A DNA stretch of 64,000 nt, taken from Geoalkalibacter sp. (lineage in GTDB: Bacteria > Desulfobacterota > Desulfuromonadia > Desulfuromonadales > Geoalkalibacteraceae). The notes under the pieces are model-generated. The model was given only the letters and a program-made list of their open reading frames with translations, had not been told where the DNA came from and did not search any database. A program made the position numbers and the translations under genes. Shown here one piece after another: positions 1-64,000 of the stretch (positions are counted from its first letter, which is position 1; each line of letters starts with the position of its first letter). Location of the stretch: NCBI RefSeq assembly GCF_030605225.1, contig NZ_JAUWAV010000014.1:1-64000 (forward strand). The letters run 5' to 3'.

Positions 1-720
1 CTTTTTGCCCTCGGTCACCACGTGGGCGATGATCGCCAGGCCGATCGGCATCATCATCACCGTGGTGGCGGTGTTGGAGACAAAGGCCGAGAGCGCCGCC
101 GTTGCGACCATGAAGCCGAAGATCAGGCGGCTGGGCGAAAAGCCCACCACCTTGACGATGTTCATGGCGATGCGCCGGTGCAGGTTCCAGCGCTGCATGG
201 ACAGCGCGATGATGAAGCCGCCCATGAACAGAAAGATCAGATGGTTGGCGTAGGGCGCTGTGGCCTTGGCGGTGGGCATCAGGCCCAGCCAGGGAAAGAG
301 GGCGATGGGCAAGAGGCTCGTTGCGGGAATGGGAATCGACTCGCACATCCACCAGGTGGCCATGAGCAGGGCGACGGCCGCCATCTTCTGCGCGGCGGGC
401 TCCATGCCCGCAGGCGTCGGCACCAGCAGCATGAGGGCGAACAGCAGCGGGCCGAGGATCAGGCCCATAAGTTGGCGTCTGGTATACTCGCGGGGCTCGC
501 CTTCTTCCACGCCGCCGGGGCTCGACTTGATGCGGTTGACATGCTCGGCCGGGGCTTCCTCCATCTCGTCGGCAAGGTCAACGTCACGCTCCTGCTTGCC
601 GTTGCTCATCGCCAGGTGGTCCTTGCGAAAACGTTTGAGCATGGCCCTGGGGCTGTAGAGTACCAGGGCCTTGGTGTCGTCGTGCATTCGCCACAGGCGA
701 TCCCAGATGGCAGTGATCAT
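1..720 (-). CDS. SLC13/DASS-type sodium:anion (dicarboxylate or sulfate) symporter, C-terminus beyond window
   Basis: Reading leftward from the ATG at 720, which is preceded by a GAGGAG ribosome site, a 240-residue open frame runs off the left edge. After a charged cytoplasmic start (about 75 residues) come hydrophobic segments, a WWMCESIPIPATSLLPI stretch, a LIFLFMGGFIIALSMQRW helix and the SNTATTVMMMPIG motif. SNT followed by a small-residue helix is the sodium/substrate hairpin of the DASS (SLC13) family, which takes up C4-dicarboxylates, citrate or sulfate at the inner membrane. The substrate cannot be chosen from the visible half. The long charged N-terminus is longer than in many homologues. 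A sigma-54 promoter lies about 80 bases upstream, and a kinase/NtrC-type regulator pair is next door, an arrangement like dctBD with a dicarboxylate carrier. Substrate and regulator link are inference; family is firm. Confidence 0.85.
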   Translation of the reverse strand, partial: MITAIWDRLWRMHDDTKALVLYSPRAMLKRFRKDHLAMSNGKQERDVDLADEMEEAPAEHVNRIKSSPGGVEEGEPREYTRRQLMGLILGPLLFALMLLVPTPAGMEPAAQKMAAVALLMATWWMCESIPIPATSLLPIALFPWLGLMPTAKATAPYANHLIFLFMGGFIIALSMQRWNLHRRIAMNIVKVVGFSPSRLIFGFMVATAALSAFVSNTATTVMMMPIGLAIIAHVVTEGKK

Positions 721-797
721 TCGGCTTCTCTCCTCGCGGAAAAATGATGATGGACAACCCGGCGCAACCGGGTTTCGTCAAGACGATTTCTCATTTT

Positions 798-815
798 TAG
801 CAATGGAGGTGCCAA
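798..815 (-). promoter_or_regulatory. Candidate sigma-54 promoter of the SLC13 transporter gene
   Basis: The minus strand reads TTGGCACCTCCATTGCTA. It has the -24 GG and -12 GC spaced by exactly ten bases and matches TGGCAC-N5-TTGC nearly perfectly. Transcription would start near 788, giving a leader of about 68 bases before the ATG at 720. Confidence 0.75.
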
Positions 816-983
816 GGAGGGCGCGCTCTTGAATTTTCGCCGTTTACGTCACCTAAGAATTTGAAATTAAACAGTTTTTTAAGAAAAAACGTCGAGCTAT
901 AAAATATCGTTATAAAACCCATTCCCTCTCCGGCCCTGCGCGGAACCTGTGGAGGGCCAATTTTGGCCGATTTTGGCCACAAA

Positions 984-1015
984 AAAAAACGACGCACCGC
1001 GGCGCGTCGTTTTTT
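984..1015 (-). terminator. Rho-independent terminator after the NtrC-type regulator gene
   Basis: AACGACGC and GCGTCGTT form an 8-bp GC-rich stem. On the minus strand it is followed by nine T residues (A run at 981-989). It lies about 35 bases past the stop of the regulator gene that ends at 1050. The plus-strand side also has a T run, so it could work both ways. Confidence 0.85.
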
Positions 1016-1049
1016 CATCGTTCCCGTGGTCCCGGCCCCTGCCCCTGCC

Positions 1050-2432
1050 CTACTCCTCGCCGACCAGCTCGTACTTTTCCAGCTTGTAACGCAACGTGCC
1101 GCGCGGCACGTTGAGCAGGCGCGAGGTCTTGGCCACGTTGCCGCCGGTGATCTCCAGAGCCTTGGCGATGAGATCCTTTTCCACCTGATTGACCATGTCC
1201 TCGAGCAGGATGCCTTCCGGCGGAATTTCAAAAGAGAAGGGTGCGTCGCGCCGCGGCGCATCGCCCCAGATTTCGCCGGGCAGCATATCGGGCGTGATGA
1301 TCTCGGCGTTGTGCATGATGCAGATGCGCTCCACCACGTTGCGCAATTCGCGGACATTGCCCGGCCAGTGATAGCGCATCAGCAGATCCAGGGCGGGACG
1401 CGAGATGTCGCGCAATTTCTTGTTGAATTCGCGGCTGAAGCGCTTGAGAAAATAATCGAGCAGGTGCGCGATATCCTCGCGCCGCTCGCGCAGGGGCGGC
1501 ATGTGAATAGGAAAAACGTTGAGCCGGTAGAACAGATCCTCGCGAAACGCCTTGGCTTCGATGGCCTGCTTGAGGTCGCGGTTGGTGGCGGCGATCACGC
1601 GCACATCGATGTCGATGTTGCGGGTGCCGCCCAGTCGCCGGATTTTGCGGTCTTCCAGCACCCGCAGCAGCTTGACCTGGAGATTGAGGTCCATCTCGCC
1701 GATTTCGTCGAGAAACACCGTGCCGCCGTTGGATTCCTCGATGAGGCCGATCTTGCGCGTCTTGGCATCGGTGAAGGCGCCGCGCTCATGGCCGAACAAC
1801 TCGGTCTCCAGCAGGTTGAAAGGCAACGAGCCGCAGTTGATCTCGACAAAGGGACGCGCCTTGCGCGGCGAAAGGTTGTGGATGGCCCGCGCCACCAGCT
1901 CCTTGCCCGTGCCGCTTTCTCCGGTAATGAGGACCGTGGCGTGCTCATGCTTGGCCACTTCCTGAATCTGGCGAAACACCTGCAACAGCTGCGGACTTGA
2001 GCCGATCATCTCGGTGGCGGCCAACTGCCCGCCGCTTTCACGCCTGAGATGGCGCACCTCGCGCCGCAGGTTCTGGGTTTCCAGGGCCAGGCGCACGATG
2101 AGATGAATGGCGTCGGCCTTGAACGGCTTCTTGATGTAGTCGTAGGCACCGAGCTTCAGGGCCTCGACGGCGCTCTCCACGGTCCCATAACCGGTAATGA
2201 TGATGACCAGGACCTCGGGATCGACCTCGCGCAGGTCACGCAGGACATCCAGCCCGCTGCGCGCGCCGAGGTTGAGATCGAGAAGCACCAGATCGATCTC
2301 TTCCTCGCTGACGCGGCGCACCGCCTCCTCGCCGCTTTCCGTGGAAAAGGTCCGGTAACCATCCTCGGCCAGGATGCGTTCCAGATTCTCGCGAATGAAA
2401 GCTTCGTCGTCGACAATCAGGATTTTTTCCAT
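1050..2432 (-). CDS. Sigma-54-dependent response regulator (NtrC/DctD type)
   Basis: 460 residues: receiver domain 1-120 (acidic VDDEA, phospho-acceptor Asp in LVLLDLNLG, KKPF lysine), AAA+ activator domain about 145-380 (Walker [17 protein letters not shown] Walker B) and a Fis-type helix-turn-helix at the end (GNVAKTSRLLNVPRGTLRYKL). The sigma-54 contact loop reads GAFTDA, a variant of GAFTGA. It would activate sigma-54 promoters when phosphorylated by the kinase encoded upstream (2596-5100, same strand, 163-base gap). The likeliest target is the sigma-54 promoter at 798-815 in front of the SLC13 transporter. Start chosen at ATG 2432 behind a GGTGGG sequence. Family certain; target inferred from position. 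Confidence 0.95.
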   Translation of the reverse strand: MEKILIVDDEAFIRENLERILAEDGYRTFSTESGEEAVRRVSEEEIDLVLLDLNLGARSGLDVLRDLREVDPEVLVIIITGYGTVESAVEALKLGAYDYIKKPFKADAIHLIVRLALETQNLRREVRHLRRESGGQLAATEMIGSSPQLLQVFRQIQEVAKHEHATVLITGESGTGKELVARAIHNLSPRKARPFVEINCGSLPFNLLETELFGHERGAFTDAKTRKIGLIEESNGGTVFLDEIGEMDLNLQVKLLRVLEDRKIRRLGGTRNIDIDVRVIAATNRDLKQAIEAKAFREDLFYRLNVFPIHMPPLRERREDIAHLLDYFLKRFSREFNKKLRDISRPALDLLMRYHWPGNVRELRNVVERICIMHNAEIITPDMLPGEIWGDAPRRDAPFSFEIPPEGILLEDMVNQVEKDLIAKALEITGGNVAKTSRLLNVPRGTLRYKLEKYELVGEE

Positions 2433-2595
2433 GCGTCCCGCCCACCTTGACTGAAATTGCCGCGCGCCAGCCGACGGCTACCAGATCTTAGGCAAATCAT
2501 CCCATAAAGGCAACGCCCAAAATGGTGAATTTTCGCCACATCGCAGATAATTATTGTGATTTAGGGTATCTGGATGCCCAGGAGAACGGTCGGGA

Positions 2596-5100
2596 TCAAA
2601 CTTCGGCTTGCAGCGGAAACCACAGAGTGAACTCGGTGCCCTGTCCAGGGTGGCTTTTCACCTCGATGCGTCCCCCGTGGTCGGAGATGATGTTGTGCGT
2701 GATGGAGAGGCCCAGGCCGGTACCTTCACCCTTGCTGGTGTAGAAGGGCTCGAAGATCAGTGACAGGCGATCCTCGGCGATGCCTTCGCCGCTGTCGGCG
2801 ATGAGCACCCGCACCTGCCCGTCGCAAAGGTCCGCCAGCACTTTGAGCCGGCCGCCGCCGGGCATGGCGTCGATGGCGTTGGTCAGCAGATTGAGAAAAG
2901 CCTGCTTGAGCTTGGCCGCATCCAGGGGAAAGGCGGGAAGATCCGCGTCGATCTGCTGCTCGAGCACGACGCCCGCGCGCTCGCATTGCTTGCTCACCAG
3001 GAACAGAATATCGCTCAGCACCGGCGCCAGGTGTCCGGGCTTGAGGGTCGAGCGGGCGGTGGTGGCAAAGGTCAGCAACTCGTTGACCAGCCCTTCGAGC
3101 CGCTCGATTTCCTGCAGGGCGCGCTGGATCAGAACCTGATCGGCGGGATTGCGCAACAAACGGTCGTGCAGGTCGTCGAGCATCAAACTGATGCCGGTGA
3201 GAGGATTGCGGATCTCATGGGCGATGCCCGCCGAAAGCCGTCCCAGCGAAGCCAGGCGCTCCATGCGCTCCAGGTGCTCGCGCATGGTCACGCGCTCCGT
3301 CAGATCCTCCACGGTGAGGATGCGACCCAGGGTTTCGGAGAGCACCAGCGGCACCAGGGCCAGGCGCAGGGTCAGACTCCGCCCCCGGCGCTCGAGTTTG
3401 ACATAGCGCGCCCAGCGCTCACGGGGATTGAGGGGCAAGGCCTCGCGCAGGGCGGCGGTCAGTTCGGGCCAGGCGCTGAGACATTCGAGCAATTCCACGG
3501 AGCCGGAAAGTTCATCCAGATCCAGAATCCGGCGCGCCGAATCGTTGAGCGAGGTCACCCGATTGTGCTCGTCGAGGGTGAGGATGCCGGTTTCGATGTT
3601 CTCCAGAACCGTGCGCTTGAAGTTGCGCTCGCGAATGATCTGGGTGCGCGAACGGCGCAGCGCCGCCAGGGAGTCGAACAGCCTGCGGCGCCGATGGTTG
3701 AGCTCCTGCGCCATGGCATTGAAGGCTTCGGCCAGCTGCCCGACCTCATCCCGACGGCTGACGGCAACTCGCGCGGCGAGATCGCCGCGCGCCATCCGCC
3801 GGGTGCCTTCGGTCAGCCGCAGCAAGGGCCCTGTGATGCCCTGGGTCAATCGCCAGGCCACCACGAACACCACGATCATGGTGAAAACGATCAGCAGCCA
3901 GGAGCGGTGCATGTAACGCGTCATCTCGGCACGGATGAAGGCCGAGGTTTCCAGGGCGGCCTGGTGAAACTGGCGCAGTTCGGCGCCGATGGTGATGCCG
4001 CCGAAGACTCCCGATTCCCGATACACGCCGCCGGCGTAATGAATGGGCGCATAGGCCATGATTTTGCGTGATCCGCCCACATTGGTGACGTCGACCACGC
4101 CGGATCGGCCCTGCAGCACGGCGCGCGCCACCACCGGGTAATTGGGATGGATGAAGGCGGCGTGCAGCAGATTGTAGGGGATCAGGCCCTGTTCGATATC
4201 CTCGGCGGAGGAATCGGCGGTATAGGGCGGCACCAGGCGCCCCTCGCGATCCAGGCCGCGCAGATCCCAGAACTTGGGATGGGTGATGATCCAGCCCTCG
4301 TCGTCGAACATGAAGGCGTAGTTGCCGCTGTCGTAAGAGGGAAAAAGCACGAAGCGCTCGTCGGTGGGCGTGATGTGCTGAGTGAAGGCCATCAGATGAC
4401 GATGATCGAGGGAGAGCACCAGCACGGCCTGGAGATCTCCCGCGGCGTCGCGCAGCGGCATGGCGAAGCGCACCACGCCCTCGTACTTGACACCCTCGAC
4501 GGCCTCCTCGGGAGTGGCGGCGGCGCCCAATTGCTCCGACTTGCTCACATGCCACCCCGTCACGTGCGTGACATGCACCTCGCCCGCCGGAAGGCGCGCG
4601 GCCTGGAGAAAATAATCCTCGGACAGATAGGTGGTGTTGCGCGGATCGGAGAGGTCGCGCAATTCGCCGGACACGCGACCGTCATCGATACGCAGGCGCT
4701 CGCGGCCGTCGGCGGCGACCCAGGCGATTTCCCGATACAGGGGAATCTCCTCGCGCACCTCCACCGGCTCGGCGTTGGTGCCGCCGCGGTACCAGATGGG
4801 GCGGCGATGCTGCTGCTGGAAGCGCAGGTAATTCTCGGGCGTCGGCGCAATCAGGCTGAGATCGTGCAGGTCTTCCTCGATGCCGCGCAGAAACAAAGCC
4901 ACCTCGTCGGCCACCATGAGGGCGCGCAATTCCAGGGCCTTGGCCGCCTGCTGATCCAGGGCGCGGGTCGCGCTGGTCCGCAGGTATTCCTCTACCTGAC
5001 GCAGGTTGCTCGCGGAATAAAAAGCGAGAAACGCCAGGGGCACGAAGGCCAGGGCGAGAAAGGCAAAGAGAATCTTCTGATGCAGGTTGATACGCGGCAT
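2596..5100 (-). CDS. Membrane sensor histidine kinase (Cache-like sensor, HAMP, PAS, HisKA, HATPase)
   Basis: 834 residues. A transmembrane helix at about 8-30 and a second near 395-415 flank a large extracytoplasmic region of about 360 residues that looks like a double Cache sensor. Then follow HAMP (about 418-470), a PAS-like domain (about 505-610), the H-box SAGIAHEIRNPLTG with the phospho-His near 628, and an HATPase domain with NLLTNAIDA and GEGTGLGLSI. It senses an outside ligand and phosphorylates the regulator encoded just downstream. The layout resembles C4-dicarboxylate sensors (DctB), which suits the neighbouring SLC13 transporter, but the ligand is not provable from sequence. No ribosome site is seen before ATG 5100; instead a perfect TATAAT ends 6 bases upstream (see findings). 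Confidence 0.93.
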   Translation of the reverse strand: MPRINLHQKILFAFLALAFVPLAFLAFYSASNLRQVEEYLRTSATRALDQQAAKALELRALMVADEVALFLRGIEEDLHDLSLIAPTPENYLRFQQQHRRPIWYRGGTNAEPVEVREEIPLYREIAWVAADGRERLRIDDGRVSGELRDLSDPRNTTYLSEDYFLQAARLPAGEVHVTHVTGWHVSKSEQLGAAATPEEAVEGVKYEGVVRFAMPLRDAAGDLQAVLVLSLDHRHLMAFTQHITPTDERFVLFPSYDSGNYAFMFDDEGWIITHPKFWDLRGLDREGRLVPPYTADSSAEDIEQGLIPYNLLHAAFIHPNYPVVARAVLQGRSGVVDVTNVGGSRKIMAYAPIHYAGGVYRESGVFGGITIGAELRQFHQAALETSAFIRAEMTRYMHRSWLLIVFTMIVVFVVAWRLTQGITGPLLRLTEGTRRMARGDLAARVAVSRRDEVGQLAEAFNAMAQELNHRRRRLFDSLAALRRSRTQIIRERNFKRTVLENIETGILTLDEHNRVTSLNDSARRILDLDELSGSVELLECLSAWPELTAALREALPLNPRERWARYVKLERRGRSLTLRLALVPLVLSETLGRILTVEDLTERVTMREHLERMERLASLGRLSAGIAHEIRNPLTGISLMLDDLHDRLLRNPADQVLIQRALQEIERLEGLVNELLTFATTARSTLKPGHLAPVLSDILFLVSKQCERAGVVLEQQIDADLPAFPLDAAKLKQAFLNLLTNAIDAMPGGGRLKVLADLCDGQVRVLIADSGEGIAEDRLSLIFEPFYTSKGEGTGLGLSITHNIISDHGGRIEVKSHPGQGTEFTLWFPLQAEV

Positions 5101-5218
5101 GGGCCGATTATATCAACAGGGGCAAGAAAAACTGAAGGGCGCGGAACCGGCGGGCGGGCGGCCTCGACGGCCACGCGCCCGGGAAAGGAAAAGGAAGGCG
5201 CCAGGAAAGAACGGGGAA

Positions 5219-6187
5219 TTATTTGCGACGGGCGACCACGTAATCGGCAAGACCGAACAACGCCTCCCGCGCAACGGATTCGGGGAAGCCGGCCAGTCGC
5301 GCCTTGGCCTGCTCCACCAGGGCCAGGGCACGTCGGCGGGTATGCTCGATGCCGCCGAAACGATCGATCAACGCGCAGACGTAGTCCAGAGCCTCGGGGG
5401 TGAGCTCATCCCGCTCGACGATTTCCTCCACCTGCTTGTGCTCCTCGGCGCCGCACTGGCGCAGGGCATGAATCAGCGGCAGGGTCATCTTGCCCTCGGC
5501 CAGGTCGTGACCGCGCGCCTTGCCGAATTCGGCTTCCTCGGCCACATAATCGAGGGCATCGTCCATGAACTGAAAGGCGATGCCGAGATCCATGCCGAAA
5601 TCCCGCAGTGCCTCACGCTGCGCGGGACTCACCCCGCCGAGGATGCCGCCGACCTCGCAGGCCGCCGAGATCAGCACCGCCGTCTTGCTGCGCACCACAT
5701 CGAGGTAGCGCCCTTCATCCATGCTCAGATCGCAGGTGCCCACCAACTGCATGATTTCGCCCTCGGCCATGCGGGTCGTGGCATCGGCGAGGACCTGCAG
5801 CACGTCGAGATTGCCGCCGCGCACCATGATGGAAAAGGACTTGGCGAACAGAAAATCGCCGACCAGCACCGAGGCCTGATTGCCCCACAGGGTGTTGGCC
5901 GAGGCATTGCCCCGCCGCAGCACGGCGTCATCCACCACATCGTCATGCAAGAGGGTCGCGGTATGCAGAAATTCAACCACCGCGCCCAGCCCGACGTGCT
6001 GCTCGCCCTGGTAGCCGCTGAGCCGGGCGCAGAGCAGCAGCAGCATGGGACGCATGCGTTTGCCGCCGCTGGCGATGACGTACTCGCCTACCTTGCGCAC
6101 CAGGTAGACATCGGAATTGAGAAATTCCTTGAACTGGCTTTCAACCTTCTCCAGGTCGCCGGCGAGAAGCTTCAGGGCATTTTCCAT
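5219..6187 (-). CDS. ispB: Polyprenyl diphosphate synthase (octaprenyl/heptaprenyl type)
   Basis: 322 residues, the usual length of all-trans long-chain prenyl synthases. The first aspartate-rich motif is LLHDDVVDDAVLRRG (about residue 80) and the second is FQFMDDALDYVAEE. GGKRMRPMLLLLCARL near residue 43 is the conserved isopentenyl-binding segment. It extends farnesyl diphosphate with isopentenyl diphosphate to make the side chain of the respiratory quinone (menaquinone in this group). Chain length cannot be fixed here, so ispB is used loosely (hepT/ispB). It stands 36 bases after the end of the next kinase gene and may be co-transcribed with it. Confidence 0.92.
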   Translation of the reverse strand: MENALKLLAGDLEKVESQFKEFLNSDVYLVRKVGEYVIASGGKRMRPMLLLLCARLSGYQGEQHVGLGAVVEFLHTATLLHDDVVDDAVLRRGNASANTLWGNQASVLVGDFLFAKSFSIMVRGGNLDVLQVLADATTRMAEGEIMQLVGTCDLSMDEGRYLDVVRSKTAVLISAACEVGGILGGVSPAQREALRDFGMDLGIAFQFMDDALDYVAEEAEFGKARGHDLAEGKMTLPLIHALRQCGAEEHKQVEEIVERDELTPEALDYVCALIDRFGGIEHTRRRALALVEQAKARLAGFPESVAREALFGLADYVVARRK

Positions 6188-6223
6188 GGTGGGGACGATC
6201 TTCCTCGGTCATTAAAAGTGCTG

Positions 6224-7759
6224 CTATCCTAGTGAATTGTTTTCTTCCATGTCAAAGTTTTTTTCCTCGTCCGCCAGGGGCAGCACCAGCCGCAGCAGCG
6301 CGCCGCCCTCGGGAGACGCCGACGCCGTGATCGTCCCGCCGTGCTCCTCGATGAGCTTGCGGCAGATGGCCAAACCCAGTCCCGTGCCCTGCCCCCGCTC
6401 CTTGGTTGAAAAAAACAGCTCGAAAACCCTTTCCCGATCCGCCTCGGCGATGCCGGGTCCATTGTCGGCCACGCAAATTTCCACCTGATCCTCGCGAGCT
6501 GCCATCTCCAGGCGGATTTCTCCTTGCCCCTGGAGAGCCTGGGCGGCATTGAGCAGCAGATTGATCAGCACCTGCCGCAGTTTGTCGGGATCACCGGCGA
6601 TGCGCACCGGTTTATCGGGAAATCGCGTGACCCAGCGGATCTCGCGAAACAGCTTCTGCACCTGCACGGAACGCAAGGTTTCGGCCGTCAGGGCCTTCAG
6701 GTCGAGAGCTTCTCGGCGGGTCGGCTCGCCGCGGGCGAACCCCAGCAGACTGCCGGTGATGCGCCGACAGCGCAGACACTCGCGGATAATGGTTTCGGCA
6801 TCCTCGCGCCGCGCGTCGCCCGGGGGAAACTCATCGCGCAGCAATTCGGCATAGCCGAGAATGATCCCCACGGGGTTGTCGATTTCATGGGACACCCCGG
6901 CCGCCAACTGACCGATGGCCGCGAGCTTTTCGGCGCGCACCAGATGATCCTGGATCTTGCGCAATTCAAGGTTGGCATTCTCCAAGGCTCGGTTCTTGTC
7001 GTGCAGTTCGCGGTGCTTGGCGGCCAATCCGGCCGCCATATCGTTGAAGGCCTGCGCCAGGGTGCCGATCTCGTCCTGTCCCAAGGGCGGCAGCTTCAGG
7101 TCCAGTTCACCACGCGCCACCGCCCGCGCCCCGGCCGTGAGCTGCCGCAGGGGACGGCTCACGCGGCGCGCCACCAGGGCGGTCAGCATCAGGGAGGTGA
7201 GAATGGCGATCAGGGCGATGCGCAGATAATCGGCCCGCGCCGCCGCCTGCAACTGCTGGGTGCCGGCATAGGAAATCAGATAGCGCAGGGACAGAATCTG
7301 CTCGCCGGTTGGGCCCAGGGCGGGATGAACGAGATCAAGAACACGCGCTCCGGAGGACAGCCGCAGGGTCTCCAGGGACACCAGGGGTTTCTGCAAACGC
7401 TCCACGGTGGGCGGCGCCAAAACCTCGACGGCGACGCCGGCATCGTCACCGAGCAGCGGCGAGGCATAAAGCAGCCGCCCGCTCGGCGCATAAAGGGAAA
7501 ATTGGAGAAGATCCGGATTGAAGGCGAGCAACTCGCGCAATTCGGAGGGCGGCGGCTGCGGGGACGGCGGAAAGGTGCCGCGAAACACCTTGAGTACCTC
7601 GGGAGTCGCCAGCCGCGCAAAGGCCGCGCTCTGCGCATGAAGGTGCTCCTCCCAGCGGCGGGCCTGACTGCGCTCGAGAAACGCCAGGGTCAGGGCCAGC
7701 ACCAGAACTTGCGCGGAAGCCGTGAGGAGAAAAAGTTTTTTACCAATGGTGGTGGGCAT
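6224..7759 (-). CDS. Sensor histidine kinase, no adjacent response regulator
   Basis: 511 residues. Transmembrane helices at about 7-27 and 178-200 enclose a periplasmic sensor of about 150 residues. HAMP follows (about 200-255), a coiled-coil linker, the H-box [22 protein letters not shown] (split here: phospho-His near 290) and the HATPase domain ([25 protein letters not shown]). The NPVGI form is typical of kinases related to NtrB/ZraS-like proteins. There is no receiver gene beside it, so its partner must be encoded elsewhere; the regulator at 1050-2432 already has its own kinase. It may form an operon with the prenyl synthase gene 36 bases downstream. Ligand unknown. Confidence 0.92.
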
Positions 7760-7776
7760 CAGGTCAGTCTTGTCTT

Positions 7777-7801
7777 GCGCGCCGGAATCTCGCCGGCGCG
7801 C
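7777..7801. promoter_or_regulatory. Perfect 9-bp inverted repeat between two divergent genes
   Basis: GCGCGCCGG, a 7-base spacer, then CCGGCGCGC. It sits in the 118-base gap between the kinase gene (start 7759, leftward) and the FixH-like gene (start 7878, rightward). No T run follows on either strand, so it is more likely an operator or leader hairpin than a terminator. Role unknown. Confidence 0.4.
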
Positions 7802-7877
7802 TGATTCGTGCTAAGCTTGAAACCACAGGGTGCCGATGAGAGGATAAAGGCTTTAAATCCCGGAAAGGATGACCCAG

Positions 7878-8330
7878 GTGCAGCGACCGCCCTTCGACAG
7901 CCGCATCCCCTTTTTCATCGTCATCGCCGGCTTCATCGCCGTGGTGGTGGCGTTGGGCGGGTTCAATCTGTCTCTGCGCGGCCTGAATCAGGCATCGCTT
8001 TCGGAAACCGGCCGCCCGGCGAGCGAACCGCGCTTTCCCCTGGAGGAGCGGGCCGCCGCCGGCCTGACCTGGGAACTTTCCCTGAGCCTTGACGACCATC
8101 GGCTTGAAGCAAGACTGCGCGACCCTCGGGGAGAACCCATCAGCGGCGCCCAGGGACGCCTCACCCTGATGCTGAATCCTCAGGCTCCCCTTGACCTCGA
8201 CCTAAGGGAAACGGCGGCCGGTCTGTATGTCGTCACCCTGCCCGACGACCTCGATGAAACCGTCGAGGCGCTCATTCGCATGGAACAGGCGGAAAATCAC
8301 ATCGCCCGTTCGCTCCTCATCGCCTTCTGA
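7878..8330 (+). CDS. FixH-like single-pass membrane protein
   Basis: 150 residues. One transmembrane helix near the N-terminus (IPFFIVIAGFIAVVVALGG) is followed by an exported domain with the FixH-type segment WELSLSLDDHRLEARLRDPRGEPISGAQ, and a C-terminal strand region. FixH-family proteins accompany cytochrome oxidase or metal-transport assembly (FixGHIS). No other fix/cco gene is here, so this is a lone member whose exact job is unclear. Start: GTG at 7878 is preferred because GGAAAGGA lies 8 bases ahead. ATG at 7869 would add three residues but touches the ribosome site. Family assignment is moderate. Confidence 0.6.
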   Translation: MQRPPFDSRIPFFIVIAGFIAVVVALGGFNLSLRGLNQASLSETGRPASEPRFPLEERAAAGLTWELSLSLDDHRLEARLRDPRGEPISGAQGRLTLMLNPQAPLDLDLRETAAGLYVVTLPDDLDETVEALIRMEQAENHIARSLLIAF

Positions 8331-8351
8331 CTCAAGCCGGCGCAGGTCGAT

Positions 8352-9344
8352 TCAATAGGACGAGGGCGGCGCCGCGGAGGTACCGCGCGAAACGGGTTTT
8401 TCCGGAACAAAGATGCTTTTTTCCGGAACCCAGCGATAGCCGCCGGCATCCCAGATTTCTTCCAGGATGTTCCAGTCCATGTGCACCCCCTTCATTTCGT
8501 CGAGGGTGTCGGAGGCTTCGAGCATCTCCGCGTCGTCGATCACTCCGTCGCCGTTGAGATCCGCCCAGAGAATCGGCGCCACCCTGATTTCCGCCGCGCC
8601 CTCCGTCGGCATCTGGACGCTGCGGCCCTTGGGACCATCCTTGGGGCTGACCACGATCTCGCCGCCGAATTCCGCGCGGGTGCCGACCACGACCTCGGGG
8701 GCGACCCTGAGGCGATAGACCACATGGGGCCGCTCCTCGCCGGGCTTGATCATCCAGCGTGCCACCCCTTCCTCATTGTCCAGACTCGAAGGCGGCGGAC
8801 TGGCTTCGATAAGCTGCCAGCCCTTGGGAAAATGCTCGCGCAGGATGAACCCCTTGGCGGTGGTATCGGCCGTCAGGCGAAGGCGCACCGGAATCACCGT
8901 ACCGGGAGCGGCGTAATTGGGCAAAAGACGCTGGGCGGAGAATTTATCGGGAGACAATTCTTCCTGGCGACCCACCAGGACATACGTCAGACCGGCGACC
9001 AGCAAGGTCAGAAGCACGAGAAACGGCAACCGGCGAAGAAATACGGGAGTGGGCGCCTTGACCTTGGCCTCGGTTTCACTCGGCGTTTCGGACACCGCGG
9101 CGGCCGCCGCGTCGGGCACCGCCTTTTCCAGGATCTCCTCGACGGAGACTTCCAGCGCCTCGGCCAGACGCAGGGCGTTTTCCCGCTTGATACTCGGATA
9201 GCGGTTGTTTTCCCAGCGCGACACCGTATCGGTGGTCACGCCGACCACCTTGGCCACGTAGAGCTGCGTGAGCTTTTTTTCTTCGCGAATGCGCCGGATG
9301 GCCTCACTGTCGAGATTGACCATCGGTGGCAGGATCGGCTTCAT
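8352..9344 (-). CDS. Membrane-tethered XRE-family regulator with periplasmic domain and EF-hand loop
   Basis: 330 residues. Residues 12-68 form an XRE helix-turn-helix (KKLTQLYVAKVVGVTTDTVSRWENNR). A transmembrane helix follows at about 108-128 (LPFLVLLTLLVAGLTYVLV). The C-terminal 200 residues, which should face the periplasm, start with a beta-rich segment resembling conserved-repeat/DUF11-like folds and then carry DLNGDGVIDDAE (about 259-270), which has acidic or Asn/Asp ligands at EF-hand positions 1, 3, 5, 9 and 12. The design suggests a one-component sensor that binds DNA at the membrane and reads an outside signal, possibly calcium. Target genes unknown. Start ATG 9344 follows GAGG by five bases; the second Met at residue 8 is possible. 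Confidence 0.82.
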   Translation of the reverse strand: MKPILPPMVNLDSEAIRRIREEKKLTQLYVAKVVGVTTDTVSRWENNRYPSIKRENALRLAEALEVSVEEILEKAVPDAAAAAVSETPSETEAKVKAPTPVFLRRLPFLVLLTLLVAGLTYVLVGRQEELSPDKFSAQRLLPNYAAPGTVIPVRLRLTADTTAKGFILREHFPKGWQLIEASPPPSSLDNEEGVARWMIKPGEERPHVVYRLRVAPEVVVGTRAEFGGEIVVSPKDGPKGRSVQMPTEGAAEIRVAPILWADLNGDGVIDDAEMLEASDTLDEMKGVHMDWNILEEIWDAGGYRWVPEKSIFVPEKPVSRGTSAAPPSSY

Positions 9345-9441
9345 AATTTCCTCAAACGGGAAAAATCACGCCACTTTACCAGATATGGCCGGCAGCCGCA
9401 AACGGCAAAGCACGATCACGCGCGGGACGGAAGGCGAACGC

Positions 9442-12000
9442 TCAGGGCAGGGAGGGGATTTGCGGCGCGGCCTGGAAGGGACAGATGTCCTTGAGCGCGA
9501 AGCCGGCACGGAGCAGATCGGTGAATTGCTCGACGCTGGTGGGCCGCCCGAAATAAAAGCCCTGCAATTCGTCGCATTGGCGGGCGATGAGAAATTCGAG
9601 CTGCTGGCGTGTTTCAACGCCCTCGGCGATGACTTTGATGTTGAGGCTGTGCGCCACGGCGATGACGGCATCGACGATGGCCGCATTGTCCATATCCGAG
9701 GTCACGTCGCGCACGAAGGATTGCGCGATCTTGAGCCGGTCGAAGGGAAAATGCTTGAGATAGCTCAGGGAGGAATAACCCGTGCCGAAATCGTCGATGG
9801 CCAGATTGACACCGCGCACCTTGATGTCGGTGAGGGTCATGATGGTCACATCGGCATTTTCCATGATGGTGCTTTCGGTCAGCTCCAGCTCCAGACAGCC
9901 GGGGTCGAAGCCGGTCTCCGCCAGCACATGGTCGATCATGTCGATGAAACAGGGGTGATTGAACTGGCGCGCCGAGATGTTGACCGCCAGACGCATGGCG
10001 GGGAAACCGAGGTTTTTCCATTCCTTGGCCTGCCGGCAGGCGCAAAGGAGCACCCACTGGCCGATGCTCAGGATCAGGCCGGTTTCCTCGGCGATGCCGA
10101 TGAATTTTTCCGGCGTCAACACCCCCAATTCCGGGTGATCCCAGCGCAGCAGCGCCTCCATGCCGACCATGCGCCCGGTGCGCAGATCCAGTTGCGGCTG
10201 GTAGAGCAGAAACAGCTCGTCGCGCTCCAGGGCCTTGCGCAGGCTGGTTTCGACCTGCATCCGCTCCTGTACCCGGGCATTCATCTCCTGGGAAAAAAAC
10301 TGATAGGTGTTCTTGCCCCGCTCCTTGGCCTGATACATGGCAATGTCGGCATGGCGCAGCAAGATGCCCGGCTCCGCACCGTCCTCCGGAAACACCGCGA
10401 TACCAATGCTGGTGGTGATGAAAACCTCCTGCTCATCGAGTTGCACCGGGCCGGCCAGGGTTTGCAGAATTTTCTGCGCGACCCCCGCCGCCCCCTCCTC
10501 CCGATCGAGTTCGGCGAGCACCACGACGAATTCGTCGCCGCCCAGCCGCGCAACGGTGTCGGTGTGCCGCACGCTGGCCACCAGCCGCTCCGCGGTGACC
10601 TGAAGCAGTTTGTCGCCACAGGCATGACCGAGGGTATCGTTGATGGATTTGAAGCGATCCAGGTCGAGAAACATGACGGCCGTTTCATTCCCGTTGCGCC
10701 GCGCCCGCGACAGGGCGCGCTCCAGCCGATCCAGCAGCAGGGTGCGGTTGGGCAAGCCGGTCAGCACGTCGTAATACGCCAGATGCTGGATTTCCCGGTC
10801 CGCGCGCTGCCGCTCGATCGCAACCGCGAGCACGTTGGCCACCGACTGCAGAAACAAAAGATCCTCGCGTCCGAAGGATCGATCCTGGGCGACATAGACG
10901 CCAAGCACCCCGAAGGGACGCGGCTGGCCGGGGATGGAGACGCAGGCGGCCTGCGTCACGGCCTGATCGGGCAGCGGCGGGCAGATGCTCAGGGTATGAT
11001 GCTCGGGAGCGGAAAAAACCACGGGGCGGTTGGCCTCCAGCAGGGTCAGCCCCTCCAGGGTGCGCGTGCTGCATGTCGAAGCAGCCGCCTGTTCAGCTTC
11101 ATCAGTCCACCCGCAGGCGGCACGCACCTGCAAGAGGCGCCCGTCGGGGACCAGTTCCATCACCCGGCAGGCCGAGCCGCCGAGAAGATCGGCCACCGAA
11201 CGCACCACCTTGACCATCAACTGATCGACCGCCATCCCCCCCAGAGCGTCGCGTCCCAATTCCGCCACCAGGGCCTGCTGGTTGACGCGCGCCTGGATTT
11301 CCAGATCGGCGCGGGAACGATCCTGCAAATTTTTCAGACAATTGCGCAGGGTGATCTGCGAACGGCCGGCGTGCTCGCAGCTAAAGGGCACGAAGTAGAA
11401 ATTCTCGTGGAACTGGCGGCCGAAAATCACCAGCGGATGGACGCAGAGCAGATCGAGCAGAGCCGCGTTATCCATGAAGCGCAGATCATACTGGCAGAGC
11501 ATTTCGCAGTTCTGCTCCCGGACCAGCGCATGGAGCTGCCGCTTGAAGGCGATACGCTCCTGGGGCTGGGCGAGAAATTCGAGGGAAAACACCCTCTCGC
11601 TGGTCAGACGCAGGCCGGAATAACCCTGCTGCCGGGCCAATTGCAGCTGCGCGCGGAAATGCTCGGCGAAAATATCAATAAGAGGTCGATCCAGGGGCAC
11701 TTGCGGAGTGAAGGCCGGGATGAAACAGATCTGCTCCGGCGCGTGCCGGGCGAGTTCAGGCAGATCGAGGGATCGGCGCACTTGTTCGGAGTTCCGATGG
11801 CTGGTCAAATAAAGTATTTTTTCGCCACGCTCCAGCCCATCCCGAACAAAATCGCGCAGCACCCAGCGATGGTCCTCGTCGGAATCGAAAAAAAATCCGA
11901 CATTCTGCCCGGGCGGGATGCGCAGCAGGGGAGCCGTCGCCACGCCGGACACCGGAAGGGCAGGTATTTGGCCGGAATCGGCTCTATCCGCATAGGACAT
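9442..12000 (-). CDS. MEDS-GAF-GGDEF-EAL protein (cyclic di-GMP synthesis/breakdown)
   Basis: 852 residues. N-terminal MEDS sensory domain at about 28-195 (GQNVGFFFDSDEDHRWVLRDF, as in DcmR-type sensors), a GAF domain at about 225-395, GGDEF at about 425-585 with an intact RLGGDEFVV active site, and EAL at about 600-845 with GMEALLRW, LAVNIS, LELTES, AIDDFGTGYSSL and AEGVET all present. Both catalytic halves look intact, so the protein could make or degrade cyclic di-GMP; which dominates cannot be told. No transmembrane helix is seen, so it is cytoplasmic. Cyclic di-GMP commonly controls pili and surface attachment, which suits the pilus genes in the window. Stands alone on this strand. Confidence 0.93.
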   Translation of the reverse strand: MSYADRADSGQIPALPVSGVATAPLLRIPPGQNVGFFFDSDEDHRWVLRDFVRDGLERGEKILYLTSHRNSEQVRRSLDLPELARHAPEQICFIPAFTPQVPLDRPLIDIFAEHFRAQLQLARQQGYSGLRLTSERVFSLEFLAQPQERIAFKRQLHALVREQNCEMLCQYDLRFMDNAALLDLLCVHPLVIFGRQFHENFYFVPFSCEHAGRSQITLRNCLKNLQDRSRADLEIQARVNQQALVAELGRDALGGMAVDQLMVKVVRSVADLLGGSACRVMELVPDGRLLQVRAACGWTDEAEQAAASTCSTRTLEGLTLLEANRPVVFSAPEHHTLSICPPLPDQAVTQAACVSIPGQPRPFGVLGVYVAQDRSFGREDLLFLQSVANVLAVAIERQRADREIQHLAYYDVLTGLPNRTLLLDRLERALSRARRNGNETAVMFLDLDRFKSINDTLGHACGDKLLQVTAERLVASVRHTDTVARLGGDEFVVVLAELDREEGAAGVAQKILQTLAGPVQLDEQEVFITTSIGIAVFPEDGAEPGILLRHADIAMYQAKERGKNTYQFFSQEMNARVQERMQVETSLRKALERDELFLLYQPQLDLRTGRMVGMEALLRWDHPELGVLTPEKFIGIAEETGLILSIGQWVLLCACRQAKEWKNLGFPAMRLAVNISARQFNHPCFIDMIDHVLAETGFDPGCLELELTESTIMENADVTIMTLTDIKVRGVNLAIDDFGTGYSSLSYLKHFPFDRLKIAQSFVRDVTSDMDNAAIVDAVIAVAHSLNIKVIAEGVETRQQLEFLIARQCDELQGFYFGRPTSVEQFTDLLRAGFALKDICPFQAAPQIPSLP

Positions 12001-12045
12001 GCAGAACCTCGAAAAGCATGGGATCTAGACTGTGGTCGCCCCCTT

Positions 12046-13341
12046 TCAGGAAGTACCCGCCTCGCGCCGCCGCCAGAACGCGGCCACCAGCGAGGTCAGC
12101 AGCACCGCACCCGCCAGCAGAGCCACGGAGACCAGCATCTGGTTGAGCAAGGCGGGACGCGCCAGCAGCACCAAACCCAAAAGCAGCATCAGGATACCGG
12201 ACAGCAGCTTGAGAACCCGGCCCTGCCACTCGCTGAGCTTGGCGGCGCCCAGGGTCAGGGTGAAGGTGACCAGAATCACCAGCAGAGGGATAACATAAAC
12301 CAGATTGTAGACGCAAAGAAACAGGTAATATTGCCAGGTGCTGAGCTCATGCAAGGTCAGTACCCGCGTGTAGACCATGGGAAAGCCCGCCGTGCACAGC
12401 AACTCGTACGTATTGGCGGCGGCGGCCAGAACAATGGTCGCGCCGATCAGCGACGGCAGGCTCGACGCCTTGAGCAGGCCGCGCATTCGCTGAAAGAGAC
12501 GCGGTTTGGCCGACTCGGGGATGGAGAGGCTGAGACCTTTTTTGAAAAAGAAAAAATCCTTGATGTTGATCGCGCCGATGGCAACGGCCATCACCCCCGC
12601 CGCCAGGGTCAGGCCGCGCAGTTGACCCAGGGAAAGAAAGAGATTGAGCCAGGCCGCCATGAACAGAAAATAGAACAAGCCGGAAAAAAAGATGAAAATT
12701 CCGCCGACGAGCAGCATGCGGGCGCGCGAGCGCAGATGCACCAGCAGGCTGAGCAGAAACAGCAGCACGAAAAAGGCACAGGGGTTGAAGCTGTCGAGCA
12801 GACCGACGATGACCGTGAACAGCGGCAGGGAAAGCCGCCTGCCGTCGACCTGGCCGACCCAGGGGATGAAAACCGTCGTGGCCTCCGGCTCCACCCTGTC
12901 CTGAGCCGCGACCGAGGGAACCAGCCGCCCCGCCGCCGCCAGCTCAAGGGTCGAGACACAGCCCTCCTCCAGGCAGCGAATCACGGCGGCCTCGATCCGG
13001 CGACCCTGCTCCAAGCCGAACCCGAACCAGGCATGCTCACCGATGAATATGGAGGGCGTGCTCACCGGGGCGTCGAAAATGTCGCTGAGCCTGACCAATT
13101 CCTGCAGATAAGCCGGGTCATGCCAGACATCGCGCACATCGAGGATGATTTCGGGATAGCGCTCCGTCAGGTGTCGCAGAAACACCTCGGCCTGGCGGCA
13201 GTGAGGGCAATTTTCGGCCGAGTAGACCAAAATCGCCACCCCCGGTCCACCCTGGTGTCCCTGCTCGCCCGCGGGCGCCGCCAAGGACCATGCGCTCGGC
13301 AGCATCGCCAGCAAGACCAACCATCGCCACACCTTGCCCAT
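12046..13341 (-). CDS. Glutaredoxin-like/CcdA-DsbD fusion, membrane thiol electron carrier
   Basis: 431 residues. A signal-like helix (1-22) leads to a thioredoxin-fold domain (about 33-130) with the redox pair in SAENCPHCRQAEVF and the cis-Pro segment STPSIFIG. From about residue 180 there are six or more transmembrane helices with FNPCAFFVLLFL and ELLCTAGFP, the paired cysteines that pass electrons in CcdA/DsbD cores. The protein would move reducing power across the inner membrane to its own periplasmic glutaredoxin-like head and on to client disulfides, perhaps in c-type cytochrome maturation, given the ccsA-resB genes further along. The order (head first, core second) is reversed from the usual C-terminal head of DsbD. 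Start ATG 13341 has GGAGAGG upstream. Confidence 0.88.
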   Translation of the reverse strand: MGKVWRWLVLLAMLPSAWSLAAPAGEQGHQGGPGVAILVYSAENCPHCRQAEVFLRHLTERYPEIILDVRDVWHDPAYLQELVRLSDIFDAPVSTPSIFIGEHAWFGFGLEQGRRIEAAVIRCLEEGCVSTLELAAAGRLVPSVAAQDRVEPEATTVFIPWVGQVDGRRLSLPLFTVIVGLLDSFNPCAFFVLLFLLSLLVHLRSRARMLLVGGIFIFFSGLFYFLFMAAWLNLFLSLGQLRGLTLAAGVMAVAIGAINIKDFFFFKKGLSLSIPESAKPRLFQRMRGLLKASSLPSLIGATIVLAAAANTYELLCTAGFPMVYTRVLTLHELSTWQYYLFLCVYNLVYVIPLLVILVTFTLTLGAAKLSEWQGRVLKLLSGILMLLLGLVLLARPALLNQMLVSVALLAGAVLLTSLVAAFWRRREAGTS

Positions 13342-13473
13342 GAACCTCTCCCCACCGAAAAAACTCGCCCAATTGCATCATTTTACCAACATCAATCAGG
13401 TCTGCCGGAAAGATGTCGCGCCCTCCGCGGCTCTTTACCGAAATGGCCCGCTTGGGGTATGTTGATCGGCATC

Positions 13474-14109
13474 ATGATCAAGGCGATTTTCTGGGACAAT
13501 GACGGGGTGCTGGTCGACACCGAACCCCTTTATTTTCAGGCCACCCGCGAGGTTCTGGCCGAAGCGGGCGTCGTGCTGAGCCGCGAGGAGTTCATCCGCA
13601 TTTCCCTGCGGGAAGGCCGCAGCGCCTTTGACCTGGCCCGCGACCAGGGCGCGGCGCCCGCCGCCCTCGAGGACATGCGCCGAGAGCGCAACCGCCGCTA
13701 TGCCGAGTTCCTCGCGCAAGGCATCGCGCCCCTGCCCGGCGTCGCGGACACCCTGAGCGCCCTGCACGGCCGCTGTCAAATGGCCATCGTCACCAGTTGC
13801 CTGCAAGAACACTTCGACCTTATTCATCGCCACACGAACATCCTGCATTACTTCGACTTCATTCTGACGCGCGAACACTACCGGCACACCAAACCCCACC
13901 CCGAACCCTACCTGAGCGCCCTGCGCCGCAGCGGCCTTTCACCCGGACAATGCCTAGTGATCGAAGACACGGAGCGCGGCCTCCATGCCGCCGACGCCGC
14001 CGGTCTCGCCTGCGCCGTGATCCCCAATGAACTGACCGCGGCGGGTGATTTCTCCAAGGCGTGCCGGGTACTGGACAGCATCCACCAGGTTGTCGACCTG
14101 CTCGACTGA
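13474..14109 (+). CDS. HAD-superfamily phosphatase (beta-phosphoglucomutase/phosphoglycolate phosphatase-like)
   Basis: 211 residues. Motif I WDNDGVLVDTE (nucleophile Asp plus acid Asp), a helical cap (about 15-85), motif II MAIVTSC, motif III Lys in HTKPHPEPY and motif IV VIEDTERGLHAA. This is the subclass I HAD layout of PGMB/Gph-like enzymes acting on sugar phosphates or phosphoglycolate; the substrate is not predictable. Start is uncertain: MIKAIFWDND at 13474 fits the family, but an in-frame ATG at 13459 with GGGG just ahead is possible. It is divergent from the CcdA fusion and ends 77 bases before the transglycosylase gene, which has its own candidate promoter. Confidence 0.85.
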   Translation: MIKAIFWDNDGVLVDTEPLYFQATREVLAEAGVVLSREEFIRISLREGRSAFDLARDQGAAPAALEDMRRERNRRYAEFLAQGIAPLPGVADTLSALHGRCQMAIVTSCLQEHFDLIHRHTNILHYFDFILTREHYRHTKPHPEPYLSALRRSGLSPGQCLVIEDTERGLHAADAAGLACAVIPNELTAAGDFSKACRVLDSIHQVVDLLD

Positions 14110-14124
14110 GCCCCCCCACGGATT

Positions 14125-14140
14125 CGGCACGAAAAGTGCA
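14125..14140 (+). promoter_or_regulatory. Candidate sigma-54 promoter of the lytic transglycosylase gene
   Basis: CGGCACGAAAAGTGCA has GG and GC separated by exactly ten bases and matches GGCACG-N4-NTGCA. A start near 14152 would give a 35-base leader to the ATG at 14187. It is weaker than consensus at the first base (C for T) and at -14. Confidence 0.55.
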
Positions 14141-14186
14141 AAGACAACCCCGGGGATGCAGTTCAGACCGACCCCGGGAGGCACCC

Positions 14187-14963
14187 ATGGCGATCCATCC
14201 GTTAAAACAACTGCGCGAGGCGCTGCTGTCCCCAGCAACCTCGCCGATTTCCCGCAACGGCGAAGCAGGCCAGGATTTCGCCGGCCTGCTCGATCGCACG
14301 CGGAGCGCCCATCAGCCTCTGTGCGGCGAACAGGCGCGCTCGCTGGCCGCGCTCATGAAACTGGAAATGATGGCCGGCTTGGTGTCCTGGGACGATGAGG
14401 GCAAAAAAGATCCCTCGCCGCTCGCGCAGCTTGCTTCCTTGCCGACGCTGCCGCGCTCCCCGGCGGCGAACCCCGAGCAAGTCCGTCAAAAATTCACGCT
14501 GATGTCGGAAAACCGTCCCGCGCCGGTGCGCCCGGCTTCCTTGCTCAAGGCCGAAAGCGGCAGTGATGCAGGCTCCCTGGATCAGATCGTGGACAAGGCG
14601 GCGCGGCGCTACCAGCTGGCGCCCGAGCTGATCAAGGCGGTCATCAAGGCGGAAAGCAGCTTCAACCCCAAAGCCGTCTCGCCCGCAGGCGCGCAGGGCC
14701 TGATGCAGCTGATGCCGGCCACGGCGCGCGAGCTCGGCGTGGACAATCCCTTCGACCCGGAACAAAATGTCATGGGCGGCACCCGTTATCTGCGCGATCT
14801 GCTCAATCGTTACGAGGGCGATCTGGACAAGGCCCTGGCCGCCTACAACTGGGGCATGGGCAATCTGGCGCGCAGCAACGGCCGCCTGCCCGAAGAAACC
14901 CGCAATTATCAGGTACGGGTCAAGCAGTATCTGGCCGAGTTCAACAACCGGCGTACCGCCTGA
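14187..14963 (+). CDS. Lytic murein transglycosylase (SLT domain), short form
   Basis: 258 residues. The first ~135 are low-complexity and linker-like. The SLT catalytic domain at about 140-255 contains PELIKAVIKAESSFNPKAVS with the catalytic Glu in AESSFN, GLMQLMPATARELG, NVMGGTRYLRDLL and AAYNWGMGNL. It cleaves peptidoglycan glycan strands to make 1,6-anhydro ends. It lacks a recognisable signal peptide, unlike stand-alone Slt70. Short SLT proteins without signals are often exported by flagellar or pilus machines to open the wall, and a sigma-54 promoter would agree with that, but this is inference. ATG 14187 has a strong GGGAGG site at 14176-14182. An in-frame extension upstream lacks one. 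Confidence 0.88.
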   Translation: MAIHPLKQLREALLSPATSPISRNGEAGQDFAGLLDRTRSAHQPLCGEQARSLAALMKLEMMAGLVSWDDEGKKDPSPLAQLASLPTLPRSPAANPEQVRQKFTLMSENRPAPVRPASLLKAESGSDAGSLDQIVDKAARRYQLAPELIKAVIKAESSFNPKAVSPAGAQGLMQLMPATARELGVDNPFDPEQNVMGGTRYLRDLLNRYEGDLDKALAAYNWGMGNLARSNGRLPEETRNYQVRVKQYLAEFNNRRTA

Positions 14964-14987
14964 CGACAAACCCGCTCCGACGTTCTC

Positions 14988-15032
14988 GGCAACCCCAAAT
15001 TTTTGAGAAATTTAGGGTTGCCATTTTTTTTT
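14988..15032 (+). terminator. Intrinsic terminator of the transglycosylase gene
   Basis: GGCAACCC and AAATTT pair with AAATTT and GGGTTGCC around a short loop, followed by A and nine T residues (15024-15032). It begins 25 bases after the stop codon. Its right arm and T run also hold the -35 region of the first small-RNA unit. Confidence 0.92.
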
Positions 15033-15046
15033 GTTTTGCATAAGAT
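15018..15046 (+). promoter_or_regulatory. Sigma-70-type promoter of small-RNA unit A
   Basis: -35 TTGCCA (15018-15023), exactly 17 bases, -10 TAAGAT (15041-15046). Predicted start near 15053. The -35 box lies inside the terminator hairpin of the preceding gene. Confidence 0.65.
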
Positions 15047-15052
15047 TGCGCC

Positions 15053-15122
15053 ATGTTCCCCGGACGGCCTGACCGTACGGGGTTTGCCCCGTGATTCCCC
15101 CTCCTTCACGGGGCATTTTTTT
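15053..15122 (+). ncRNA. Putative small RNA A (about 70 nt), first of three tandem units
   Basis: Between the promoter at 15018-15046 and a T7 run at 15116-15122 there are two hairpins. A 5' stem pairs CCCCGGACGG (15058-15067) with CCGTACGGGG (15073-15082, one mismatch). A 3' terminator stem pairs GCCCCGTGA (15086-15094) with TCACGGGGC (15106-15114). The terminator loop is UUCCCCCUCCU, complementary to Shine-Dalgarno GGAGG. No convincing gene fits, although a 13-codon leaderless frame starts at 15053. Units B and C repeat the plan with different 5' sequence but nearly the same terminator stem. Function as a trans-acting RNA is inferred from architecture. Confidence 0.6.
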
Positions 15123-15203
15123 ATTCAGCGCCACCCTTCCAATTCAAAGCCTCCCACCAGCACGCCCCAAATCCAGCAGAGGTTAATTTTTTTTATTTTT
15201 TTA

Positions 15204-15232
15204 TTGACAACAGTGCTTTTCTTTTCTATTTT
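15204..15232 (+). promoter_or_regulatory. Sigma-70 promoter of small-RNA unit B
   Basis: Perfect -35 TTGACA (15204-15209), 17-base spacer, -10 TATTTT (15227-15232), inside an AT-rich tract. Predicted start near 15239. This is the strongest promoter of the three units. Confidence 0.75.
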
Positions 15233-15238
15233 CTTAGA

Positions 15239-15335
15239 AGAAACAAATCGCATACAAGCCCTTGTGCGAACGCATACCCAGTAATACCGTACAACCCTTG
15301 GCCCCGCGCACCTCCCTGACGCGGGGCATTTTTTT
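15239..15335 (+). ncRNA. Putative small RNA B (about 97 nt), second tandem unit
   Basis: A 5' stem pairs TCGC (15248-15251) and ACAA with TTGT and GCGA (ends 15269), with a two-base bulge. The 3' terminator pairs GCCCCGCG (15301-15308) with CGCGGGGC (15320-15327), then A and seven T. The loop CACCUCCCUGA again carries CCUCC, complementary to GGAGG. The linker between hairpins (about 30 nt) is unstructured by eye. The terminator arms match those of units A and C except for compensating G-C/U-A style changes, which argues for conserved structure. Confidence 0.65.
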
Positions 15336-15336
15336 C

Positions 15337-15364
15337 TTGACTTAAATTCTTAAAGCAATAATAT
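15337..15364 (+). promoter_or_regulatory. Sigma-70-type promoter of small-RNA unit C
   Basis: -35 TTGACT (15337-15342), 16-base spacer, -10 TAATAT (15359-15364). It begins two bases after the T run of unit B, so the units are packed end to end. Predicted start near 15371. Confidence 0.6.
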
Positions 15365-15370
15365 TAAAAT

Positions 15371-15456
15371 CAATAAACAATTTTACACCGCCTGGTTTCA
15401 CCGAAATCAGCCGGTTTCGCCCCGTGTATCTCCTCCCTGGCACGGGGCATTTTTTT
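15371..15456 (+). ncRNA. Putative small RNA C (about 86 nt), third tandem unit
   Basis: A 5' stem pairs CCG-C-CTGGTTTC (15388-15399) with GAAATCAG-C-CGG (15403-15414), with one C-C mismatch and one G-U pair. The 3' terminator pairs GCCCCGTG (15419-15426) with CACGGGGC (15441-15448), followed by A and seven T. Its loop UAUCUCCUCCCUGG includes CUCCUCC, a perfect complement to the GGAGGAG ribosome site of the next gene (15513-15519) and to any strong Shine-Dalgarno. The following 70 bases to the YyaL start hold a TAAAAT -10-like box at 15490 and nothing else clear. Confidence 0.65.
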
Positions 15457-15526
15457 ATCCGCCCCCTCAAACTTCCTCCGAAATCGGGATAAAATAGGTA
15501 ATAAATTCGCTCCGGAGGAGTCACCC

Positions 15527-17659
<2,133 letters not shown>

Positions 17660-17666
17660 GCGATGT

Positions 17667-17855
17667 TTATTCCCCGGCGCGCGCCTTGTGATAAAAATCG
17701 ATGAGAAAATCGGCATCACGGGGCGAGAGGTCGAATTTGAATACGGCTTCCTGAACGAGTTTGCCCAGGGGCTGTCCGGGGTTTTCCTGCAAGTGCTCGG
17801 AGACCCAGCGAACGGCGCGGCGCAGATCTTCTCCCTCGGGCAACAATCCAGACAT
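17667..17855 (-). CDS. Small conserved protein of 62 residues, coupled to the pyrophosphatase gene
   Basis: MSGLLPEGEDLRRAVRWVSE begins an acidic, helical protein ending in DADFLIDFYHKARAGE. ATG 17855 is two bases past the stop of the pyrophosphatase gene, and its AAAGGAG site lies inside that gene, so translation is probably coupled. No signal peptide, cysteine motif or transmembrane helix. I do not recognise a named family. The tight link suggests a helper or regulator of the pyrophosphatase, but nothing in the sequence proves it. Confidence 0.75.
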   Translation of the reverse strand: MSGLLPEGEDLRRAVRWVSEHLQENPGQPLGKLVQEAVFKFDLSPRDADFLIDFYHKARAGE

Positions 17856-17857
17856 GC

Positions 17858-19510
17858 TCAGACTCCTTTCAGCACCTTGAGCAGGTGCGGCACCAGTTGT
17901 TTCTTGCGCGAGAGCACCCCCTTGAGCTCGTAGATATGGTCCTCCACCTGGGGATAGCTGATCACGTAGGGCAGTTCCTTGCCGCCCAGGGCCAGCAGCA
18001 GGCTGGTTTCCTGCACGATGTCGGTGACCAGCAGCCCGGCCATGTCGAGGTGGCGCTCTTCCTTGATGCGCCCGAGGGTCTCCACGATGATCTCCTTCAT
18101 GTTGTGAAATTCCTGAAAGCTCACCACTTCGACCTGCCCGACGCCGAATTTTTGTTCGCCGGCCTCGTATTCCTTGAAATCCGCCAGCACCAGGTGGCGC
18201 GGCGAGGGATAGGCGGCCAGGGCGCTGCCGGCGGAGAAAATCCGCTTGCCGAAATCCTGGGGATCCAACCCCGAAAGACCGCCCAGCCAGGTCGCCAGTT
18301 CCCGATCGACGTCGGTGGTGGTGGGCGATTTGAGAATCACCGTATCGGAGAGCAGACCGGCGAGCATCAGGCCGGCGGTCACCCGATCGGGGACGATGCC
18401 GCTCTGCCGATAGAGGCTGGCCACCACCGAACAGGTACTGCCCAAGGGCTGGTTGATGAAGCGGATGGGGTGATCGGTGTGAAAATTGCCGAGGCGATGG
18501 TGATCCACCACCTCGATGATTTCGACCTTCTCGGCGCCGCTGACCGCCTGGGACAGTTCGTTGTGGTCGACGAGGATCAGCTTGACCGGCGAGGGTCGCA
18601 GCAGATTGCTCTTGGTCGCCACGCCGCACACCCGGCCCTCGCCATCGAGCACCACGGCCCCGGGGTCGCTGCTGTGCAGCAGCTTGAGGCGCAGATCATC
18701 GAGACGATCGAGAGCGCCGATGGAAATGAAATCATCCTTCACCAGATGATGCACCGGCGTGGAGAGGCGCGTCAGCCAGCTGGTGGTGGCGGTGTCGAAG
18801 GGCGTGGAGAGAATCGTCACCTGATTGCGGATGCCGCGTTCGAGGATTTCCGTGGGCACGGGCAGGCTGCCGGTCACGATGAGGACGCGCACGCCGAAAT
18901 CGACGGCTTCCCGAAGGATTTTCAACCGGTCGCCCGTCACCAGGATCATGCCGCGCGGATCCAGGCCCTCCATGCGTTGATGAAAGGTCGCCGAATCCAT
19001 GGCGCCGACGTAGAGGTTGAGATTTTCAATGACATCGCCATCCACCAGATTCAGGGCCTGGGCCTTGAGGCATTTCATGATGGAGGCGGGACTGGCCTGC
19101 ACCCGGCGGATTTCCTTCTCCTCGCGGGGCACCAGGAAACGCTCGGAAATTTTCTTGAGAAAGAGCGCCCCCAGGGGTCGCCGCTCGGCATCGATCACCG
19201 GCAGCATGCGGATGCTGTGCAGATGAAAAAGTTCCAGCGCCCGGGACAGCGGCGCGTCCCAGGGAACGGTGACGACATGCTCGCCCAGCACGTCGCGCAC
19301 GCGCGGATGCACGTCGGTCAACACCGGCGGCACCGGCAGGGCCAGCTCTTCCAGCACGAATTCCGTCTGGCGGTTGATGTTGCCGGCCCGCGCCGCCTGC
19401 ACCCCTTGCAGTCCCTGGGCGGCCCGCAGCCGGGCATAGGCCATGGCGCTGCAAATGGAATCGGTATCGGGATTCTTGTGGCCGATGACGTAGATGGTGG
19501 ACGCGTTCAT
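17858..19510 (-). CDS. Manganese-dependent family II inorganic pyrophosphatase with CBS and DRTGG domains
   Basis: 550 residues. The DHH catalytic core is split: VIGHKNPDTDSICSAMAY at the N-terminus, then DHNE and VDHHRLGNF near 325-350, and the DHHA2 C-terminal part. Inserted between them (about 65-300) are two CBS repeats (DAPLSRALELFHLHSIRMLPVID; GAVVLDGEGRVCGVATKSNLL) and a DRTGG-type domain (about 155-260). CBS-PPases of this type hydrolyse pyrophosphate in the cytoplasm and are controlled by adenine nucleotides bound to the CBS pair; with DRTGG present, diadenosine polyphosphates can also act. That is family knowledge. It is the third gene of a leftward run: antiporter, DUF3108, PPase, small protein. 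Confidence 0.94.
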   Translation of the reverse strand: MNASTIYVIGHKNPDTDSICSAMAYARLRAAQGLQGVQAARAGNINRQTEFVLEELALPVPPVLTDVHPRVRDVLGEHVVTVPWDAPLSRALELFHLHSIRMLPVIDAERRPLGALFLKKISERFLVPREEKEIRRVQASPASIMKCLKAQALNLVDGDVIENLNLYVGAMDSATFHQRMEGLDPRGMILVTGDRLKILREAVDFGVRVLIVTGSLPVPTEILERGIRNQVTILSTPFDTATTSWLTRLSTPVHHLVKDDFISIGALDRLDDLRLKLLHSSDPGAVVLDGEGRVCGVATKSNLLRPSPVKLILVDHNELSQAVSGAEKVEIIEVVDHHRLGNFHTDHPIRFINQPLGSTCSVVASLYRQSGIVPDRVTAGLMLAGLLSDTVILKSPTTTDVDRELATWLGGLSGLDPQDFGKRIFSAGSALAAYPSPRHLVLADFKEYEAGEQKFGVGQVEVVSFQEFHNMKEIIVETLGRIKEERHLDMAGLLVTDIVQETSLLLALGGKELPYVISYPQVEDHIYELKGVLSRKKQLVPHLLKVLKGV

Positions 19511-19551
19511 GAAAACTCCGTCAGATAACTGGTGCTGCCTTCAAAGCGACC

Positions 19552-20352
19552 TCAGCGCAGGGTGCCGCGCACGTCGCCCAGACTCAGGACGTTCTCGACC
19601 ATGCCGCGCGCGGGCCGCCCCTGACCGTCGAACCAGACGAACACGGCGCCATCGTCCGTGTCGAAGATCTCCTGATCGACCTCGACGCGACAGAGCAGTC
19701 CGCCGCGCGGAAAATGGCCGAGCGGCGGGCGCTCGGCTTCATGGTAGACATCCACGATGATGTAGGAAGGTCCCTTGCGGCTGAAGGTGGGAATGCGGTA
19801 ATGACCGCCCGGCACGATCTCCCCGAAATAGCCGGCGCGAAAGTTGTAGAACGCGGTCAGCACATCATTGAAAAAGCCCCCCTCGGGCATCTCGAAGGTC
19901 TCGCGGCTTTCTTGTCCGCGCTTGACGCGTTCGCGGTGAATCTCACCCCGGTCGTAGTCGTAGACATAACGGCTGGTGCGGTCCTCGCGATTCTTGCCGC
20001 GGCCCTTGCTCGCCTGGGATTCATAGACCAGTGAGCGCAGGCGCCCATCGGGCAGACGCTCCATGAGCGAGCTGTGGCGCTCGCTGCGATCGCGGGTCAC
20101 GGTCGCCGCCAGACCGAGGGTCTGGGCTTCGAGAACCGCGCGATAGGTTCCTTCCTTCTCGCCGGGAAAAAAGCTCAGACGCGCTTGCGCCAGTCGATTA
20201 AACCAGAGAAAGGCCACATCGTAGGCATAGGACTCATTCTTCATCGCCTCCAGGGGATCGGCGGCGGTGGCGGACAAGGCGCCCGGCGGCCAGGCAAGAG
20301 CGGCGATCAGGAACAGGGACGCCGCAAGGGTCAGACTGCGCGGAATTTTCAT
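19552..20352 (-). CDS. DUF3108-domain exported protein
   Basis: 266 residues. Signal peptide MKIPRSLTLAASLFLIAALAW up to about residue 28, then a beta-rich domain typical of DUF3108 proteins (YDVAFLWFNRLAQARLSF, YVYDYDRGEIHRER, PEGGFFNDVLTAFYNFRAG, GPSYIIVDVYH). Such proteins are periplasmic or lipid-linked, possibly beta-barrel-like, with unknown function. ATG 20352 overlaps the stop of the upstream antiporter gene by four bases (ATGA), so the two are translationally coupled. A longer in-frame start further upstream would lie inside the antiporter gene and is not favoured. Confidence 0.85.
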   Translation of the reverse strand: MKIPRSLTLAASLFLIAALAWPPGALSATAADPLEAMKNESYAYDVAFLWFNRLAQARLSFFPGEKEGTYRAVLEAQTLGLAATVTRDRSERHSSLMERLPDGRLRSLVYESQASKGRGKNREDRTSRYVYDYDRGEIHRERVKRGQESRETFEMPEGGFFNDVLTAFYNFRAGYFGEIVPGGHYRIPTFSRKGPSYIIVDVYHEAERPPLGHFPRGGLLCRVEVDQEIFDTDDGAVFVWFDGQGRPARGMVENVLSLGDVRGTLR

Positions 20353-21299
20353 ACGAACAACACTCCGATGAAGATCAGGTAGGCGACCAACAGCAGGGCG
20401 CCGCGCGGCCGGTCGAGCTTGCGACCGCGCCACAGCAGGGGAATCAGGACCGCGCTGAAGGCCAGCATGACGGGCAGCTCAAAGCGCAGGACCGACGGAT
20501 CGACGCTCAGCGGACGAATCATGGGGCAGACACCCAGCACGAACAGGATGTTGAAAATATTGCTGCCGATGACATTGCCGACGCTCAGGTCCATCTCGCC
20601 CTTCCAGGCGCTCACCACCGAGGCCGCCAACTCGGGCAGGCTGGTGCCCAGGGCGACCACGGTCATGCCGATGACCAGTTCGGAAATGCCCAAGGCCGTG
20701 GCGATGGTCACCGCCGAACGCACCATCAGCTCGGCGCCGACCCCCAATCCGACCATGCCCAGGGTGATATGAAGCAGATCGCGTCGGCGCCTCGGTTCGC
20801 TCTCCCCGGCAGGACGTTCGGCCTCGATCTCATAAGGGACTCTGATGCGCGCGGTCTTGATGCAATAAGCCAGAAAAACCACCAGCAGCGCGAACAAAAT
20901 GAGTCCGTTGACGAACCCCAACACGCCGTCGAGACAAAACACATAGAGAAGCAGGGAGGCCCCGATCATGAAGGGGATTTCCCGCGTCAGGGTGGCGCGC
21001 GCCACGACCATGGGCAAAAGCAAGGCCGCCACGCCGAGAATCAGGCCGATGTTGGCGATATTGGAGCCGATGATGTTGCCCGCGGCGATATCCGAGGAGC
21101 CCTTGACGGCCGCCAGCAGCGACACCATGAGCTCGGGCATGCTGGTGGCGAAGGCGATCACCGTCATGCCGACGATGAGCGGCCGCACCCCATAGGAAAA
21201 CGCCAGGCGGGAGCTGCCGCCCACCAGAAATTCGGCGCCGTAGTAAAGTATCGCCAGACCCGCGAAAAACACCAGGACCGTAAAAAGCATCGCCATCAT
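20349..21299 (-). CDS. Calcium/sodium antiporter of the CaCA family (YrbG-like)
   Basis: 316 residues with about ten transmembrane helices. Both alpha-repeats are present: VIAFATSMPELMVSLLAA with GNIIGSNIANIGLILG, and VVALGTSLPELAASVVSA with GNVIGSNIFNILFVLG. The paired Glu residues and GSN motifs bind the cations. It should exchange calcium for sodium or protons at the inner membrane. Start ATG 21299 is chosen because AAGGA lies seven bases upstream and the hydrophobic N-terminus (MMAMLFTVLVFFAGLAILYYG) follows at once; a longer frame reaching 21476 runs into the arsR promoter. First gene of the operon ending with the pyrophosphatase and its small partner. Confidence 0.92.
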   Translation of the reverse strand: MMAMLFTVLVFFAGLAILYYGAEFLVGGSSRLAFSYGVRPLIVGMTVIAFATSMPELMVSLLAAVKGSSDIAAGNIIGSNIANIGLILGVAALLLPMVVARATLTREIPFMIGASLLLYVFCLDGVLGFVNGLILFALLVVFLAYCIKTARIRVPYEIEAERPAGESEPRRRRDLLHITLGMVGLGVGAELMVRSAVTIATALGISELVIGMTVVALGTSLPELAASVVSAWKGEMDLSVGNVIGSNIFNILFVLGVCPMIRPLSVDPSVLRFELPVMLAFSAVLIPLLWRGRKLDRPRGALLLVAYLIFIGVLFV

Positions 21300-21425
21300 T
21301 CGATCATCCTTGAGAGTTTCGGAGCCAAGGTTAAGCGATCCCCGCCGACAGCGCAAGAGCCTATCGCCGCCCACGGGCGCAGCATTCAGCTTGCACGGAG
21401 GCATGGATGGCGCCTGTCGAGCGCC

Positions 21426-21454
21426 TTGACATGCAACCCTTGCAATAATAGAAT
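21426..21454 (+). promoter_or_regulatory. Strong sigma-70 promoter of arsR-rlmI
   Basis: Perfect -35 TTGACA (21426-21431), 17-base spacer, -10 TAGAAT (21449-21454, five of six). Start predicted near 21461, just upstream of the palindrome at 21470-21486. Confidence 0.8.
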
Positions 21455-21469
21455 TAGTCGAATTAATTA

Positions 21470-21486
21470 TTGACAAACTTTGTCAA
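21470..21486. promoter_or_regulatory. Perfect palindrome, probable ArsR operator
   Basis: TTGACAAACTTTGTCAA is an exact inverted repeat (8-bp arms around one C). It lies at about +9 to +25 of the arsR-rlmI transcript, where a bound dimer would block elongation. ArsR-family repressors commonly bind such dyads and control their own gene; binding here is inferred. Confidence 0.65.
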
Positions 21487-21494
21487 CTTTTCCC

Positions 21495-21806
21495 ATGGAG
21501 ACCCTCGCGGGCATGGATTTCGACAAAATGCAGACCTTCGACCGGGAAGCCGAAATTCTCAAGGTGCTCGGCCATCCCGTGCGCCTGAAAATCGTTGCGG
21601 GCCTCATGTCCCAGAGCTGCAACGTGAAGAAAATCTGGGAATGCCTCAATCTTCCCCAGGCCACCGTGTCCCAGCATTTGGCGCTGCTCAAGAATAAAAA
21701 CATCATCGAGGGCCGCCGCGACGGCGTCGAGATGTTCTACCAGGTGGTGTCCGACGAAGCCCGCCGTATCGTCAACGTTCTGCTTGAAAGCCATTCCTGC
21801 CCGTGA
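21495..21806 (+). CDS. ArsR/SmtB-family transcriptional regulator
   Basis: About 103 residues. Winged helix-turn-helix: EILKVLGHPVRLKIVAGLM, then a recognition helix NLPQATVSQHLALLKNKNIIEGRRDG. Two cysteines flank the alpha-3 region (SCNVKKIWECLNLP), which could sense a thiophilic metal or redox state but do not match the classical ELCVCDL site. A third cysteine lies at the C-terminal SCP. The stop overlaps the GTG of rlmI (GTGA). The start is uncertain: ATG 21495 is the first after the operator but lacks a ribosome site; ATG 21513 is the alternative. Confidence 0.85.
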   Translation: METLAGMDFDKMQTFDREAEILKVLGHPVRLKIVAGLMSQSCNVKKIWECLNLPQATVSQHLALLKNKNIIEGRRDGVEMFYQVVSDEARRIVNVLLESHSCP

Positions 21807-22978
21807 ACCGCATCCACATCGCCGCCGGCCATGACCGCCGTCTGCGCGCGGGCCATCCCTGGGTGTTCAGCAACGAGATCGGCCTTATCGAGGGGCAACC
21901 CGCACCCGGCGACGCCGTTGCCGTGCATGGCCCCCGAGGCGATTGCCTCGGCACCGGCTATTACAATCCCCACTCGCTGATCGCCGTGCGCATGCTCTCG
22001 CCTCAGCGCGAGGACATCGACTCCGCGACCTTTTTCCACCAGCGCATCGCCCAGGCCCTTGCCTACCGCCGCGCCCTGTACGGCGATCTGGACGGGGTGC
22101 GCCTGGTTTACGGCGAGAGCGATTTTCTGCCCGGGCTGGTGGTGGATCTTTACGGTTCGGTGCTGTCCCTACAGTTTCTCACCCTGGGCATGGAGCGGCG
22201 TCGCGACGCCATTCTGGAGGTGTTGCTGGATCTGCTGCGGCCCGAGGCCGTCGTGGCGCGCAATGATGTGGGCGTGCGAGAACTCGAGGGGCTGCCCCAG
22301 AATATCGAGGTGTTGCGCGGCACCTTGCCCGCCGAAGTGATCGTCGGCGAAAATGGGCTGCGCTTCGCGGTGGATATTCTGGGCGGGCAGAAAACCGGCC
22401 ATTTTCTCGACCAGAAGGAAAACCACCAGGCGTTGCGCCAACGGGTCGAAGGGGGGCGGGTGCTGGATCTGTTCTGCTATTCCGGGGCCTGGGGGGTGCA
22501 TGCCGCCCACTATGGGGCAAGCGAGGTGCTGGGCATCGACATTTCCAAGGGCGCCCTGGCTCTGGCGCAACGCAACGCCGAGCTCAACGGTTTCGCGGAG
22601 CGCTGCCGCTTCACCCAGGGCGATGTCTTCGAGGTGCTGCGCGATCTGGCCGCCGCCGGCGAGCGCTTTGACACCATCGTGCTGGATCCACCCGCCTTCG
22701 TGAAAAGCAAGAAACGCCTGGCCGAGGCGGTCCGCGGTTATCTGACCATCAACCGGCGCGCCATGGACCTGCTGGCACCCGGCGGCTTTCTCCTGACCTG
22801 CTCCTGCTCCTACCACATGGAGCGCGAGCTCTTTCTCGACACCCTGCGTCAGGCCGCGCACAAGGCCGGACGCTCCCTGAGGCTCATCGAAGTCCGCGGC
22901 CAGGCGCTGGATCATCCCGTGCTGCTCGCCTGCCCCGAAACCGACTACCTCAAGTGCGTCATCCTGCAAGCGGTGTAG
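21803..22978 (+). CDS. rlmI: 23S rRNA (cytosine-5) methyltransferase, RlmI family
   Basis: 391 residues, full length. An N-terminal PUA domain (about 1-75, HPWVFSNEIG) and central EEHEAA-like domain precede a Rossmann methyltransferase with VLDLFCYSGAWGVHA (SAM site), VLDPPAFVKSKK and TCSCSYHMERELF, whose cysteine is the catalytic nucleophile in this family. E. coli RlmI methylates C1962 of 23S rRNA; orthology is likely but the target base is inferred. It starts at a GTG overlapping the arsR stop by four bases, so an ArsR-type repressor and an rRNA methylase share one transcript, an unusual partnership. Confidence 0.9.
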   Translation: MNRIHIAAGHDRRLRAGHPWVFSNEIGLIEGQPAPGDAVAVHGPRGDCLGTGYYNPHSLIAVRMLSPQREDIDSATFFHQRIAQALAYRRALYGDLDGVRLVYGESDFLPGLVVDLYGSVLSLQFLTLGMERRRDAILEVLLDLLRPEAVVARNDVGVRELEGLPQNIEVLRGTLPAEVIVGENGLRFAVDILGGQKTGHFLDQKENHQALRQRVEGGRVLDLFCYSGAWGVHAAHYGASEVLGIDISKGALALAQRNAELNGFAERCRFTQGDVFEVLRDLAAAGERFDTIVLDPPAFVKSKKRLAEAVRGYLTINRRAMDLLAPGGFLLTCSCSYHMERELFLDTLRQAAHKAGRSLRLIEVRGQALDHPVLLACPETDYLKCVILQAV

Positions 22979-23001
22979 GGGCGGATTTGGTGCGCCCCTA
23001 C
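22975..23001. repeat. GTAGGGGCG...CGCCCCTAC inverted repeat between convergent genes
   Basis: Nine-base perfect arms (22975-22983 and 22993-23001) around GATTTGGTG, overlapping the stop of rlmI and the end of bioC. Inverted repeats of this GTAGGGGCG kind are common dispersed intergenic elements in many environmental bacterial genomes. There is no T run, so termination would be weak. Confidence 0.6.
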
Positions 23002-23801
23002 GGACCCTTTCTCGCCAACCCGTAAATCACTTCGTAGGTGGCCGGAATCCGCCCTTCGCGGGAAAAGCGCGCGCGGTAAATGTCGTTCATGCGCTGCATG
23101 ACCTGACGCGAGGCCAAACCCGGCGGGCGTCGGTCGCTGGCGTTCTGGGCACCGATTTTTTTCAGGGCGCGCAGCAGTTCCGCCACGCTCGAATGCCACT
23201 CCACCTCGTCCTCGCTCCACAGGCGCAGCACCCGCAAACCACCTGCGCCCAAGGCAGCGGCCACCTCTTCGCGACCCGGAAATTCCTGCACATGGGAATG
23301 CTCCGTGCCTTTGACTTCGGCCACCGCCTGGCGGTGCGAGGTTCGCAGTTCGTGCAGGGTTCCCGCGCCGAACAGGGCAAAGGCAAACAGCCCCTCGGCG
23401 GCAAGCACCCGACCTGCCTCGCAAAAGGCCTCAGGCAAGTCGTTCATCCACTGATACACCGAGGCGCAGAGCACCGCCCCGAACGTGCCTGAGGCAAAGG
23501 GCAGGGCCTGGGCGTCGCCGTCGGCGGCCAGGGCGCCGGGCAGACTCGTCGCGGCATGTCTTGTCATGCCGGGCGCAAGGTCGCAGATCACCAACGGCAA
23601 CTCGGCGTCGCGCACGCGCAGGCAGCGGGCGACTTCGCCGGTGCCGGTGCCGACATCGAGCACCGGGCCGCCGCCCATGAGCGGCCAGGCCTCGGCAACC
23701 AGGCGCGCGGCGACAAGCTTCTGCACCCGGGCAAAACGATCGTATTCTTCGGCATGGCAGGAAAAATGCTCCCGCACCCGCGTCAGGCAGAGCGCGCTCA
23801 T
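22998..23801 (-). CDS. bioC: Malonyl-ACP O-methyltransferase BioC
   Basis: 267 residues. Starts RVREHFSCHAEEYDRFARVQKLVA, the BioC signature in which the methyltransferase opens with a helix before motif I VLDVGTGTGEVARCL; then ICDLAPGM and GDAQALPFASGTFGAVLCASVYQWM. BioC methylates the free carboxyl of malonyl-ACP so that fatty acid synthesis can build the pimelate moiety. Its ATG (23801) overlaps the bioH stop by four bases. Last gene of the leftward biotin operon bioW-bioF-bioH-bioC. Cytoplasmic. Confidence 0.88.
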   Translation of the reverse strand: MSALCLTRVREHFSCHAEEYDRFARVQKLVAARLVAEAWPLMGGGPVLDVGTGTGEVARCLRVRDAELPLVICDLAPGMTRHAATSLPGALAADGDAQALPFASGTFGAVLCASVYQWMNDLPEAFCEAGRVLAAEGLFAFALFGAGTLHELRTSHRQAVAEVKGTEHSHVQEFPGREEVAAALGAGGLRVLRLWSEDEVEWHSSVAELLRALKKIGAQNASDRRPPGLASRQVMQRMNDIYRARFSREGRIPATYEVIYGLARKGP

Positions 23802-24601
23802 CGCAGAAACTCCCGCCAATAATTCAGGGATTGCCCAGGCCGGCTGAGAAAGGGCGCGTGCCCGACGCCGGGCATCTCGCACCAGCGCGCCTGCCCGATC
23901 CCTTGCGCCAGGAAGCGCCCCGCCCCCGACGGAACGATCCGGTCCTCGGCGCCGTGCATCACCAGAGTCGGACAGACGATGGCACCGAGGTGCGCGCGCA
24001 GATCGACCTCCCGCAGGGTGCCGAGTCCCCCAAGCGCGGCGCTCGGATCGGGCAAGCGCCCGTCCCCGCGGGCAAAGCCCAAAATTCCCTGGCGACGCTC
24101 CGGGGTGATTTCCTCGGGCGCGAATTGTAGATCGAAAAAATCCGCCAGCGTTTTTTCAAAAGCGCGTTGCAGATTGCGGCTCAGACTGCGAACCTGCGCG
24201 TCGGGCAGTCCGAAAGGCCAGTCGGCATCGAGGATAAAGCGCGGCGTCGTACCGATGAGCAGCAACCTCCGGATGCGCTGCGGCGCGGACTGCGCCAGCC
24301 TCAGCGCCACCTGTCCCCCCAGGGACCAACCGCCCAGGGCCAAGCTGCCCAGTCCGAGAAGATCGAGCATTTCCAGCACATCGGCCGCGTAATCTTCCAA
24401 GGCGTAGCGCTCGCCCAAGGCGGACCCGCCATGGCCGCGCAGATCGGGAGCAAGCACGCGAAAATCCCGCGCCAATTCCGGCATGACCTCGGCGAACACG
24501 GCCGATGACTGGGCCCAGCCGTGCAGCAACAGCAGAGCCGGGCCCTCACCGGCTTCGCGATAGGCCAGGCTGCGACCGTCGGCGAGTTTCAGGGTCATCA
24601 T
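23798..24601 (-). CDS. bioH: Pimeloyl-ACP methyl ester esterase BioH (alpha/beta hydrolase)
   Basis: 267 residues. Alpha/beta-hydrolase fold with oxyanion HG in [11 protein letters not shown], nucleophile elbow GGWSLGGQ (Ser), acid Asp in [11 protein letters not shown] and His in [11 protein letters not shown]. The position between bioF and bioC identifies it as BioH, which removes the methyl cap placed by BioC and so stops chain elongation at pimeloyl-ACP. ATG 24601 with GGGAGCAG upstream overlaps the bioF stop (ATGATGA); a longer in-frame extension runs inside bioF and is not favoured. Confidence 0.85.
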
Positions 24602-25770
24602 GACTGCTCCCGCAGAATATCGAGGATCGTTTGGGCCGCGGCGGCCAACTCCTGGGGATCGTGCTCGCTCATGACCGTGGCGCGCAAACGGCAGCGCCCT
24701 TCGGGCACCGTCGGCGGCCGGATGCCTTGCAGGAAAATACCGCGCTCGAGCAGAGTCTGGGCGGCCCGCATGGTCGGGCGGGGCGCGCCGGTGACGATGG
24801 GTACAATCTGCGTGACGCTGCCGCACAGATCGAGGCCCGCCGCGCGCAGCGGCGCGGCGAAAACCTCGCGATTGCGCCGCAGCATCTCCCGGCGCGCGTG
24901 TCCCTCCGTCGAATCCACCAGGTCAAAAGCGACGAGAGCCGCGGCCAGCACCGCCGGCGGCAGACTGGTGGAGAAAATAAAGGGCCGCGAACGATTGATG
25001 AGAATGTCGATGACCGGCCGCGAAGCGGCGAGAAAAGCGCCGAAACCGCCCAGCGCCTTGCCCAGCGTGCCCATGTGCAGATCGATGCGCGCCAGGCAGC
25101 CCGACGCCTCGCCGCTGCCCCGGCCGGTGTCGCCGAGCACGCCGGTGCCGTGGGCGTCATCGACCATCAGCAGGGCGTCATGGCGCTCCTTGAGCTCGGC
25201 GAGCGCCGCCAGGGGCGCAAGATCGCCGTCCATGCTGAACACCCCGTCGGTGACGATGAACCAGCGGCCGCGCCGCGCCGGTCGTTCGCGGAGCATCAGG
25301 GCTTCCAGGGCATCGACATCGCCGTGGGGATAGACCAGGGTACGGGCCCGCGACAGGCGGCAGCCGTCGATGATGGAGGCGTGATTGAGGGCGTCGGAAA
25401 AAATCAGATCATCGGGACCGGCCAAACCCTGCAAGATCCCGGTATTGGCGGCGTAGCCCGAGTTGAACACCAGCGCCGCCTCTGTACCCTTGAAGGCGGC
25501 GATGCGCGCTTCGAGCTCTTCGTGCAGCGCCAGGGAGCCCGACACCAGGCGACTGGCGCCGCTGCCCGTCCCGAATTCCAGGGCGGCTTCGGCGGCGGCG
25601 CGGGCCAGACGCGGATGGCCGGCCAACCCCAGATAATTGTTGGAGCACAACAGCAGCACCTCGCGCCCATCCAGGCGGACATGGGGCCCCTGGGCGCCCG
25701 CCAGGGTGCGCAGGGACCGCAGCATCCCCCGGCGGCTCAGCTCCTCGAGTTCGCGGCGATAGCTCTCCAT
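24598..25770 (-). CDS. bioF: 8-amino-7-oxononanoate synthase BioF
   Basis: 390 residues, PLP-dependent alpha-oxoamine synthase. Key parts: [62 protein letters not shown] and the PLP lysine in [11 protein letters not shown] (near residue 235). It condenses pimeloyl-CoA or pimeloyl-ACP with alanine, the first step of biotin ring assembly. Start is ATG 25770 with GGGAG upstream; a GTG nine bases earlier has no room for a ribosome site. Its A is shared with the TGA of bioW. bioA, bioD and bioB are not in the window. Confidence 0.94.
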
Positions 25771-26585
25771 CAGCACCACTCCCGGGGCGGATGAACGGCG
25801 CTTACGGCGTCGGCGACAAACACTTGACCTTCGAGAAACGCCAGCAAGGCCGCCATATCAAGTTGCTCCTCCTTAACGAAAAACGCCCGGCCGCCCCGCT
25901 CGTCGTCGCGCGGCTTGAGCTCGGTGATGCGCACGTAACCCAGGGCCGGGGCAGCGACATAGCCGGTGGTGTAGTCCGGGTCATCCGACCAGCACAGCTC
26001 GGCGATCACCCCGGGCGCGGCCATGACCTTGGCGGCGAGCACCAGGGCCTCGCGCACCTGGATGCGATCCAGGCCGTAAGGAGCGAGCGCCGCTTGCAGC
26101 CGCGCCTCGGCCCGCGGCGACAGATCCATGCGGGTGACGCGCACCCCGCGAGCACCGTCGGGTTCCAGGCGCCGACCGCTTAAGGCCCCGATCAGCATGG
26201 CGCCGCGCATGCTGCGGCCATCGGGGGCCGCACCCCGCGCCAGGGTCTGCAGGGCAAAAGCGCCGGCCGCGGGCGAAACTCCGGCCTGGTGCAACAGGCG
26301 CGCGGCCAGCTCACGCCCAGCGGAAAAATTGGGGACCTGAAAGGTTCTGACCTCGGGCAAGACACCGCGCAGCACAGCGGCCGGATCGATCGGGTCGACC
26401 GCCAGACGCAGGGCTTCGGCACGCCCGCGCGGATGCTCGAGGGCGCGGCGCACCAGAGCCGCGGTCGTTTCCTCGATCCGCCCCGCCGCGACCAGGCGCT
26501 CGGCCCCGCACAGATGGGCGCCGGCCCGCTCGGCATGCATGCGTACGCTGTAAATCACCTCATTCATGGGCTCGAAAACTAGCAT
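25770..26585 (-). CDS. bioW: 6-carboxyhexanoate-CoA ligase BioW (pimeloyl-CoA synthetase)
   Basis: 271 residues. [21 protein letters not shown] at the start and [21 protein letters not shown] followed by GYVRITELK and GGRAFFV near the end are BioW family signatures; length fits (about 250-260 in Bacilli). It activates free pimelic acid with ATP and CoA. Finding it with bioC and bioH is unusual, since they supply the pimelate moiety by another route. First gene of the operon behind a BirA-type operator. Start: ATG 26585 (AAGGG at nine bases) or ATG 26567, which matches Bacillus BioW better. Confidence 0.9.
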
Positions 26586-26597
26586 GCTCCCCCACCC

Positions 26598-26629
26598 TTG
26601 TCAACCAACCAGAAATACAGGGTTAACAA
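26598..26629. promoter_or_regulatory. BirA-type biotin operator
   Basis: TTGTCAACC (26598-26606), 14-base spacer, GGTTAACAA (26621-26629). It matches the BirA consensus TTGTAAACC-N14-16-GGTTTACAA with one change in each half. It lies just upstream of bioW, between it and the divergent ccsA, where biotinyl-AMP-bound biotin ligase would repress the bioWFHC operon. Confidence 0.82.
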
Positions 26630-26649
26630 GAAATCGGCACCGAAAAGTC

Positions 26650-26668
26650 CGGAAAAACTTTTCCGGGC
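26650..26668. repeat. Inverted repeat in the bioW-ccsA intergenic region
   Basis: CCGGAAAA and TTTTCCGG flank two to three bases. It is separate from the BirA box and lies upstream of ccsA. It could be an operator or promoter-distal hairpin; no T run follows on the plus strand. Nothing else is clear in the 26630-26744 stretch except the AAAAAAGGAG site near 26722. Confidence 0.35.
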
Positions 26669-26744
26669 ATCAAGGTTGTGATACCTTCGAAGCGTTTTGC
26701 GACAACTTCCCGTGCCTATCAAAAAAGGAGACCTGACCGCCATC

Positions 26745-27548
26745 ATGCTCAATCCCGACTCGGTGCTGCTGCTTCAGGGCGCCCTGGGCCTCTACCTGGC
26801 CGCCGCCCTGGTGCAACTCTGTCTTCTCGGCGGCGAGCGGCGCGCCCTGCGCCGCGGAGCCCTGGCCCTGACCGGCCTGGCTTTCGCCCTGCAAACGCTG
26901 TATCTGGCATCCGCCTGGGCCCAGGTCGGCTATCTGCCCGTGACCAATCTGTTTTCCACCCTGTTTTTCTTCAGCTGGGCCATGGGCGGCACCTTTCTCT
27001 ATTTTGAGCTGCGCTACCGCATCGGCGCCGCCGGCCTGTTCGTCCTCGGCGTCACCATGCTGCTGTTGGTGGGCGCCCTGCGCCGCGGGCCGATGATCTC
27101 ACCCCTGATTCCGGCTCTGGATACGCCCCTGTTCACCATGCACGTGGCCTTTTCCTTCATGGGCTACGCTCTTTTCGCCATGGCCTTTTCCGTGGCCGTC
27201 GCCTACCTGCTGCCCAATTTTCTGCGGCCGCCGAGCATGCCGTCGCGCGAGCTGCTGCGCCGCCACAACGAAGAGGCCATCCTGCTCGGCTTCGTCTTTT
27301 TCTCCCTGTGCATGATCAGCGGCAGCATCTGGGCCTATGTCGCCTGGGGCTACTGGTTTTCCTGGAACATCAAGGGTGTCTGGTCTTTTATCGTCTGGCT
27401 GTTCTACGCCGGCATGTGTCACGCCAAATTCGTGCGGCGCTGGCAGGGCGAAGGCTATGCGCTGCTCTCCATCGCCGGCTTTTTCGTGGTGCTGTTCACC
27501 TACCTCGGCATCGGCCTGCTGCTGCAGAGCAATCATCCCCTTGAATAG
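26745..27548 (+). CDS. ccsA: Cytochrome c biogenesis protein CcsA/ResC (System II)
   Basis: 267 residues, about eight transmembrane helices. The conserved tryptophan-rich WWD-like segment is WAYVAWGYWFSWNIKGVWSF, and external histidines lie in TMHVAFSFMGY and CHAKFVRR. With ResB it carries haem across the inner membrane and attaches it to CXXCH motifs of c-type cytochromes. Start ATG 26745 begins the hydrophobic region; the AGGAG site is 14 bases away, longer than ideal, and no better start is seen. resB follows after nine bases. Confidence 0.88.
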   Translation: MLNPDSVLLLQGALGLYLAAALVQLCLLGGERRALRRGALALTGLAFALQTLYLASAWAQVGYLPVTNLFSTLFFFSWAMGGTFLYFELRYRIGAAGLFVLGVTMLLLVGALRRGPMISPLIPALDTPLFTMHVAFSFMGYALFAMAFSVAVAYLLPNFLRPPSMPSRELLRRHNEEAILLGFVFFSLCMISGSIWAYVAWGYWFSWNIKGVWSFIVWLFYAGMCHAKFVRRWQGEGYALLSIAGFFVVLFTYLGIGLLLQSNHPLE

Positions 27549-27557
27549 AATAAAGCG

Positions 27558-28613
27558 ATGTCCATGAAAGAAAAAATTTGGGACTGGCTGACCTCGCTCA
27601 AGCTGGCCATCGTGTTGGCGACCCTGGCGACCCTGGTGATCATGGCCGGCTCGCTGATCATGCACTATCACCCGCGCCTGTTCGGCGATCTGGACGGCGT
27701 GACCCTCGGCCATTGGTATCCGCAGGCCGCCCGCCAGGCCCCCCTGCATACCGCCTGGATGCCCCTGGCCGCCGTGCTGCTCGTCGCCTTCGGCGTCAAC
27801 ACCCTGTGCTGTCTCATCGACTGGCTGGCCCGCCTGCGCAGCCGTTGGCGCAAAACCGGCGAATATCTCATCCATTTGGGTTTTTGCCTGCTGCTGACGG
27901 CTTTCTTCTGGGGACATCTGGCGGGCTACCGCAGCGCCGGCAACCTGCTGCGGGTGGGGGAAACCCAGCCCCTCAAGGGGCTCGCCGGCCTAAGCCTGCG
28001 CCTTGATGATTTTCGTCCGGTGTTCGACGAGACGGGACGCCGCCCCCTCGACATGATCAACCACCTGACCTTGCTCGACGGCGAACGCGAGTTGACCGCC
28101 AAGCAGGCGCGCACCAATCATCCCCTTATGCACCAGGGTCTGGTGGTCGTGCCGGCGAGTTTCGGCCAGGAAGCGACGGGCTTTCGTTTCGCCCTTCCCC
28201 ATCAGGGCGTTGTCAGCCTGGAAAAAGATGCCCGCATCAACCTTGCGGAAGGTAAAATCCTCACCGTTCTTGAGTTTCTGCCCGCGGCACGACGCGTGGG
28301 CAACCGCGTCCTGCCCATGGGCGGCGGGCTCACCAATCCCGCTCTACATCTGCATCTAGGCCGGGGGGAAGAAACTCTCTGGCAGGGCTGGTATGTTCTG
28401 CGCGAAGGATTGCCGGCGGAACTCGCCACGCAGGTGGGCGCCATGCGCCCCACCGAGCCGGTGTATCGCATCTATTCGATTCTGACCATCAATTACGATC
28501 CCGGGGCCCGCATGGCTTTGGTCGGGGGATTGGCCATGTGCGCCGGGGTGAGTCTCTGCCTATTCTCCTATTACGCCAAGCGCCGCCGCCAGGATCGCCC
28601 CGATATTGCCTAA
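27558..28613 (+). CDS. resB: ResB-like cytochrome c biogenesis protein (System II)
   Basis: 351 residues. Three N-terminal transmembrane helices (about 12-32, 68-88, 103-122), an extracytoplasmic domain of about 190 residues and a last helix near 325-345. The segment WDWLTSLKLAIVLATLATLVIMAGS is the typical ResB opening. ResB partners CcsA in the haem lyase complex. Shorter than canonical ResB (about 450-550 residues), which is common in this phylum. A terminator at 28666-28701 closes the operon. Confidence 0.85.
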   Translation: MSMKEKIWDWLTSLKLAIVLATLATLVIMAGSLIMHYHPRLFGDLDGVTLGHWYPQAARQAPLHTAWMPLAAVLLVAFGVNTLCCLIDWLARLRSRWRKTGEYLIHLGFCLLLTAFFWGHLAGYRSAGNLLRVGETQPLKGLAGLSLRLDDFRPVFDETGRRPLDMINHLTLLDGERELTAKQARTNHPLMHQGLVVVPASFGQEATGFRFALPHQGVVSLEKDARINLAEGKILTVLEFLPAARRVGNRVLPMGGGLTNPALHLHLGRGEETLWQGWYVLREGLPAELATQVGAMRPTEPVYRIYSILTINYDPGARMALVGGLAMCAGVSLCLFSYYAKRRRQDRPDIA

Positions 28614-28665
28614 TTTTCGTGACACCGAGATATCCCCATGTTTTCTGCCCACTTTTTTGTAGCAA

Positions 28666-28701
28666 GGCGAAGAAATTTCTGCTAAACTTCGCCCGTTTTT
28701 T
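28666..28701 (+). terminator. Intrinsic terminator of ccsA-resB
   Basis: GGCGAAG (28666-28672) pairs with CTTCGCC (28687-28693), then CG and six T residues. Confidence 0.8.
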
Positions 28702-28761
28702 AATGAACAATCACCACGCCGCCGGGTTCGACCAACCCGGGACCAGGGAGAAACCGACACG

Positions 28762-29196
28762 ATGCAGGCCAAGATTCTTTGCGTGGAAGACGATCCGGGC
28801 ATTCTCACCCTGCAACTGACCCTTCTGCAACGCCTGGGCTATCAGACCCTGGCCGCCAGCAACGGCCTGGAAGCCTTTGACCTGATTCTGCAGGAACGCC
28901 CCGACGCCGTGGTTCTCGACGTCATGCTGCCCGGCTGCGACGGCTTCACCCTCGCCCACAAGATTCGCCGCACCGAGGAAATCAAATCCACGCCCGTCGC
29001 CTTCGTCTCCGCCAAGAGCGATCTCGGCGACTACCGCCAGGGCTTTCGTTGCGGCGGCCAGGTTTACCTGTCAAAGCCCTTCACCGCCAAGGCCCTCCAG
29101 GTGGCGGTGGAAAGTCTGCTGCACCAGGATAGATCCCGCCCGGCGCCCGTCAAAAAAACAGCCGCCGCGCTCTCCTCGCGCCAGCGGCTGTTCTAG
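28762..29196 (+). CDS. Single-domain response regulator
   Basis: 144 residues. Receiver domain: CVEDDPG acidic pair, phospho-acceptor Asp in AVVLDVMLPGCDGF (near residue 52), conserved Ser/Thr region AFVSAKS and Lys in LSKPFTAK. After residue about 122 there is only a basic tail, no output domain, so it would act by protein contact or phosphorelay. A small hairpin (CCGGGTT/AACCCGG, 28722-28740) lies in its leader. It is convergent with pilR and its last codons contain the pilR terminator. Partner kinase not identified. Confidence 0.88.
   Translation: MQAKILCVEDDPGILTLQLTLLQRLGYQTLAASNGLEAFDLILQERPDAVVLDVMLPGCDGFTLAHKIRRTEEIKSTPVAFVSAKSDLGDYRQGFRCGGQVYLSKPFTAKALQVAVESLLHQDRSRPAPVKKTAAALSSRQRLF
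29152..29192 (-). terminator. Intrinsic terminator of the pil operon, overlapping the receiver gene
   Basis: AACAGCCGC (29157-29165) pairs with GCGGCTGTT (29184-29192); on the minus strand the stem is followed by seven T residues (A run at 29152-29158). It ends leftward transcription of pilBTCSR inside the last codons of the opposing receiver gene. Confidence 0.82.
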
Positions 29197-29237
29197 CCCT
29201 TTTATCGCGACGACCCATCGCCGCCCTGCCTCAAGCC

Positions 29238-30647
29238 TCACTCCTCATCATCGGGTGAAATGCCGAACTTCGCCAGACGATAGCGAATGGATCGGAAAGA
29301 AATGCCGAGCAATTCCGCGGCTTTCTTGCGCACCCCGCCGGTCTTTTCCAGAGCCTTTTGCAGAATTTCCTGCTCGATGCCGCCCAGATAGGCGTCAAGG
29401 TCAAAACCGCTGTCGGGAATCTCCGGGCCGATTCCGGCCGGTTCAGCGCCGCCAGAAGCTGTCGCCTGCAGAGGCAGGGGCAGGGCCTGGGCGGTCAGCT
29501 TGTCGGAGGCGCCGAGCACCACGCAGCGTTCGATGAGGTTTTCAAGTTCCCGGATGTTGCCCGGCCAGCGGTATTCGAGCAGGCGGCGCATGGCCGCTTC
29601 CTCGATCTGATAGCCCGTGCGTCCGGTAAGTTTCTGATAGAGGTGCTCGACCAGCAGTGGGATGTCCTCGCGCCGCTCGCGCAGGGGCGGCAGTTCGATG
29701 CGGATGACGTTGAGCCGGTAAAAAAGATCCTCGCGGAAGGTTCCGTTTTTGACTTCTGCCTCGAGATCCTTGTTGGTGGCTGCGATCACCCGCACATCGC
29801 AGCGAATGTTCTTGGTGCCGCCGACCCGGCGAAACTCGCGCTCCTGAATCACCCGCAGCAGCTTGACCTGCATCATCGGCGGCAATTCACCGATTTCGTC
29901 GAGAAACAGGGTGCCCTGGTTGGCCACCTCGAAAAGACCCTGCTTCTGGCTGATGGCGCCGGTAAACGAGCCTTTTTCGTGACCGAAGAGTTCGCTTTCG
30001 AGAAGATTTTCGGGTATGGCCCCGCAGTTGATGGGAATGAAGGGCAGATCGCGTCGGTCACTGTTGTAGTGAATGGCCTTGGCGACCACCTCCTTGCCCG
30101 TGCCGCTTTCCCCGGTGATGAGCACGTTGACCCGCGTCGCGGCGACCTTTTCGATCAGATCGTAGAGTTCCTGCATGCAGCGGCTCTGACCGATGAGGCC
30201 GCCCATGGCCTGGCGCCGCGCGCCGTCGCTGATTCGCCGGCTCTCCTGGCGCAGGGTGCGCCGCTCCAGGGCATTGCGCACGATGATGCGGATTTCCTCA
30301 TTCTTGAAGGGCTTGGTGATGTAGTCGTAGGCGCCCTGTTTCATGGCCTCCACCGCCTCTTCCGTGGAAGAAAAAGCGGTGATCATGATCATCACCGTGT
30401 CCGGCGAGGTCTCCCGAACATGGCGCAGCAGTTCGAATCCCCCGACGCGCGGCATCTTGATGTCGCTGATGATCAGATCGTAGGCATGATCCTTGAGCCG
30501 CGCCAGCGCCTGGGCACCATCCACGGCCGCCTCGACCCTGTAGCCCTCGCGGTGCAGCATGATGGAGAGCACCTCGCGCAGGCTTTCCTCATCATCAACA
30601 ATCAGTATGCGAAAATCCTTGTTGTCCAAGAGACATCTCCCTGTCAT
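29238..30647 (-). CDS. pilR: Type IV pilus sigma-54 response regulator PilR
   Basis: 469 residues: receiver (about 12-125, Asp in [22 protein letters not shown]), AAA+ domain (about 152-390, GESGTGKE, intact GSFTGA loop, FLDEIGEL) and a Fis-type DNA-binding end ([20 protein letters not shown]). PilR activates sigma-54 promoters, classically that of pilA, when phosphorylated by PilS, whose gene is 41 bases upstream. Start: ATG 30647 is listed; TTG 30629 behind GGGAG at eight bases is an equally good or better choice. Last gene of the pil operon. In Geobacter pilA follows directly; here no pilin does. Confidence 0.94.
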
Positions 30648-30688
30648 TCAATCCCCGGAAACCGCCGCGGACGCGTCGCCGCGCGCCC

Positions 30689-32326
30689 TCAGGTCCGGGG
30701 TGATTTTTCCGGCAGGCGGATCACGAAACGCGCTCCGCCCCCCTGGCCTTGCGTCAATTCGATATCCCCGCCGTGGGCGGAAACGATGGCATGCACCATG
30801 GCCAGCCCCAAGCCGCTGCCCGAGTCCTTGGTGGTAAAAAAGGGCTCGAAAATCTTCGGGCGAACCTCGGGCGTGATACCCGGGCCGTTGTCCTCGACCC
30901 AGATTGTTCCATCGACGGCGCCCAGGCGCAATATCCCTTGGCCTTCCATGGCCTCGGCGCCGTTGATCACCAGGTTCCACAGGGCTTGACGAAACTGGCG
31001 ACGGTCGATATTCAGCCAAACCTGCGCGGCGTATTGCCTGTGTATCTCTATAGCAGAAAAGCGTTCATCCGCCATGAGCAGGTCGGCCAGTTCATCGAGC
31101 AGCGCCGCGACATTGACCGGCTCGGGTTGCGGCGACTGCGGCCGAGCATAAAGCAGAAAATCGGTGAGCAACGCCCCGAGGCGGTCGGCCTCGCGCACGA
31201 CGATGCGCATCAGGCGCTTGTCGTCTTCGCTGAACCGGCCGCCCTCCATGAGCAACTGCACCGATCCGCTGATGGAGGCCAGGGGATTGCGGATTTCGTG
31301 GGCCATGCCCGACGCCAGCCGCCCCACCGCCGCCAGGCGGTCTGCCTGCTTGAGCCGATCCTCCATCCCCTTGATCTCGCTCAGATCCTGAAAGGTGACG
31401 AGCAGCCCGAGAATCTGCTGGTCGCGATCGCGCAGGTAGGTGGCGTCATAGCCGATGACATGGCTTTTGCCCTGCCGGTCGATCAGTTGCCCTTCGCCGC
31501 GGCTGACCAGGCGGATCTGGCCGTCAAAGACCGCAAGAGCAGGAAACACCTCGCGGATATCCCGATCGTAGACCTCTTCAAGTATGTAGCCGGTGATCTT
31601 GCTCCCCGCCGCGTTGAGGGAACGGATGCGCCCCTGTGGATTGATGATGAGCAACCCGCTGCCGATGTTGGCGAGCAGGGTCCGATTGAGATTTTCCAGC
31701 TCTTCATAGTCGATGCGGCGCAGTTCCAGGGCCTGTTCGCTACGCCGCAGCTTTTCACTGAGGGTACCGCTGATCAGCGCCGTCAGAAAGAACGCCAGAA
31801 CGTTGACGAACACAGCGTAAAAAACCGTGCGCACATCGATGTCCGTCGGAAAAGTCAGGCCGCGCAGCAGGGGCAGGAGTTCAAAATACTGCAAATCGAG
31901 CAGACTGCCGTAGAGAATCGAGGCGGCGGCCGCCACCACCAGGGCGTCGCGACGGGTGAGCAAAAAGGCGCTGCTGATGATGACCAGGATATAAAGGAAG
32001 GAAAACAGGCTCTCGATGCCGCCGCTCAGGTAAATGAGCAGCGTGACGAACACCAGGTCCCAGATGATCTGCGCCTGGGTGAAGGCGCGAAAGCGCTCCA
32101 GCCGGCGCAGCACCACCGCGGAAACCAGCGCCTGGGCGTAGGACAGGGCGACCAGCAAATAAAGATAGTCGGCGGCCTTCTGGGAGGGTACCCCGCGTCC
32201 CGTGAGCTGGTAGAGAATCGCCCCGCCGAGGAACAGGCTGATGACCACCACGCGGAACAACAGAAACCAGCTCAACTGCGAACGGGTCGGCCCAGGCCGA
32301 CCCGTCGCGGGGGATGTCGCTTCCAT
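30689..32326 (-). CDS. pilS: Type IV pilus sensor histidine kinase PilS
   Basis: 545 residues. Five to six transmembrane helices in the first 190 residues (WFLLFRVVVISLFLGGAIL onward), a PAS domain (about 205-315), H-box SGMAHEIRNPLASISGSVQLL (phospho-His near 340) and an HATPase domain with NLVINGAEAM and GSGLGLAMVHAI. PilS measures inner-membrane pilin levels in Pseudomonas and controls PilR; the same job is likely. It follows pilC after 14 bases and precedes pilR. Confidence 0.94.
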   Translation of the reverse strand: MEATSPATGRPGPTRSQLSWFLLFRVVVISLFLGGAILYQLTGRGVPSQKAADYLYLLVALSYAQALVSAVVLRRLERFRAFTQAQIIWDLVFVTLLIYLSGGIESLFSFLYILVIISSAFLLTRRDALVVAAAASILYGSLLDLQYFELLPLLRGLTFPTDIDVRTVFYAVFVNVLAFFLTALISGTLSEKLRRSEQALELRRIDYEELENLNRTLLANIGSGLLIINPQGRIRSLNAAGSKITGYILEEVYDRDIREVFPALAVFDGQIRLVSRGEGQLIDRQGKSHVIGYDATYLRDRDQQILGLLVTFQDLSEIKGMEDRLKQADRLAAVGRLASGMAHEIRNPLASISGSVQLLMEGGRFSEDDKRLMRIVVREADRLGALLTDFLLYARPQSPQPEPVNVAALLDELADLLMADERFSAIEIHRQYAAQVWLNIDRRQFRQALWNLVINGAEAMEGQGILRLGAVDGTIWVEDNGPGITPEVRPKIFEPFFTTKDSGSGLGLAMVHAIVSAHGGDIELTQGQGGGARFVIRLPEKSPRT

Positions 32327-32340
32327 GATGAAAAACCGTT

Positions 32341-33558
32341 TCAGCCGCCGACCGTTCCGGCAAGCTTGAAGATGGGCAGATACATGGCGATGACCAGACC
32401 GCCGACGGTGGTGCCGAGAAAAAGCATGAGCAAGGGTTCGAGCATGGCGGTGAGCGCCGAGACCGCGTCGTCGACCTCATCGTCGTAGAAGTCGGCGATC
32501 TTGTTGAGCATGGTGTCGATGGCGCCCGACTGCTCGCCGACGGAAATCATCTGGCACACCATGGGCGGAAACACCCCGGATTTTTCCAGGGGCTCGGCGA
32601 TAGTCTTGCCCTCGCTGATGCTCTGGCGCACCTTGTAGATGGCGGTCTCCACCGTCTTGTTGCCGGCGGTCTTGGCGACGATGTCGAGACCGTCGAGAAT
32701 CGGCACGCCCGAGGAGATCATGGTGCCCAGGGTGCGGGTGAATTTGGCCACCGCCGCCTTGCGGATCAGCGGGCCGAACACCGGCAGCTTGAGCGCCCAG
32801 TCGTCGATGCGGGCGCGACCCTTCTTGGTGCGGTAGATCTTCTTGAAAAGAAAGACCAGCAGAACAAAGCCTGCGATGATGGCCAGGATGTAATCCTGCA
32901 CGAAGTTGCTCATGTTGATGACGACCTGGGTCGGCGCGGGCAGCGAGCCGCCGAAATCGGCGAACATGGATTCAAAGGCGGGAATGACGAACACCAGGAT
33001 CACGGCGATGACGATGAAGGCGATGCCCACGACCGTGGCCGGATAGGTCATGGCGCTCTTGATCTTTTTCTTGAGCTTGAGGGCCTTCTCGATGTAGGCC
33101 GCCAGGCGGTTGAGAATGGTGTCGAGAATACCGCCCACCTCGCCGGCGGCCACCAGGTTGACGTAAAGCTCGTCAAAGGCCTTGGGATGCTTCTTGAGCG
33201 CGTCGGCGAAGGTCGAGCCGGATTCCACATCCTCCTTGACCTGCACCAGGATCTTCTTGAAAGTCTTGTTGTCCTGCTGGCGGCCGAGGATATCCAGGCA
33301 CTGCACCAGGGGCAGGCCCGCGTCGATCATGGTGGCGAACTGACGGGTAAACACCACCAGATCCTTGGTGGTGATGCGCGGCTCCATGCCGGGAATCTTC
33401 AGGTCGCGATCCAGACCCTTGCCGCGCTCCTTGATTTTGGAGGGCATGATCCCCTGGCGGCGCAGGGTCGCCGTGACGGCCGCCTCGTTGGGGGCTTCCA
33501 TCTCGCCTTTCTGCGTGGCGCCGGTGCGGGTTTTTCCTTCCCAGGCAAATTTGGCCAT
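32341..33558 (-). CDS. pilC: Type IV pilus platform protein PilC
   Basis: 405 residues, the family size. Two GspF-type repeats: FTRQFATMIDAGLPLVQCLDIL and FTRTLGTMISSGVPILDGLDIV, with three transmembrane helices (about 172-192, 220-240, 372-395). It is the inner-membrane platform on which PilB and PilT act to add or remove pilin subunits. Seventeen bases after pilT; fourteen before pilS. No unusual features. Confidence 0.96.
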   Translation of the reverse strand: MAKFAWEGKTRTGATQKGEMEAPNEAAVTATLRRQGIMPSKIKERGKGLDRDLKIPGMEPRITTKDLVVFTRQFATMIDAGLPLVQCLDILGRQQDNKTFKKILVQVKEDVESGSTFADALKKHPKAFDELYVNLVAAGEVGGILDTILNRLAAYIEKALKLKKKIKSAMTYPATVVGIAFIVIAVILVFVIPAFESMFADFGGSLPAPTQVVINMSNFVQDYILAIIAGFVLLVFLFKKIYRTKKGRARIDDWALKLPVFGPLIRKAAVAKFTRTLGTMISSGVPILDGLDIVAKTAGNKTVETAIYKVRQSISEGKTIAEPLEKSGVFPPMVCQMISVGEQSGAIDTMLNKIADFYDDEVDDAVSALTAMLEPLLMLFLGTTVGGLVIAMYLPIFKLAGTVGG

Positions 33559-33575
33559 GGCTGATCCTCGCTCCC

Positions 33576-34688
33576 TCAGGCCCGCGCCGCGGCGGCCGGG
33601 TTCATACGCTTGAGCACGGCACTGGGGTTGGCGATCATCTGGCGCAGTTCCTCGGGATCCGAGGAGCGGCCGATGGCGTCATCCAGGGTGATGTGCCGCT
33701 GGTGATAAAGCATGAACAGCGACTGGTTCATGGTCTGCATGCTGAATTTTTCCTGGCCCATCTGCATCTGCGAATAAATCTGGTGCACCTTGTCCTCGCG
33801 GATCAGGTTGCGGATGGCCGGATTGGGCACCATGATCTCCAGGGCCAGCACCCGACCGCGTCCCGAGGCGCGGGGGATGAGCGTCTGGGAGAGCACCCCT
33901 TCGAGGACGAAGGAGAGCTGGGCGCGCACCTGGGTCTGCTGGTTGGTGGGAAACACGTCGATGACGCGGTTGATGGTCTGCACGCAGCCGTTGGTGTGCA
34001 GGGTGGCGAAACACAGATGGCCGGTCTCGGCGATGGTCAGGGCGGCCTCGATGGTTTCAAGATCGCGCAACTCGCCGAGCAGCACCACGTCGGGATCCTG
34101 CCGCAGAATATGCTTGAGGGCTTTTTTGAAGGAGGCGGTGTCGGCGCCGACCTCGCGCTGGTTGACCAGGCATTTCTTATGGGGATGCAGGTATTCGATG
34201 GGATCTTCGATGGTCATGATGTGTTCCTGGCGCTCGCTGTTGATCAGATCGATCATGGAGGCCAGGGTGGTCGACTTGCCGCTGCCCGTGGGGCCGGTGA
34301 CCAGCACCAGGCCGCGGGGCTTGCGCGAGATGTCCTTCACCACCTGGGGCAGGCCGAGTTCCTCGAAGGTGAGAATTTTGTAGGGGATCAGACGAAAGGC
34401 GCCGGCCACCGCGCCGCGCTGCATGAACAGATTGCCGCGGAAGCGCGACAGGCCCTTGACGCCGAAAGAGAAGTCGAGTTCGTTGTCCTCCTCGAACTTG
34501 CGCTTCTGCGCGTCGGTGAGAATGCTGTAGCACAGCTGCTTGGTTTCCGCCGGCGTCATGGGCGGCAGCTTGGTGGGCATGACCTTGCCGTCGATGCGCA
34601 ACTGCGGCGGGGTTCCGGTGGAGATATGCAGGTCGGAAGCGCCCTGCTCGACCATGGTTTTCAGCAGCTGGTGGATATTGGCGGACAT
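33576..34688 (-). CDS. pilT: Type IV pilus retraction ATPase PilT
   Basis: 370 residues. Walker A GPTGSGKSTTLASMI, Asp box MTIEDPIEYLH, Walker B VVLLGELRDLETI, His box CFATLHTNG and the PilT-specific AIRNLIRE motif (NPAIRNLIREDKVHQIYSQMQ). It hydrolyses ATP to depolymerise pili and power twitching. Located between pilB and pilC as in Geobacter (pilT4). Cytoplasmic hexamer bound to PilC. Confidence 0.97.
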   Translation of the reverse strand: MSANIHQLLKTMVEQGASDLHISTGTPPQLRIDGKVMPTKLPPMTPAETKQLCYSILTDAQKRKFEEDNELDFSFGVKGLSRFRGNLFMQRGAVAGAFRLIPYKILTFEELGLPQVVKDISRKPRGLVLVTGPTGSGKSTTLASMIDLINSERQEHIMTIEDPIEYLHPHKKCLVNQREVGADTASFKKALKHILRQDPDVVLLGELRDLETIEAALTIAETGHLCFATLHTNGCVQTINRVIDVFPTNQQTQVRAQLSFVLEGVLSQTLIPRASGRGRVLALEIMVPNPAIRNLIREDKVHQIYSQMQMGQEKFSMQTMNQSLFMLYHQRHITLDDAIGRSSDPEELRQMIANPSAVLKRMNPAAAARA

Positions 34689-34722
34689 GATGGGTTCCCT
34701 CGCTGTTTAAAAAATCGGATCT

Positions 34723-36423
<1,701 letters not shown>

Positions 36424-36467
36424 CTCTGGAAAAACACTCCCTGGGACAATTTTTTGAAAGAGAATTT

Positions 36468-36496
36468 ATAATAAATTTTTAACACGCAACAGTCAA
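36468..36496 (-). promoter_or_regulatory. Sigma-70 promoter of pilBTCSR
   Basis: On the minus strand: TTGACT (36496-36491), exactly 17 bases, TATTAT (36473-36468). Start predicted near 36461, a leader of about 38 bases to the pilB ATG. It lies in the 81-base AT-rich gap after aroE, so the pil operon can be expressed apart from the genes before it. Confidence 0.78.
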
Positions 36497-36504
36497 GGCA
36501 GGCG

Positions 36505-37413
36505 TCATTTGTCATTCAGTTCGGCCAAAAGCCTGGATTTCATAACGCCGAAAGGCGGCGGTTGTCCAGTCCAAAGAGAAAAAGCCCGCTCACCCTGCCC
36601 CGCCAGCATGCCCAGACCATCGGTCACCAGATGACCGCGCTCCCGGGCACTGCGGCACAAAGGCGTTCCACCGCGCCGATACACCATGTCGCAAACCACC
36701 GCGCCAGGTGCGAGGGCGGGCCAAGGCAGGGGGATCTCCTCGCCGCGCAGACCCAGGCTGGTGGTATTGACCAGAAGATCCGCGCCGGCCAGGGCCTGGG
36801 CCAACTCATCCCCCGCACCCCGAGGCGACAGAGGCAAGATTGCAAAGGCCGTGCCCGGGAAATGCGAGGCGAAATGATTCACCAGGGCCTGGGCGCGCGG
36901 CAAGCTGCGATTGGCCAAGCCGATCCAGGCCGCTCCCCGCGCGGCCAGAGCCGCCACCGCCGCGCGGCAGGCGCCGCCCGCGCCCAGCAGCACGATGCGG
37001 CGGCCGGCCGGAGTAAAGCCGAGATCGCCGCGCAGGCTCTCCAGCAGTCCTTCTCCGTCGGTATTGTAGCCGCACAGGCGTCCGTCGCGATTGACGAGGG
37101 TATTCACCGCGCCGATCAGTCGCGCCGGGCCGTCAATTTCATCCAGCAGCGCCATGACCGCCTCCTTGTGCGGCACGGTCACATTGACGCCCCAGATGCC
37201 GAGGGCGCGCAGGGCGGCGACGGCGCCGGGCAACTGCTCCGGCCGGACATGAAAAGGCACGTAGACCGCATCGATCCCAGCCGCGCGCAATGCGGCGTTC
37301 TGCATCAAGGGCGACAAGGAATGAGCCACCGGATCACCGAAGATGCCCAATATCCGCGTTTTGCCGGAAATATCCGCGAAAGCCTGTCCCTGCACGCCGC
37401 CGACGTCCGTCAT
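36505..37413 (-). CDS. aroE: Shikimate dehydrogenase AroE
   Basis: 302 residues. Substrate-binding SLSPLMQNAALRAAG and NVTVPHKEAVMALLDE (catalytic Lys), GYNTDGEGLLESL, and the NADP Rossmann loop VLLGAGGACRAAVAAL with ANRS. It reduces 3-dehydroshikimate to shikimate in aromatic amino acid synthesis. Its ATG at 37413, behind AGAGGGG, overlaps the ribF stop by four bases. Last gene of the DUF1015-rnr-ribF-aroE run. About 25 residues longer than E. coli AroE, mostly at the N-terminus. Confidence 0.94.
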   Translation of the reverse strand: MTDVGGVQGQAFADISGKTRILGIFGDPVAHSLSPLMQNAALRAAGIDAVYVPFHVRPEQLPGAVAALRALGIWGVNVTVPHKEAVMALLDEIDGPARLIGAVNTLVNRDGRLCGYNTDGEGLLESLRGDLGFTPAGRRIVLLGAGGACRAAVAALAARGAAWIGLANRSLPRAQALVNHFASHFPGTAFAILPLSPRGAGDELAQALAGADLLVNTTSLGLRGEEIPLPWPALAPGAVVCDMVYRRGGTPLCRSARERGHLVTDGLGMLAGQGERAFSLWTGQPPPFGVMKSRLLAELNDK

Positions 37414-38396
37414 CCCTCGCCCCTCTTCTCCAGTTCGCAATCGCCCAGGTAGTCACGGTAGGCGATGATCGGCGCGCCGGCAAGAATATCCCGCGCCCGC
37501 GCGATGTCGGCGCGAATCGCTTCACGCAAGGCGTCGACTCCATCAAAACGCTGCTCGGCACGCAGGCGCTCGAAAAAATACAGACGCAGGGACTCGCCGT
37601 AGAGATTGCCGGAAAAATCCAGCAGGTGAACCTCGATACACAGGGCGTCGCCGCCGAAGGTGGGCTTGAGACCGATGTTGGCGACGGCATCATAGGTTCG
37701 ACCGCGGTGGCGCGCCTTGACCGCGTAGACGCCCGCCGCCGGCAGCAATTCCTTGTCCGTGGCCAGGTTGGCGGTGGGAAAGCCCAGACTCGTGCCCCGA
37801 TGGTCGCCATGCACCACGCGCCCCTCCAAATTGAAGTGCCGCCCGAGTAAGCCGACCACCTCGCGTACCTCGCCCTTGCGCACCAGCTCGCGCACGCGCG
37901 TCGAACTGTAAACCGCCTGACCCTGGGCGATGGGGGCCATCACCTCCACCTCGAAACCATGCTCCTGCCCCAGCTTTTTGAGCAGATCGACATCCCCGGC
38001 GCGCCCCCGACCGAAGCGATAATCGTAGCCCACCACGATATGGCGCACCCCGATGCGATCAACCAGCACCTGCTTGACAAACTGCTCCGGTGTGAGCGCC
38101 GCCAGATCCCGCGTAAAGGGCGGACAGAGCAGCACGTCGATGCAGGAGGCGGCGATCAGGCGCACCTTCTCCTCGTAGGTATTGATGAGACGCAGTTCCT
38201 GGTGAGGCGCCAGAACGCGCAGGGGGTGCGGCCAGAAAGAAAAGACGATGGCGGTGCCGTCGTGTTCCCGGGCCCGATGGACGACGCGGCGAAAGATCTC
38301 GCGGTGCCCGAGGTGCACCCCGTCGAAGTTGCCGAGGGTAAGCACGGCGTGAGGAAAAGGCTGTTCAATGCGGGAGAGATCGTTGATGACCTGCAT
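37410..38396 (-). CDS. ribF: Bifunctional riboflavin kinase/FAD synthetase RibF
   Basis: 328 residues. FAD synthetase half (1-185): LTLGNFDGVHLGHREIF nucleotide-binding motif and YSSTRVRELV. Riboflavin kinase half (190-310): GRVVHGDHRGTSLGFPTANL and IEVHLLDF. It makes FMN and FAD from riboflavin. Twelve bases downstream of rnr, and overlaps aroE by four bases. Ordinary length and motifs. Confidence 0.95.
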   Translation of the reverse strand: MQVINDLSRIEQPFPHAVLTLGNFDGVHLGHREIFRRVVHRAREHDGTAIVFSFWPHPLRVLAPHQELRLINTYEEKVRLIAASCIDVLLCPPFTRDLAALTPEQFVKQVLVDRIGVRHIVVGYDYRFGRGRAGDVDLLKKLGQEHGFEVEVMAPIAQGQAVYSSTRVRELVRKGEVREVVGLLGRHFNLEGRVVHGDHRGTSLGFPTANLATDKELLPAAGVYAVKARHRGRTYDAVANIGLKPTFGGDALCIEVHLLDFSGNLYGESLRLYFFERLRAEQRFDGVDALREAIRADIARARDILAGAPIIAYRDYLGDCELEKRGEG

Positions 38397-38408
38397 GGGA
38401 TTGCAAAC

Positions 38409-40562
38409 TCAGTTTGCCGAAGACGGCGGCCTGAGATCCGTCAGGACGAAGTCGATTTGCCGCCGCTCCAGATCGACGTGCTCGACGCGCACCCGCACCT
38501 CGTCGCCGATCTGGAATACGCGGCGGCTGTATTCGCCGATCAGGCGATGTCGTTCCTCCTCGAAATGATAGAAATCATCCCCCAAGGAAGAGACCCGCAC
38601 CAATCCTTCCACGAAAAACTCCTGAAGTTCGACGAAAAAGCCATAGGCCTGGACGCCGGAGACGATGCCGGCAAAGGTTTCGCCCAGGTGCCGCTCCATG
38701 AACTGGCATTTTTTCAGGGCGACGATGTCCCGTTCGGCCTCCATGGCGCGCCGCTCCCGGGCCGAGGTCAGCTCGCCCATCTCCGGCAGGATCGCCGCAA
38801 GACGCTGCTTTTCCTTGTCCGACACGCCTTTTTTGCCGAGAGCGCGACGCAGCACGCGATGCACCACCAGATCGGGATAGCGACGAATGGGCGAAGTGAA
38901 ATGACAGTAATTGTCCGCCGCCAGACCGAAATGCCCGACATTCTCGGGAGAATAGCACGCCTGCTTCATGGCGCGCAGCATGACCTGGTTGATCATGCGT
39001 TCCTCGGGGCGCCCGGCAACCTCCTCCAGCAGCTTCTGCAGGTCGCGCGGCCGCACCTGGCCCTGATGCACGGGCAGGCTGAGATTGAAATGCTTGAGAA
39101 GCTCCTGGAACTGCTGGATTTTCTCGGGCGAGGGCGGCTCGTGCACGCGGTAGAGCAGCGGCACCTCGCGCTCGCCGAGAAAGGAGGCCACGGCCTCATT
39201 GGCCGCCAGCATGAATTCCTCGATGAGCCGATGGGCGAAATAGCGCTCGCCGCGCACGATATCCTCGATGTTTCCTTGCAGATCGAGAATGATTTCGGCC
39301 TCGGGAAGATCAAAATCGATGCTGCCGCGCGCGTGGCGGCGCGCCCGCAGACGCTCGGCCAGGGTCTTCATCACCAGCAGATGCGGATGAATGTCGGCAT
39401 GACGGGCGATTTCCGCCTCGTCGCCCGTTTCGATCATGGCCCGCACCTGGGTGTAGGTCAGCCGCGCGCGGCTACGGATCACCGCTGGATAAAAGCGACT
39501 CTCCAGGCGCACCCCATCGCGATCAAAGAGCATCTCGGCGGTGAGCGCGAGCCGCTCGACGTTGGGATTCAAGGAGCAGATGCCGTTACTCAGCCTCTCG
39601 GGCAACATGGGGATGCAGCGCCCGGGAAAATACACGCTGGTGCCGCGCAGGTAGGCCTCGCGATCGATGAGATCGCCCTCGCGCACATAATGTCCGACAT
39701 CGGCGATGGAGACCCACAGGCGGATGCGCCCCTGCCCCTCGTCGCGCACCGCCACGGCGTCGTCGAAATCCTTTGCGGTTTCGCCGTCGATGGTGACGGT
39801 GAGCAGTTCGCGCAGATCCTCGCGCCCGGTTAGTTCCTCGGGCAGCACCAGTTCGGGAATTTCGCTCGCGGCAACAAGCACTTCGGCGGGAAATCGATGC
39901 GGCAGGCCGTGCTGATGAATAATGGTCAGCACTTCGACCTCGGGATCGCCGGCCTCGCCGAGCACCTCGATCACCGTGCCTTCGGGGTTGCGGTTCTTGC
40001 TGGGAAAGGCATCGAGACGCGCCACCACGATCTGGCCGGAGCGGGCCTTGCCGCGGGCGTTGCGGGGAATGTAGACATCCTGCCCGAGACGCGGATCGGA
40101 GGGCACCACATAGGCGAATTTGCGGCTTTGCTCGAAGCGGCCCACCACCGTCTGGTGGGCGCGACCCACCACCCGCACGATGCGCCCTTCGGGTTTGTCG
40201 CCACGCAGCCCCCGCTCGACCCGCACCACTACCTGATCGCCGTGCATGGCCTCGCGGGCAAAGCGCGCGGGAATGAAAATATCCTTGCCCTCCCCCGCGC
40301 CGCTACTGACGAATCCGTAACCATCGCGATGCATGCTGAGGGTGCCGGTGACCAAGTTGACCTTGCGCGGCAGGGCGAAACGCCCGCCCTTGAGCTGCAC
40401 CAGCGCGCCGCGCTCGACCAGATCATCGAGCAGGGCGCGCAAGCGCTTGCGGTCGCGACGCCCCACCCCCAAATGCCGCGCCACATCCTCCGGTCCCAAA
40501 GGGAAGCGGGCATTTTTTTCAAAAAAATCCAGCAACCGTTGAACGTTCAGTTCAGCGCTCAT
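38409..40562 (-). CDS. rnr: Ribonuclease R
   Basis: 717 residues. N-terminal winged-helix domain (about 1-65), two cold-shock domains (about 68-215), RNB catalytic domain (about 240-570, DGETAKDFDDAVAV with the metal-binding aspartates, SPIRRYPDLVVHR) and a C-terminal S1 domain (about 625-705, FAGIVSGVQAYGFFVEL). It degrades structured RNA 3' to 5'. The lysine-rich tail of E. coli RNase R is missing. Within the operon it follows DUF1015 by 16 bases. Confidence 0.95.
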   Translation of the reverse strand: MSAELNVQRLLDFFEKNARFPLGPEDVARHLGVGRRDRKRLRALLDDLVERGALVQLKGGRFALPRKVNLVTGTLSMHRDGYGFVSSGAGEGKDIFIPARFAREAMHGDQVVVRVERGLRGDKPEGRIVRVVGRAHQTVVGRFEQSRKFAYVVPSDPRLGQDVYIPRNARGKARSGQIVVARLDAFPSKNRNPEGTVIEVLGEAGDPEVEVLTIIHQHGLPHRFPAEVLVAASEIPELVLPEELTGREDLRELLTVTIDGETAKDFDDAVAVRDEGQGRIRLWVSIADVGHYVREGDLIDREAYLRGTSVYFPGRCIPMLPERLSNGICSLNPNVERLALTAEMLFDRDGVRLESRFYPAVIRSRARLTYTQVRAMIETGDEAEIARHADIHPHLLVMKTLAERLRARRHARGSIDFDLPEAEIILDLQGNIEDIVRGERYFAHRLIEEFMLAANEAVASFLGEREVPLLYRVHEPPSPEKIQQFQELLKHFNLSLPVHQGQVRPRDLQKLLEEVAGRPEERMINQVMLRAMKQACYSPENVGHFGLAADNYCHFTSPIRRYPDLVVHRVLRRALGKKGVSDKEKQRLAAILPEMGELTSARERRAMEAERDIVALKKCQFMERHLGETFAGIVSGVQAYGFFVELQEFFVEGLVRVSSLGDDFYHFEEERHRLIGEYSRRVFQIGDEVRVRVEHVDLERRQIDFVLTDLRPPSSAN

Positions 40563-40578
40563 GACGGATTCCGGTGGA

Positions 40579-41940
40579 TCAGCACGCCGGAAAATCAGCG
40601 ACCGACTCGCCCTCCACGATGGGGTTGATGACCAGCCCGCTGAGCAGCTTGGGATAAAAATAAGTGGATTTCTGCGGCATCTTCTCCCCGGCGTTGGCCA
40701 CGTCGCGCACCTCCGACATGCGCGGCGGATTCATCAGAAAGGCCGCCTGGAATTCGCCCGAGAGCACTGCGTCGAAAGGCTCGTCGAAATTCTTGACGTA
40801 CTTGAGATGGGTCTGCTTTTCCTGGGCTTCGGGGCTGATCTTGAGCAGATTTTCCAGAATCAGGCGGTGCAGGATCGACACGTCGAGGGTCCGCAAAGCC
40901 TTGGGGCTTTTCTCGTCGAAGAAGCGATCCATCACCTCATCGTTCTTGAGGGTGAGATAATGAATCAGCCCCCCGCCGCCGAACAGGGCCAAGGCGTGCG
41001 CCTGGCGGCCCTTTTCCCGGAGTTTTTCCCGCACCGCCCGCCGGGCGGCGGGGCTCCTGCCGTCGATATCGACGCTTTCCACCTCGAAAAACTCCCCGAG
41101 GGCATCCAGCAGTTGGGGAATATTGAGATTGTCCAGGCCATGGAGCAGGCGATGGGTGGGAAAAATCAGCATCCCCTTGTCGTCCATGTTGGAAAAATAC
41201 ATGAGCACGTAGTTGAACAGTTCCTTGCCCGTATAGCCGGGATGCTTCTCACGCATCTCGTTGCGATAGTTGATGGCCGTCTCGTAGCGGTGATGACCGT
41301 CGGCGATGAACAGCGGCTTGTTGTCGATGAGGCATTGGGTCTTGGCGATGAGACTCGGATCACTCACCTGCCAGAGGCGATGCTTGACGCCGTCGGCGTC
41401 GACCACGTCGATATCCGGCACGCGTTCGCGCTCCTTGCGGTTGAGGGATTCGAGCACGCAGCAACTGTCGCTGTAGATGGAAAAAATCGGGCTGAAATTG
41501 GCGGCGCAGGCGCGGGTCAGGTTCAGGCGGTCGGTCTTGGGGCCTGCCAGGGTTTTTTCGTGGGGCTTGACCACCCCCGTGGAGAAATCCTCGATGCGGG
41601 TCAGGGCGATGAAACCCTGACGAATCACCATCTCGCCGTCCTCCAGGGGATATTCCTGATCGTAGAGGTAGATGGAGGGTTGTTCGTCGCGCACCAGGAT
41701 CTGCTCATCGAGCCACTGACGAAAATCGCGGGCCGCGCGGGTGTAGCGGTTGTCGCTGTCGGTATCGTTCGCGTTGATGCGCCCGAGAATGAGGCGCACC
41801 ACGTTATGGGGGTCGCGGCCGTAGAGCGCTTCCTGCTGTTCCGGAGAAATGACGTCGTAGGGCGGGGCCATGACCAGGTTGAGGTCGGTCACTTTCTTCA
41901 GATTGTAGCGCAGCCCGCGAAACGGAACGATCTTGGCCAT
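40579..41940 (-). CDS. DUF1015-family protein
   Basis: 453 residues. KIVPFRGLRYN near the start, MAPPYDVISPEQQEALYGRDPHNVVRLIL, HEKTLAGPKTDRLNL, and ADGHHRYETAINYRNEM are the hallmark segments of DUF1015, a cytoplasmic family common in anaerobes and Actinobacteria. Some members sit beside serine or phosphoserine genes, but no activity is established and no neighbour here points to one. First gene of a four-gene operon. The frame and the AAGGAGACC site before ATG 41940 are clear. Confidence 0.92.
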   Translation of the reverse strand: MAKIVPFRGLRYNLKKVTDLNLVMAPPYDVISPEQQEALYGRDPHNVVRLILGRINANDTDSDNRYTRAARDFRQWLDEQILVRDEQPSIYLYDQEYPLEDGEMVIRQGFIALTRIEDFSTGVVKPHEKTLAGPKTDRLNLTRACAANFSPIFSIYSDSCCVLESLNRKERERVPDIDVVDADGVKHRLWQVSDPSLIAKTQCLIDNKPLFIADGHHRYETAINYRNEMREKHPGYTGKELFNYVLMYFSNMDDKGMLIFPTHRLLHGLDNLNIPQLLDALGEFFEVESVDIDGRSPAARRAVREKLREKGRQAHALALFGGGGLIHYLTLKNDEVMDRFFDEKSPKALRTLDVSILHRLILENLLKISPEAQEKQTHLKYVKNFDEPFDAVLSGEFQAAFLMNPPRMSEVRDVANAGEKMPQKSTYFYPKLLSGLVINPIVEGESVADFPAC

Positions 41941-41985
41941 CAGGGTCTCCTTGGGGGATGATTTACCATCGACGCACAGCGCCCT

Positions 41986-42014
41986 ATCCTAAACCCGTGT
42001 CCCGATGGGATCAA
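41986..42014 (-). promoter_or_regulatory. Sigma-70-type promoter of DUF1015-rnr-ribF-aroE
   Basis: Minus strand TTGATC (42014-42009), 17 bases, TAGGAT (41991-41986). Start near 41979, about 39 bases before the gene. Confidence 0.6.
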
Positions 42015-42028
42015 GTTTTTGTTGGTTT

Positions 42029-42075
42029 AGAGCTCTTCCCCCTCTCCCCTGCCCTCTCCCACCCGGCGAGAGGGC
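42029..42075. repeat. CCCTCTCCC-type dispersed intergenic repeat
   Basis: A pyrimidine-rich tract ends in GCCCTCTC (42051-42058), a nine-base loop and GAGAGGGC (42068-42075). CCCTCTCCC/GGGAGAGGG hairpins of this sort are scattered through many proteobacterial genomes. It lies between the divergent DUF1015 and YkgJ-like genes. Confidence 0.55.
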
Positions 42076-42186
42076 AAACGATGACTCCTTGACACCCGCA
42101 AAAAATTTACTAAGGTTAACCGATGCGTTTGCCGCACGACCCGTCATCCCCATACCGTCAATGTTTCACGGTCAAGGAGCCCTGCC

Positions 42187-42597
42187 ATGGACGAGTTCGC
42201 CGCCGATCCGCAAACCTGCCGTCAGTGCCGCGGCCTGTGCTGCCAGGGCCACCCCGGCGCCTGGGCCGACCCCGGGCGCTTTCTCGCGCGCCATTTCGAG
42301 CGCGAGCAACGCATCGACATTCCCTACCTGCGAACCACCCTGCCCTTTCTCGGCATGGAATTGCGCGATCTGTGCGGCGTGCCCGTGCCCACGCCGCGCA
42401 CCGCGCCCTGGGGCTGCGTGCACCTGGGCGTTGCGGGCTGCAAGCTCGCTCCCGAGGATCGCCCGGACCAGTGCCGTGCCCTGATCCCCGATATCGAAAC
42501 CTTGCTGCATGGAGAAATTCGCTGCCGCATGCCCGTTGAGTACGGCACCGGCACCATTCGCGAAACCTGGCGGGAATTTTGGGGGATCGAGGGGTGA
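42187..42597 (+). CDS. YkgJ-family cysteine-cluster protein
   Basis: 136 residues. CRQCRGLCCQGHPG at the start, then CGVPVPTP, WGCVHLGVAGCKLAPEDRPDQCR give the CxxCxGxCC...C...C...C pattern of the YkgJ family, thought to bind a zinc or iron-sulfur centre. No transmembrane segment. ATG 42187 has AAGGAG at nine bases. Function unknown; stands alone between a dispersed repeat and the first toxin-antitoxin pair. Confidence 0.85.
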   Translation: MDEFAADPQTCRQCRGLCCQGHPGAWADPGRFLARHFEREQRIDIPYLRTTLPFLGMELRDLCGVPVPTPRTAPWGCVHLGVAGCKLAPEDRPDQCRALIPDIETLLHGEIRCRMPVEYGTGTIRETWREFWGIEG

Positions 42598-42602
42598 GGG
42601 TT

Positions 42603-42947
42603 TTACGGAGCTTGCCCTGAGAGAATTGCTTCCATTTTTTCGACAAGCGGTGGCAATTCCGCTGTCACGGTCTGCCAAACGATGTCCAGATTGATGTCAA
42701 AATAGCCATGAATCAAACGGTTCCGCATCGCCACCATTTCCCGCCACGGCAAGGTGGGTTGCTGCTGACGAAAGGAATCCGAAACCTTGGCAGCCGCTTC
42801 CCCCATGATTTCAACAGATTTGACCAAGGAAAGGACCAGCATGCGATCGCGGTCCAGATCTTCCCTGCGCCGGCCAGCTGCAAAGCTGATCGCCTCGCGG
42901 GCGGCATCGACCATATGCCGAATACGAATGAGATCATCTTTGCTCAT
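42603..42947 (-). CDS. hepT: HepT-family HEPN toxin (DUF86)
   Basis: 114 residues, all alpha-helical. VKSVEIMGEAAAKVSDSFRQ and the HEPN RNase motif MRNRLIHGYFDINLDIVW give R-x4-H-x-Y: Arg and His for RNA cleavage, and Tyr, which in studied systems is AMPylated by the antitoxin. It overlaps the mntA reading frame by 14 bases. The pair lies just beyond the 3' end of pilY1a, and a second pair of the same kind lies on the other side of that operon. Base composition is visibly less GC-rich than the genes around it. Confidence 0.9.
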   Translation of the reverse strand: MSKDDLIRIRHMVDAAREAISFAAGRRREDLDRDRMLVLSLVKSVEIMGEAAAKVSDSFRQQQPTLPWREMVAMRNRLIHGYFDINLDIVWQTVTAELPPLVEKMEAILSGQAP

Positions 42948-43239
42948 ATTGGATCTCGGCCGTCGCCATTACCTCGGAACGAAAGTAACGACTTAAATCA
43001 TCGGGCGTACGCAAATCCACAGTTCGTCCGCCCAAGAGGTCAGAGAGTTCCAATTCCAATTCGGCAAGCCGGATAAAGCCTGGCGTATGCCCTTGCTCAA
43101 ACTCAACCAGCACATCAATATCACTCTCCGACCGAAAATCATCCCGGAGAACGGAACCAAAAAAAGAGAGTTCCCTAATGTGGTTGCGTCGGCAAAAATC
43201 GGCAATCCGGTCTTTGGCAATGTCGATGTTTCTGGCCAT
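42934..43239 (-). CDS. mntA: MntA-type minimal nucleotidyltransferase antitoxin
   Basis: 101 residues. LSFFGSVLRDDFRSESDIDVLVEFEQG holds the GS and D-x-D nucleotidyltransferase signature with metal-binding aspartates. Proteins of this type transfer AMP groups to the HepT tyrosine and silence it. ATG 43239 with GGGGTG at six bases is chosen; a longer frame to 43281 is possible but would begin in the pilY1a downstream region. Order antitoxin first, toxin second is usual. Confidence 0.9.
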   Translation of the reverse strand: MARNIDIAKDRIADFCRRNHIRELSFFGSVLRDDFRSESDIDVLVEFEQGHTPGFIRLAELELELSDLLGGRTVDLRTPDDLSRYFRSEVMATAEIQYEQR

Positions 43240-43341
43240 GAGCACACCCCATGAAATGAAAATCCATTGCAAGCCTAACATGAAATAACGAGGGGCTCAA
43301 CCTGGCGGGGGAGCAATGCACGCGCCCCCGCCGGCTTTTCT

Positions 43342-46300
43342 CTACCACTGCATCCAGTAGACGGGATTGATCATGCGCGCGCTCAAGGCATCCACCGTGT
43401 TCACCCGGTTGCTTGAGCTGATCATCATGGTCACGCGCCCACTGGCGTCGATGAGGGTAACGATACCCGACGGGATGCCCTCGCCGATTTCGAGAATGCG
43501 GTCGGAGCGTTTGAGCACATAGCCGTCCTTATGGGCGGCGCGCTCATTGGCATCGTCGCCGTCGTTGCTCTTGTCGTTGTTGATGACCGCCTCTCCGGTC
43601 TTGGCATCCACCTGATAAACCCGCGCCACTCCGAGGTTGCCCGGCTTGCAGGGGTCGGGCGTGAGAATGATGTTGGGCGTATAGGTGGTGTAGTAGACCA
43701 CGTTGTTGAACACGGTGGTGCCGGCCAGCACTTTTTCGCCGGCATGGCCGCTCTCGTTGAGTTTGATGAACCAGCCGTATTTACTGCTGGAGTTGAGCTC
43801 GTTAAGAATCGCGTTGATCACCGCCTGGTCGCCGGTATGCTGCAGGGTGTTTTCGGTGACATCCACCAGGCTCGATTCATTGATGCTGTCGGTGCTGCCC
43901 TGGCCGCGATCGATGACCGTGTACAGGCGATCGACCACGGCGCGATTCAGGGGATGTTCACGGTCGCCGCTGCCGAAATGCAGGATGGGATAGCCCTTGT
44001 TGAAGGTCACCGCCGGGCGATAAAAGAATTTGCGGCCGTTGCTGCCGTCGGTGCCGGGATTGGCGCGAAACACGATGCGCCCGCTCCAGTCGGTCAGGTT
44101 GCTGGACCCCACGTCGAAGCGCCACATGCGCCCGCCCGTGTCGCCGACATAGAGACGGTCGGTGAAGCCGTTGGCGTTCACATCGAGGGCGGTGATGTCC
44201 GAGGGAATGGAAAAGGTCAGATCGGGGTTTTGAGTCGGGCCATAGGACCACAGAATCGTGCCGGCATCGTCCGTCACCGCGTTGAACTTGCCGTCCACCT
44301 TGTCCAACCGCGCGATTTCCACGGCGAACACCCCGCGCCCTTTGGGATTGGCCTTGGTCGCCGTGACCCCGGACGAGGTGCGTGGCCCGCCGCCGTCATC
44401 GGCATTGGAAATATCCGTTGCCGCCGTGGTGTCCGCAGGGAAGAGCTGCGTGTTGCCGAAGCGCAAGTCCTCGTTGTTGTCGTAGCCGCCGCCAAGAAAG
44501 GCGACGATCTTGATCGCCGTGCCGTGCTTGATGCGGGCCAGGCGCGGCTGACTCCAGCTTTGTCCCATTTCCGCCCAGGAACTGCCGTCGACCTTGGCGA
44601 CAAACTGCGGCTCTTCGGGGGACGTCACGTCGAGAATGTAGAAGGCCCCACGCGGATCTCCCAAGGTGCTGCCCGAGCCGCCGCGACGCTGCCCGAACAT
44701 CAGCAGCACCTTGTCCCCCAAAAGGGGTTCGATGACGCCGTTGTCGTTCTTGTCGTGAATATAGGCGGAAATGGGCGCATCGACAAAGGGCGTGTGCACC
44801 CCATTGCGCATGTATTTCAGATGGCCGAGCACGTTGTCGGGAATATAGGCCCAGGCCTCGCTGCCGTCGCAGTCGCGAAACGCATGCAGCATGCCGTCGT
44901 TGGCACCGACAAAAATGTAGGATTTGTTGACCTCGCAACTGGCCTCGTTGGCATCGGTCATTGTGAAAGGCGCATAAGCCAGCACCAGGGGCTTGGAATG
45001 GAGAATGTCGCCCATAATCCAAGAACGCATCTGCGCGGTGTTGCCGTCGCCGTTGGCATCATAGGCATCCTGCCCGCGCACCCAGTTGATGAGAAGATCC
45101 GCCTCATCCTCATCATCCACATTGAGCAGAGCCGGGGTCAGCAGGCTGTTGCCGGGCACAAAGGCGTTCTTGCTTTCGGCGTCGGCAAGGGCCTTGGGTT
45201 GGTTAGCGACTTGAGGCAGGTAGGTGAAAATTTTTCGCGCGCTGTTCTGCTTCAGCAACTCTCCCGCCCCACCCTTGAGCACATCGCCGCCATCACCTGA
45301 CGAACTCCAAAAAGACACGGAATTGGGCTTGAAATCGCCGGCCTTGACGCCATCGATGCCGGCGGCTTCCGCCTCGGTGTAGGTGGCGTCATTGCCGTTT
45401 TTGTCCTTGAGACGGTTGTCGGCGCCCACCTGGTATTTCTTCAGGTTGCCGTGCCAGGCACTTTCGATCTGGGGCTTGAAGAGGCCCAGATAGACCCGGT
45501 TGCCGCTGATGGTACGGTTGGTGGTGCTGGCCGGCACCACCGGCGCCACGAAGGAGGTATTTTCCTCGGCCACCAACCCCCCCATGAGGCTGAGCAGCTT
45601 GGAAGTGAGTTCCGCCGAGTTGCGGGCGATCTGATAGGTACCCCGATACTGCTTTTCGCCTTCGTTCCAGCCGCCCCAAACTTCGGCGGCCGCGCGCAGG
45701 CGCGGCACTTCCTGGGTCATGAGCTGGATGACGTGGGTGACGATCCCCTGGGTGCCGGGATAATCCGGCGCCAGATCGAGGTTGCCGATGTAATAGGCCG
45801 CATCGTCGACCAACCCTGCTTGACCGTCGCCGGTGTAGTCCTTAAGTACCTTGCTGGTGTGGACATTGTCGTTGTCGCTGCCAGTGGTGAGAAGAATCAC
45901 ATAATTGCGTTCGCAATTTTCCGTCACCGGCGAGGGGTAGGCGGTGCGTTCGCTGGCAATTTTGTCGGTACTGCTGTTTTTTCCCTGGAAGTAGAGCCCG
46001 GCGTCCCAGAGGGTTTCGTTGACCGGCTTATGATTGCCCTTGAGCATGCTGATGCCGGCCACCTTGCCGGTGAGAAAGGAAAAATGCGTGGCGCCGCTCG
46101 CGTCGATCTCGCTCTCGTCGGATACGCCGCGCACGGGAGCCAGAATCTGACCGCCGGAGTTGTTGCCGCCAAAGGTCATCAGACCCATCTTGGCGCTGTT
46201 GCGCGCCAGTTGCATGACCATCTGCAGCACGTCCTTGACCGTATCCAGAATGGACCCGACGGGCTTCCACAACAGGTTGCCGTCGCGCACTCCGCCGCTT

Positions 46301-47256
46301 GCATTCTCATAGGCATCGGCCCAAACGGGCTGGCTCGCCGCCGAAGTGCCGCTGGTCGCCTGGGTGAAATTGCCGCCGGCATCCACCACGCCCACCACTT
46401 CAAAGGCCACCGTGGCGCCATCGAGTTTGACCGCCACCCGCGTGCCCACGGCGATGGCGCTGGTCGGTTGCCAGACGCTGTAATCGTCGGCCATGCGCCA
46501 GCGCACGGTGCCATCGACGATTTCGCCCCCCGTGGCGAGGGTCGGCCAGGCGGGCGCATTGGCACCGCTCGTCCCCGCCTGCGAGGCGATGAAAATCGCC
46601 TGGAGATTGGTGTGGGGACTCGCGCTGTAGGTGACGAGGATACGCGCCCCCGCGGCATAGGCGGTGCCGGCCTTCCAGGGTGCCCCGTCCTGGGGGCTGT
46701 TGATGTAGTTGATGAGATTGCCCAGATAGAATTTGCCGTCGTCGTTTTTCTTGGTGGTGCAGGCGCCGGAGTTGCGGTCGAGCTTGCCGAAGTGCACCCC
46801 GAAATTCTCGAATTCATCCACGGCCGACCCGCACATGACGGCGGTCAGGGCGGGATTGACGCCGCTGGTGTTGGAGGTGCGCAGGGGTGGAATTTTCGAG
46901 AGTTTCTTGTAGTTGAGGGTTCCCGCCGTTTCCGAGATCAGCTCATACACCGCCCAGGGTTCGTAGCTGCCCGGGTAGACCCGGGGCTTACTCTTGTCGG
47001 GCTTGCCTTCGGCATCCTTCTCATAAGGTTCGTAGGGGGCCGTCCCGCCCGTCTGGCGCATGGCCGCACTGTTGTCGACGATGAAGAGCACATTGGAGCG
47101 CACCCGGATGCGCTCGCCGCTCGAGGTGTACGCGCCCGTGTCGGCGTAAATGGAGGCGTCGCCGAGATATTCATCGGGAGCGCCGGCCAAGGCCAAGCCC
47201 GGCAGCAGTCCGAGCAGCAACCCAATCCACGCCAGGGATTTGCAATACGTCAGCAT
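43342..47256 (-). CDS. pilY1: PilY1-type pilus tip protein, copy a (with two inserted modules)
   Basis: 1304 residues. Signal peptide to about residue 25 (GLALAG), a VWA-like domain whose MIDAS reads VDNSAAM (last Ser replaced), and a C-terminal PilY1 beta-propeller (about 770-1270). Two EF-hand-like loops: DKNDNGVIE near 835 and DVNANGFTD near 1020, matching the calcium sites that control PilY1 in Pseudomonas pilus extension and retraction. Right after GNLINYINS (near 185) two tandem modules of about 65-70 residues are inserted (about 192-332, each with AGT...Y...AS.AGTSG and PAWPT/PVWAD patterns), then the VWA resumes. They resemble carbohydrate-binding or phage-tail repeats. Last gene of pilVWXY1; ATG shares one base with the pilX stop. 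Confidence 0.93.
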   Translation of the reverse strand: MLTYCKSLAWIGLLLGLLPGLALAGAPDEYLGDASIYADTGAYTSSGERIRVRSNVLFIVDNSAAMRQTGGTAPYEPYEKDAEGKPDKSKPRVYPGSYEPWAVYELISETAGTLNYKKLSKIPPLRTSNTSGVNPALTAVMCGSAVDEFENFGVHFGKLDRNSGACTTKKNDDGKFYLGNLINYINSPQDGAPWKAGTAYAAGARILVTYSASPHTNLQAIFIASQAGTSGANAPAWPTLATGGEIVDGTVRWRMADDYSVWQPTSAIAVGTRVAVKLDGATVAFEVVGVVDAGGNFTQATSGTSAASQPVWADAYENASGGVRDGNLLWKPVGSILDTVKDVLQMVMQLARNSAKMGLMTFGGNNSGGQILAPVRGVSDESEIDASGATHFSFLTGKVAGISMLKGNHKPVNETLWDAGLYFQGKNSSTDKIASERTAYPSPVTENCERNYVILLTTGSDNDNVHTSKVLKDYTGDGQAGLVDDAAYYIGNLDLAPDYPGTQGIVTHVIQLMTQEVPRLRAAAEVWGGWNEGEKQYRGTYQIARNSAELTSKLLSLMGGLVAEENTSFVAPVVPASTTNRTISGNRVYLGLFKPQIESAWHGNLKKYQVGADNRLKDKNGNDATYTEAEAAGIDGVKAGDFKPNSVSFWSSSGDGGDVLKGGAGELLKQNSARKIFTYLPQVANQPKALADAESKNAFVPGNSLLTPALLNVDDEDEADLLINWVRGQDAYDANGDGNTAQMRSWIMGDILHSKPLVLAYAPFTMTDANEASCEVNKSYIFVGANDGMLHAFRDCDGSEAWAYIPDNVLGHLKYMRNGVHTPFVDAPISAYIHDKNDNGVIEPLLGDKVLLMFGQRRGGSGSTLGDPRGAFYILDVTSPEEPQFVAKVDGSSWAEMGQSWSQPRLARIKHGTAIKIVAFLGGGYDNNEDLRFGNTQLFPADTTAATDISNADDGGGPRTSSGVTATKANPKGRGVFAVEIARLDKVDGKFNAVTDDAGTILWSYGPTQNPDLTFSIPSDITALDVNANGFTDRLYVGDTGGRMWRFDVGSSNLTDWSGRIVFRANPGTDGSNGRKFFYRPAVTFNKGYPILHFGSGDREHPLNRAVVDRLYTVIDRGQGSTDSINESSLVDVTENTLQHTGDQAVINAILNELNSSSKYGWFIKLNESGHAGEKVLAGTTVFNNVVYYTTYTPNIILTPDPCKPGNLGVARVYQVDAKTGEAVINNDKSNDGDDANERAAHKDGYVLKRSDRILEIGEGIPSGIVTLIDASGRVTMMISSSNRVNTVDALSARMINPVYWMQW

Positions 47257-47816
47257 CAGCCACCTCCCGTGGTCCGAAAGACCGAATCGTCATCGTGCTT
47301 GAACAGACGCACCACCTGGGTTTCCACGTCTTCGCGAATAATGTGCGGCGCTTGCCTGGCCTCCGCCGCAATGGAAATAAAATAATAGTTGGCGCCGAAG
47401 TCCGAACCATAGCGTGCCCGCAGCCGCTCCGGCATTTCCCCGGGTCCGGCATCGGTGATCTCCCCCGCTACAATTTCCCCCTGCCCATTGCCTTTGCTGT
47501 TGCCGGCATTGATGTTGGCCTTATGCGCCCCGGCGATCAGATTGACGCTGTCACCCGCGTTCATGCTCAGCAGGATGTCGCGATTGGTGGCATACTCGAC
47601 ACCCCGCTGGGTGGCGAGAAAAGCCTGTTGATTCGCTTGCTTGTCACCGGACTCGCTGATCTGCCGATTGCTGGCGGTCCACACTACCGCGCCGAGAATG
47701 GTGAGAATGAGCAGCATGGCGACGGACAGAACCAGCGCCATACCGTTTTCCTCGGAAAGGCGACGGATCAGTTGCGGTCGAGGAGGCAGCGTTTGGCGTA
47801 GAAATTTGTGCATCAT
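47256..47816 (-). CDS. pilX: PilX-family minor pilin
   Basis: 186 residues. Leader of about 28 residues with NGMALVLSVAMLLILTILGAVVW, the PilX N-terminal pattern (no Glu at +5), followed by a mixed exported domain. Minor pilin that helps form the pilus tip complex with PilV, PilW and PilY1. GGAAGGGATGCC precedes ATG 47816. Stop TGA overlaps the pilY1a ATG by one base. Confidence 0.85.
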   Translation of the reverse strand: MMHKFLRQTLPPRPQLIRRLSEENGMALVLSVAMLLILTILGAVVWTASNRQISESGDKQANQQAFLATQRGVEYATNRDILLSMNAGDSVNLIAGAHKANINAGNSKGNGQGEIVAGEITDAGPGEMPERLRARYGSDFGANYYFISIAAEARQAPHIIREDVETQVVRLFKHDDDSVFRTTGGG

Positions 47817-47832
47817 GGCATCCCTTCCGGGT

Positions 47833-48684
47833 TCAAATGTTGCGAACGGCGATGCTGCTTCGCAGGGTGCGCGTTCTGCGGGGAATCCTGTTGTCCGGGT
47901 CGGGCTCGGGGCTGGTGGCGCCGGTGATGACCACGTTCACCGTCCGCACCTCACCCTCATCGTTGAGGACATAGGCAAAAGCGACATCGGTGAGGTTGCG
48001 CGCGAGAATCTGCGGTGTCCCGCCGTTGACGATGCGCTCCAGGGAATTCGCCGGACTGGGATTGAACTGATAGCGGATCTCGCTGACCACCGGCGCGCCG
48101 TCCGCGACGCGCACGACCATATCCCCGGCGGCGTAGGCATAATCAGTGCCTGCGGAAAAACCCGAAAGACTGATGCTAGGCACTGTGGGGTCGACGGCAC
48201 TTACATCAAACACCAGGGCGGCGCCGGCAACTCCAGAACCCGGCTGTTCCTGGTTGGGCGGCCGAATGATGCGCACCTTGTCGCCTGGTCGAAAGCACTC
48301 GGCCATGGAAGCGGAATATACCGTGAACGTTTTAGTTGTGGTGACAGTGTCTGGATCTGGATCTGGATCTGGGCCGGGATCTATGATCCGCGCATACCGC
48401 CGAAAGGGGCTGGTGGTGCGCAGGGTAAATGCGGTTTGCGAAATATCAGTTATAGGCGCTCCTGCCACCAGAAAACCCGCCATGCGCACATCCTTGGTCA
48501 ACTGATCCAGGGCCAGGCGCAGATTGTCCTGCACGTCGGCGAAATCCGTCTCAACCTTGGCGGTGCGCTGACTGCCGAGATACAGGGACATGACGCCGCC
48601 CATGATGATCAGCATCACCGCAGCGGCGATCAGAATTTCCGGCAGGGTGAAACCGCGATGGTCGTCGAGAAACCTTCGAATCAT
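47833..48684 (-). CDS. pilW: PilW-family minor pilin with Asp-Pro repeat
   Basis: 283 residues. Prepilin site HRGFTLPEILIAA (cleavage after Gly, Glu at +5) and hydrophobic helix VMLIIMGGVMSLYLG. The exported part includes DPGPDPDPDPDTVT near residue 105-115, coded by hexamer repeats (48351-48380). Homologues of PilW prime pilus assembly. Start ATG 48684 is preferred to the TTG two codons earlier. It lies 12 bases after the end of pilV. Confidence 0.88.
   Translation of the reverse strand: MIRRFLDDHRGFTLPEILIAAAVMLIIMGGVMSLYLGSQRTAKVETDFADVQDNLRLALDQLTKDVRMAGFLVAGAPITDISQTAFTLRTTSPFRRYARIIDPGPDPDPDPDTVTTTKTFTVYSASMAECFRPGDKVRIIRPPNQEQPGSGVAGAALVFDVSAVDPTVPSISLSGFSAGTDYAYAAGDMVVRVADGAPVVSEIRYQFNPSPANSLERIVNGGTPQILARNLTDVAFAYVLNDEGEVRTVNVVITGATSPEPDPDNRIPRRTRTLRSSIAVRNI
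48351..48380. repeat. CTGGAT hexamer repeat inside pilW
   Basis: Three exact copies of CTGGAT followed by two degenerate ones (CTGGGC, CGGGAT). On the coding strand it encodes alternating Pro and Asp. Six-base units keep the frame, so slippage would change only the number of Asp-Pro pairs. Confidence 0.75.
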
Positions 48685-48696
48685 GGCCAACCTGCC

Positions 48697-49122
48697 TTAG
48701 AAATAGCGCTTGAGCACCGTCAGGGTGACGGCCTGCCTGGCGTTGCCGCCGACCTTCTGCACGGCATTAATCGATTCAACGGTGAGGTTGATGCGAGTCA
48801 GGTTGTCGATTCCGTTGAAGTCCACCGCCGTATTCACGAGCAATCGATAAGGGGTGCCGGCGACCAGATCGGCCAGATCCGCCGGTGGCGCAGAGTCAAC
48901 CCACTCCTCCCGTAACCAGTCGCGATCACCATCGAGGGCCTGAATCCGCTCTACCGCCGCCTGCGCCAAAGCCGTGGCTTCGGTGAGGTTGGCGGCGTGG
49001 CTGTTAGTGCGGATGGCGGTCATCTGCAACCCCGCCAAAGCCAGCAACCCGACGGCGAGAACCGTCACCGCGGCGAGCATCTCGATGAGGGAAAATCCCT
49101 TGTCATTGTTGATGGGTGTCAT
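48697..49122 (-). CDS. pilV: PilV-family minor pilin
   Basis: 141 residues. Prepilin site DKGFSLIEMLAAVTVLAVGLLALAG with Gly cleavage and Glu +5, then MTAIRTNSHAANLTEATALAQAAVERI, typical of PilV. First gene of the left minor-pilin operon. Start ATG 49122 is preferred to an upstream extension that adds a polar stretch before the leader. The upstream region has only a poor sigma-54-like match (TGGGCGCGGTATTGAA, with GA instead of GC) near 49178-49193. Confidence 0.87.
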   Translation of the reverse strand: MTPINNDKGFSLIEMLAAVTVLAVGLLALAGLQMTAIRTNSHAANLTEATALAQAAVERIQALDGDRDWLREEWVDSAPPADLADLVAGTPYRLLVNTAVDFNGIDNLTRINLTVESINAVQKVGGNARQAVTLTVLKRYF

Positions 49123-49264
49123 GGGTATCTCATCCCGGCAGAAAGTGATTAGTCTTGCCTCATTGCTCAATGCAAATTCAATACCGCGCCCAAAGAATCC
49201 GGCCCACCTCTACAACCGCCTTTTTTTTATATATTTTTAAATCCGTCGACCGAGGGAAGCAAAA

Positions 49265-49289
49265 AGGCCATGCAAAATTTGCATGGCCT
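49265..49289. promoter_or_regulatory. Perfect 25-base palindrome between divergent pilV and mntA
   Basis: Arms of 12 bases (AGGCCATGCAAA and its exact complement) around one A. On the minus strand five T residues follow, so it could end leftward read-through; it could also be an operator for the toxin-antitoxin genes. The surrounding stretch 49123-49417 is AT-rich, with a T8 run at 49221 and a candidate promoter TTGCAT-N17-TATGGT (49343-49371) for mntA. Confidence 0.55.
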
Positions 49290-49342
49290 GGGGAGGATGG
49301 AACAGGAATTGTCAGCGCAGAAGGGGGCGGGATTGCAGTTGC

Positions 49343-49371
49343 TTGCATTGAAAAAGGTGATTGGGTATGGT
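49343..49371 (+). promoter_or_regulatory. Candidate sigma-70 promoter of the second mntA-hepT pair
   Basis: TTGCAT (49343-49348), 17 bases, TATGGT (49366-49371). Start near 49378, leader of about 40 bases with an AAAAGGAA site before ATG 49418. Confidence 0.5.
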
Positions 49372-49417
49372 TGGTCATTGATCCAACGTTCCTTCTTTCT
49401 TAAAAGGAATCTAACCA

Positions 49418-49711
49418 ATGGCCAAAATGCACGATATCCTTGATTTTTTGCGTGAGGTCCAGCCTTGCCTTCGCCAAGACTACAAGGTGAATGAAATAGG
49501 GCTGTTTGGTTCCGTGGTCAGGGGGGAAGACAAGGAAACCAGCGACATCGACATTCTGGTCGACCTTGATGAGTCGGCGGATCTGCTGGATCTCATCGGT
49601 CTCAGCCAATTTCTCGAAGAAAAACTGCATCAACCGGTGGATGTGGTCCCGAAAAGTTCACTGCGGCGGGAAATTCGCGAAAAGGTCATTCAAGAGGTGC
49701 GCTACCCATGA
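49418..49711 (+). CDS. mntA: MntA-type nucleotidyltransferase antitoxin, second copy
   Basis: 97 residues. EIGLFGSVVRGEDKETSDIDILVDLDE contains the GS and DID nucleotidyltransferase motif in better form than the first copy; VDVVPKSSLRREIREKVIQEV ends the fold as in the family. It should AMPylate and neutralise the HepT encoded next, whose ATG overlaps its stop by four bases (ATGA). On the plus strand, opposite to the pilus genes on either side. Similar to the first copy in kind but clearly divergent in sequence. Confidence 0.92.
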   Translation: MAKMHDILDFLREVQPCLRQDYKVNEIGLFGSVVRGEDKETSDIDILVDLDESADLLDLIGLSQFLEEKLHQPVDVVPKSSLRREIREKVIQEVRYP

Positions 49712-50040
49712 GGGATGAAACCCTTTATCTCAAGGATATCCTTCTCGCCATCCAAAGCATCGAAACCTTTGTCGCCGGAATGGACTTTGAAGAATTCCGG
49801 ACGGATGACAAAACCCTGAGTGCCGTCATTCGCAAACTTGAGGTCATCGGCGAAGCCGTCAAACACCTTGGCAACGATATCCGCGAATCGCATCGAAACA
49901 TCCCTTGGAAACAAATTGCCGGAATGCGCGATAAACTCATCCATTTTTACTTCGGTGTCGACGCCCACCTTGTCTGGCAAACCGTTCATACCCGCCTGCC
50001 GGAACTCAAAGCCGCCGTGGAAAAAAGCCTGCTGCGGTAA
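49708..50040 (+). CDS. hepT: HepT-family HEPN toxin, second copy
   Basis: 110 residues. Starts DETLYLKDILLAIQSIETF as in many HepT proteins; IRKLEVIGEAVKHL and the RNase motif MRDKLIHFYFGVDAHLVWQT (R-x4-H-x-Y) follow. RNA-cleaving toxin held in check by MntA. The 3' end meets the 3' end of fimU (11-base gap). With its antitoxin it separates two operons of minor pilin genes that face the other way. Confidence 0.92.
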   Translation: MRDETLYLKDILLAIQSIETFVAGMDFEEFRTDDKTLSAVIRKLEVIGEAVKHLGNDIRESHRNIPWKQIAGMRDKLIHFYFGVDAHLVWQTVHTRLPELKAAVEKSLLR

Positions 50041-50051
50041 ACAGCACCTTC

Positions 50052-50555
50052 TTAACGCCGCACCTCGACATGGCCGGTGGTGCGTGAAGTCAGTTGCACC
50101 AGAAAACGGCGCTCGCCCGCGCGGTTCTGGATGCAGATGCCGGCGACGTTGCTGGCAGTACCGTCGGGAAAGAAACGCAAATCAAGGGAGTCGGTGTTGT
50201 TGCTGCAATTGCCGTCGCCATCAAGGCCGCGCAGGTCAACGAGAGGGGACAGGGTCTGCAAGCCAAAGTATTGCCAGTTAGTCTCCGCGGCCGCGGTGCC
50301 GCGCGCCTGATTGCCGCGGCTCATCTGAAAGCTGTTCGCCGCAAAATCAATCTGCACCCGATGCTCACGATTCTTTGTCACAGCTTCGGCGCGCGCCTGG
50401 CGCAGAGTCCCGGCAATATCCCGCGCGGCGGAGCGGTAGCTGGCATTCTGCATGAACACCTGATAGTACGGCGTGGCGATGCTGACGAGTATGCCGATGA
50501 GGCCGAGCACCACGAGAGCTTCGATGAGGGCGAATCCGCGTCGGGATCTCAACAT
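50052..50555 (-). CDS. fimU: FimU/GspH-type minor pilin
   Basis: 167 residues. Prepilin site SRRGFALIEALVVLGLIGILVSIATPYY with Gly cleavage and Glu +5, then a GspH/FimT domain (RSAARDIAGTLRQARAEAVTKN, GDGNCSNNTDSLDLRFFPDGT, CIQNRAGERRFLVQL). Part of the initiating tip complex. Last gene of the right-hand minor-pilin operon; its start shares one base with the lipoprotein stop. Confidence 0.9.
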   Translation of the reverse strand: MLRSRRGFALIEALVVLGLIGILVSIATPYYQVFMQNASYRSAARDIAGTLRQARAEAVTKNREHRVQIDFAANSFQMSRGNQARGTAAAETNWQYFGLQTLSPLVDLRGLDGDGNCSNNTDSLDLRFFPDGTASNVAGICIQNRAGERRFLVQLTSRTTGHVEVRR

Positions 50556-51502
50556 CAGCCGGCCTGTTCCTCAAGGGAAAGGTTGAGGGTGAACTCCTGG
50601 AAGGCTTCCATGCCGTCACTGTCGACCGCGCGGATGCGGATGCGATATTCGCCGGGGTCCACGCCACGCAGCGTCCAACGGATCAAGCCGCTATTCTCGT
50701 CAAGGCTCATGCCCTTCGGCCCTTCGGCCAGGGAGTAGCGAATCTCGTCGCCGTCGGGGTCCTCGGCCTGGGCCTGATACTCATAGGTCAGGCTTTGAAA
50801 ACTCAGCGGCGGCTCGGACACGAATTTGGGCGGCGCGCCGGGAATGACGAATTCGCGCCCGGTAAAGGGCTTGCCCTCGCCGAAGGCATCGGCCGGGGTG
50901 ACCTGCACGGCGACGCGATCGCCTTTGTAAAACATCTCGCCGGGCAGGAGTTCGTTGTCGCGCCCGAACACCTCCTCGCCGTTGATCCACCAGCGGTAGC
51001 CAAAGGTGACGGGATCGCCGTCGGCATCGACCGCCACCGGCTCGAGCACGATGTCCACGCCGCGATGAATGCGCGCATCGACAAAGTTGATGGCGAGCAT
51101 CTCCGGCGGGCTGTTCACGACCTGCGCGCTGGCTTCCACCTCGCCGCCGTCAAAGCGCACCCGCGCGGTGAGGATGTCGCCGCGCGCCACCCGCCCCTTG
51201 GGCAGGCGCTCGCCATGCACGTCGTCCAAAACGACTCCGTTTTTCTCCCAGAACACTTCATAGCCGGCGGGCATCTGCCGAAGATGGACGCGCACCTCGT
51301 CGGCGGAAGACGGCGGATCGGGATGCAGACCGACGCTCGGCGCGTTTTCGGCCGGGGCAGATTCCGCAGGGGCGACCGCCGCGACGGGGGCCTGGGCCTC
51401 CCGCTGGATCTGGGCATCAGGCTCCACCGGTTCGCTGCCGCGACAGGCGCCCAATCCCAGCAGCAGCAAACCACTCAGAAGCAGGGAACAGATCGTTTTC
51501 AT
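50555..51502 (-). CDS. Lipoprotein with cadherin/Ig-like repeats in the minor-pilin operon
   Basis: 315 residues. Lipobox in the signal peptide (LLLGLGACRG, lipid on Cys), a Pro/Ala-rich linker to about residue 60, then beta domains: VDADGDPVTFGYRWWING and AEDPDGDEIRYSLAEGPKGM with SGLIRWTLRG, the signature of putative-Ig/cadherin-like repeats. It should sit in the outer membrane or periplasm as part of, or anchor for, the PilY1 tip machinery. ATG 51502 is two bases after the pilY1b stop; a longer frame to 51580 would overlap pilY1b. Confidence 0.85.
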   Translation of the reverse strand: MKTICSLLLSGLLLLGLGACRGSEPVEPDAQIQREAQAPVAAVAPAESAPAENAPSVGLHPDPPSSADEVRVHLRQMPAGYEVFWEKNGVVLDDVHGERLPKGRVARGDILTARVRFDGGEVEASAQVVNSPPEMLAINFVDARIHRGVDIVLEPVAVDADGDPVTFGYRWWINGEEVFGRDNELLPGEMFYKGDRVAVQVTPADAFGEGKPFTGREFVIPGAPPKFVSEPPLSFQSLTYEYQAQAEDPDGDEIRYSLAEGPKGMSLDENSGLIRWTLRGVDPGEYRIRIRAVDSDGMEAFQEFTLNLSLEEQAG

Positions 51503-51504
51503 GC

Positions 51505-54500
51505 TTACCTTTGCAGCCAATAGATAGAGTGCACGCGCGATCCGGCTCCGGCGTCCTCGGCGCAGATGCCGCCATCGCAACCGATGTAGAGGCTGGGGCT
51601 GCCCGTGTCGGGCACCACCACCCCGACACCCGAAGGGATTCCCGACCCCAGGGTGCGCTCCCGGTCGGAGCGGCGCAGCACCTTACCGTCATAGGTCTGG
51701 GCGCGGGCATTGTTGTCGGTTACCTGGTCGTCGTTGCTCGGATCATAGTTACGCACCGCCTCGCCGGTCAAATAATCCACGACATAGACCCGCGCCACGC
51801 CCAAATTGCCCGGGCGGCAGGGATCTGCCTCCTGCACCAGCGGCGTGAAGGTGGTGAAATAGGCAACCTTGTTGAACACCAGGGGCGAAGCGAGCGCCTT
51901 TTCACCGGGACGCTGGTCGAGGCGAATGAACCAGCCGTCACGCTCGCGCAGGTTCTTAATGATTTTGGCGATGGCCTCGTCAATGGTGCTCACGCCCAAT
52001 TCAGCTTGCATTCCCGCGCTGAGAACATCTTCCTGCAGGATATTTTCGGTCACATCGACAAGATCGCTTTCCTTGAGCGCCGTGCCGTCCCATGCCGGCT
52101 GCGATTTGGCGCGATCTCGCGGATCCTTCACCGCGTAGAAGCGATCCGTCACGGCTTCGTTGAGGGGATGCTCGCGATCGCCGCTGCCGATGAAGATCAT
52201 CGCCTGTCCGTTGCGCTCCACCGTGACCGAGGGCCGATAGAAGAATTTGCGGCCCTTCTGGCTGATCGCCCCCCCGTTGGCCTCGAAGATCCGCTCGACC
52301 TTCCATTTGGAAGGCACCGCGTCGCGCGCGTCGATGCGCCACAACTGGCCGCCCGTGTCCAAGGCATAAAAACGATCGACGTAGCCGTTGTGGCTGATGT
52401 CGAGAGCGGCAACCTCGGCGGGGAAGGAATAGGTCATTTTGTCCATGCCCGCCTGACCCGCGGTGACACTCCAGATCAGACTCAAGCTCTGCGCCGGGGT
52501 AAAGGCGCCCCCGGCGAACTCGCCAACCTTGACCGCAAAAATGCCGCGACCGCGCGGATGGTGCTGGGCGCCGTCGGCCTGGCTGGTCACCACGCCCGCA
52601 TCGTTTTTCGCCAGGGTGGTCTTGGTCGTGTCCGTGGTCTTGGGAAAGCCTTGGGTATTGCCGAAACGCAGATCCTCGTTATTGTCGTAGCCGGCGCCGA
52701 ACACGGCGACCAGCAGGTCCTTGGTCACCCCGCCCTCCTGGGCCTTCATGCGCGCCAGGCTGGGCGGACTCCAGGTTTCACCCAGCTCGGCGAAGCCCGG
52801 CGCATCGCGGGTAATCGACCAGAGCAGCTCGGGTTGCTCGGGGTCGCTCACATCTAGGGCGTAATAGGCGCCGCGCACCTGGTTGCTCAGCAAACGGTCC
52901 TTGCCGCCGCCGCGGCGCAGGCCAAACATCAGAATCACCCGGTCCCCCTTGGCCTTCTCGATGACGCCGTCGCGGTTGGCGTCAAACACAAAGGTCGCGG
53001 GACTCATGTCGACGTAATAGGTGTGGTTGCCGTCGCGCAGATACTGCAGATCGGGCAGGAGCACAGGCGGGATGAAGGACCAGGCCTCGGTGCCGTCGGC
53101 ATCGCGAAAGGCGTGGAGTTGCCCGTCGTTGGCGCCGACGAAGATCAGGCTCTTGTTGAGGCTCGGATCGCCTTCCTGCGCGGCGCTGAATTTGTTGTAG
53201 CGCACCACCACGGGGCTTGAATGCAGAATGTCGCCGAGAATCCACGGACGCTTATCGTTGATGCTGCCGTTGCCGTTGTCGTCGTAGGCGTCAAAACCAT
53301 GCACGAAGCGAATGAGCTTGTTGCGCTCGGCGGCCGCCACACCCAATTGCGCCGCGCCCAGGGCGGCATTGGTTGTGGCGAAGCGGTTTCCGGCATCGCT
53401 GAGATGGGGGGTTTCGCCCAGATAAGTGAAGATTTTGCGCGGATCGTTGGTCAGATCACGGGCCAGCAGCACCGCGCCGGCACCACCCTGGGTCACTTCG
53501 CCGCCGTCGTTGCTCGTGCTCCAGAAGGAGCGCGAATTGTGGCGGAAAAGACCGCCCTCGTGAACCGCGACGGCATTCTCGGCATCACGGATCACGCCCT
53601 TTTCGTCGATGGCGTATTTCTTGAGGTTGCCCGGCCAGAATCCTCCGGTCTGCGGCTTGAACAGGCCCAGATAGATGCGGTTGCCGCTGGCATGAGCATT
53701 CTGGGGGCTCGGCGGGGCAACCGGCATAGAAAAGGACGTCTTGTGTTCACGAATCAGATCGAAGATGCGCTCCAGATGGGCGGCCAGATCGTTGTCGTCC
53801 ATGGCGAGAAACGCCTTCTTCATGCGGTCGCCGCTGCCTGCGCGGGCCGCCTTGTCGAGCAGCGGCACGGCGCAACTGTTGCCGCCCTTGAGACCGTAGC
53901 CGACCACATAGGTCTGCACGTTCTGCTCGCCAGCCATGTCCGGGCGGTGATCGCGCCGGTAAAGGTAGCCGACCAGATCCTCGAGATAACTCTGCCCCGC
54001 CGCCATGTGATCCAGAGAGTCGATGCTCTTGCCCTGATCCAGCAGATACTTCTGCTGCGCCAGGCGCATGGGATCGGTTTCGCAGGCCGCCGCCAGCGCC
54101 GTGGGCGTACAGCCCTGCGGCGGACAGACACCGGCGGGCGGCACCGTCAGATCCTTGTTGGGCAAGCCGTCGCTGATGAGGATAACGTAATTGCGCTGAC
54201 AGGTTTCCTTGATGGGCGAGGCATAACCACCTTCGCCGGCATAGTAGCGCGAGGCTTGGTGAAAGGCTTTGGCCAGGGGCGAATCGCCATCGGCCGCGAT
54301 GGATTTCATGGCCGTATTGAAATCGACTCGTTTCTGTTGGGTGGTGAGCATTTCGATCTCGGCCACCAACTTGCCGCCTTGCTGATTGTCGAGCCGCATG
54401 AGACCGATGTTGATGCCGTCGGTCTTCACCGCCAGATCGCCGATGATCTCGCGCGCCACATCGATCTTTTTCTTGGAAGTTTTCAGGTAGTTGATGTAGT

Positions 54501-54981
54501 TGCCGGTGAAATAGTTGAACTGGTCCTGGTTGCCGATGGGCGGCTTGCACTCCTTGTTGCCGAGGATCTTGTTGGCCAACCAGTAACCGTCGCTCCCCAG
54601 GCTCGCCTCACCATCCTGGCAGTTGGTGCCCATGGCATTAAAGGTGGCTGACTGGTCATTCCATTTTTCGTTGCCCGAAGGCACCTCGCATTCCTGGGTG
54701 ATGGGATTCCAGTGCGCCTTGTTGCAGCGATAAACCTTATTTTTTTCGCAGGGCAGCTTACCATTGCTGCCGCATTCCGCCTGGTCCGGGTAGACCTGCT
54801 GGGGATCGTAGGGCAGGCGCTCTTTCATGCTCGTGGACGAATCGAGCAGAATCAGCACGTTGGGCGGGATCTCGACGCTCGTGCCGCCGAAGATGATTGT
54901 ATCGCCGACGAAATCGTCGGGACCGGCAAAAACCGGCGCGGCGCCCAACAGCAGTGCGAAAATAAATGCAATGATCTGCAT
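51505..54981 (-). CDS. pilY1: PilY1-type pilus tip protein, copy b
   Basis: 1158 residues. Signal peptide MQIIAFIFALLLGAAPVFAG, a VWA-like domain with intact MIDAS LDSSTSMKE, the GNYINYLKT junction near 165, and the PilY1 beta-propeller domain (about 620-1100). EF-hand-like loops DANRDGVIE near 665 and DISHNGYVD near 860 are the expected calcium sites. ATG 54981 with AGGAGGGGGG is chosen; the frame extends to 55035 but would overlap copy c. Copies b and c are tandem paralogues of nearly equal length and strongly alike in the C-terminal half. Confidence 0.94.
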   Translation of the reverse strand: MQIIAFIFALLLGAAPVFAGPDDFVGDTIIFGGTSVEIPPNVLILLDSSTSMKERLPYDPQQVYPDQAECGSNGKLPCEKNKVYRCNKAHWNPITQECEVPSGNEKWNDQSATFNAMGTNCQDGEASLGSDGYWLANKILGNKECKPPIGNQDQFNYFTGNYINYLKTSKKKIDVAREIIGDLAVKTDGINIGLMRLDNQQGGKLVAEIEMLTTQQKRVDFNTAMKSIAADGDSPLAKAFHQASRYYAGEGGYASPIKETCQRNYVILISDGLPNKDLTVPPAGVCPPQGCTPTALAAACETDPMRLAQQKYLLDQGKSIDSLDHMAAGQSYLEDLVGYLYRRDHRPDMAGEQNVQTYVVGYGLKGGNSCAVPLLDKAARAGSGDRMKKAFLAMDDNDLAAHLERIFDLIREHKTSFSMPVAPPSPQNAHASGNRIYLGLFKPQTGGFWPGNLKKYAIDEKGVIRDAENAVAVHEGGLFRHNSRSFWSTSNDGGEVTQGGAGAVLLARDLTNDPRKIFTYLGETPHLSDAGNRFATTNAALGAAQLGVAAAERNKLIRFVHGFDAYDDNGNGSINDKRPWILGDILHSSPVVVRYNKFSAAQEGDPSLNKSLIFVGANDGQLHAFRDADGTEAWSFIPPVLLPDLQYLRDGNHTYYVDMSPATFVFDANRDGVIEKAKGDRVILMFGLRRGGGKDRLLSNQVRGAYYALDVSDPEQPELLWSITRDAPGFAELGETWSPPSLARMKAQEGGVTKDLLVAVFGAGYDNNEDLRFGNTQGFPKTTDTTKTTLAKNDAGVVTSQADGAQHHPRGRGIFAVKVGEFAGGAFTPAQSLSLIWSVTAGQAGMDKMTYSFPAEVAALDISHNGYVDRFYALDTGGQLWRIDARDAVPSKWKVERIFEANGGAISQKGRKFFYRPSVTVERNGQAMIFIGSGDREHPLNEAVTDRFYAVKDPRDRAKSQPAWDGTALKESDLVDVTENILQEDVLSAGMQAELGVSTIDEAIAKIIKNLRERDGWFIRLDQRPGEKALASPLVFNKVAYFTTFTPLVQEADPCRPGNLGVARVYVVDYLTGEAVRNYDPSNDDQVTDNNARAQTYDGKVLRRSDRERTLGSGIPSGVGVVVPDTGSPSLYIGCDGGICAEDAGAGSRVHSIYWLQR

Positions 54982-55003
54982 GCCCCCCTCCTGAAACGAT
55001 GGA

Positions 55004-58000
55004 TCAGCGCTGCAGCCAATAAAGCGGTTGCACACGGCCGCCGGGCAAGGCGTCTTCCACGCAGATGCCGCCGTCGCAGCCGATGAGAATCTTCGGTTCT
55101 CCGGTTTCGGAAATCACCACGCTCACCCCGGAGGGGATGCCGCTGCCCAAGGTGCGCTCGCGATCCGAGCGGCGCAGCACCTTGCCGTCGCGGCCCTTGG
55201 CGCGCAGGTTGGTTTCCGTGCCTTGGCCATCGTTGGTCGGATCGTAATTTTTAACCGCCTCGCCCGTCAGATAATCGACGGCATAGAGGCGCGCGACCCC
55301 GGGATTAGAAGTATTGCACGGATCCTCGTTGACCAGGATTTCAGGCGTAAAGGTTGTGAAATAGGCCACCTTGTTGAAAACCTGGGCCGGTGAAAGAATT
55401 TTTTCTCCATCGCGCAGATCAAGCTTGATGAACCAGCCATCCTTGTCCTGCAGATCTTTAAGAACTTTCTTCACCGCCTCATCCAGGGTCGACACACCGA
55501 GATCCGTCTGCATCTGCGCCGTCAGGGAGGCGGCCTGAAGCACATTGTCCGTCACGTCGACCAGATCGCTTTCGATCAGCGGCTGGTTGTTCCAGGCGAT
55601 TTTTGACGCCGGACGATCGACGGGATCCTTGATGGCGTAAAAACGATCGACCACCGCCTCGTTGAGGGGATGCTCGCGATCGCCGCTGCCGACAAAGATC
55701 AGCGGCTGACGGTTGCGCTCGACGGTCACCGACGGGCGCTGCAGAAATTTGCGCCCTTTTTGCGTGCCCGCGCCGTCGTTGGCCGCAAAAATCCGCGCCA
55801 CCGTCCACTCTTTGGGATCGGGATGATGCGCATCGATGCGCCAGAGCTGCCCGCCGGTATCCGTGGCGTAGAAACGATCGACATAACCATTGTGCGACAA
55901 ATCCAGGGCGGCGATCTCGGCGGGAAAAGAAAAGCTCATGGCGGCATTGTTCGCCACGGTAAATCCCCAAAGTTTGCCGGGACTGGTTGTCGGAGTGAAG
56001 GTTCCTGCGCTGAATTCGCCGATTTTAACCGCATAGAGGCCGCGACCGCGAGGATTGAGTTGGGCGCCGTTTGCCGGACTGGGGCTGGTCACCTTGCCCG
56101 CATCCAAGGTGGCGAGGGTCGTGTCGGTTTCCGTGGTGGCCACGGGAAATCCTTGGGTGTTGCCGAAGCGCCGGTCTTCGTTGTTGTCGTAGCCGGCACC
56201 GAACACCGCCACCATCAGATCTTTGCTCACCCCGCCCTCCTGAACCTTCATGCGCACCGGCACGGGAGGGCTCCAGGCTTCGCCGAGTTCGCCGAAGCCG
56301 CTCGTGGCGCTGGTGATTTTCCAGAGAAACTGCGGTTTTTCGGGGTCGGTCACGTCAAGGGCGTAATAGCCGCCGCGCACCTGGTCGGCGAGCAGGCGGT
56401 CCTTGCCGCCGCCGCGCCGCAGCCCGAACATCAGGAGAACGCGATCGCCCGCTTCGATGGTGCCGTTCTGATTTTTATCGAAGATGAAAACCGTGGGCGT
56501 CATGTCGACGAAATAGCTGTGGCTGCCGTCGCGCAGATATTTGAGATCGGGCAGGAGAATATCTGGGATAAAGGACCAGAGTTCCTCCCCGTCGGCATCG
56601 CGGAAAGCGTGCAGCTGGCCATCGTTGGCGCCGACGAAAATCACGCTCTTGTTGTGGGCCGGATTGTTTTCCTGATCCGCCTTGTAGTTGTTGTAGTGAA
56701 CCACCACGGGACTTGAATGCAGAATGTCGCCGAGGATCCAGTCACGCTTCTCCGTGGTGTTGTTGTTGGCGTTGTCGTCGTAGGCGTCGATGCCGTGCAC
56801 GAAGGGAATGAGCTTGCCGCGCTCGGCGGCCGTCACCCCCAGCAACGCGGCGCTCAGCCCGGCATTGCCCAAGGCGAAGCGGTTGTCGCCATCGCTCAGA
56901 TCGAGCTCGTTGCTGATGTTGGTGTAAATCCGCCGGGGATTGTTGGCAAAATCCCGACTCAGCAGCAAGGCTCCGGCGCCGCCCTTGTTGACCTCCTGCC
57001 CATCGGCGGCGCTGCTCCAATAGGATTGGGCCTTTTCTAGAATGCCGCCCGCGGCGGAGGTGGCCACCGCGCCGTTCTTGTCGAGGACCTTGCCGTCCTT
57101 GGCCAGGCCGAATTTCTTGAGATTACCGCGCCAGCGCCCGTCGCCCATCGGCTGAAACATTCCCAGATAAATGCGTTCGCCGCTGGCGTAGCGGTTCTGG
57201 GGACTGGCGGGCGCCATAGGGGTGGCAAACGAGGTGTGAACCTCCCGAATTTCATCGATGATGGAGGTCAACGCCGAGGCCAAGCCCACCGGGTCGTTGG
57301 CCAGAAACGCCTCGGTGCGCCGTCCTCCAGTACCGTTCTGCATGGTTTCATCGAGAAGCAGGACGGCGCTTTCGACCCCGCCTTCCAGACCGAAGCCCAC
57401 CGTGTAAGTGACGACATTCTGCTTGCCGGTCCATTGCGGAAAGATATCGCTGTGATATAGCTCCCAGGCCACGTCGTCCAGATAGTCGCTGCCGCTGTTG
57501 GGATAGGTTTTGCGCGGATCCTTGGCCGGTTCAAATCCATCGCCGTCGCAGTCGCCGTTGTTGCAGAGGGTCCTGAGCAGCGCATGGTCGTCGCGCGTCG
57601 ACATGCCGTCGGAAATCAGGATGATATAGTTGTTCTGGCAATGGGATTGCACGGGCGAAACATAGTTGACCCCGCTGTTGAACGGGCTTTTCAACCCCCG
57701 AAAGTAAGCACGCGCCTCGAACAGGGTTTCCGCCAGGGGTGTCCAACCCTCGGCGGTCAGCCCGTCGACGGCCTCGAGAAACTTCGCGCGCTTCTTGGTG
57801 GTGCCGCTCCAGATCTCATCCAGGTTCTCCACGTAAGCCGTATAGGTGCCGCTGGCGGCGAACCTCCCGCCATCCTCGAAATTGAAGCGCATTAGGCCGA
57901 AACGGATGCCGGGATTGGCCGTGATCAGATCCTTGACGACCTTTTTTGCAACGTCGAGCTTGCTGGCATCCTGAGCTTGCCGGCGAAAATTGATCCAGTT

Positions 58001-58483
58001 TCCGGTAGCGTAATAACGGAAGGTCCGATCATCCCTTGTTTGAGAGCAGCTGTTTCTATTGAGATCGATAATATATTTGTTGGTCGCGAAAAGTCCGTTT
58101 TTTCTCAGTTCATCAATCACCACATTGCAACCTGAGCTCAACTTATTCAGGTCAGCATGTCCCTTTTTCCACCTTGAACAGTTAAGATAGTCCCTTTCGT
58201 CGCATTCATAGACATAATCACGGATGCAAGGTTTTTGCCCGCTTGATTCACAGGTTTGGGAATCGGCATAAGTCACGTTCGGATCATAGGCTTCTCGGGT
58301 GATGATTTCCCTCATGCTTCCCGACGTGTCGACAATCAGCAAAACATTGGGAGGAAGACCGGGGCCGGCGCCACCGAATATGGCGGTATCTCCAATGTAG
58401 TCGTCAGGGCCGGCCCAAGCGCTACCAAGGATCGACAGACCGAAAACGACCCAAAACAAGACAATGCGTGAAATTTTATTCAT
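55004..58483 (-). CDS. pilY1: PilY1-type pilus tip protein, copy c
   Basis: 1159 residues. Signal peptide ending SAWAG, VWA-like domain with intact MIDAS VDTSGSM, a cysteine-rich stretch (about 65-145), GNWINFRRQ at the fixed junction near 160, and the PilY1 beta-propeller (about 620-1100). Calcium-type loops DKNQNGTIE near 666 and DLSHNGYVD near 860. The N-terminal coding part (58020-58330) is clearly more AT-rich than the rest, hinting at recombination. AAGGAAGGA precedes ATG 58483. Confidence 0.94.
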   Translation of the reverse strand: MNKISRIVLFWVVFGLSILGSAWAGPDDYIGDTAIFGGAGPGLPPNVLLIVDTSGSMREIITREAYDPNVTYADSQTCESSGQKPCIRDYVYECDERDYLNCSRWKKGHADLNKLSSGCNVVIDELRKNGLFATNKYIIDLNRNSCSQTRDDRTFRYYATGNWINFRRQAQDASKLDVAKKVVKDLITANPGIRFGLMRFNFEDGGRFAASGTYTAYVENLDEIWSGTTKKRAKFLEAVDGLTAEGWTPLAETLFEARAYFRGLKSPFNSGVNYVSPVQSHCQNNYIILISDGMSTRDDHALLRTLCNNGDCDGDGFEPAKDPRKTYPNSGSDYLDDVAWELYHSDIFPQWTGKQNVVTYTVGFGLEGGVESAVLLLDETMQNGTGGRRTEAFLANDPVGLASALTSIIDEIREVHTSFATPMAPASPQNRYASGERIYLGMFQPMGDGRWRGNLKKFGLAKDGKVLDKNGAVATSAAGGILEKAQSYWSSAADGQEVNKGGAGALLLSRDFANNPRRIYTNISNELDLSDGDNRFALGNAGLSAALLGVTAAERGKLIPFVHGIDAYDDNANNNTTEKRDWILGDILHSSPVVVHYNNYKADQENNPAHNKSVIFVGANDGQLHAFRDADGEELWSFIPDILLPDLKYLRDGSHSYFVDMTPTVFIFDKNQNGTIEAGDRVLLMFGLRRGGGKDRLLADQVRGGYYALDVTDPEKPQFLWKITSATSGFGELGEAWSPPVPVRMKVQEGGVSKDLMVAVFGAGYDNNEDRRFGNTQGFPVATTETDTTLATLDAGKVTSPSPANGAQLNPRGRGLYAVKIGEFSAGTFTPTTSPGKLWGFTVANNAAMSFSFPAEIAALDLSHNGYVDRFYATDTGGQLWRIDAHHPDPKEWTVARIFAANDGAGTQKGRKFLQRPSVTVERNRQPLIFVGSGDREHPLNEAVVDRFYAIKDPVDRPASKIAWNNQPLIESDLVDVTDNVLQAASLTAQMQTDLGVSTLDEAVKKVLKDLQDKDGWFIKLDLRDGEKILSPAQVFNKVAYFTTFTPEILVNEDPCNTSNPGVARLYAVDYLTGEAVKNYDPTNDGQGTETNLRAKGRDGKVLRRSDRERTLGSGIPSGVSVVISETGEPKILIGCDGGICVEDALPGGRVQPLYWLQR

Positions 58484-58528
58484 AATGAATCCTTCCTTGA
58501 GCCAGAAGGTGGATGATTTTCACCAAAA

Positions 58529-58897
58529 CTAAGGCAGGGTGCCAAGATAATTGACAAAATTGCCCGACACCCAGACTTTCGGATCGCCCTCCGGGCCGCA
58601 GTTGCCGGCGTCATCGAGGGTGCCGACCCAATAGCCTCGATCGATCAGGGCTGCCTTGGCCGGTGAGCAATGAAGCTGCGCGAGCAATCGCGGCGCTCTC
58701 GAAAGACGATAAGGCGCCTTGCCGTCGTAGCTCCAATAGAGCTCCGAGGTTTCAAAATCACCCGGGTAAGTCTGCTTGGATTGGTAGTTGCCCGCCTCGG
58801 CGAAATAAACGTCCTCGGCGAACAAGGGCCCCCCCCCCAGCAACACCAAAAACAAACCACCGACCCAAAACCGCACGACTCTTGAAAAAACCACCAT
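58529..58897 (-). CDS. Secreted 122-residue protein resembling only the N-terminus of PilY1
   Basis: Signal peptide RFWVGGLFLVLLGGGPLFA, then VYFAEAGNYQSKQTY, RLLAQLHCSP, GYWVGTLDDAGNCGPEGD and a final VSGNFVNYLGTLP before the TAG stop. The ending matches the GNYINYLK/GNWINFRR junction of the PilY1 copies, yet the MIDAS DxSxS segment and everything after the junction are absent. Reading on past the stop gives more stops, so it is not a simple single frameshift. Either a truncated remnant of another PilY1 or a small partner protein. It lies between pilX and pilY1c. Confidence 0.65.
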   Translation of the reverse strand: MVVFSRVVRFWVGGLFLVLLGGGPLFAEDVYFAEAGNYQSKQTYPGDFETSELYWSYDGKAPYRLSRAPRLLAQLHCSPAKAALIDRGYWVGTLDDAGNCGPEGDPKVWVSGNFVNYLGTLP

Positions 58898-58920
58898 GAC
58901 AAGAACCCCTTTCCGACCGT

Positions 58921-59406
58921 TCAGCGCGCCACGATGCGCGACACCTGCATTTCCAGTTCAGTATGCGAAGCATTCTCCATCCCCTGCGGAAACTCCCCGT
59001 GGACTTCCAGGACATAGTAGCGCGCCTGAAAACTACTGGCGGTGGTGGCATCATTTCCCGAACCGACCGGGGGCGGACCATCGCCAAGGGCGATTGCTCG
59101 ATTGATCGGCTCTTCGTCGATCTCTTCCACGCGCAGACCGCTGCGATTGATGCTGACGAGATTGTCGAAACTATTGAGGTTGAGGTCGTCGCGCAGATTA
59201 TTCAAACCGATCTGCACTCCCCGCTCGGCGGCAGACAGCGACTCATTGAACGCCCGGTAGTTGCCGGCGATTTTGACTTCGACGGTCGAGTTGGTCAGCG
59301 CAAAGGTGCAAAGGATGAGCAGCACCGCGAGCATGGTGAGAACCAGCACCAGGGCGGTGCCGCGCTGGTCGGCGAGAACTTGGGGATAAATACGAAAAAT
59401 TTTCAT
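58921..59406 (-). CDS. pilX: PilX-family minor pilin, second set
   Basis: 161 residues. PilX-type start DQRGTALVLVLTMLAVLLILCTFALTN, then NYRAFNESLSAAERGVQIGL as in other PilX proteins. Minor pilin of the right-hand operon. A 124-base gap with a dispersed-repeat look separates it from pilW; the 122-residue fragment follows it after 23 bases. Confidence 0.85.
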   Translation of the reverse strand: MKIFRIYPQVLADQRGTALVLVLTMLAVLLILCTFALTNSTVEVKIAGNYRAFNESLSAAERGVQIGLNNLRDDLNLNSFDNLVSINRSGLRVEEIDEEPINRAIALGDGPPPVGSGNDATTASSFQARYYVLEVHGEFPQGMENASHTELEMQVSRIVAR

Positions 59407-59419
59407 GCTTGAATACCCC

Positions 59420-59515
59420 TTCAGCAGAGGGAACGCCGATGAACGCGGAAAAATCCGGATCAGGGCGGATCAGGTCGTAAATCCACATTGATCCTGAAAA
59501 TCTGCGTCCTTTTGG
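59420..59515. repeat. Probable dispersed intergenic repeat inside the operon
   Basis: The pilW-pilX gap holds short repeated GGATCAGG, GATGAACGC and AAATC words of the kind seen in ATCCGCGTTCATC-type intergenic repeats. Nothing else was found in the 59407-59530 gap apart from weak ribosome-site-like sequence. Confidence 0.4.
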
Positions 59516-59530
59516 CGCCTGTAACTTGGA

Positions 59531-60472
59531 TCAACGGTTGCGCAACTGCACCACGGTGGTCAGGCTGCGGGTTTTGACGTTGCTGGCCTGCCCCGGTGCC
59601 AGATAGCCGGCGATGCCGGTCTGGGTCGCATCCGTGGCGCCGGTCAGGGTGATGCGCACGGCGCGAATGTTGTCCAGACGCGGATCGCCCGCGGGCAGGG
59701 CGGCAAGCTCGCTGCCGTCATCGAGCAGATAGGCGAAGACCAGATCCGTCACCTTCACGGCCAGAATTTCATCGCCGAGACCCGTGGCGCTGCGCTGCAA
59801 GAGTTGCTGCGCGGCATCGGCGGAATCGGGATCATCCACCAGGGCGTAAGTAAGGATATTGGGATGAACCGGGGGACTGGTGTTGGGATCCGCAGTCGGC
59901 GCCAGATTCACATCGAACACCTTGACCAGAGTATCGCCAGGGCGGTAATCGACCGCCGCGTTAAAGCCATTCAGGGGAACAACGGGAGTGGTGATGTCCC
60001 CAGGCGCCCTGACCACTCGCAGCACACGGTCGAGGGGCTGAATACGATTGCCGGGACGCACGATGCGCACCAGATCGCCATTCTCAAACAATCTGGCCGT
60101 CTCCACGCTCGCCACCTGTACATCGATCGGTGTATTGGGCGAGGCAGGCGAGGAAAACTCCGTCGCGATCCGAGCCGCGGCGCCGCTGACCGTCGCGGTA
60201 CGCAAGGTCAGGGCGTCGGCTGCGGCGGCAGCGATGGCCGGCCCGTCATCGATGAGAAACCCGGCCAGACGCAGATCGCGACTCATGCGCTCCAAGGCCA
60301 CGCGCAAATTCTGCTGCACCTCCACCACTTCTTCGGCGGTATGCACATGGCGTTGGGTGGTCTGAACCAGCCCGAGCACCGCGGCCATCACCACGCCGAG
60401 CAGGGCGGCGACGATGAGCAGTTCGATGAGGGTGAAGCCCCGCTGGTCGCAAGATGTGGGCAGTTTTTTCAT
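59531..60472 (-). CDS. pilW: PilW-family minor pilin, second set
   Basis: 313 residues. Prepilin site DQRGFTLIELLIVAALLGVVMAAVLGL with Gly cleavage and Glu +5; then TAEEVVEVQQNLRVALERMSRDLRLAGFLI, the PilW signature. The exported part is larger than in the left-hand copy and lacks the Asp-Pro repeat. ATG 60472 overlaps the pilV stop by four bases. Confidence 0.9.
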   Translation of the reverse strand: MKKLPTSCDQRGFTLIELLIVAALLGVVMAAVLGLVQTTQRHVHTAEEVVEVQQNLRVALERMSRDLRLAGFLIDDGPAIAAAAADALTLRTATVSGAAARIATEFSSPASPNTPIDVQVASVETARLFENGDLVRIVRPGNRIQPLDRVLRVVRAPGDITTPVVPLNGFNAAVDYRPGDTLVKVFDVNLAPTADPNTSPPVHPNILTYALVDDPDSADAAQQLLQRSATGLGDEILAVKVTDLVFAYLLDDGSELAALPAGDPRLDNIRAVRITLTGATDATQTGIAGYLAPGQASNVKTRSLTTVVQLRNR

Positions 60473-60879
60473 AATCGCTTGAATCCCGTCAGAGTCACGG
60501 TTCGAGCATTCCCCTGCACCCGCACATTAATACGCACCATCCCGTTGGCCGGATTATTCAGGAGAGTATCGAAGGTGGCGACGTAATTGCCGCCTCCGGG
60601 TATCTGGCTCATGGCCGCTTCATCCAGGGGATAGGGCTGGTTGTTTTGACTGGCATTAAACACCGCATCCCTCGCCGGCCGTGACAGCAACTCGTCGAGC
60701 ACGCCCTGGGCGACGGCCGTGGCCACCGAAGTGCTGTCGGCCACCACGTTGGAGCGCATGGCAGTGATCTGCATGCCCGCCACGGTCAGCAGCCCGACGG
60801 CGAAGATGGTCACCGCGACGAGCAGTTCCAGCAACGTGAAGCCCCGTTGGCGGCGGATCTTAAAGAGCTGTTTCATCAT
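60469..60879 (-). CDS. pilV: PilV-family minor pilin, second set
   Basis: 136 residues. Prepilin site RQRGFTLLELLVAVTIFAVGLLTVAGMQITAMRSN, closely matching the left-hand PilV leader and helix. First gene of the right-hand operon behind the sigma-54 promoter at 60911-60927. ATG 60879 (or the next codon, also ATG) is chosen because an upstream extension would lie across that promoter. Confidence 0.88.
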   Translation of the reverse strand: MMKQLFKIRRQRGFTLLELLVAVTIFAVGLLTVAGMQITAMRSNVVADSTSVATAVAQGVLDELLSRPARDAVFNASQNNQPYPLDEAAMSQIPGGGNYVATFDTLLNNPANGMVRINVRVQGNARTVTLTGFKRL

Positions 60880-60910
60880 AGGGTTCCACGATTCTCCCAC
60901 AGATTCCTCG

Positions 60911-60927
60911 TGCAATTCCCGCACCAG
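60911..60927 (-). promoter_or_regulatory. Candidate sigma-54 promoter of the right-hand minor-pilin/pilY1 operon
   Basis: Minus strand CTGGTGCGGGAATTGCA: GG and GC spaced by ten bases, matching TGGnnCG-N4-TTGCA. Start near 60900, a leader of about 20 bases to pilV. The gene upstream encodes a sigma-54 activator. Confidence 0.7.
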
Positions 60928-60957
60928 CGGTCAAAGTGGGCATTTTAACCCGAAATG

Positions 60958-60995
60958 CACGGCGCAAACCATGCAAAAGTTACACAGGCGCCGTG
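60958..60995. promoter_or_regulatory. Inverted repeat upstream of the sigma-54 promoter, possible activator site
   Basis: CACGGCGC (60958-60965) and GCGCCGTG (60988-60995) are perfect complements 22 bases apart, 60-95 bases upstream of the predicted start. No T run follows on the minus strand. It could be an enhancer for the neighbouring NtrC-type protein or a weak terminator of that gene. Confidence 0.4.
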
Positions 60996-61009
60996 ATTTG
61001 GCGGTTTTT

Positions 61010-62347
61010 TCAATCCAGTCCGTATTCCTTGATCTTGTAGATCAAAGCGCGCAGGCTGATGTCGAGCAACTGGGCGGCCTGGGTGCGATTACCGTTGGTG
61101 CGGGCGAGAGCCTTGCGAATGAATTCCCGCTCCATGCGCGGCACTGCCTCTTTAAGGGAAAGAGAAGCGGCCGCATCCCGATTTTCCCGACGGATATCCC
61201 AGGAGAGATCGGCCAGTTCAATGCGTGGAGCGCGGCAAAAAATCAGGGTGCGTTCGATGAAATTGGCCAGTTCGCGCACATTGCCGGGCCAGGAATGGTT
61301 TTCAAGCAATTCCAGACAGGCGGGAGCGAAGCGCGGCACGGTGCGCCCTTCGCGGCGGGCGATTCGTTCCAGGAAATGATCGGCGAGGGGACGGATATCC
61401 TCGCGCCGCTCACGCAAGGCGGGGATGATGAGTTCGACGACATTGAGGCGATAATAGAGATCCTCGCGGAAGCGTCCGTCGCTCACCGCCTGCTTGAGAT
61501 CGACGGCGGTGGCCGCGATCACGCGGGTTTGAACCCGACGAGAGCGGGTTTCACCGATGCGCCGCACTTCGCCGTCCTGCAAGACGCGCAGCAGCTTAGG
61601 TTGCAGTTCGAGGGGCAATTCGGCGATTTCGTCGAGAAACAAGGTGCCGCCGTCGGCGGCCAGAAACAGTCCGTCACGTTCGCGCTCGGCACCGGTGAAG
61701 GATCCCCGCGCGTGCCCGAAGAGTTCGCTTTCGAGCAGGCCTGCGGGAATCGCACCGCAGTTCAGCGCAAAAAACCGCTCCAGGGGACGCCCACTGCGTT
61801 CGTGCAGGGCGCGGGCCACCAGTTCCTTGCCCGTGCCGGTTTCGCCTCGCACCAGCACCGGCGAACCGGCAGGCGCAACGCGCTCCACCAACCCCATCAC
61901 CTGAGCCATGGCCTGGCTCGCATAAACCAGATCGCCCTTGAGTTGCCGCCGCAGGCTCAGATTTTCGCGCTGCAGGCCGAGACGCTCCTGGGCCTTTTTG
62001 AGCGTCAGCACCACCTCATCGGGCTTAAAGGGTTTGGACAGGTAGTCGTAGGCACCGCGTTTCATGCATTCCAGGGCCTGATCGACACTGCCGTAGGCGG
62101 TCATCATGATGAGGGTGACCGGCAGGCCAAGACCGCGCACCGCGTCGAGAAACTCCAGGCCGCCCAGTTCGGGCATGCGCACATCGCACAGGGCGATGTC
62201 GCAGGGTGTGTTCTGCAAATGCTCCAGGGCCTGCCGACCATGTTCGGCCTCGCTCACCACATAACCGGCGCGCTCCAGCAGCAGGCGCAGCATGTGGCGC
62301 ATGGCGCTTTCATCATCAACCACCAGAATCCGCAGAGCTTCAGACAT
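61010..62347 (-). CDS. Sigma-54-dependent response regulator for the minor-pilin/pilY1 operon
   Basis: 445 residues: receiver (about 6-120, Asp in [21 protein letters not shown]), AAA+ (about 138-370, Walker A GETGTGKE, intact [14 protein letters not shown]) and a Fis-type helix-turn-helix ([21 protein letters not shown]). It overlaps its kinase gene by eight bases. Being 130 bases upstream of pilV with a sigma-54 promoter between, it very likely activates that operon. This role is inferred from position. Distinct from PilR encoded at 29238-30647. Confidence 0.95.
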
Positions 62348-63872
62348 GCCTTGCGTCCTCCCCGGCGACCGGCAAAAAGACCTGAAAGCAGGCCCCTTCG
62401 CCGGGCCGACTGCTCACCTCCATGCGACCGCCGCTCTCCTCGATCACCTTGTGGCAGAAAAACAGTCCCAGGCCGCGCCCCTTTCCAGGCTCCTTGGTGG
62501 TGAAGAAGGGATCGAAAATCCGCTCTTCCAGCCCGGGCGGCAGTCCTGGACCCTCATCCCTGACAATCAGGCAGATCTCTCCACCGACCACCTTGCCCTC
62601 CAGCCTGACCCGCCCGCCGTTCCCGATGCAGGCATCACGGGCATTGAGCAGCAGATTGACCAGGACCTGCAAGAGCTTGTGCCGCGTCGCCAGCACCTCG
62701 GGCAAGCGGGGAGGCAAAACATTTTCCAGCCCAACTTCTTGAAAAATCCCTTGGTGTTCCAGCAATTGCGCAGCCTCCCGCGCCACGGCGACGGGTTCGA
62801 GGACTTCGGGTGCCGCATCTCTTGGGGAAGCAAAATCCAGCAGATCGCGCACCAGAAGATCGATACGGCGGAGTTCGCGACCGGCGCGCGCGAGCAAATC
62901 TTCGGTTTCGGGCGAGCGCGGCCCGGCCTGCGCCAGGTCCAGATAGCCCAGGGCGGCTCCCAGGGGATTGCCGATCTCATGGGCGATCCCGGCGGCAAGA
63001 TTGCCGACGGCCGCCATCTTCTCGGAGCGCACCAGATGGCGGCGGGCCTTCTCCAACTCCGCATTGGCCTGATGCAGGCCGGCGATGGTTTCCTGGGTCT
63101 GGGCGCGACTTTCCTGCAAGGCCCGGGTCATGGCATTGAAGGATGCGGCCAGTTCAGAGATTTCCCTTGGGCCATCCACGGGCACGTTGACCCCCAGATC
63201 GCCCGCGGCCACCCGGGAGGTGGCCTGCATCAGACGCCGAGCCGGCAGGACCACGCTGCGGCCGAGCACATAGGTGCCAAAGGCGATGAGCACGCCGCCA
63301 AAGCCGAAGATCAGGACAAAAATGGCGGTTTGCGCCGGCACCATTCTTTGCGCGATGCCGTTGAGGGAAAAGCGTCCGAACAACACGCCTTCGATACTTC
63401 CTTCGAAAACCAGGGGCTGATAAACATCGAAATAACCGCCGGCGGCACCCGGAAAAAACCCGTACCACCCTGCCGGGCGCGACACCCGCACCAGGCTGGT
63501 GCCCTGAAAGGCCGTCCGCCGCAAATCGGCTGGGTCGGCAAGTTCCGGCCCCTGCCCTGCCCGGCGCTGAACTTCGGCATCGACCAGGGTGTAGACGGCG
63601 GCATCGGCGGCCAGGTTCATCTGGCGAAACAACCAGTCGATTTCCTGAAGAAATATCAGGCCGCCATGGTCGACGCGCACCAGGGCGGTCATACCTTGAA
63701 GCGAACTCAGGGTGGTCTGGATCCGCTCCTCGATCAGTTCATTTTCGGCGATTTTCAGCAAAAACAGGCCGGCGAACAGCAGGCCCGACACCACCAGCAC
63801 CGAAAGGCTGATCAGAATTTCACTTCGCAGACCCAATACCTTACGCAAGCACACCCCGATCTTTTGTGACAA
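62340..63872 (-). CDS. Sensor histidine kinase paired with the minor-pilin regulator
   Basis: 510 residues. Transmembrane helices at about 18-38 and 183-205 bracket a periplasmic sensor; HAMP (about 205-258), H-box AAGIAHEIGNPLGAALGYL (phospho-His near 296), HATPase with NLLLNARDAC and GKGRGLGLFFCHKV. It should phosphorylate the regulator encoded next, the frames overlapping by eight bases. Start unsure: TTG 63872 gives the longest form without a clear ribosome site; GTG 63854 or TTG 63848 are alternatives. Ligand unknown. Confidence 0.92.
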   Translation of the reverse strand: MSQKIGVCLRKVLGLRSEILISLSVLVVSGLLFAGLFLLKIAENELIEERIQTTLSSLQGMTALVRVDHGGLIFLQEIDWLFRQMNLAADAAVYTLVDAEVQRRAGQGPELADPADLRRTAFQGTSLVRVSRPAGWYGFFPGAAGGYFDVYQPLVFEGSIEGVLFGRFSLNGIAQRMVPAQTAIFVLIFGFGGVLIAFGTYVLGRSVVLPARRLMQATSRVAAGDLGVNVPVDGPREISELAASFNAMTRALQESRAQTQETIAGLHQANAELEKARRHLVRSEKMAAVGNLAAGIAHEIGNPLGAALGYLDLAQAGPRSPETEDLLARAGRELRRIDLLVRDLLDFASPRDAAPEVLEPVAVAREAAQLLEHQGIFQEVGLENVLPPRLPEVLATRHKLLQVLVNLLLNARDACIGNGGRVRLEGKVVGGEICLIVRDEGPGLPPGLEERIFDPFFTTKEPGKGRGLGLFFCHKVIEESGGRMEVSSRPGEGACFQVFLPVAGEDARHV

Positions 63873-63889
63873 AAGGTAATTAATTTAAA

Positions 63890-64000
63890 TTAATACCACA
63901 CTCGACCTACGGGCGCAATGTGCTTCTTCCGCGCCGCTCGGATGTTGTCTTTGCCGTTGGATTTTGCGCGCATAGCTGCTAAAGTGCCTCCCAACCTTTC
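63890..64000 (-). CDS. Possible C-terminal end of an uncharacterised gene cut by the right edge
   Basis: An open frame enters from the right edge and stops at TAA (63890-63892). The visible 36 residues end in RAARKKHIAPVGRVWY and are rich in Arg and Lys. It may be real or chance; no family can be assigned. Confidence 0.25.
   Translation of the reverse strand, partial: ERLGGTLAAMRAKSNGKDNIRAARKKHIAPVGRVWY

Follow-up and report, generated by a model that had tools for sequence, protein, structure and literature searches.

Three tandem candidate small RNA genes in Geoalkalibacter and an anti-Shine-Dalgarno terminator loop that recurs across the Desulfuromonadales

Between an SLT transglycosylase-domain gene and a DUF255 gene of a Geoalkalibacter contig there are three successive units, each of them a promoter followed within a short distance by a terminator, and the question raised by this locus is whether these units are genes for small regulatory RNAs, and of which kind, or simply terminators that happen to have a C-rich loop. 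Throughout, the window is the whole stretch of DNA that was analysed, 64,000 nucleotides in length. The reading we prefer, with a probability of roughly 0.7 and judged from sequence comparison, is that the window carries three independently transcribed sRNA genes of a new anti-Shine-Dalgarno (anti-SD) family extending over the order, whose members, probably assisted by Hfq, would repress translation by covering ribosome-binding sites (RBSs). By the same comparison, the array is real and conserved, and very probably represents a new sRNA family of a known functional kind.

Anatomy of the array

The three units were read directly from the sequence at window positions 15018-15456 (Geoalkalibacter, Desulfuromonadales), and their parts are listed in Table 1. 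A promoter scan over 3 kb returned five sites where 0.6 were expected; four of these lie at the three promoters, one of the four being an alternative spacing of the third, and the remaining site lies inside the SLT gene. When four Geoalkalibacter loci are aligned, the spacers and linkers prove to diverge around conserved boxes, TTGACA and TAYTTT in unit 2 and TTGAC and ATATTAAA in unit 3. The terminators have the common form GCCCCGYG-loop-CRCGGGGC-A-T7, with arms GCCCCGTGA/TCACGGGGC in unit 1, GCCCCGCG/CGCGGGGC in unit 2 and GCCCCGTGT/GCACGGGGC in unit 3, A-T7 following each, and the terminator loop of every unit contains CCUCC. Thus both the three sigma-70-like promoters and the matching terminators with C-rich CCUCC loops, which had been claimed in the first-pass annotation, are present. 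It had also assigned a unit-specific 5' hairpin to each unit, and this holds for units 1 and 3, the only ones with a stable 5' hairpin, and not for unit 2, whose 5' region folds weakly (-5.6 kcal/mol here; -5.9, 0.0 and -0.3 in three congeners) and is a divergent portion of the array in the alignment of the Geoalkalibacter loci. Taken whole, units 1, 2 and 3 have folding z-scores of -4.4, -3.3 and -5.2. The suggestion that the units arose by duplication was not borne out, in that the terminator and its loop are common to all three and the 5' parts are unalike.

Table 1. Features of the array and its flanking genes (window coordinates)
Feature	Position	Strand	Remarks
SLT transglycosylase-domain gene, upstream neighbour	14187..14963	+	Pfam PF01464; upstream in six loci of the window's family
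Promoter, unit 1, TTGCCA-N17-TAAGAT	15018..15046	+	Promoter scan; TTGCCA-N17 kept in G001, G002, G005
Candidate sRNA, unit 1 (type A), ~70 nt	15053..15122	+	Predicted start, from the -10 box
Unit 1, 5' hairpin	15058-15082
Unit 1, terminator	15086-15114		Loop TTCCCCCTCCT 15095-15105; T-run 15116-15122
Promoter, unit 2, TTGACA-N17-TATTTT	15204..15232	+	Scan; boxes kept in four Geoalkalibacter genomes, spacer diverges
Candidate sRNA, unit 2 (type C), ~97 nt	15239..15335	+	Predicted start; 5' part weakly folding
Unit 2, terminator	15301-15327		Loop CACCTCCCTGA 15309-15319; T-run 15329-15335
Promoter, unit 3, TTGACT-N16-TAATAT	15337..15364	+	Scan; begins directly after unit 2 T-run; TTGACA in two congeners
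Candidate sRNA, unit 3 (type B), ~86 nt	15371..15456	+	Predicted start
Unit 3, 5' hairpin	15387-15415
Unit 3, terminator	15419-15448		Loop ATCTCCTCCCTG 15428-15439; T-run 15450-15456
DUF255 (Thioredox_DsbH) gene, downstream neighbour	15527..17659	+	Pfam PF03190; syntenic marker

A further strong hairpin at 14988-15022, with a T-run to 15030, looks like the terminator of the SLT gene, since it stands directly 3' of it; the -35 box of unit 1 overlaps with its 3' arm. G002 has this hairpin too, and it is not apparent in G001 and G005, which do retain TTGCCA.

No protein gene could be fitted to the array, as had been claimed beforehand, the frames over the array and over type A, the type of unit 1, not being conserved. 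Four small ORFs (66-93 aa) overlap the array; what they share with relatives is mostly confined to the stem-loop segments, where three of the ORFs run into stops, and they were rejected as conserved proteins on these grounds. The one of 82 aa, on the minus strand, remains open for 79 aa in G002, is matched over ~30 aa elsewhere and meets a stop in G003. A leader peptide from the ATG at the predicted type A start was likewise rejected because its frame is not conserved: the 5' CATG is absent in 12 of the 27 type A units, and the frame that begins from it in the other 15 runs for anything from 1 to 34 codons.

The terminator loop, its constraint and its spread

The rival explanation that survives best, improbable as we consider it, is that the hairpins are merely efficient terminators whose C-rich loop reflects base composition or helps termination, with no trans-acting RNA involved. 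Every unit is in fact a good intrinsic terminator, and one dispersed subgroup follows a Na/sulfate symporter gene. A simple scan of the array region found three terminator-like sites against 4.3 in shuffles, and as this count is not above chance, the case rests on the shared form of the terminators. It is this form that argues against the rival. A CTCC loop is found in only three of the 15 terminator-like hairpins of the window, namely the array units, and in six of the 105 in a 400-kb sample of the congener G001, three of which are the same locus; among nine weak matches from outside the order to the covariance model described below, with stems of the GCCCCG or ACCCCG type, CCTCC is found in just two. 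Moreover, each array unit has its own promoter and ends within ~110 nt of it. With 12 of 15 and 99 of 105 hairpins lacking CTCC loops, the view that these are generic terminators standing behind ordinary genes, which would speak against sibling RNAs, is rejected for the array; the exception is the dispersed subgroup, which does sit behind a transporter gene.

The loop and the stem have fared differently among the relatives. In 80 distinct units, covering 54 distinct stems, the loop contains CTCC in 77 and CCTCC in 71, against shuffled-loop means of 38 and 21. The paired variation of stem bases seen in the array extends to the relatives: across 83 distinct matches, in an alignment that was fitted to the model R1, the eight stem pairs are 98.2% standard and five of the eight change on both sides, and in a control where the partner was slid by 1-3 columns the pairing falls to 26-58%. 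Of the 90 model matches, three are plain hairpins (L041, L050 and L051); these were excluded when loops and 5' folds were counted and promoters scored, and were included in the stem-pair counts and among the 90 upstream regions of the sigma-54 count given below, identical rows being counted once. We conclude that the loop is conserved and that stem bases may change as long as their partners change with them. For example, the DHH-adjacent L037, L038 and L089 have the stem GCGTT/GGCGC and L025, L026 and L029 have GTGA/TCAC, with the loop CCCTCCT in both.

The 5' regions of the type A units fold below -8 kcal/mol in 27 of 27, with z below -1.5 in 21 of them and a mean z of -2.2; the 5' fold of unit 1 in the window is no better than shuffles (z -0.86). 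The type A sequences are too unlike to align, so RNAalifold gave no consensus for their 5' hairpin and single-sequence folds were used instead. Two pairs of the type B 5' hairpin change on both sides, a weak signal from six sequences, with 35 of 500 shuffles reaching this covariation, and among units other than type A, 28 of 60 are without a 5' fold below -8 kcal/mol. In the promoter scoring, the best score of the 27 type A units averages 8.1 out of 12, against 6.5 in shuffles, with 9 out of 12 reached by 10 units; in 23 the best -10 box has its end 31-45 bases upstream of the terminator, and in four the best score falls elsewhere; for many non-A units the scoring gave no convincing sigma-70 site.

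How far does the family extend? When the unit 1 terminator was compared at the nucleotide level with 58 genomes, matches at E 1e-5 or better came from 12 families of the order. The covariance-model search that the first-pass annotation had proposed was then run with R1, built from 42 terminators, and the family recurs in 85 of 98 genomes of the Desulfuromonadales (E up to 0.01), with 1-11 matches per genome, a recovery that is partly built in because R1 contains members from many of the searched genomes. It also favours C-rich loops, its E-values are rough, coming from a short calibration, and the matches and the alignment A4 lean to the model accordingly. At least two matches occur in 72 of the 98 genomes and a best E below 1e-5 in 51, and 13 of the 98 have no R1 match. 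The window's own genome has six matches in all, the array and C1:13360-13403, C23:58299-58340 and C52:869-908. In a class-wide draw R1 matched 91 of 146 genomes; 67 of these belong to the order, and the 24 from other orders gave E-values no better than 5.3e-5. In a phylum-wide draw it matched 10 of 99: besides the window's own genome there was a single one from the same class (E 0.006), and the remaining eight had E 0.0017 or worse. Among the matches listed in these two draws, none outside the order is below 1e-5. A strict type A pattern was found in three of 297 genomes drawn from the phylum, all three in the order. In a species-level collection 16 stretches were found, of which 13 have Desulfuromonadales-type titles (Geothermobacter and Geoalkalibacter among them), and one each is titled Deltaproteobacteria, Desulfobacteraceae and Demequina, the last of which we take as chance.

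Six of the better class-level matches outside the order were inspected, and since five of them have a CCTCC loop, a looser form of the unit may reach the whole class. L151, L152, L153, L155 and L156, from other orders of the class, are weak model matches with CCTCC loops. In L155 and L156 the hairpin follows coding ends that resemble each other and, as read by eye, have a CxxCH motif.

Relation to known RNA families

The comparison with Rfam, also proposed in the first-pass annotation, covered the window and 20 relative loci (21 sources), and no family was reached at its gathering score, by the array or by any of the relatives. Sub-threshold matches in cmscan were to anti-hemB (35.1 bits, E 1.8e-6, and 24.4 bits; gathering 49.5), to ar14 (22.3 bits, E 0.055; gathering 58.8) and, at chance level, to RF02278 (18.6 bits, E 0.37; gathering 50). 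One could therefore ask whether the array RNAs are homologues by descent of cuckoo/ar14, anti-hemB or RF02278, and it is these matches that speak for it; we regard such descent as very unlikely, all scores being below gathering, and the following comparisons bear on each of the families.

The ar14/cuckoo RNAs (RF02344; NfeR1, CcsR1-4) had been named beforehand for their likeness to the array in C-rich loops. The likeness stands as far as an anti-SD motif in hairpin loops and the presence of several copies per genome are concerned, and not in the score of 22.3 against 58.8 with RF02344. According to the available parts of PMC3927594 and PMC10746234, these RNAs have the CCUCCUCCC anti-SD motif in their loops and variable stems, and the ar14 consensus in Rfam also has CCUCCUCCC beside the terminator stem, a point in favour of kinship. 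Where membership of ar14 would call for CCUCCUCCC in every hairpin loop, the array has CCCCUCCUU, ACCUCCCUG or UCUCCUCCC, carried by the terminator loop only; the 5' hairpin loops of units 1 and 3 are without CCUCC, and CUCCUCCC is found only in unit 3. For NfeR1, an ar14 RNA, a translation block by pairing has been shown; it silences ntrB via such motifs and is Hfq-independent (PMC10746234, in part). Processing of a single transcript that also includes a DUF1127 gene yields the CcsR RNAs (PMC10253847, in part), whereas the units of the array are each preceded by a promoter of their own, in a genome where DUF1127 was not found. A search for DUF1127 (PF06568) was negative in all six genomes of the window's family, which argues against descent, and positive in one of the eight genomes searched; the neighbours of the array are SLT and DUF255.

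The Burkholderia anti-hemB RNA (RF02837) resembles the array in having two hairpins, with a U-tail at the terminator, and its model loop UCuCCUCCCUG closely resembles those of units 2 and 3. The CCUCC loop of the model, however, is in the first hairpin and not in the terminator, and the best match bridges units 2 and 3 of the array, with 82 nt where the model has 16. RF02278 (ncS27/bdhR1, with the related Bordetella S17) is likewise short and present in several copies in Burkholderia. Available parts of PMC5688073 describe Burkholderia double-hairpin RNAs whose CU-rich unpaired regions are complementary to RBSs, and those of PMC11722255 describe the RF02278-related Bordetella S17, which interacts with Hfq and represses its targets at the RBS in an Hfq-dependent manner. 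Against RF02278 stand the 18.6 bits of the array, as compared with a gathering score of 50, descent here being judged by this score. The RNAIII of Staphylococcus aureus, with its UCCC loops, is a large multi-domain RNA of another phylum. It resembles the array in a loop with a partial anti-SD motif (PMC3927594, in part).

What the array does share with the trans-acting anti-SD class is an unpaired CCUCC-type seed kept while the stems vary and, for the array and type A as far as sequence can tell, an own promoter and an intrinsic terminator with no conserved frame. By analogy, then, the family would work like the cuckoo/ar14 and RF02278 RNAs, and membership fails where tested. The sibling family of regulatory RNAs proposed in the first-pass annotation is thereby upheld, by the order-wide recurrence, the stem covariation, the loop retention, the promoters, the neighbourhood and the lack of an Rfam family. 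C-rich anti-SD RNAs have been described in Alphaproteobacteria, Betaproteobacteria and Staphylococcus (PMC3927594, PMC10746234, PMC5688073 and PMC11722255, each in part). As a family spread over an order reaches no Rfam gathering score in 21 sources, our findings suggest that the anti-SD loop design arose repeatedly. A literature search, with most subscription journals beyond its reach, gave no paper title naming an anti-SD-loop family in Desulfuromonadales. The accessible parts of two papers give riboswitch candidates of Geobacter, along with 48 terminator-stem and 10 sRNA candidates (PMC11109978), and predicted CsrB-type RNAs of Geobacter (PMC11934962), so that for a group with only such predictions and candidates in these sources, the present family offers concrete candidate regulators, one of them of sigma-54 type.

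Neighbourhood, proposed action and dispersed copies

A homologue of a window neighbour flanks the units in 31 of the 72 loci examined, many of the others having short flanks or being dispersed copies. In 20 of these 31 syntenic loci DUF255 lies downstream on the same strand, in seven a DHH-family gene lies downstream on the opposite strand, and in four only HAD or SLT is found, upstream; in the window, a DHH gene follows DUF255. The order of units is A-C-B in the window's genome, G001 and G002, and A, C-like, B in G004; it is A-B in G005, C-B in G003 (a stretch without unit A) and D-A in 12 further loci. From this synteny the array looks like an old one, inherited in place. The same-strand DUF255 gene in 20 of 72 loci could also point to a cis-acting leader or attenuator of that gene, a reading to which we give little credence, given that in seven loci the downstream gene is of the DHH family on the opposite strand, that further units are found away from this locus, the window's own genome having three such copies, and that three complete terminators in series with their own promoters are unlike one switch.

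Returning to trans-acting RNAs as the preferred reading, we infer a separate transcript for each unit, running from that unit's sigma-70-type promoter to its intrinsic terminator. The C-rich terminator loop, CCUCC with unit-specific flanks, would be the anti-SD seed; exposed, it would pair with the SD sequence of target mRNAs and block 30S binding, and translation would thereby be lowered, with Hfq probably held on the U7 tail. Siblings with different loop flanks (CCCCCUCCUUC, ACCUCCCUGA, UCUCCUCCCUGG), 5' parts and promoters may serve overlapping but distinct target sets under separate inputs, such a division of targets being suggested by the differing flanks. Together with the bases that close it, the type A loop gives CCUCCUU, which we take to be the 16S anti-SD as generally known rather than as read from the host 16S. 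When the 16S 3' end was looked for, RF00177 had no match in the window's own assembly, and 16S tail patterns matched one of six and none of seven genomes.

The complementarity expected of such a seed is found at the right place. Among 254 starts, mechanically chosen first ATGs of ORFs of 200 aa or more in the window and the G001 sample, a 6-mer complementary to loop A, B or C begins between -18 and -5 at 62, 48 and 38, respectively, against 8.0, 7.3 and 8.5 expected from the flanks, and shuffled loops reach these counts in 0, 0 and 4 of 200 cases; complements of 8 nt or more are found at 7, 2 and 5 of the 254. Since any CCUCC string is expected to complement the SD, these counts indicate a capability and not targets. 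An Hfq gene was found in 56 of 58 genomes, and every one of the 46 good-quality genomes has it. It is for the complements at SD positions together with the Hfq genes that we favour RBS occlusion by the terminator loop with help from Hfq. A role mainly as decoys, by which a G-rich RNA or an RNA-binding protein would be titrated and pairing with mRNA would matter less, would suit multiple copies with a shared single-stranded C-rich motif and is highly unlikely to us, as no partner was identified and the loop complements concentrate at SD positions.

Some copies away from the array have a different element upstream. TGGCA-N6-TTGC occurs 40-45 bases before the terminator in eight units (L030, L034, L035, L036, L128, L131, L132 and L136) and, with L091, where it is 67 bases before the terminator, in 9 of 90 upstream regions against 0.2 expected. 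Combined with a terminator-start pattern, it was found a single time in each of 10 of 98 genomes of the order, the six of the window's family all being among them; one match was obtained with the reversed control. We take this element, going by its familiar consensus, to be a sigma-54-type promoter, and a dispersed sibling thus appears from its sequence to be under sigma-54 control. The copy in the window's own genome, C23:58254-58340 (L128, about 955-1041), has the loop CCTCCTCC and the element 45 bases before the terminator. Of four such loci scanned, an ATG22-like transporter lies downstream in L131 and L136, and not in L128 and L132.

The surprise lies in the spread over an order, in one terminator-loop module behind different promoters and in the sigma-54-type member. 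It can be tentatively proposed, as something possible rather than probable, that the anti-SD-loop terminator is a reusable module, placed behind several sigma-70 types, one sigma-54 type and a transporter gene. If so, unrelated 5' ends would share one silencing head, and a network of RNAs would compete with 16S rRNA for SD sequences in these anaerobes. The family also offers a means of testing whether regulatory RNAs can have a terminator loop as their seed.

Other copies may be mRNA terminators or 3'-UTR RNAs, because one subgroup stands directly behind a transporter gene. L043, L045, L130, L135 and L137 have stems of the GTTCC/GGAAC or GCTT type directly behind a similar coding end, which suggests, at this level of evidence, 3'-UTR-derived RNAs; in L043 and L135 the gene before the hairpin is the Na/sulfate symporter. 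A TTTGTTGTGGCAGGC-like stretch (TTGGCAGGC in L138) lies ~50-70 bases upstream of the terminators of L024, L027, L143 and L138, and L024, L027 and L138 have a second CCTCC in the 5' part.
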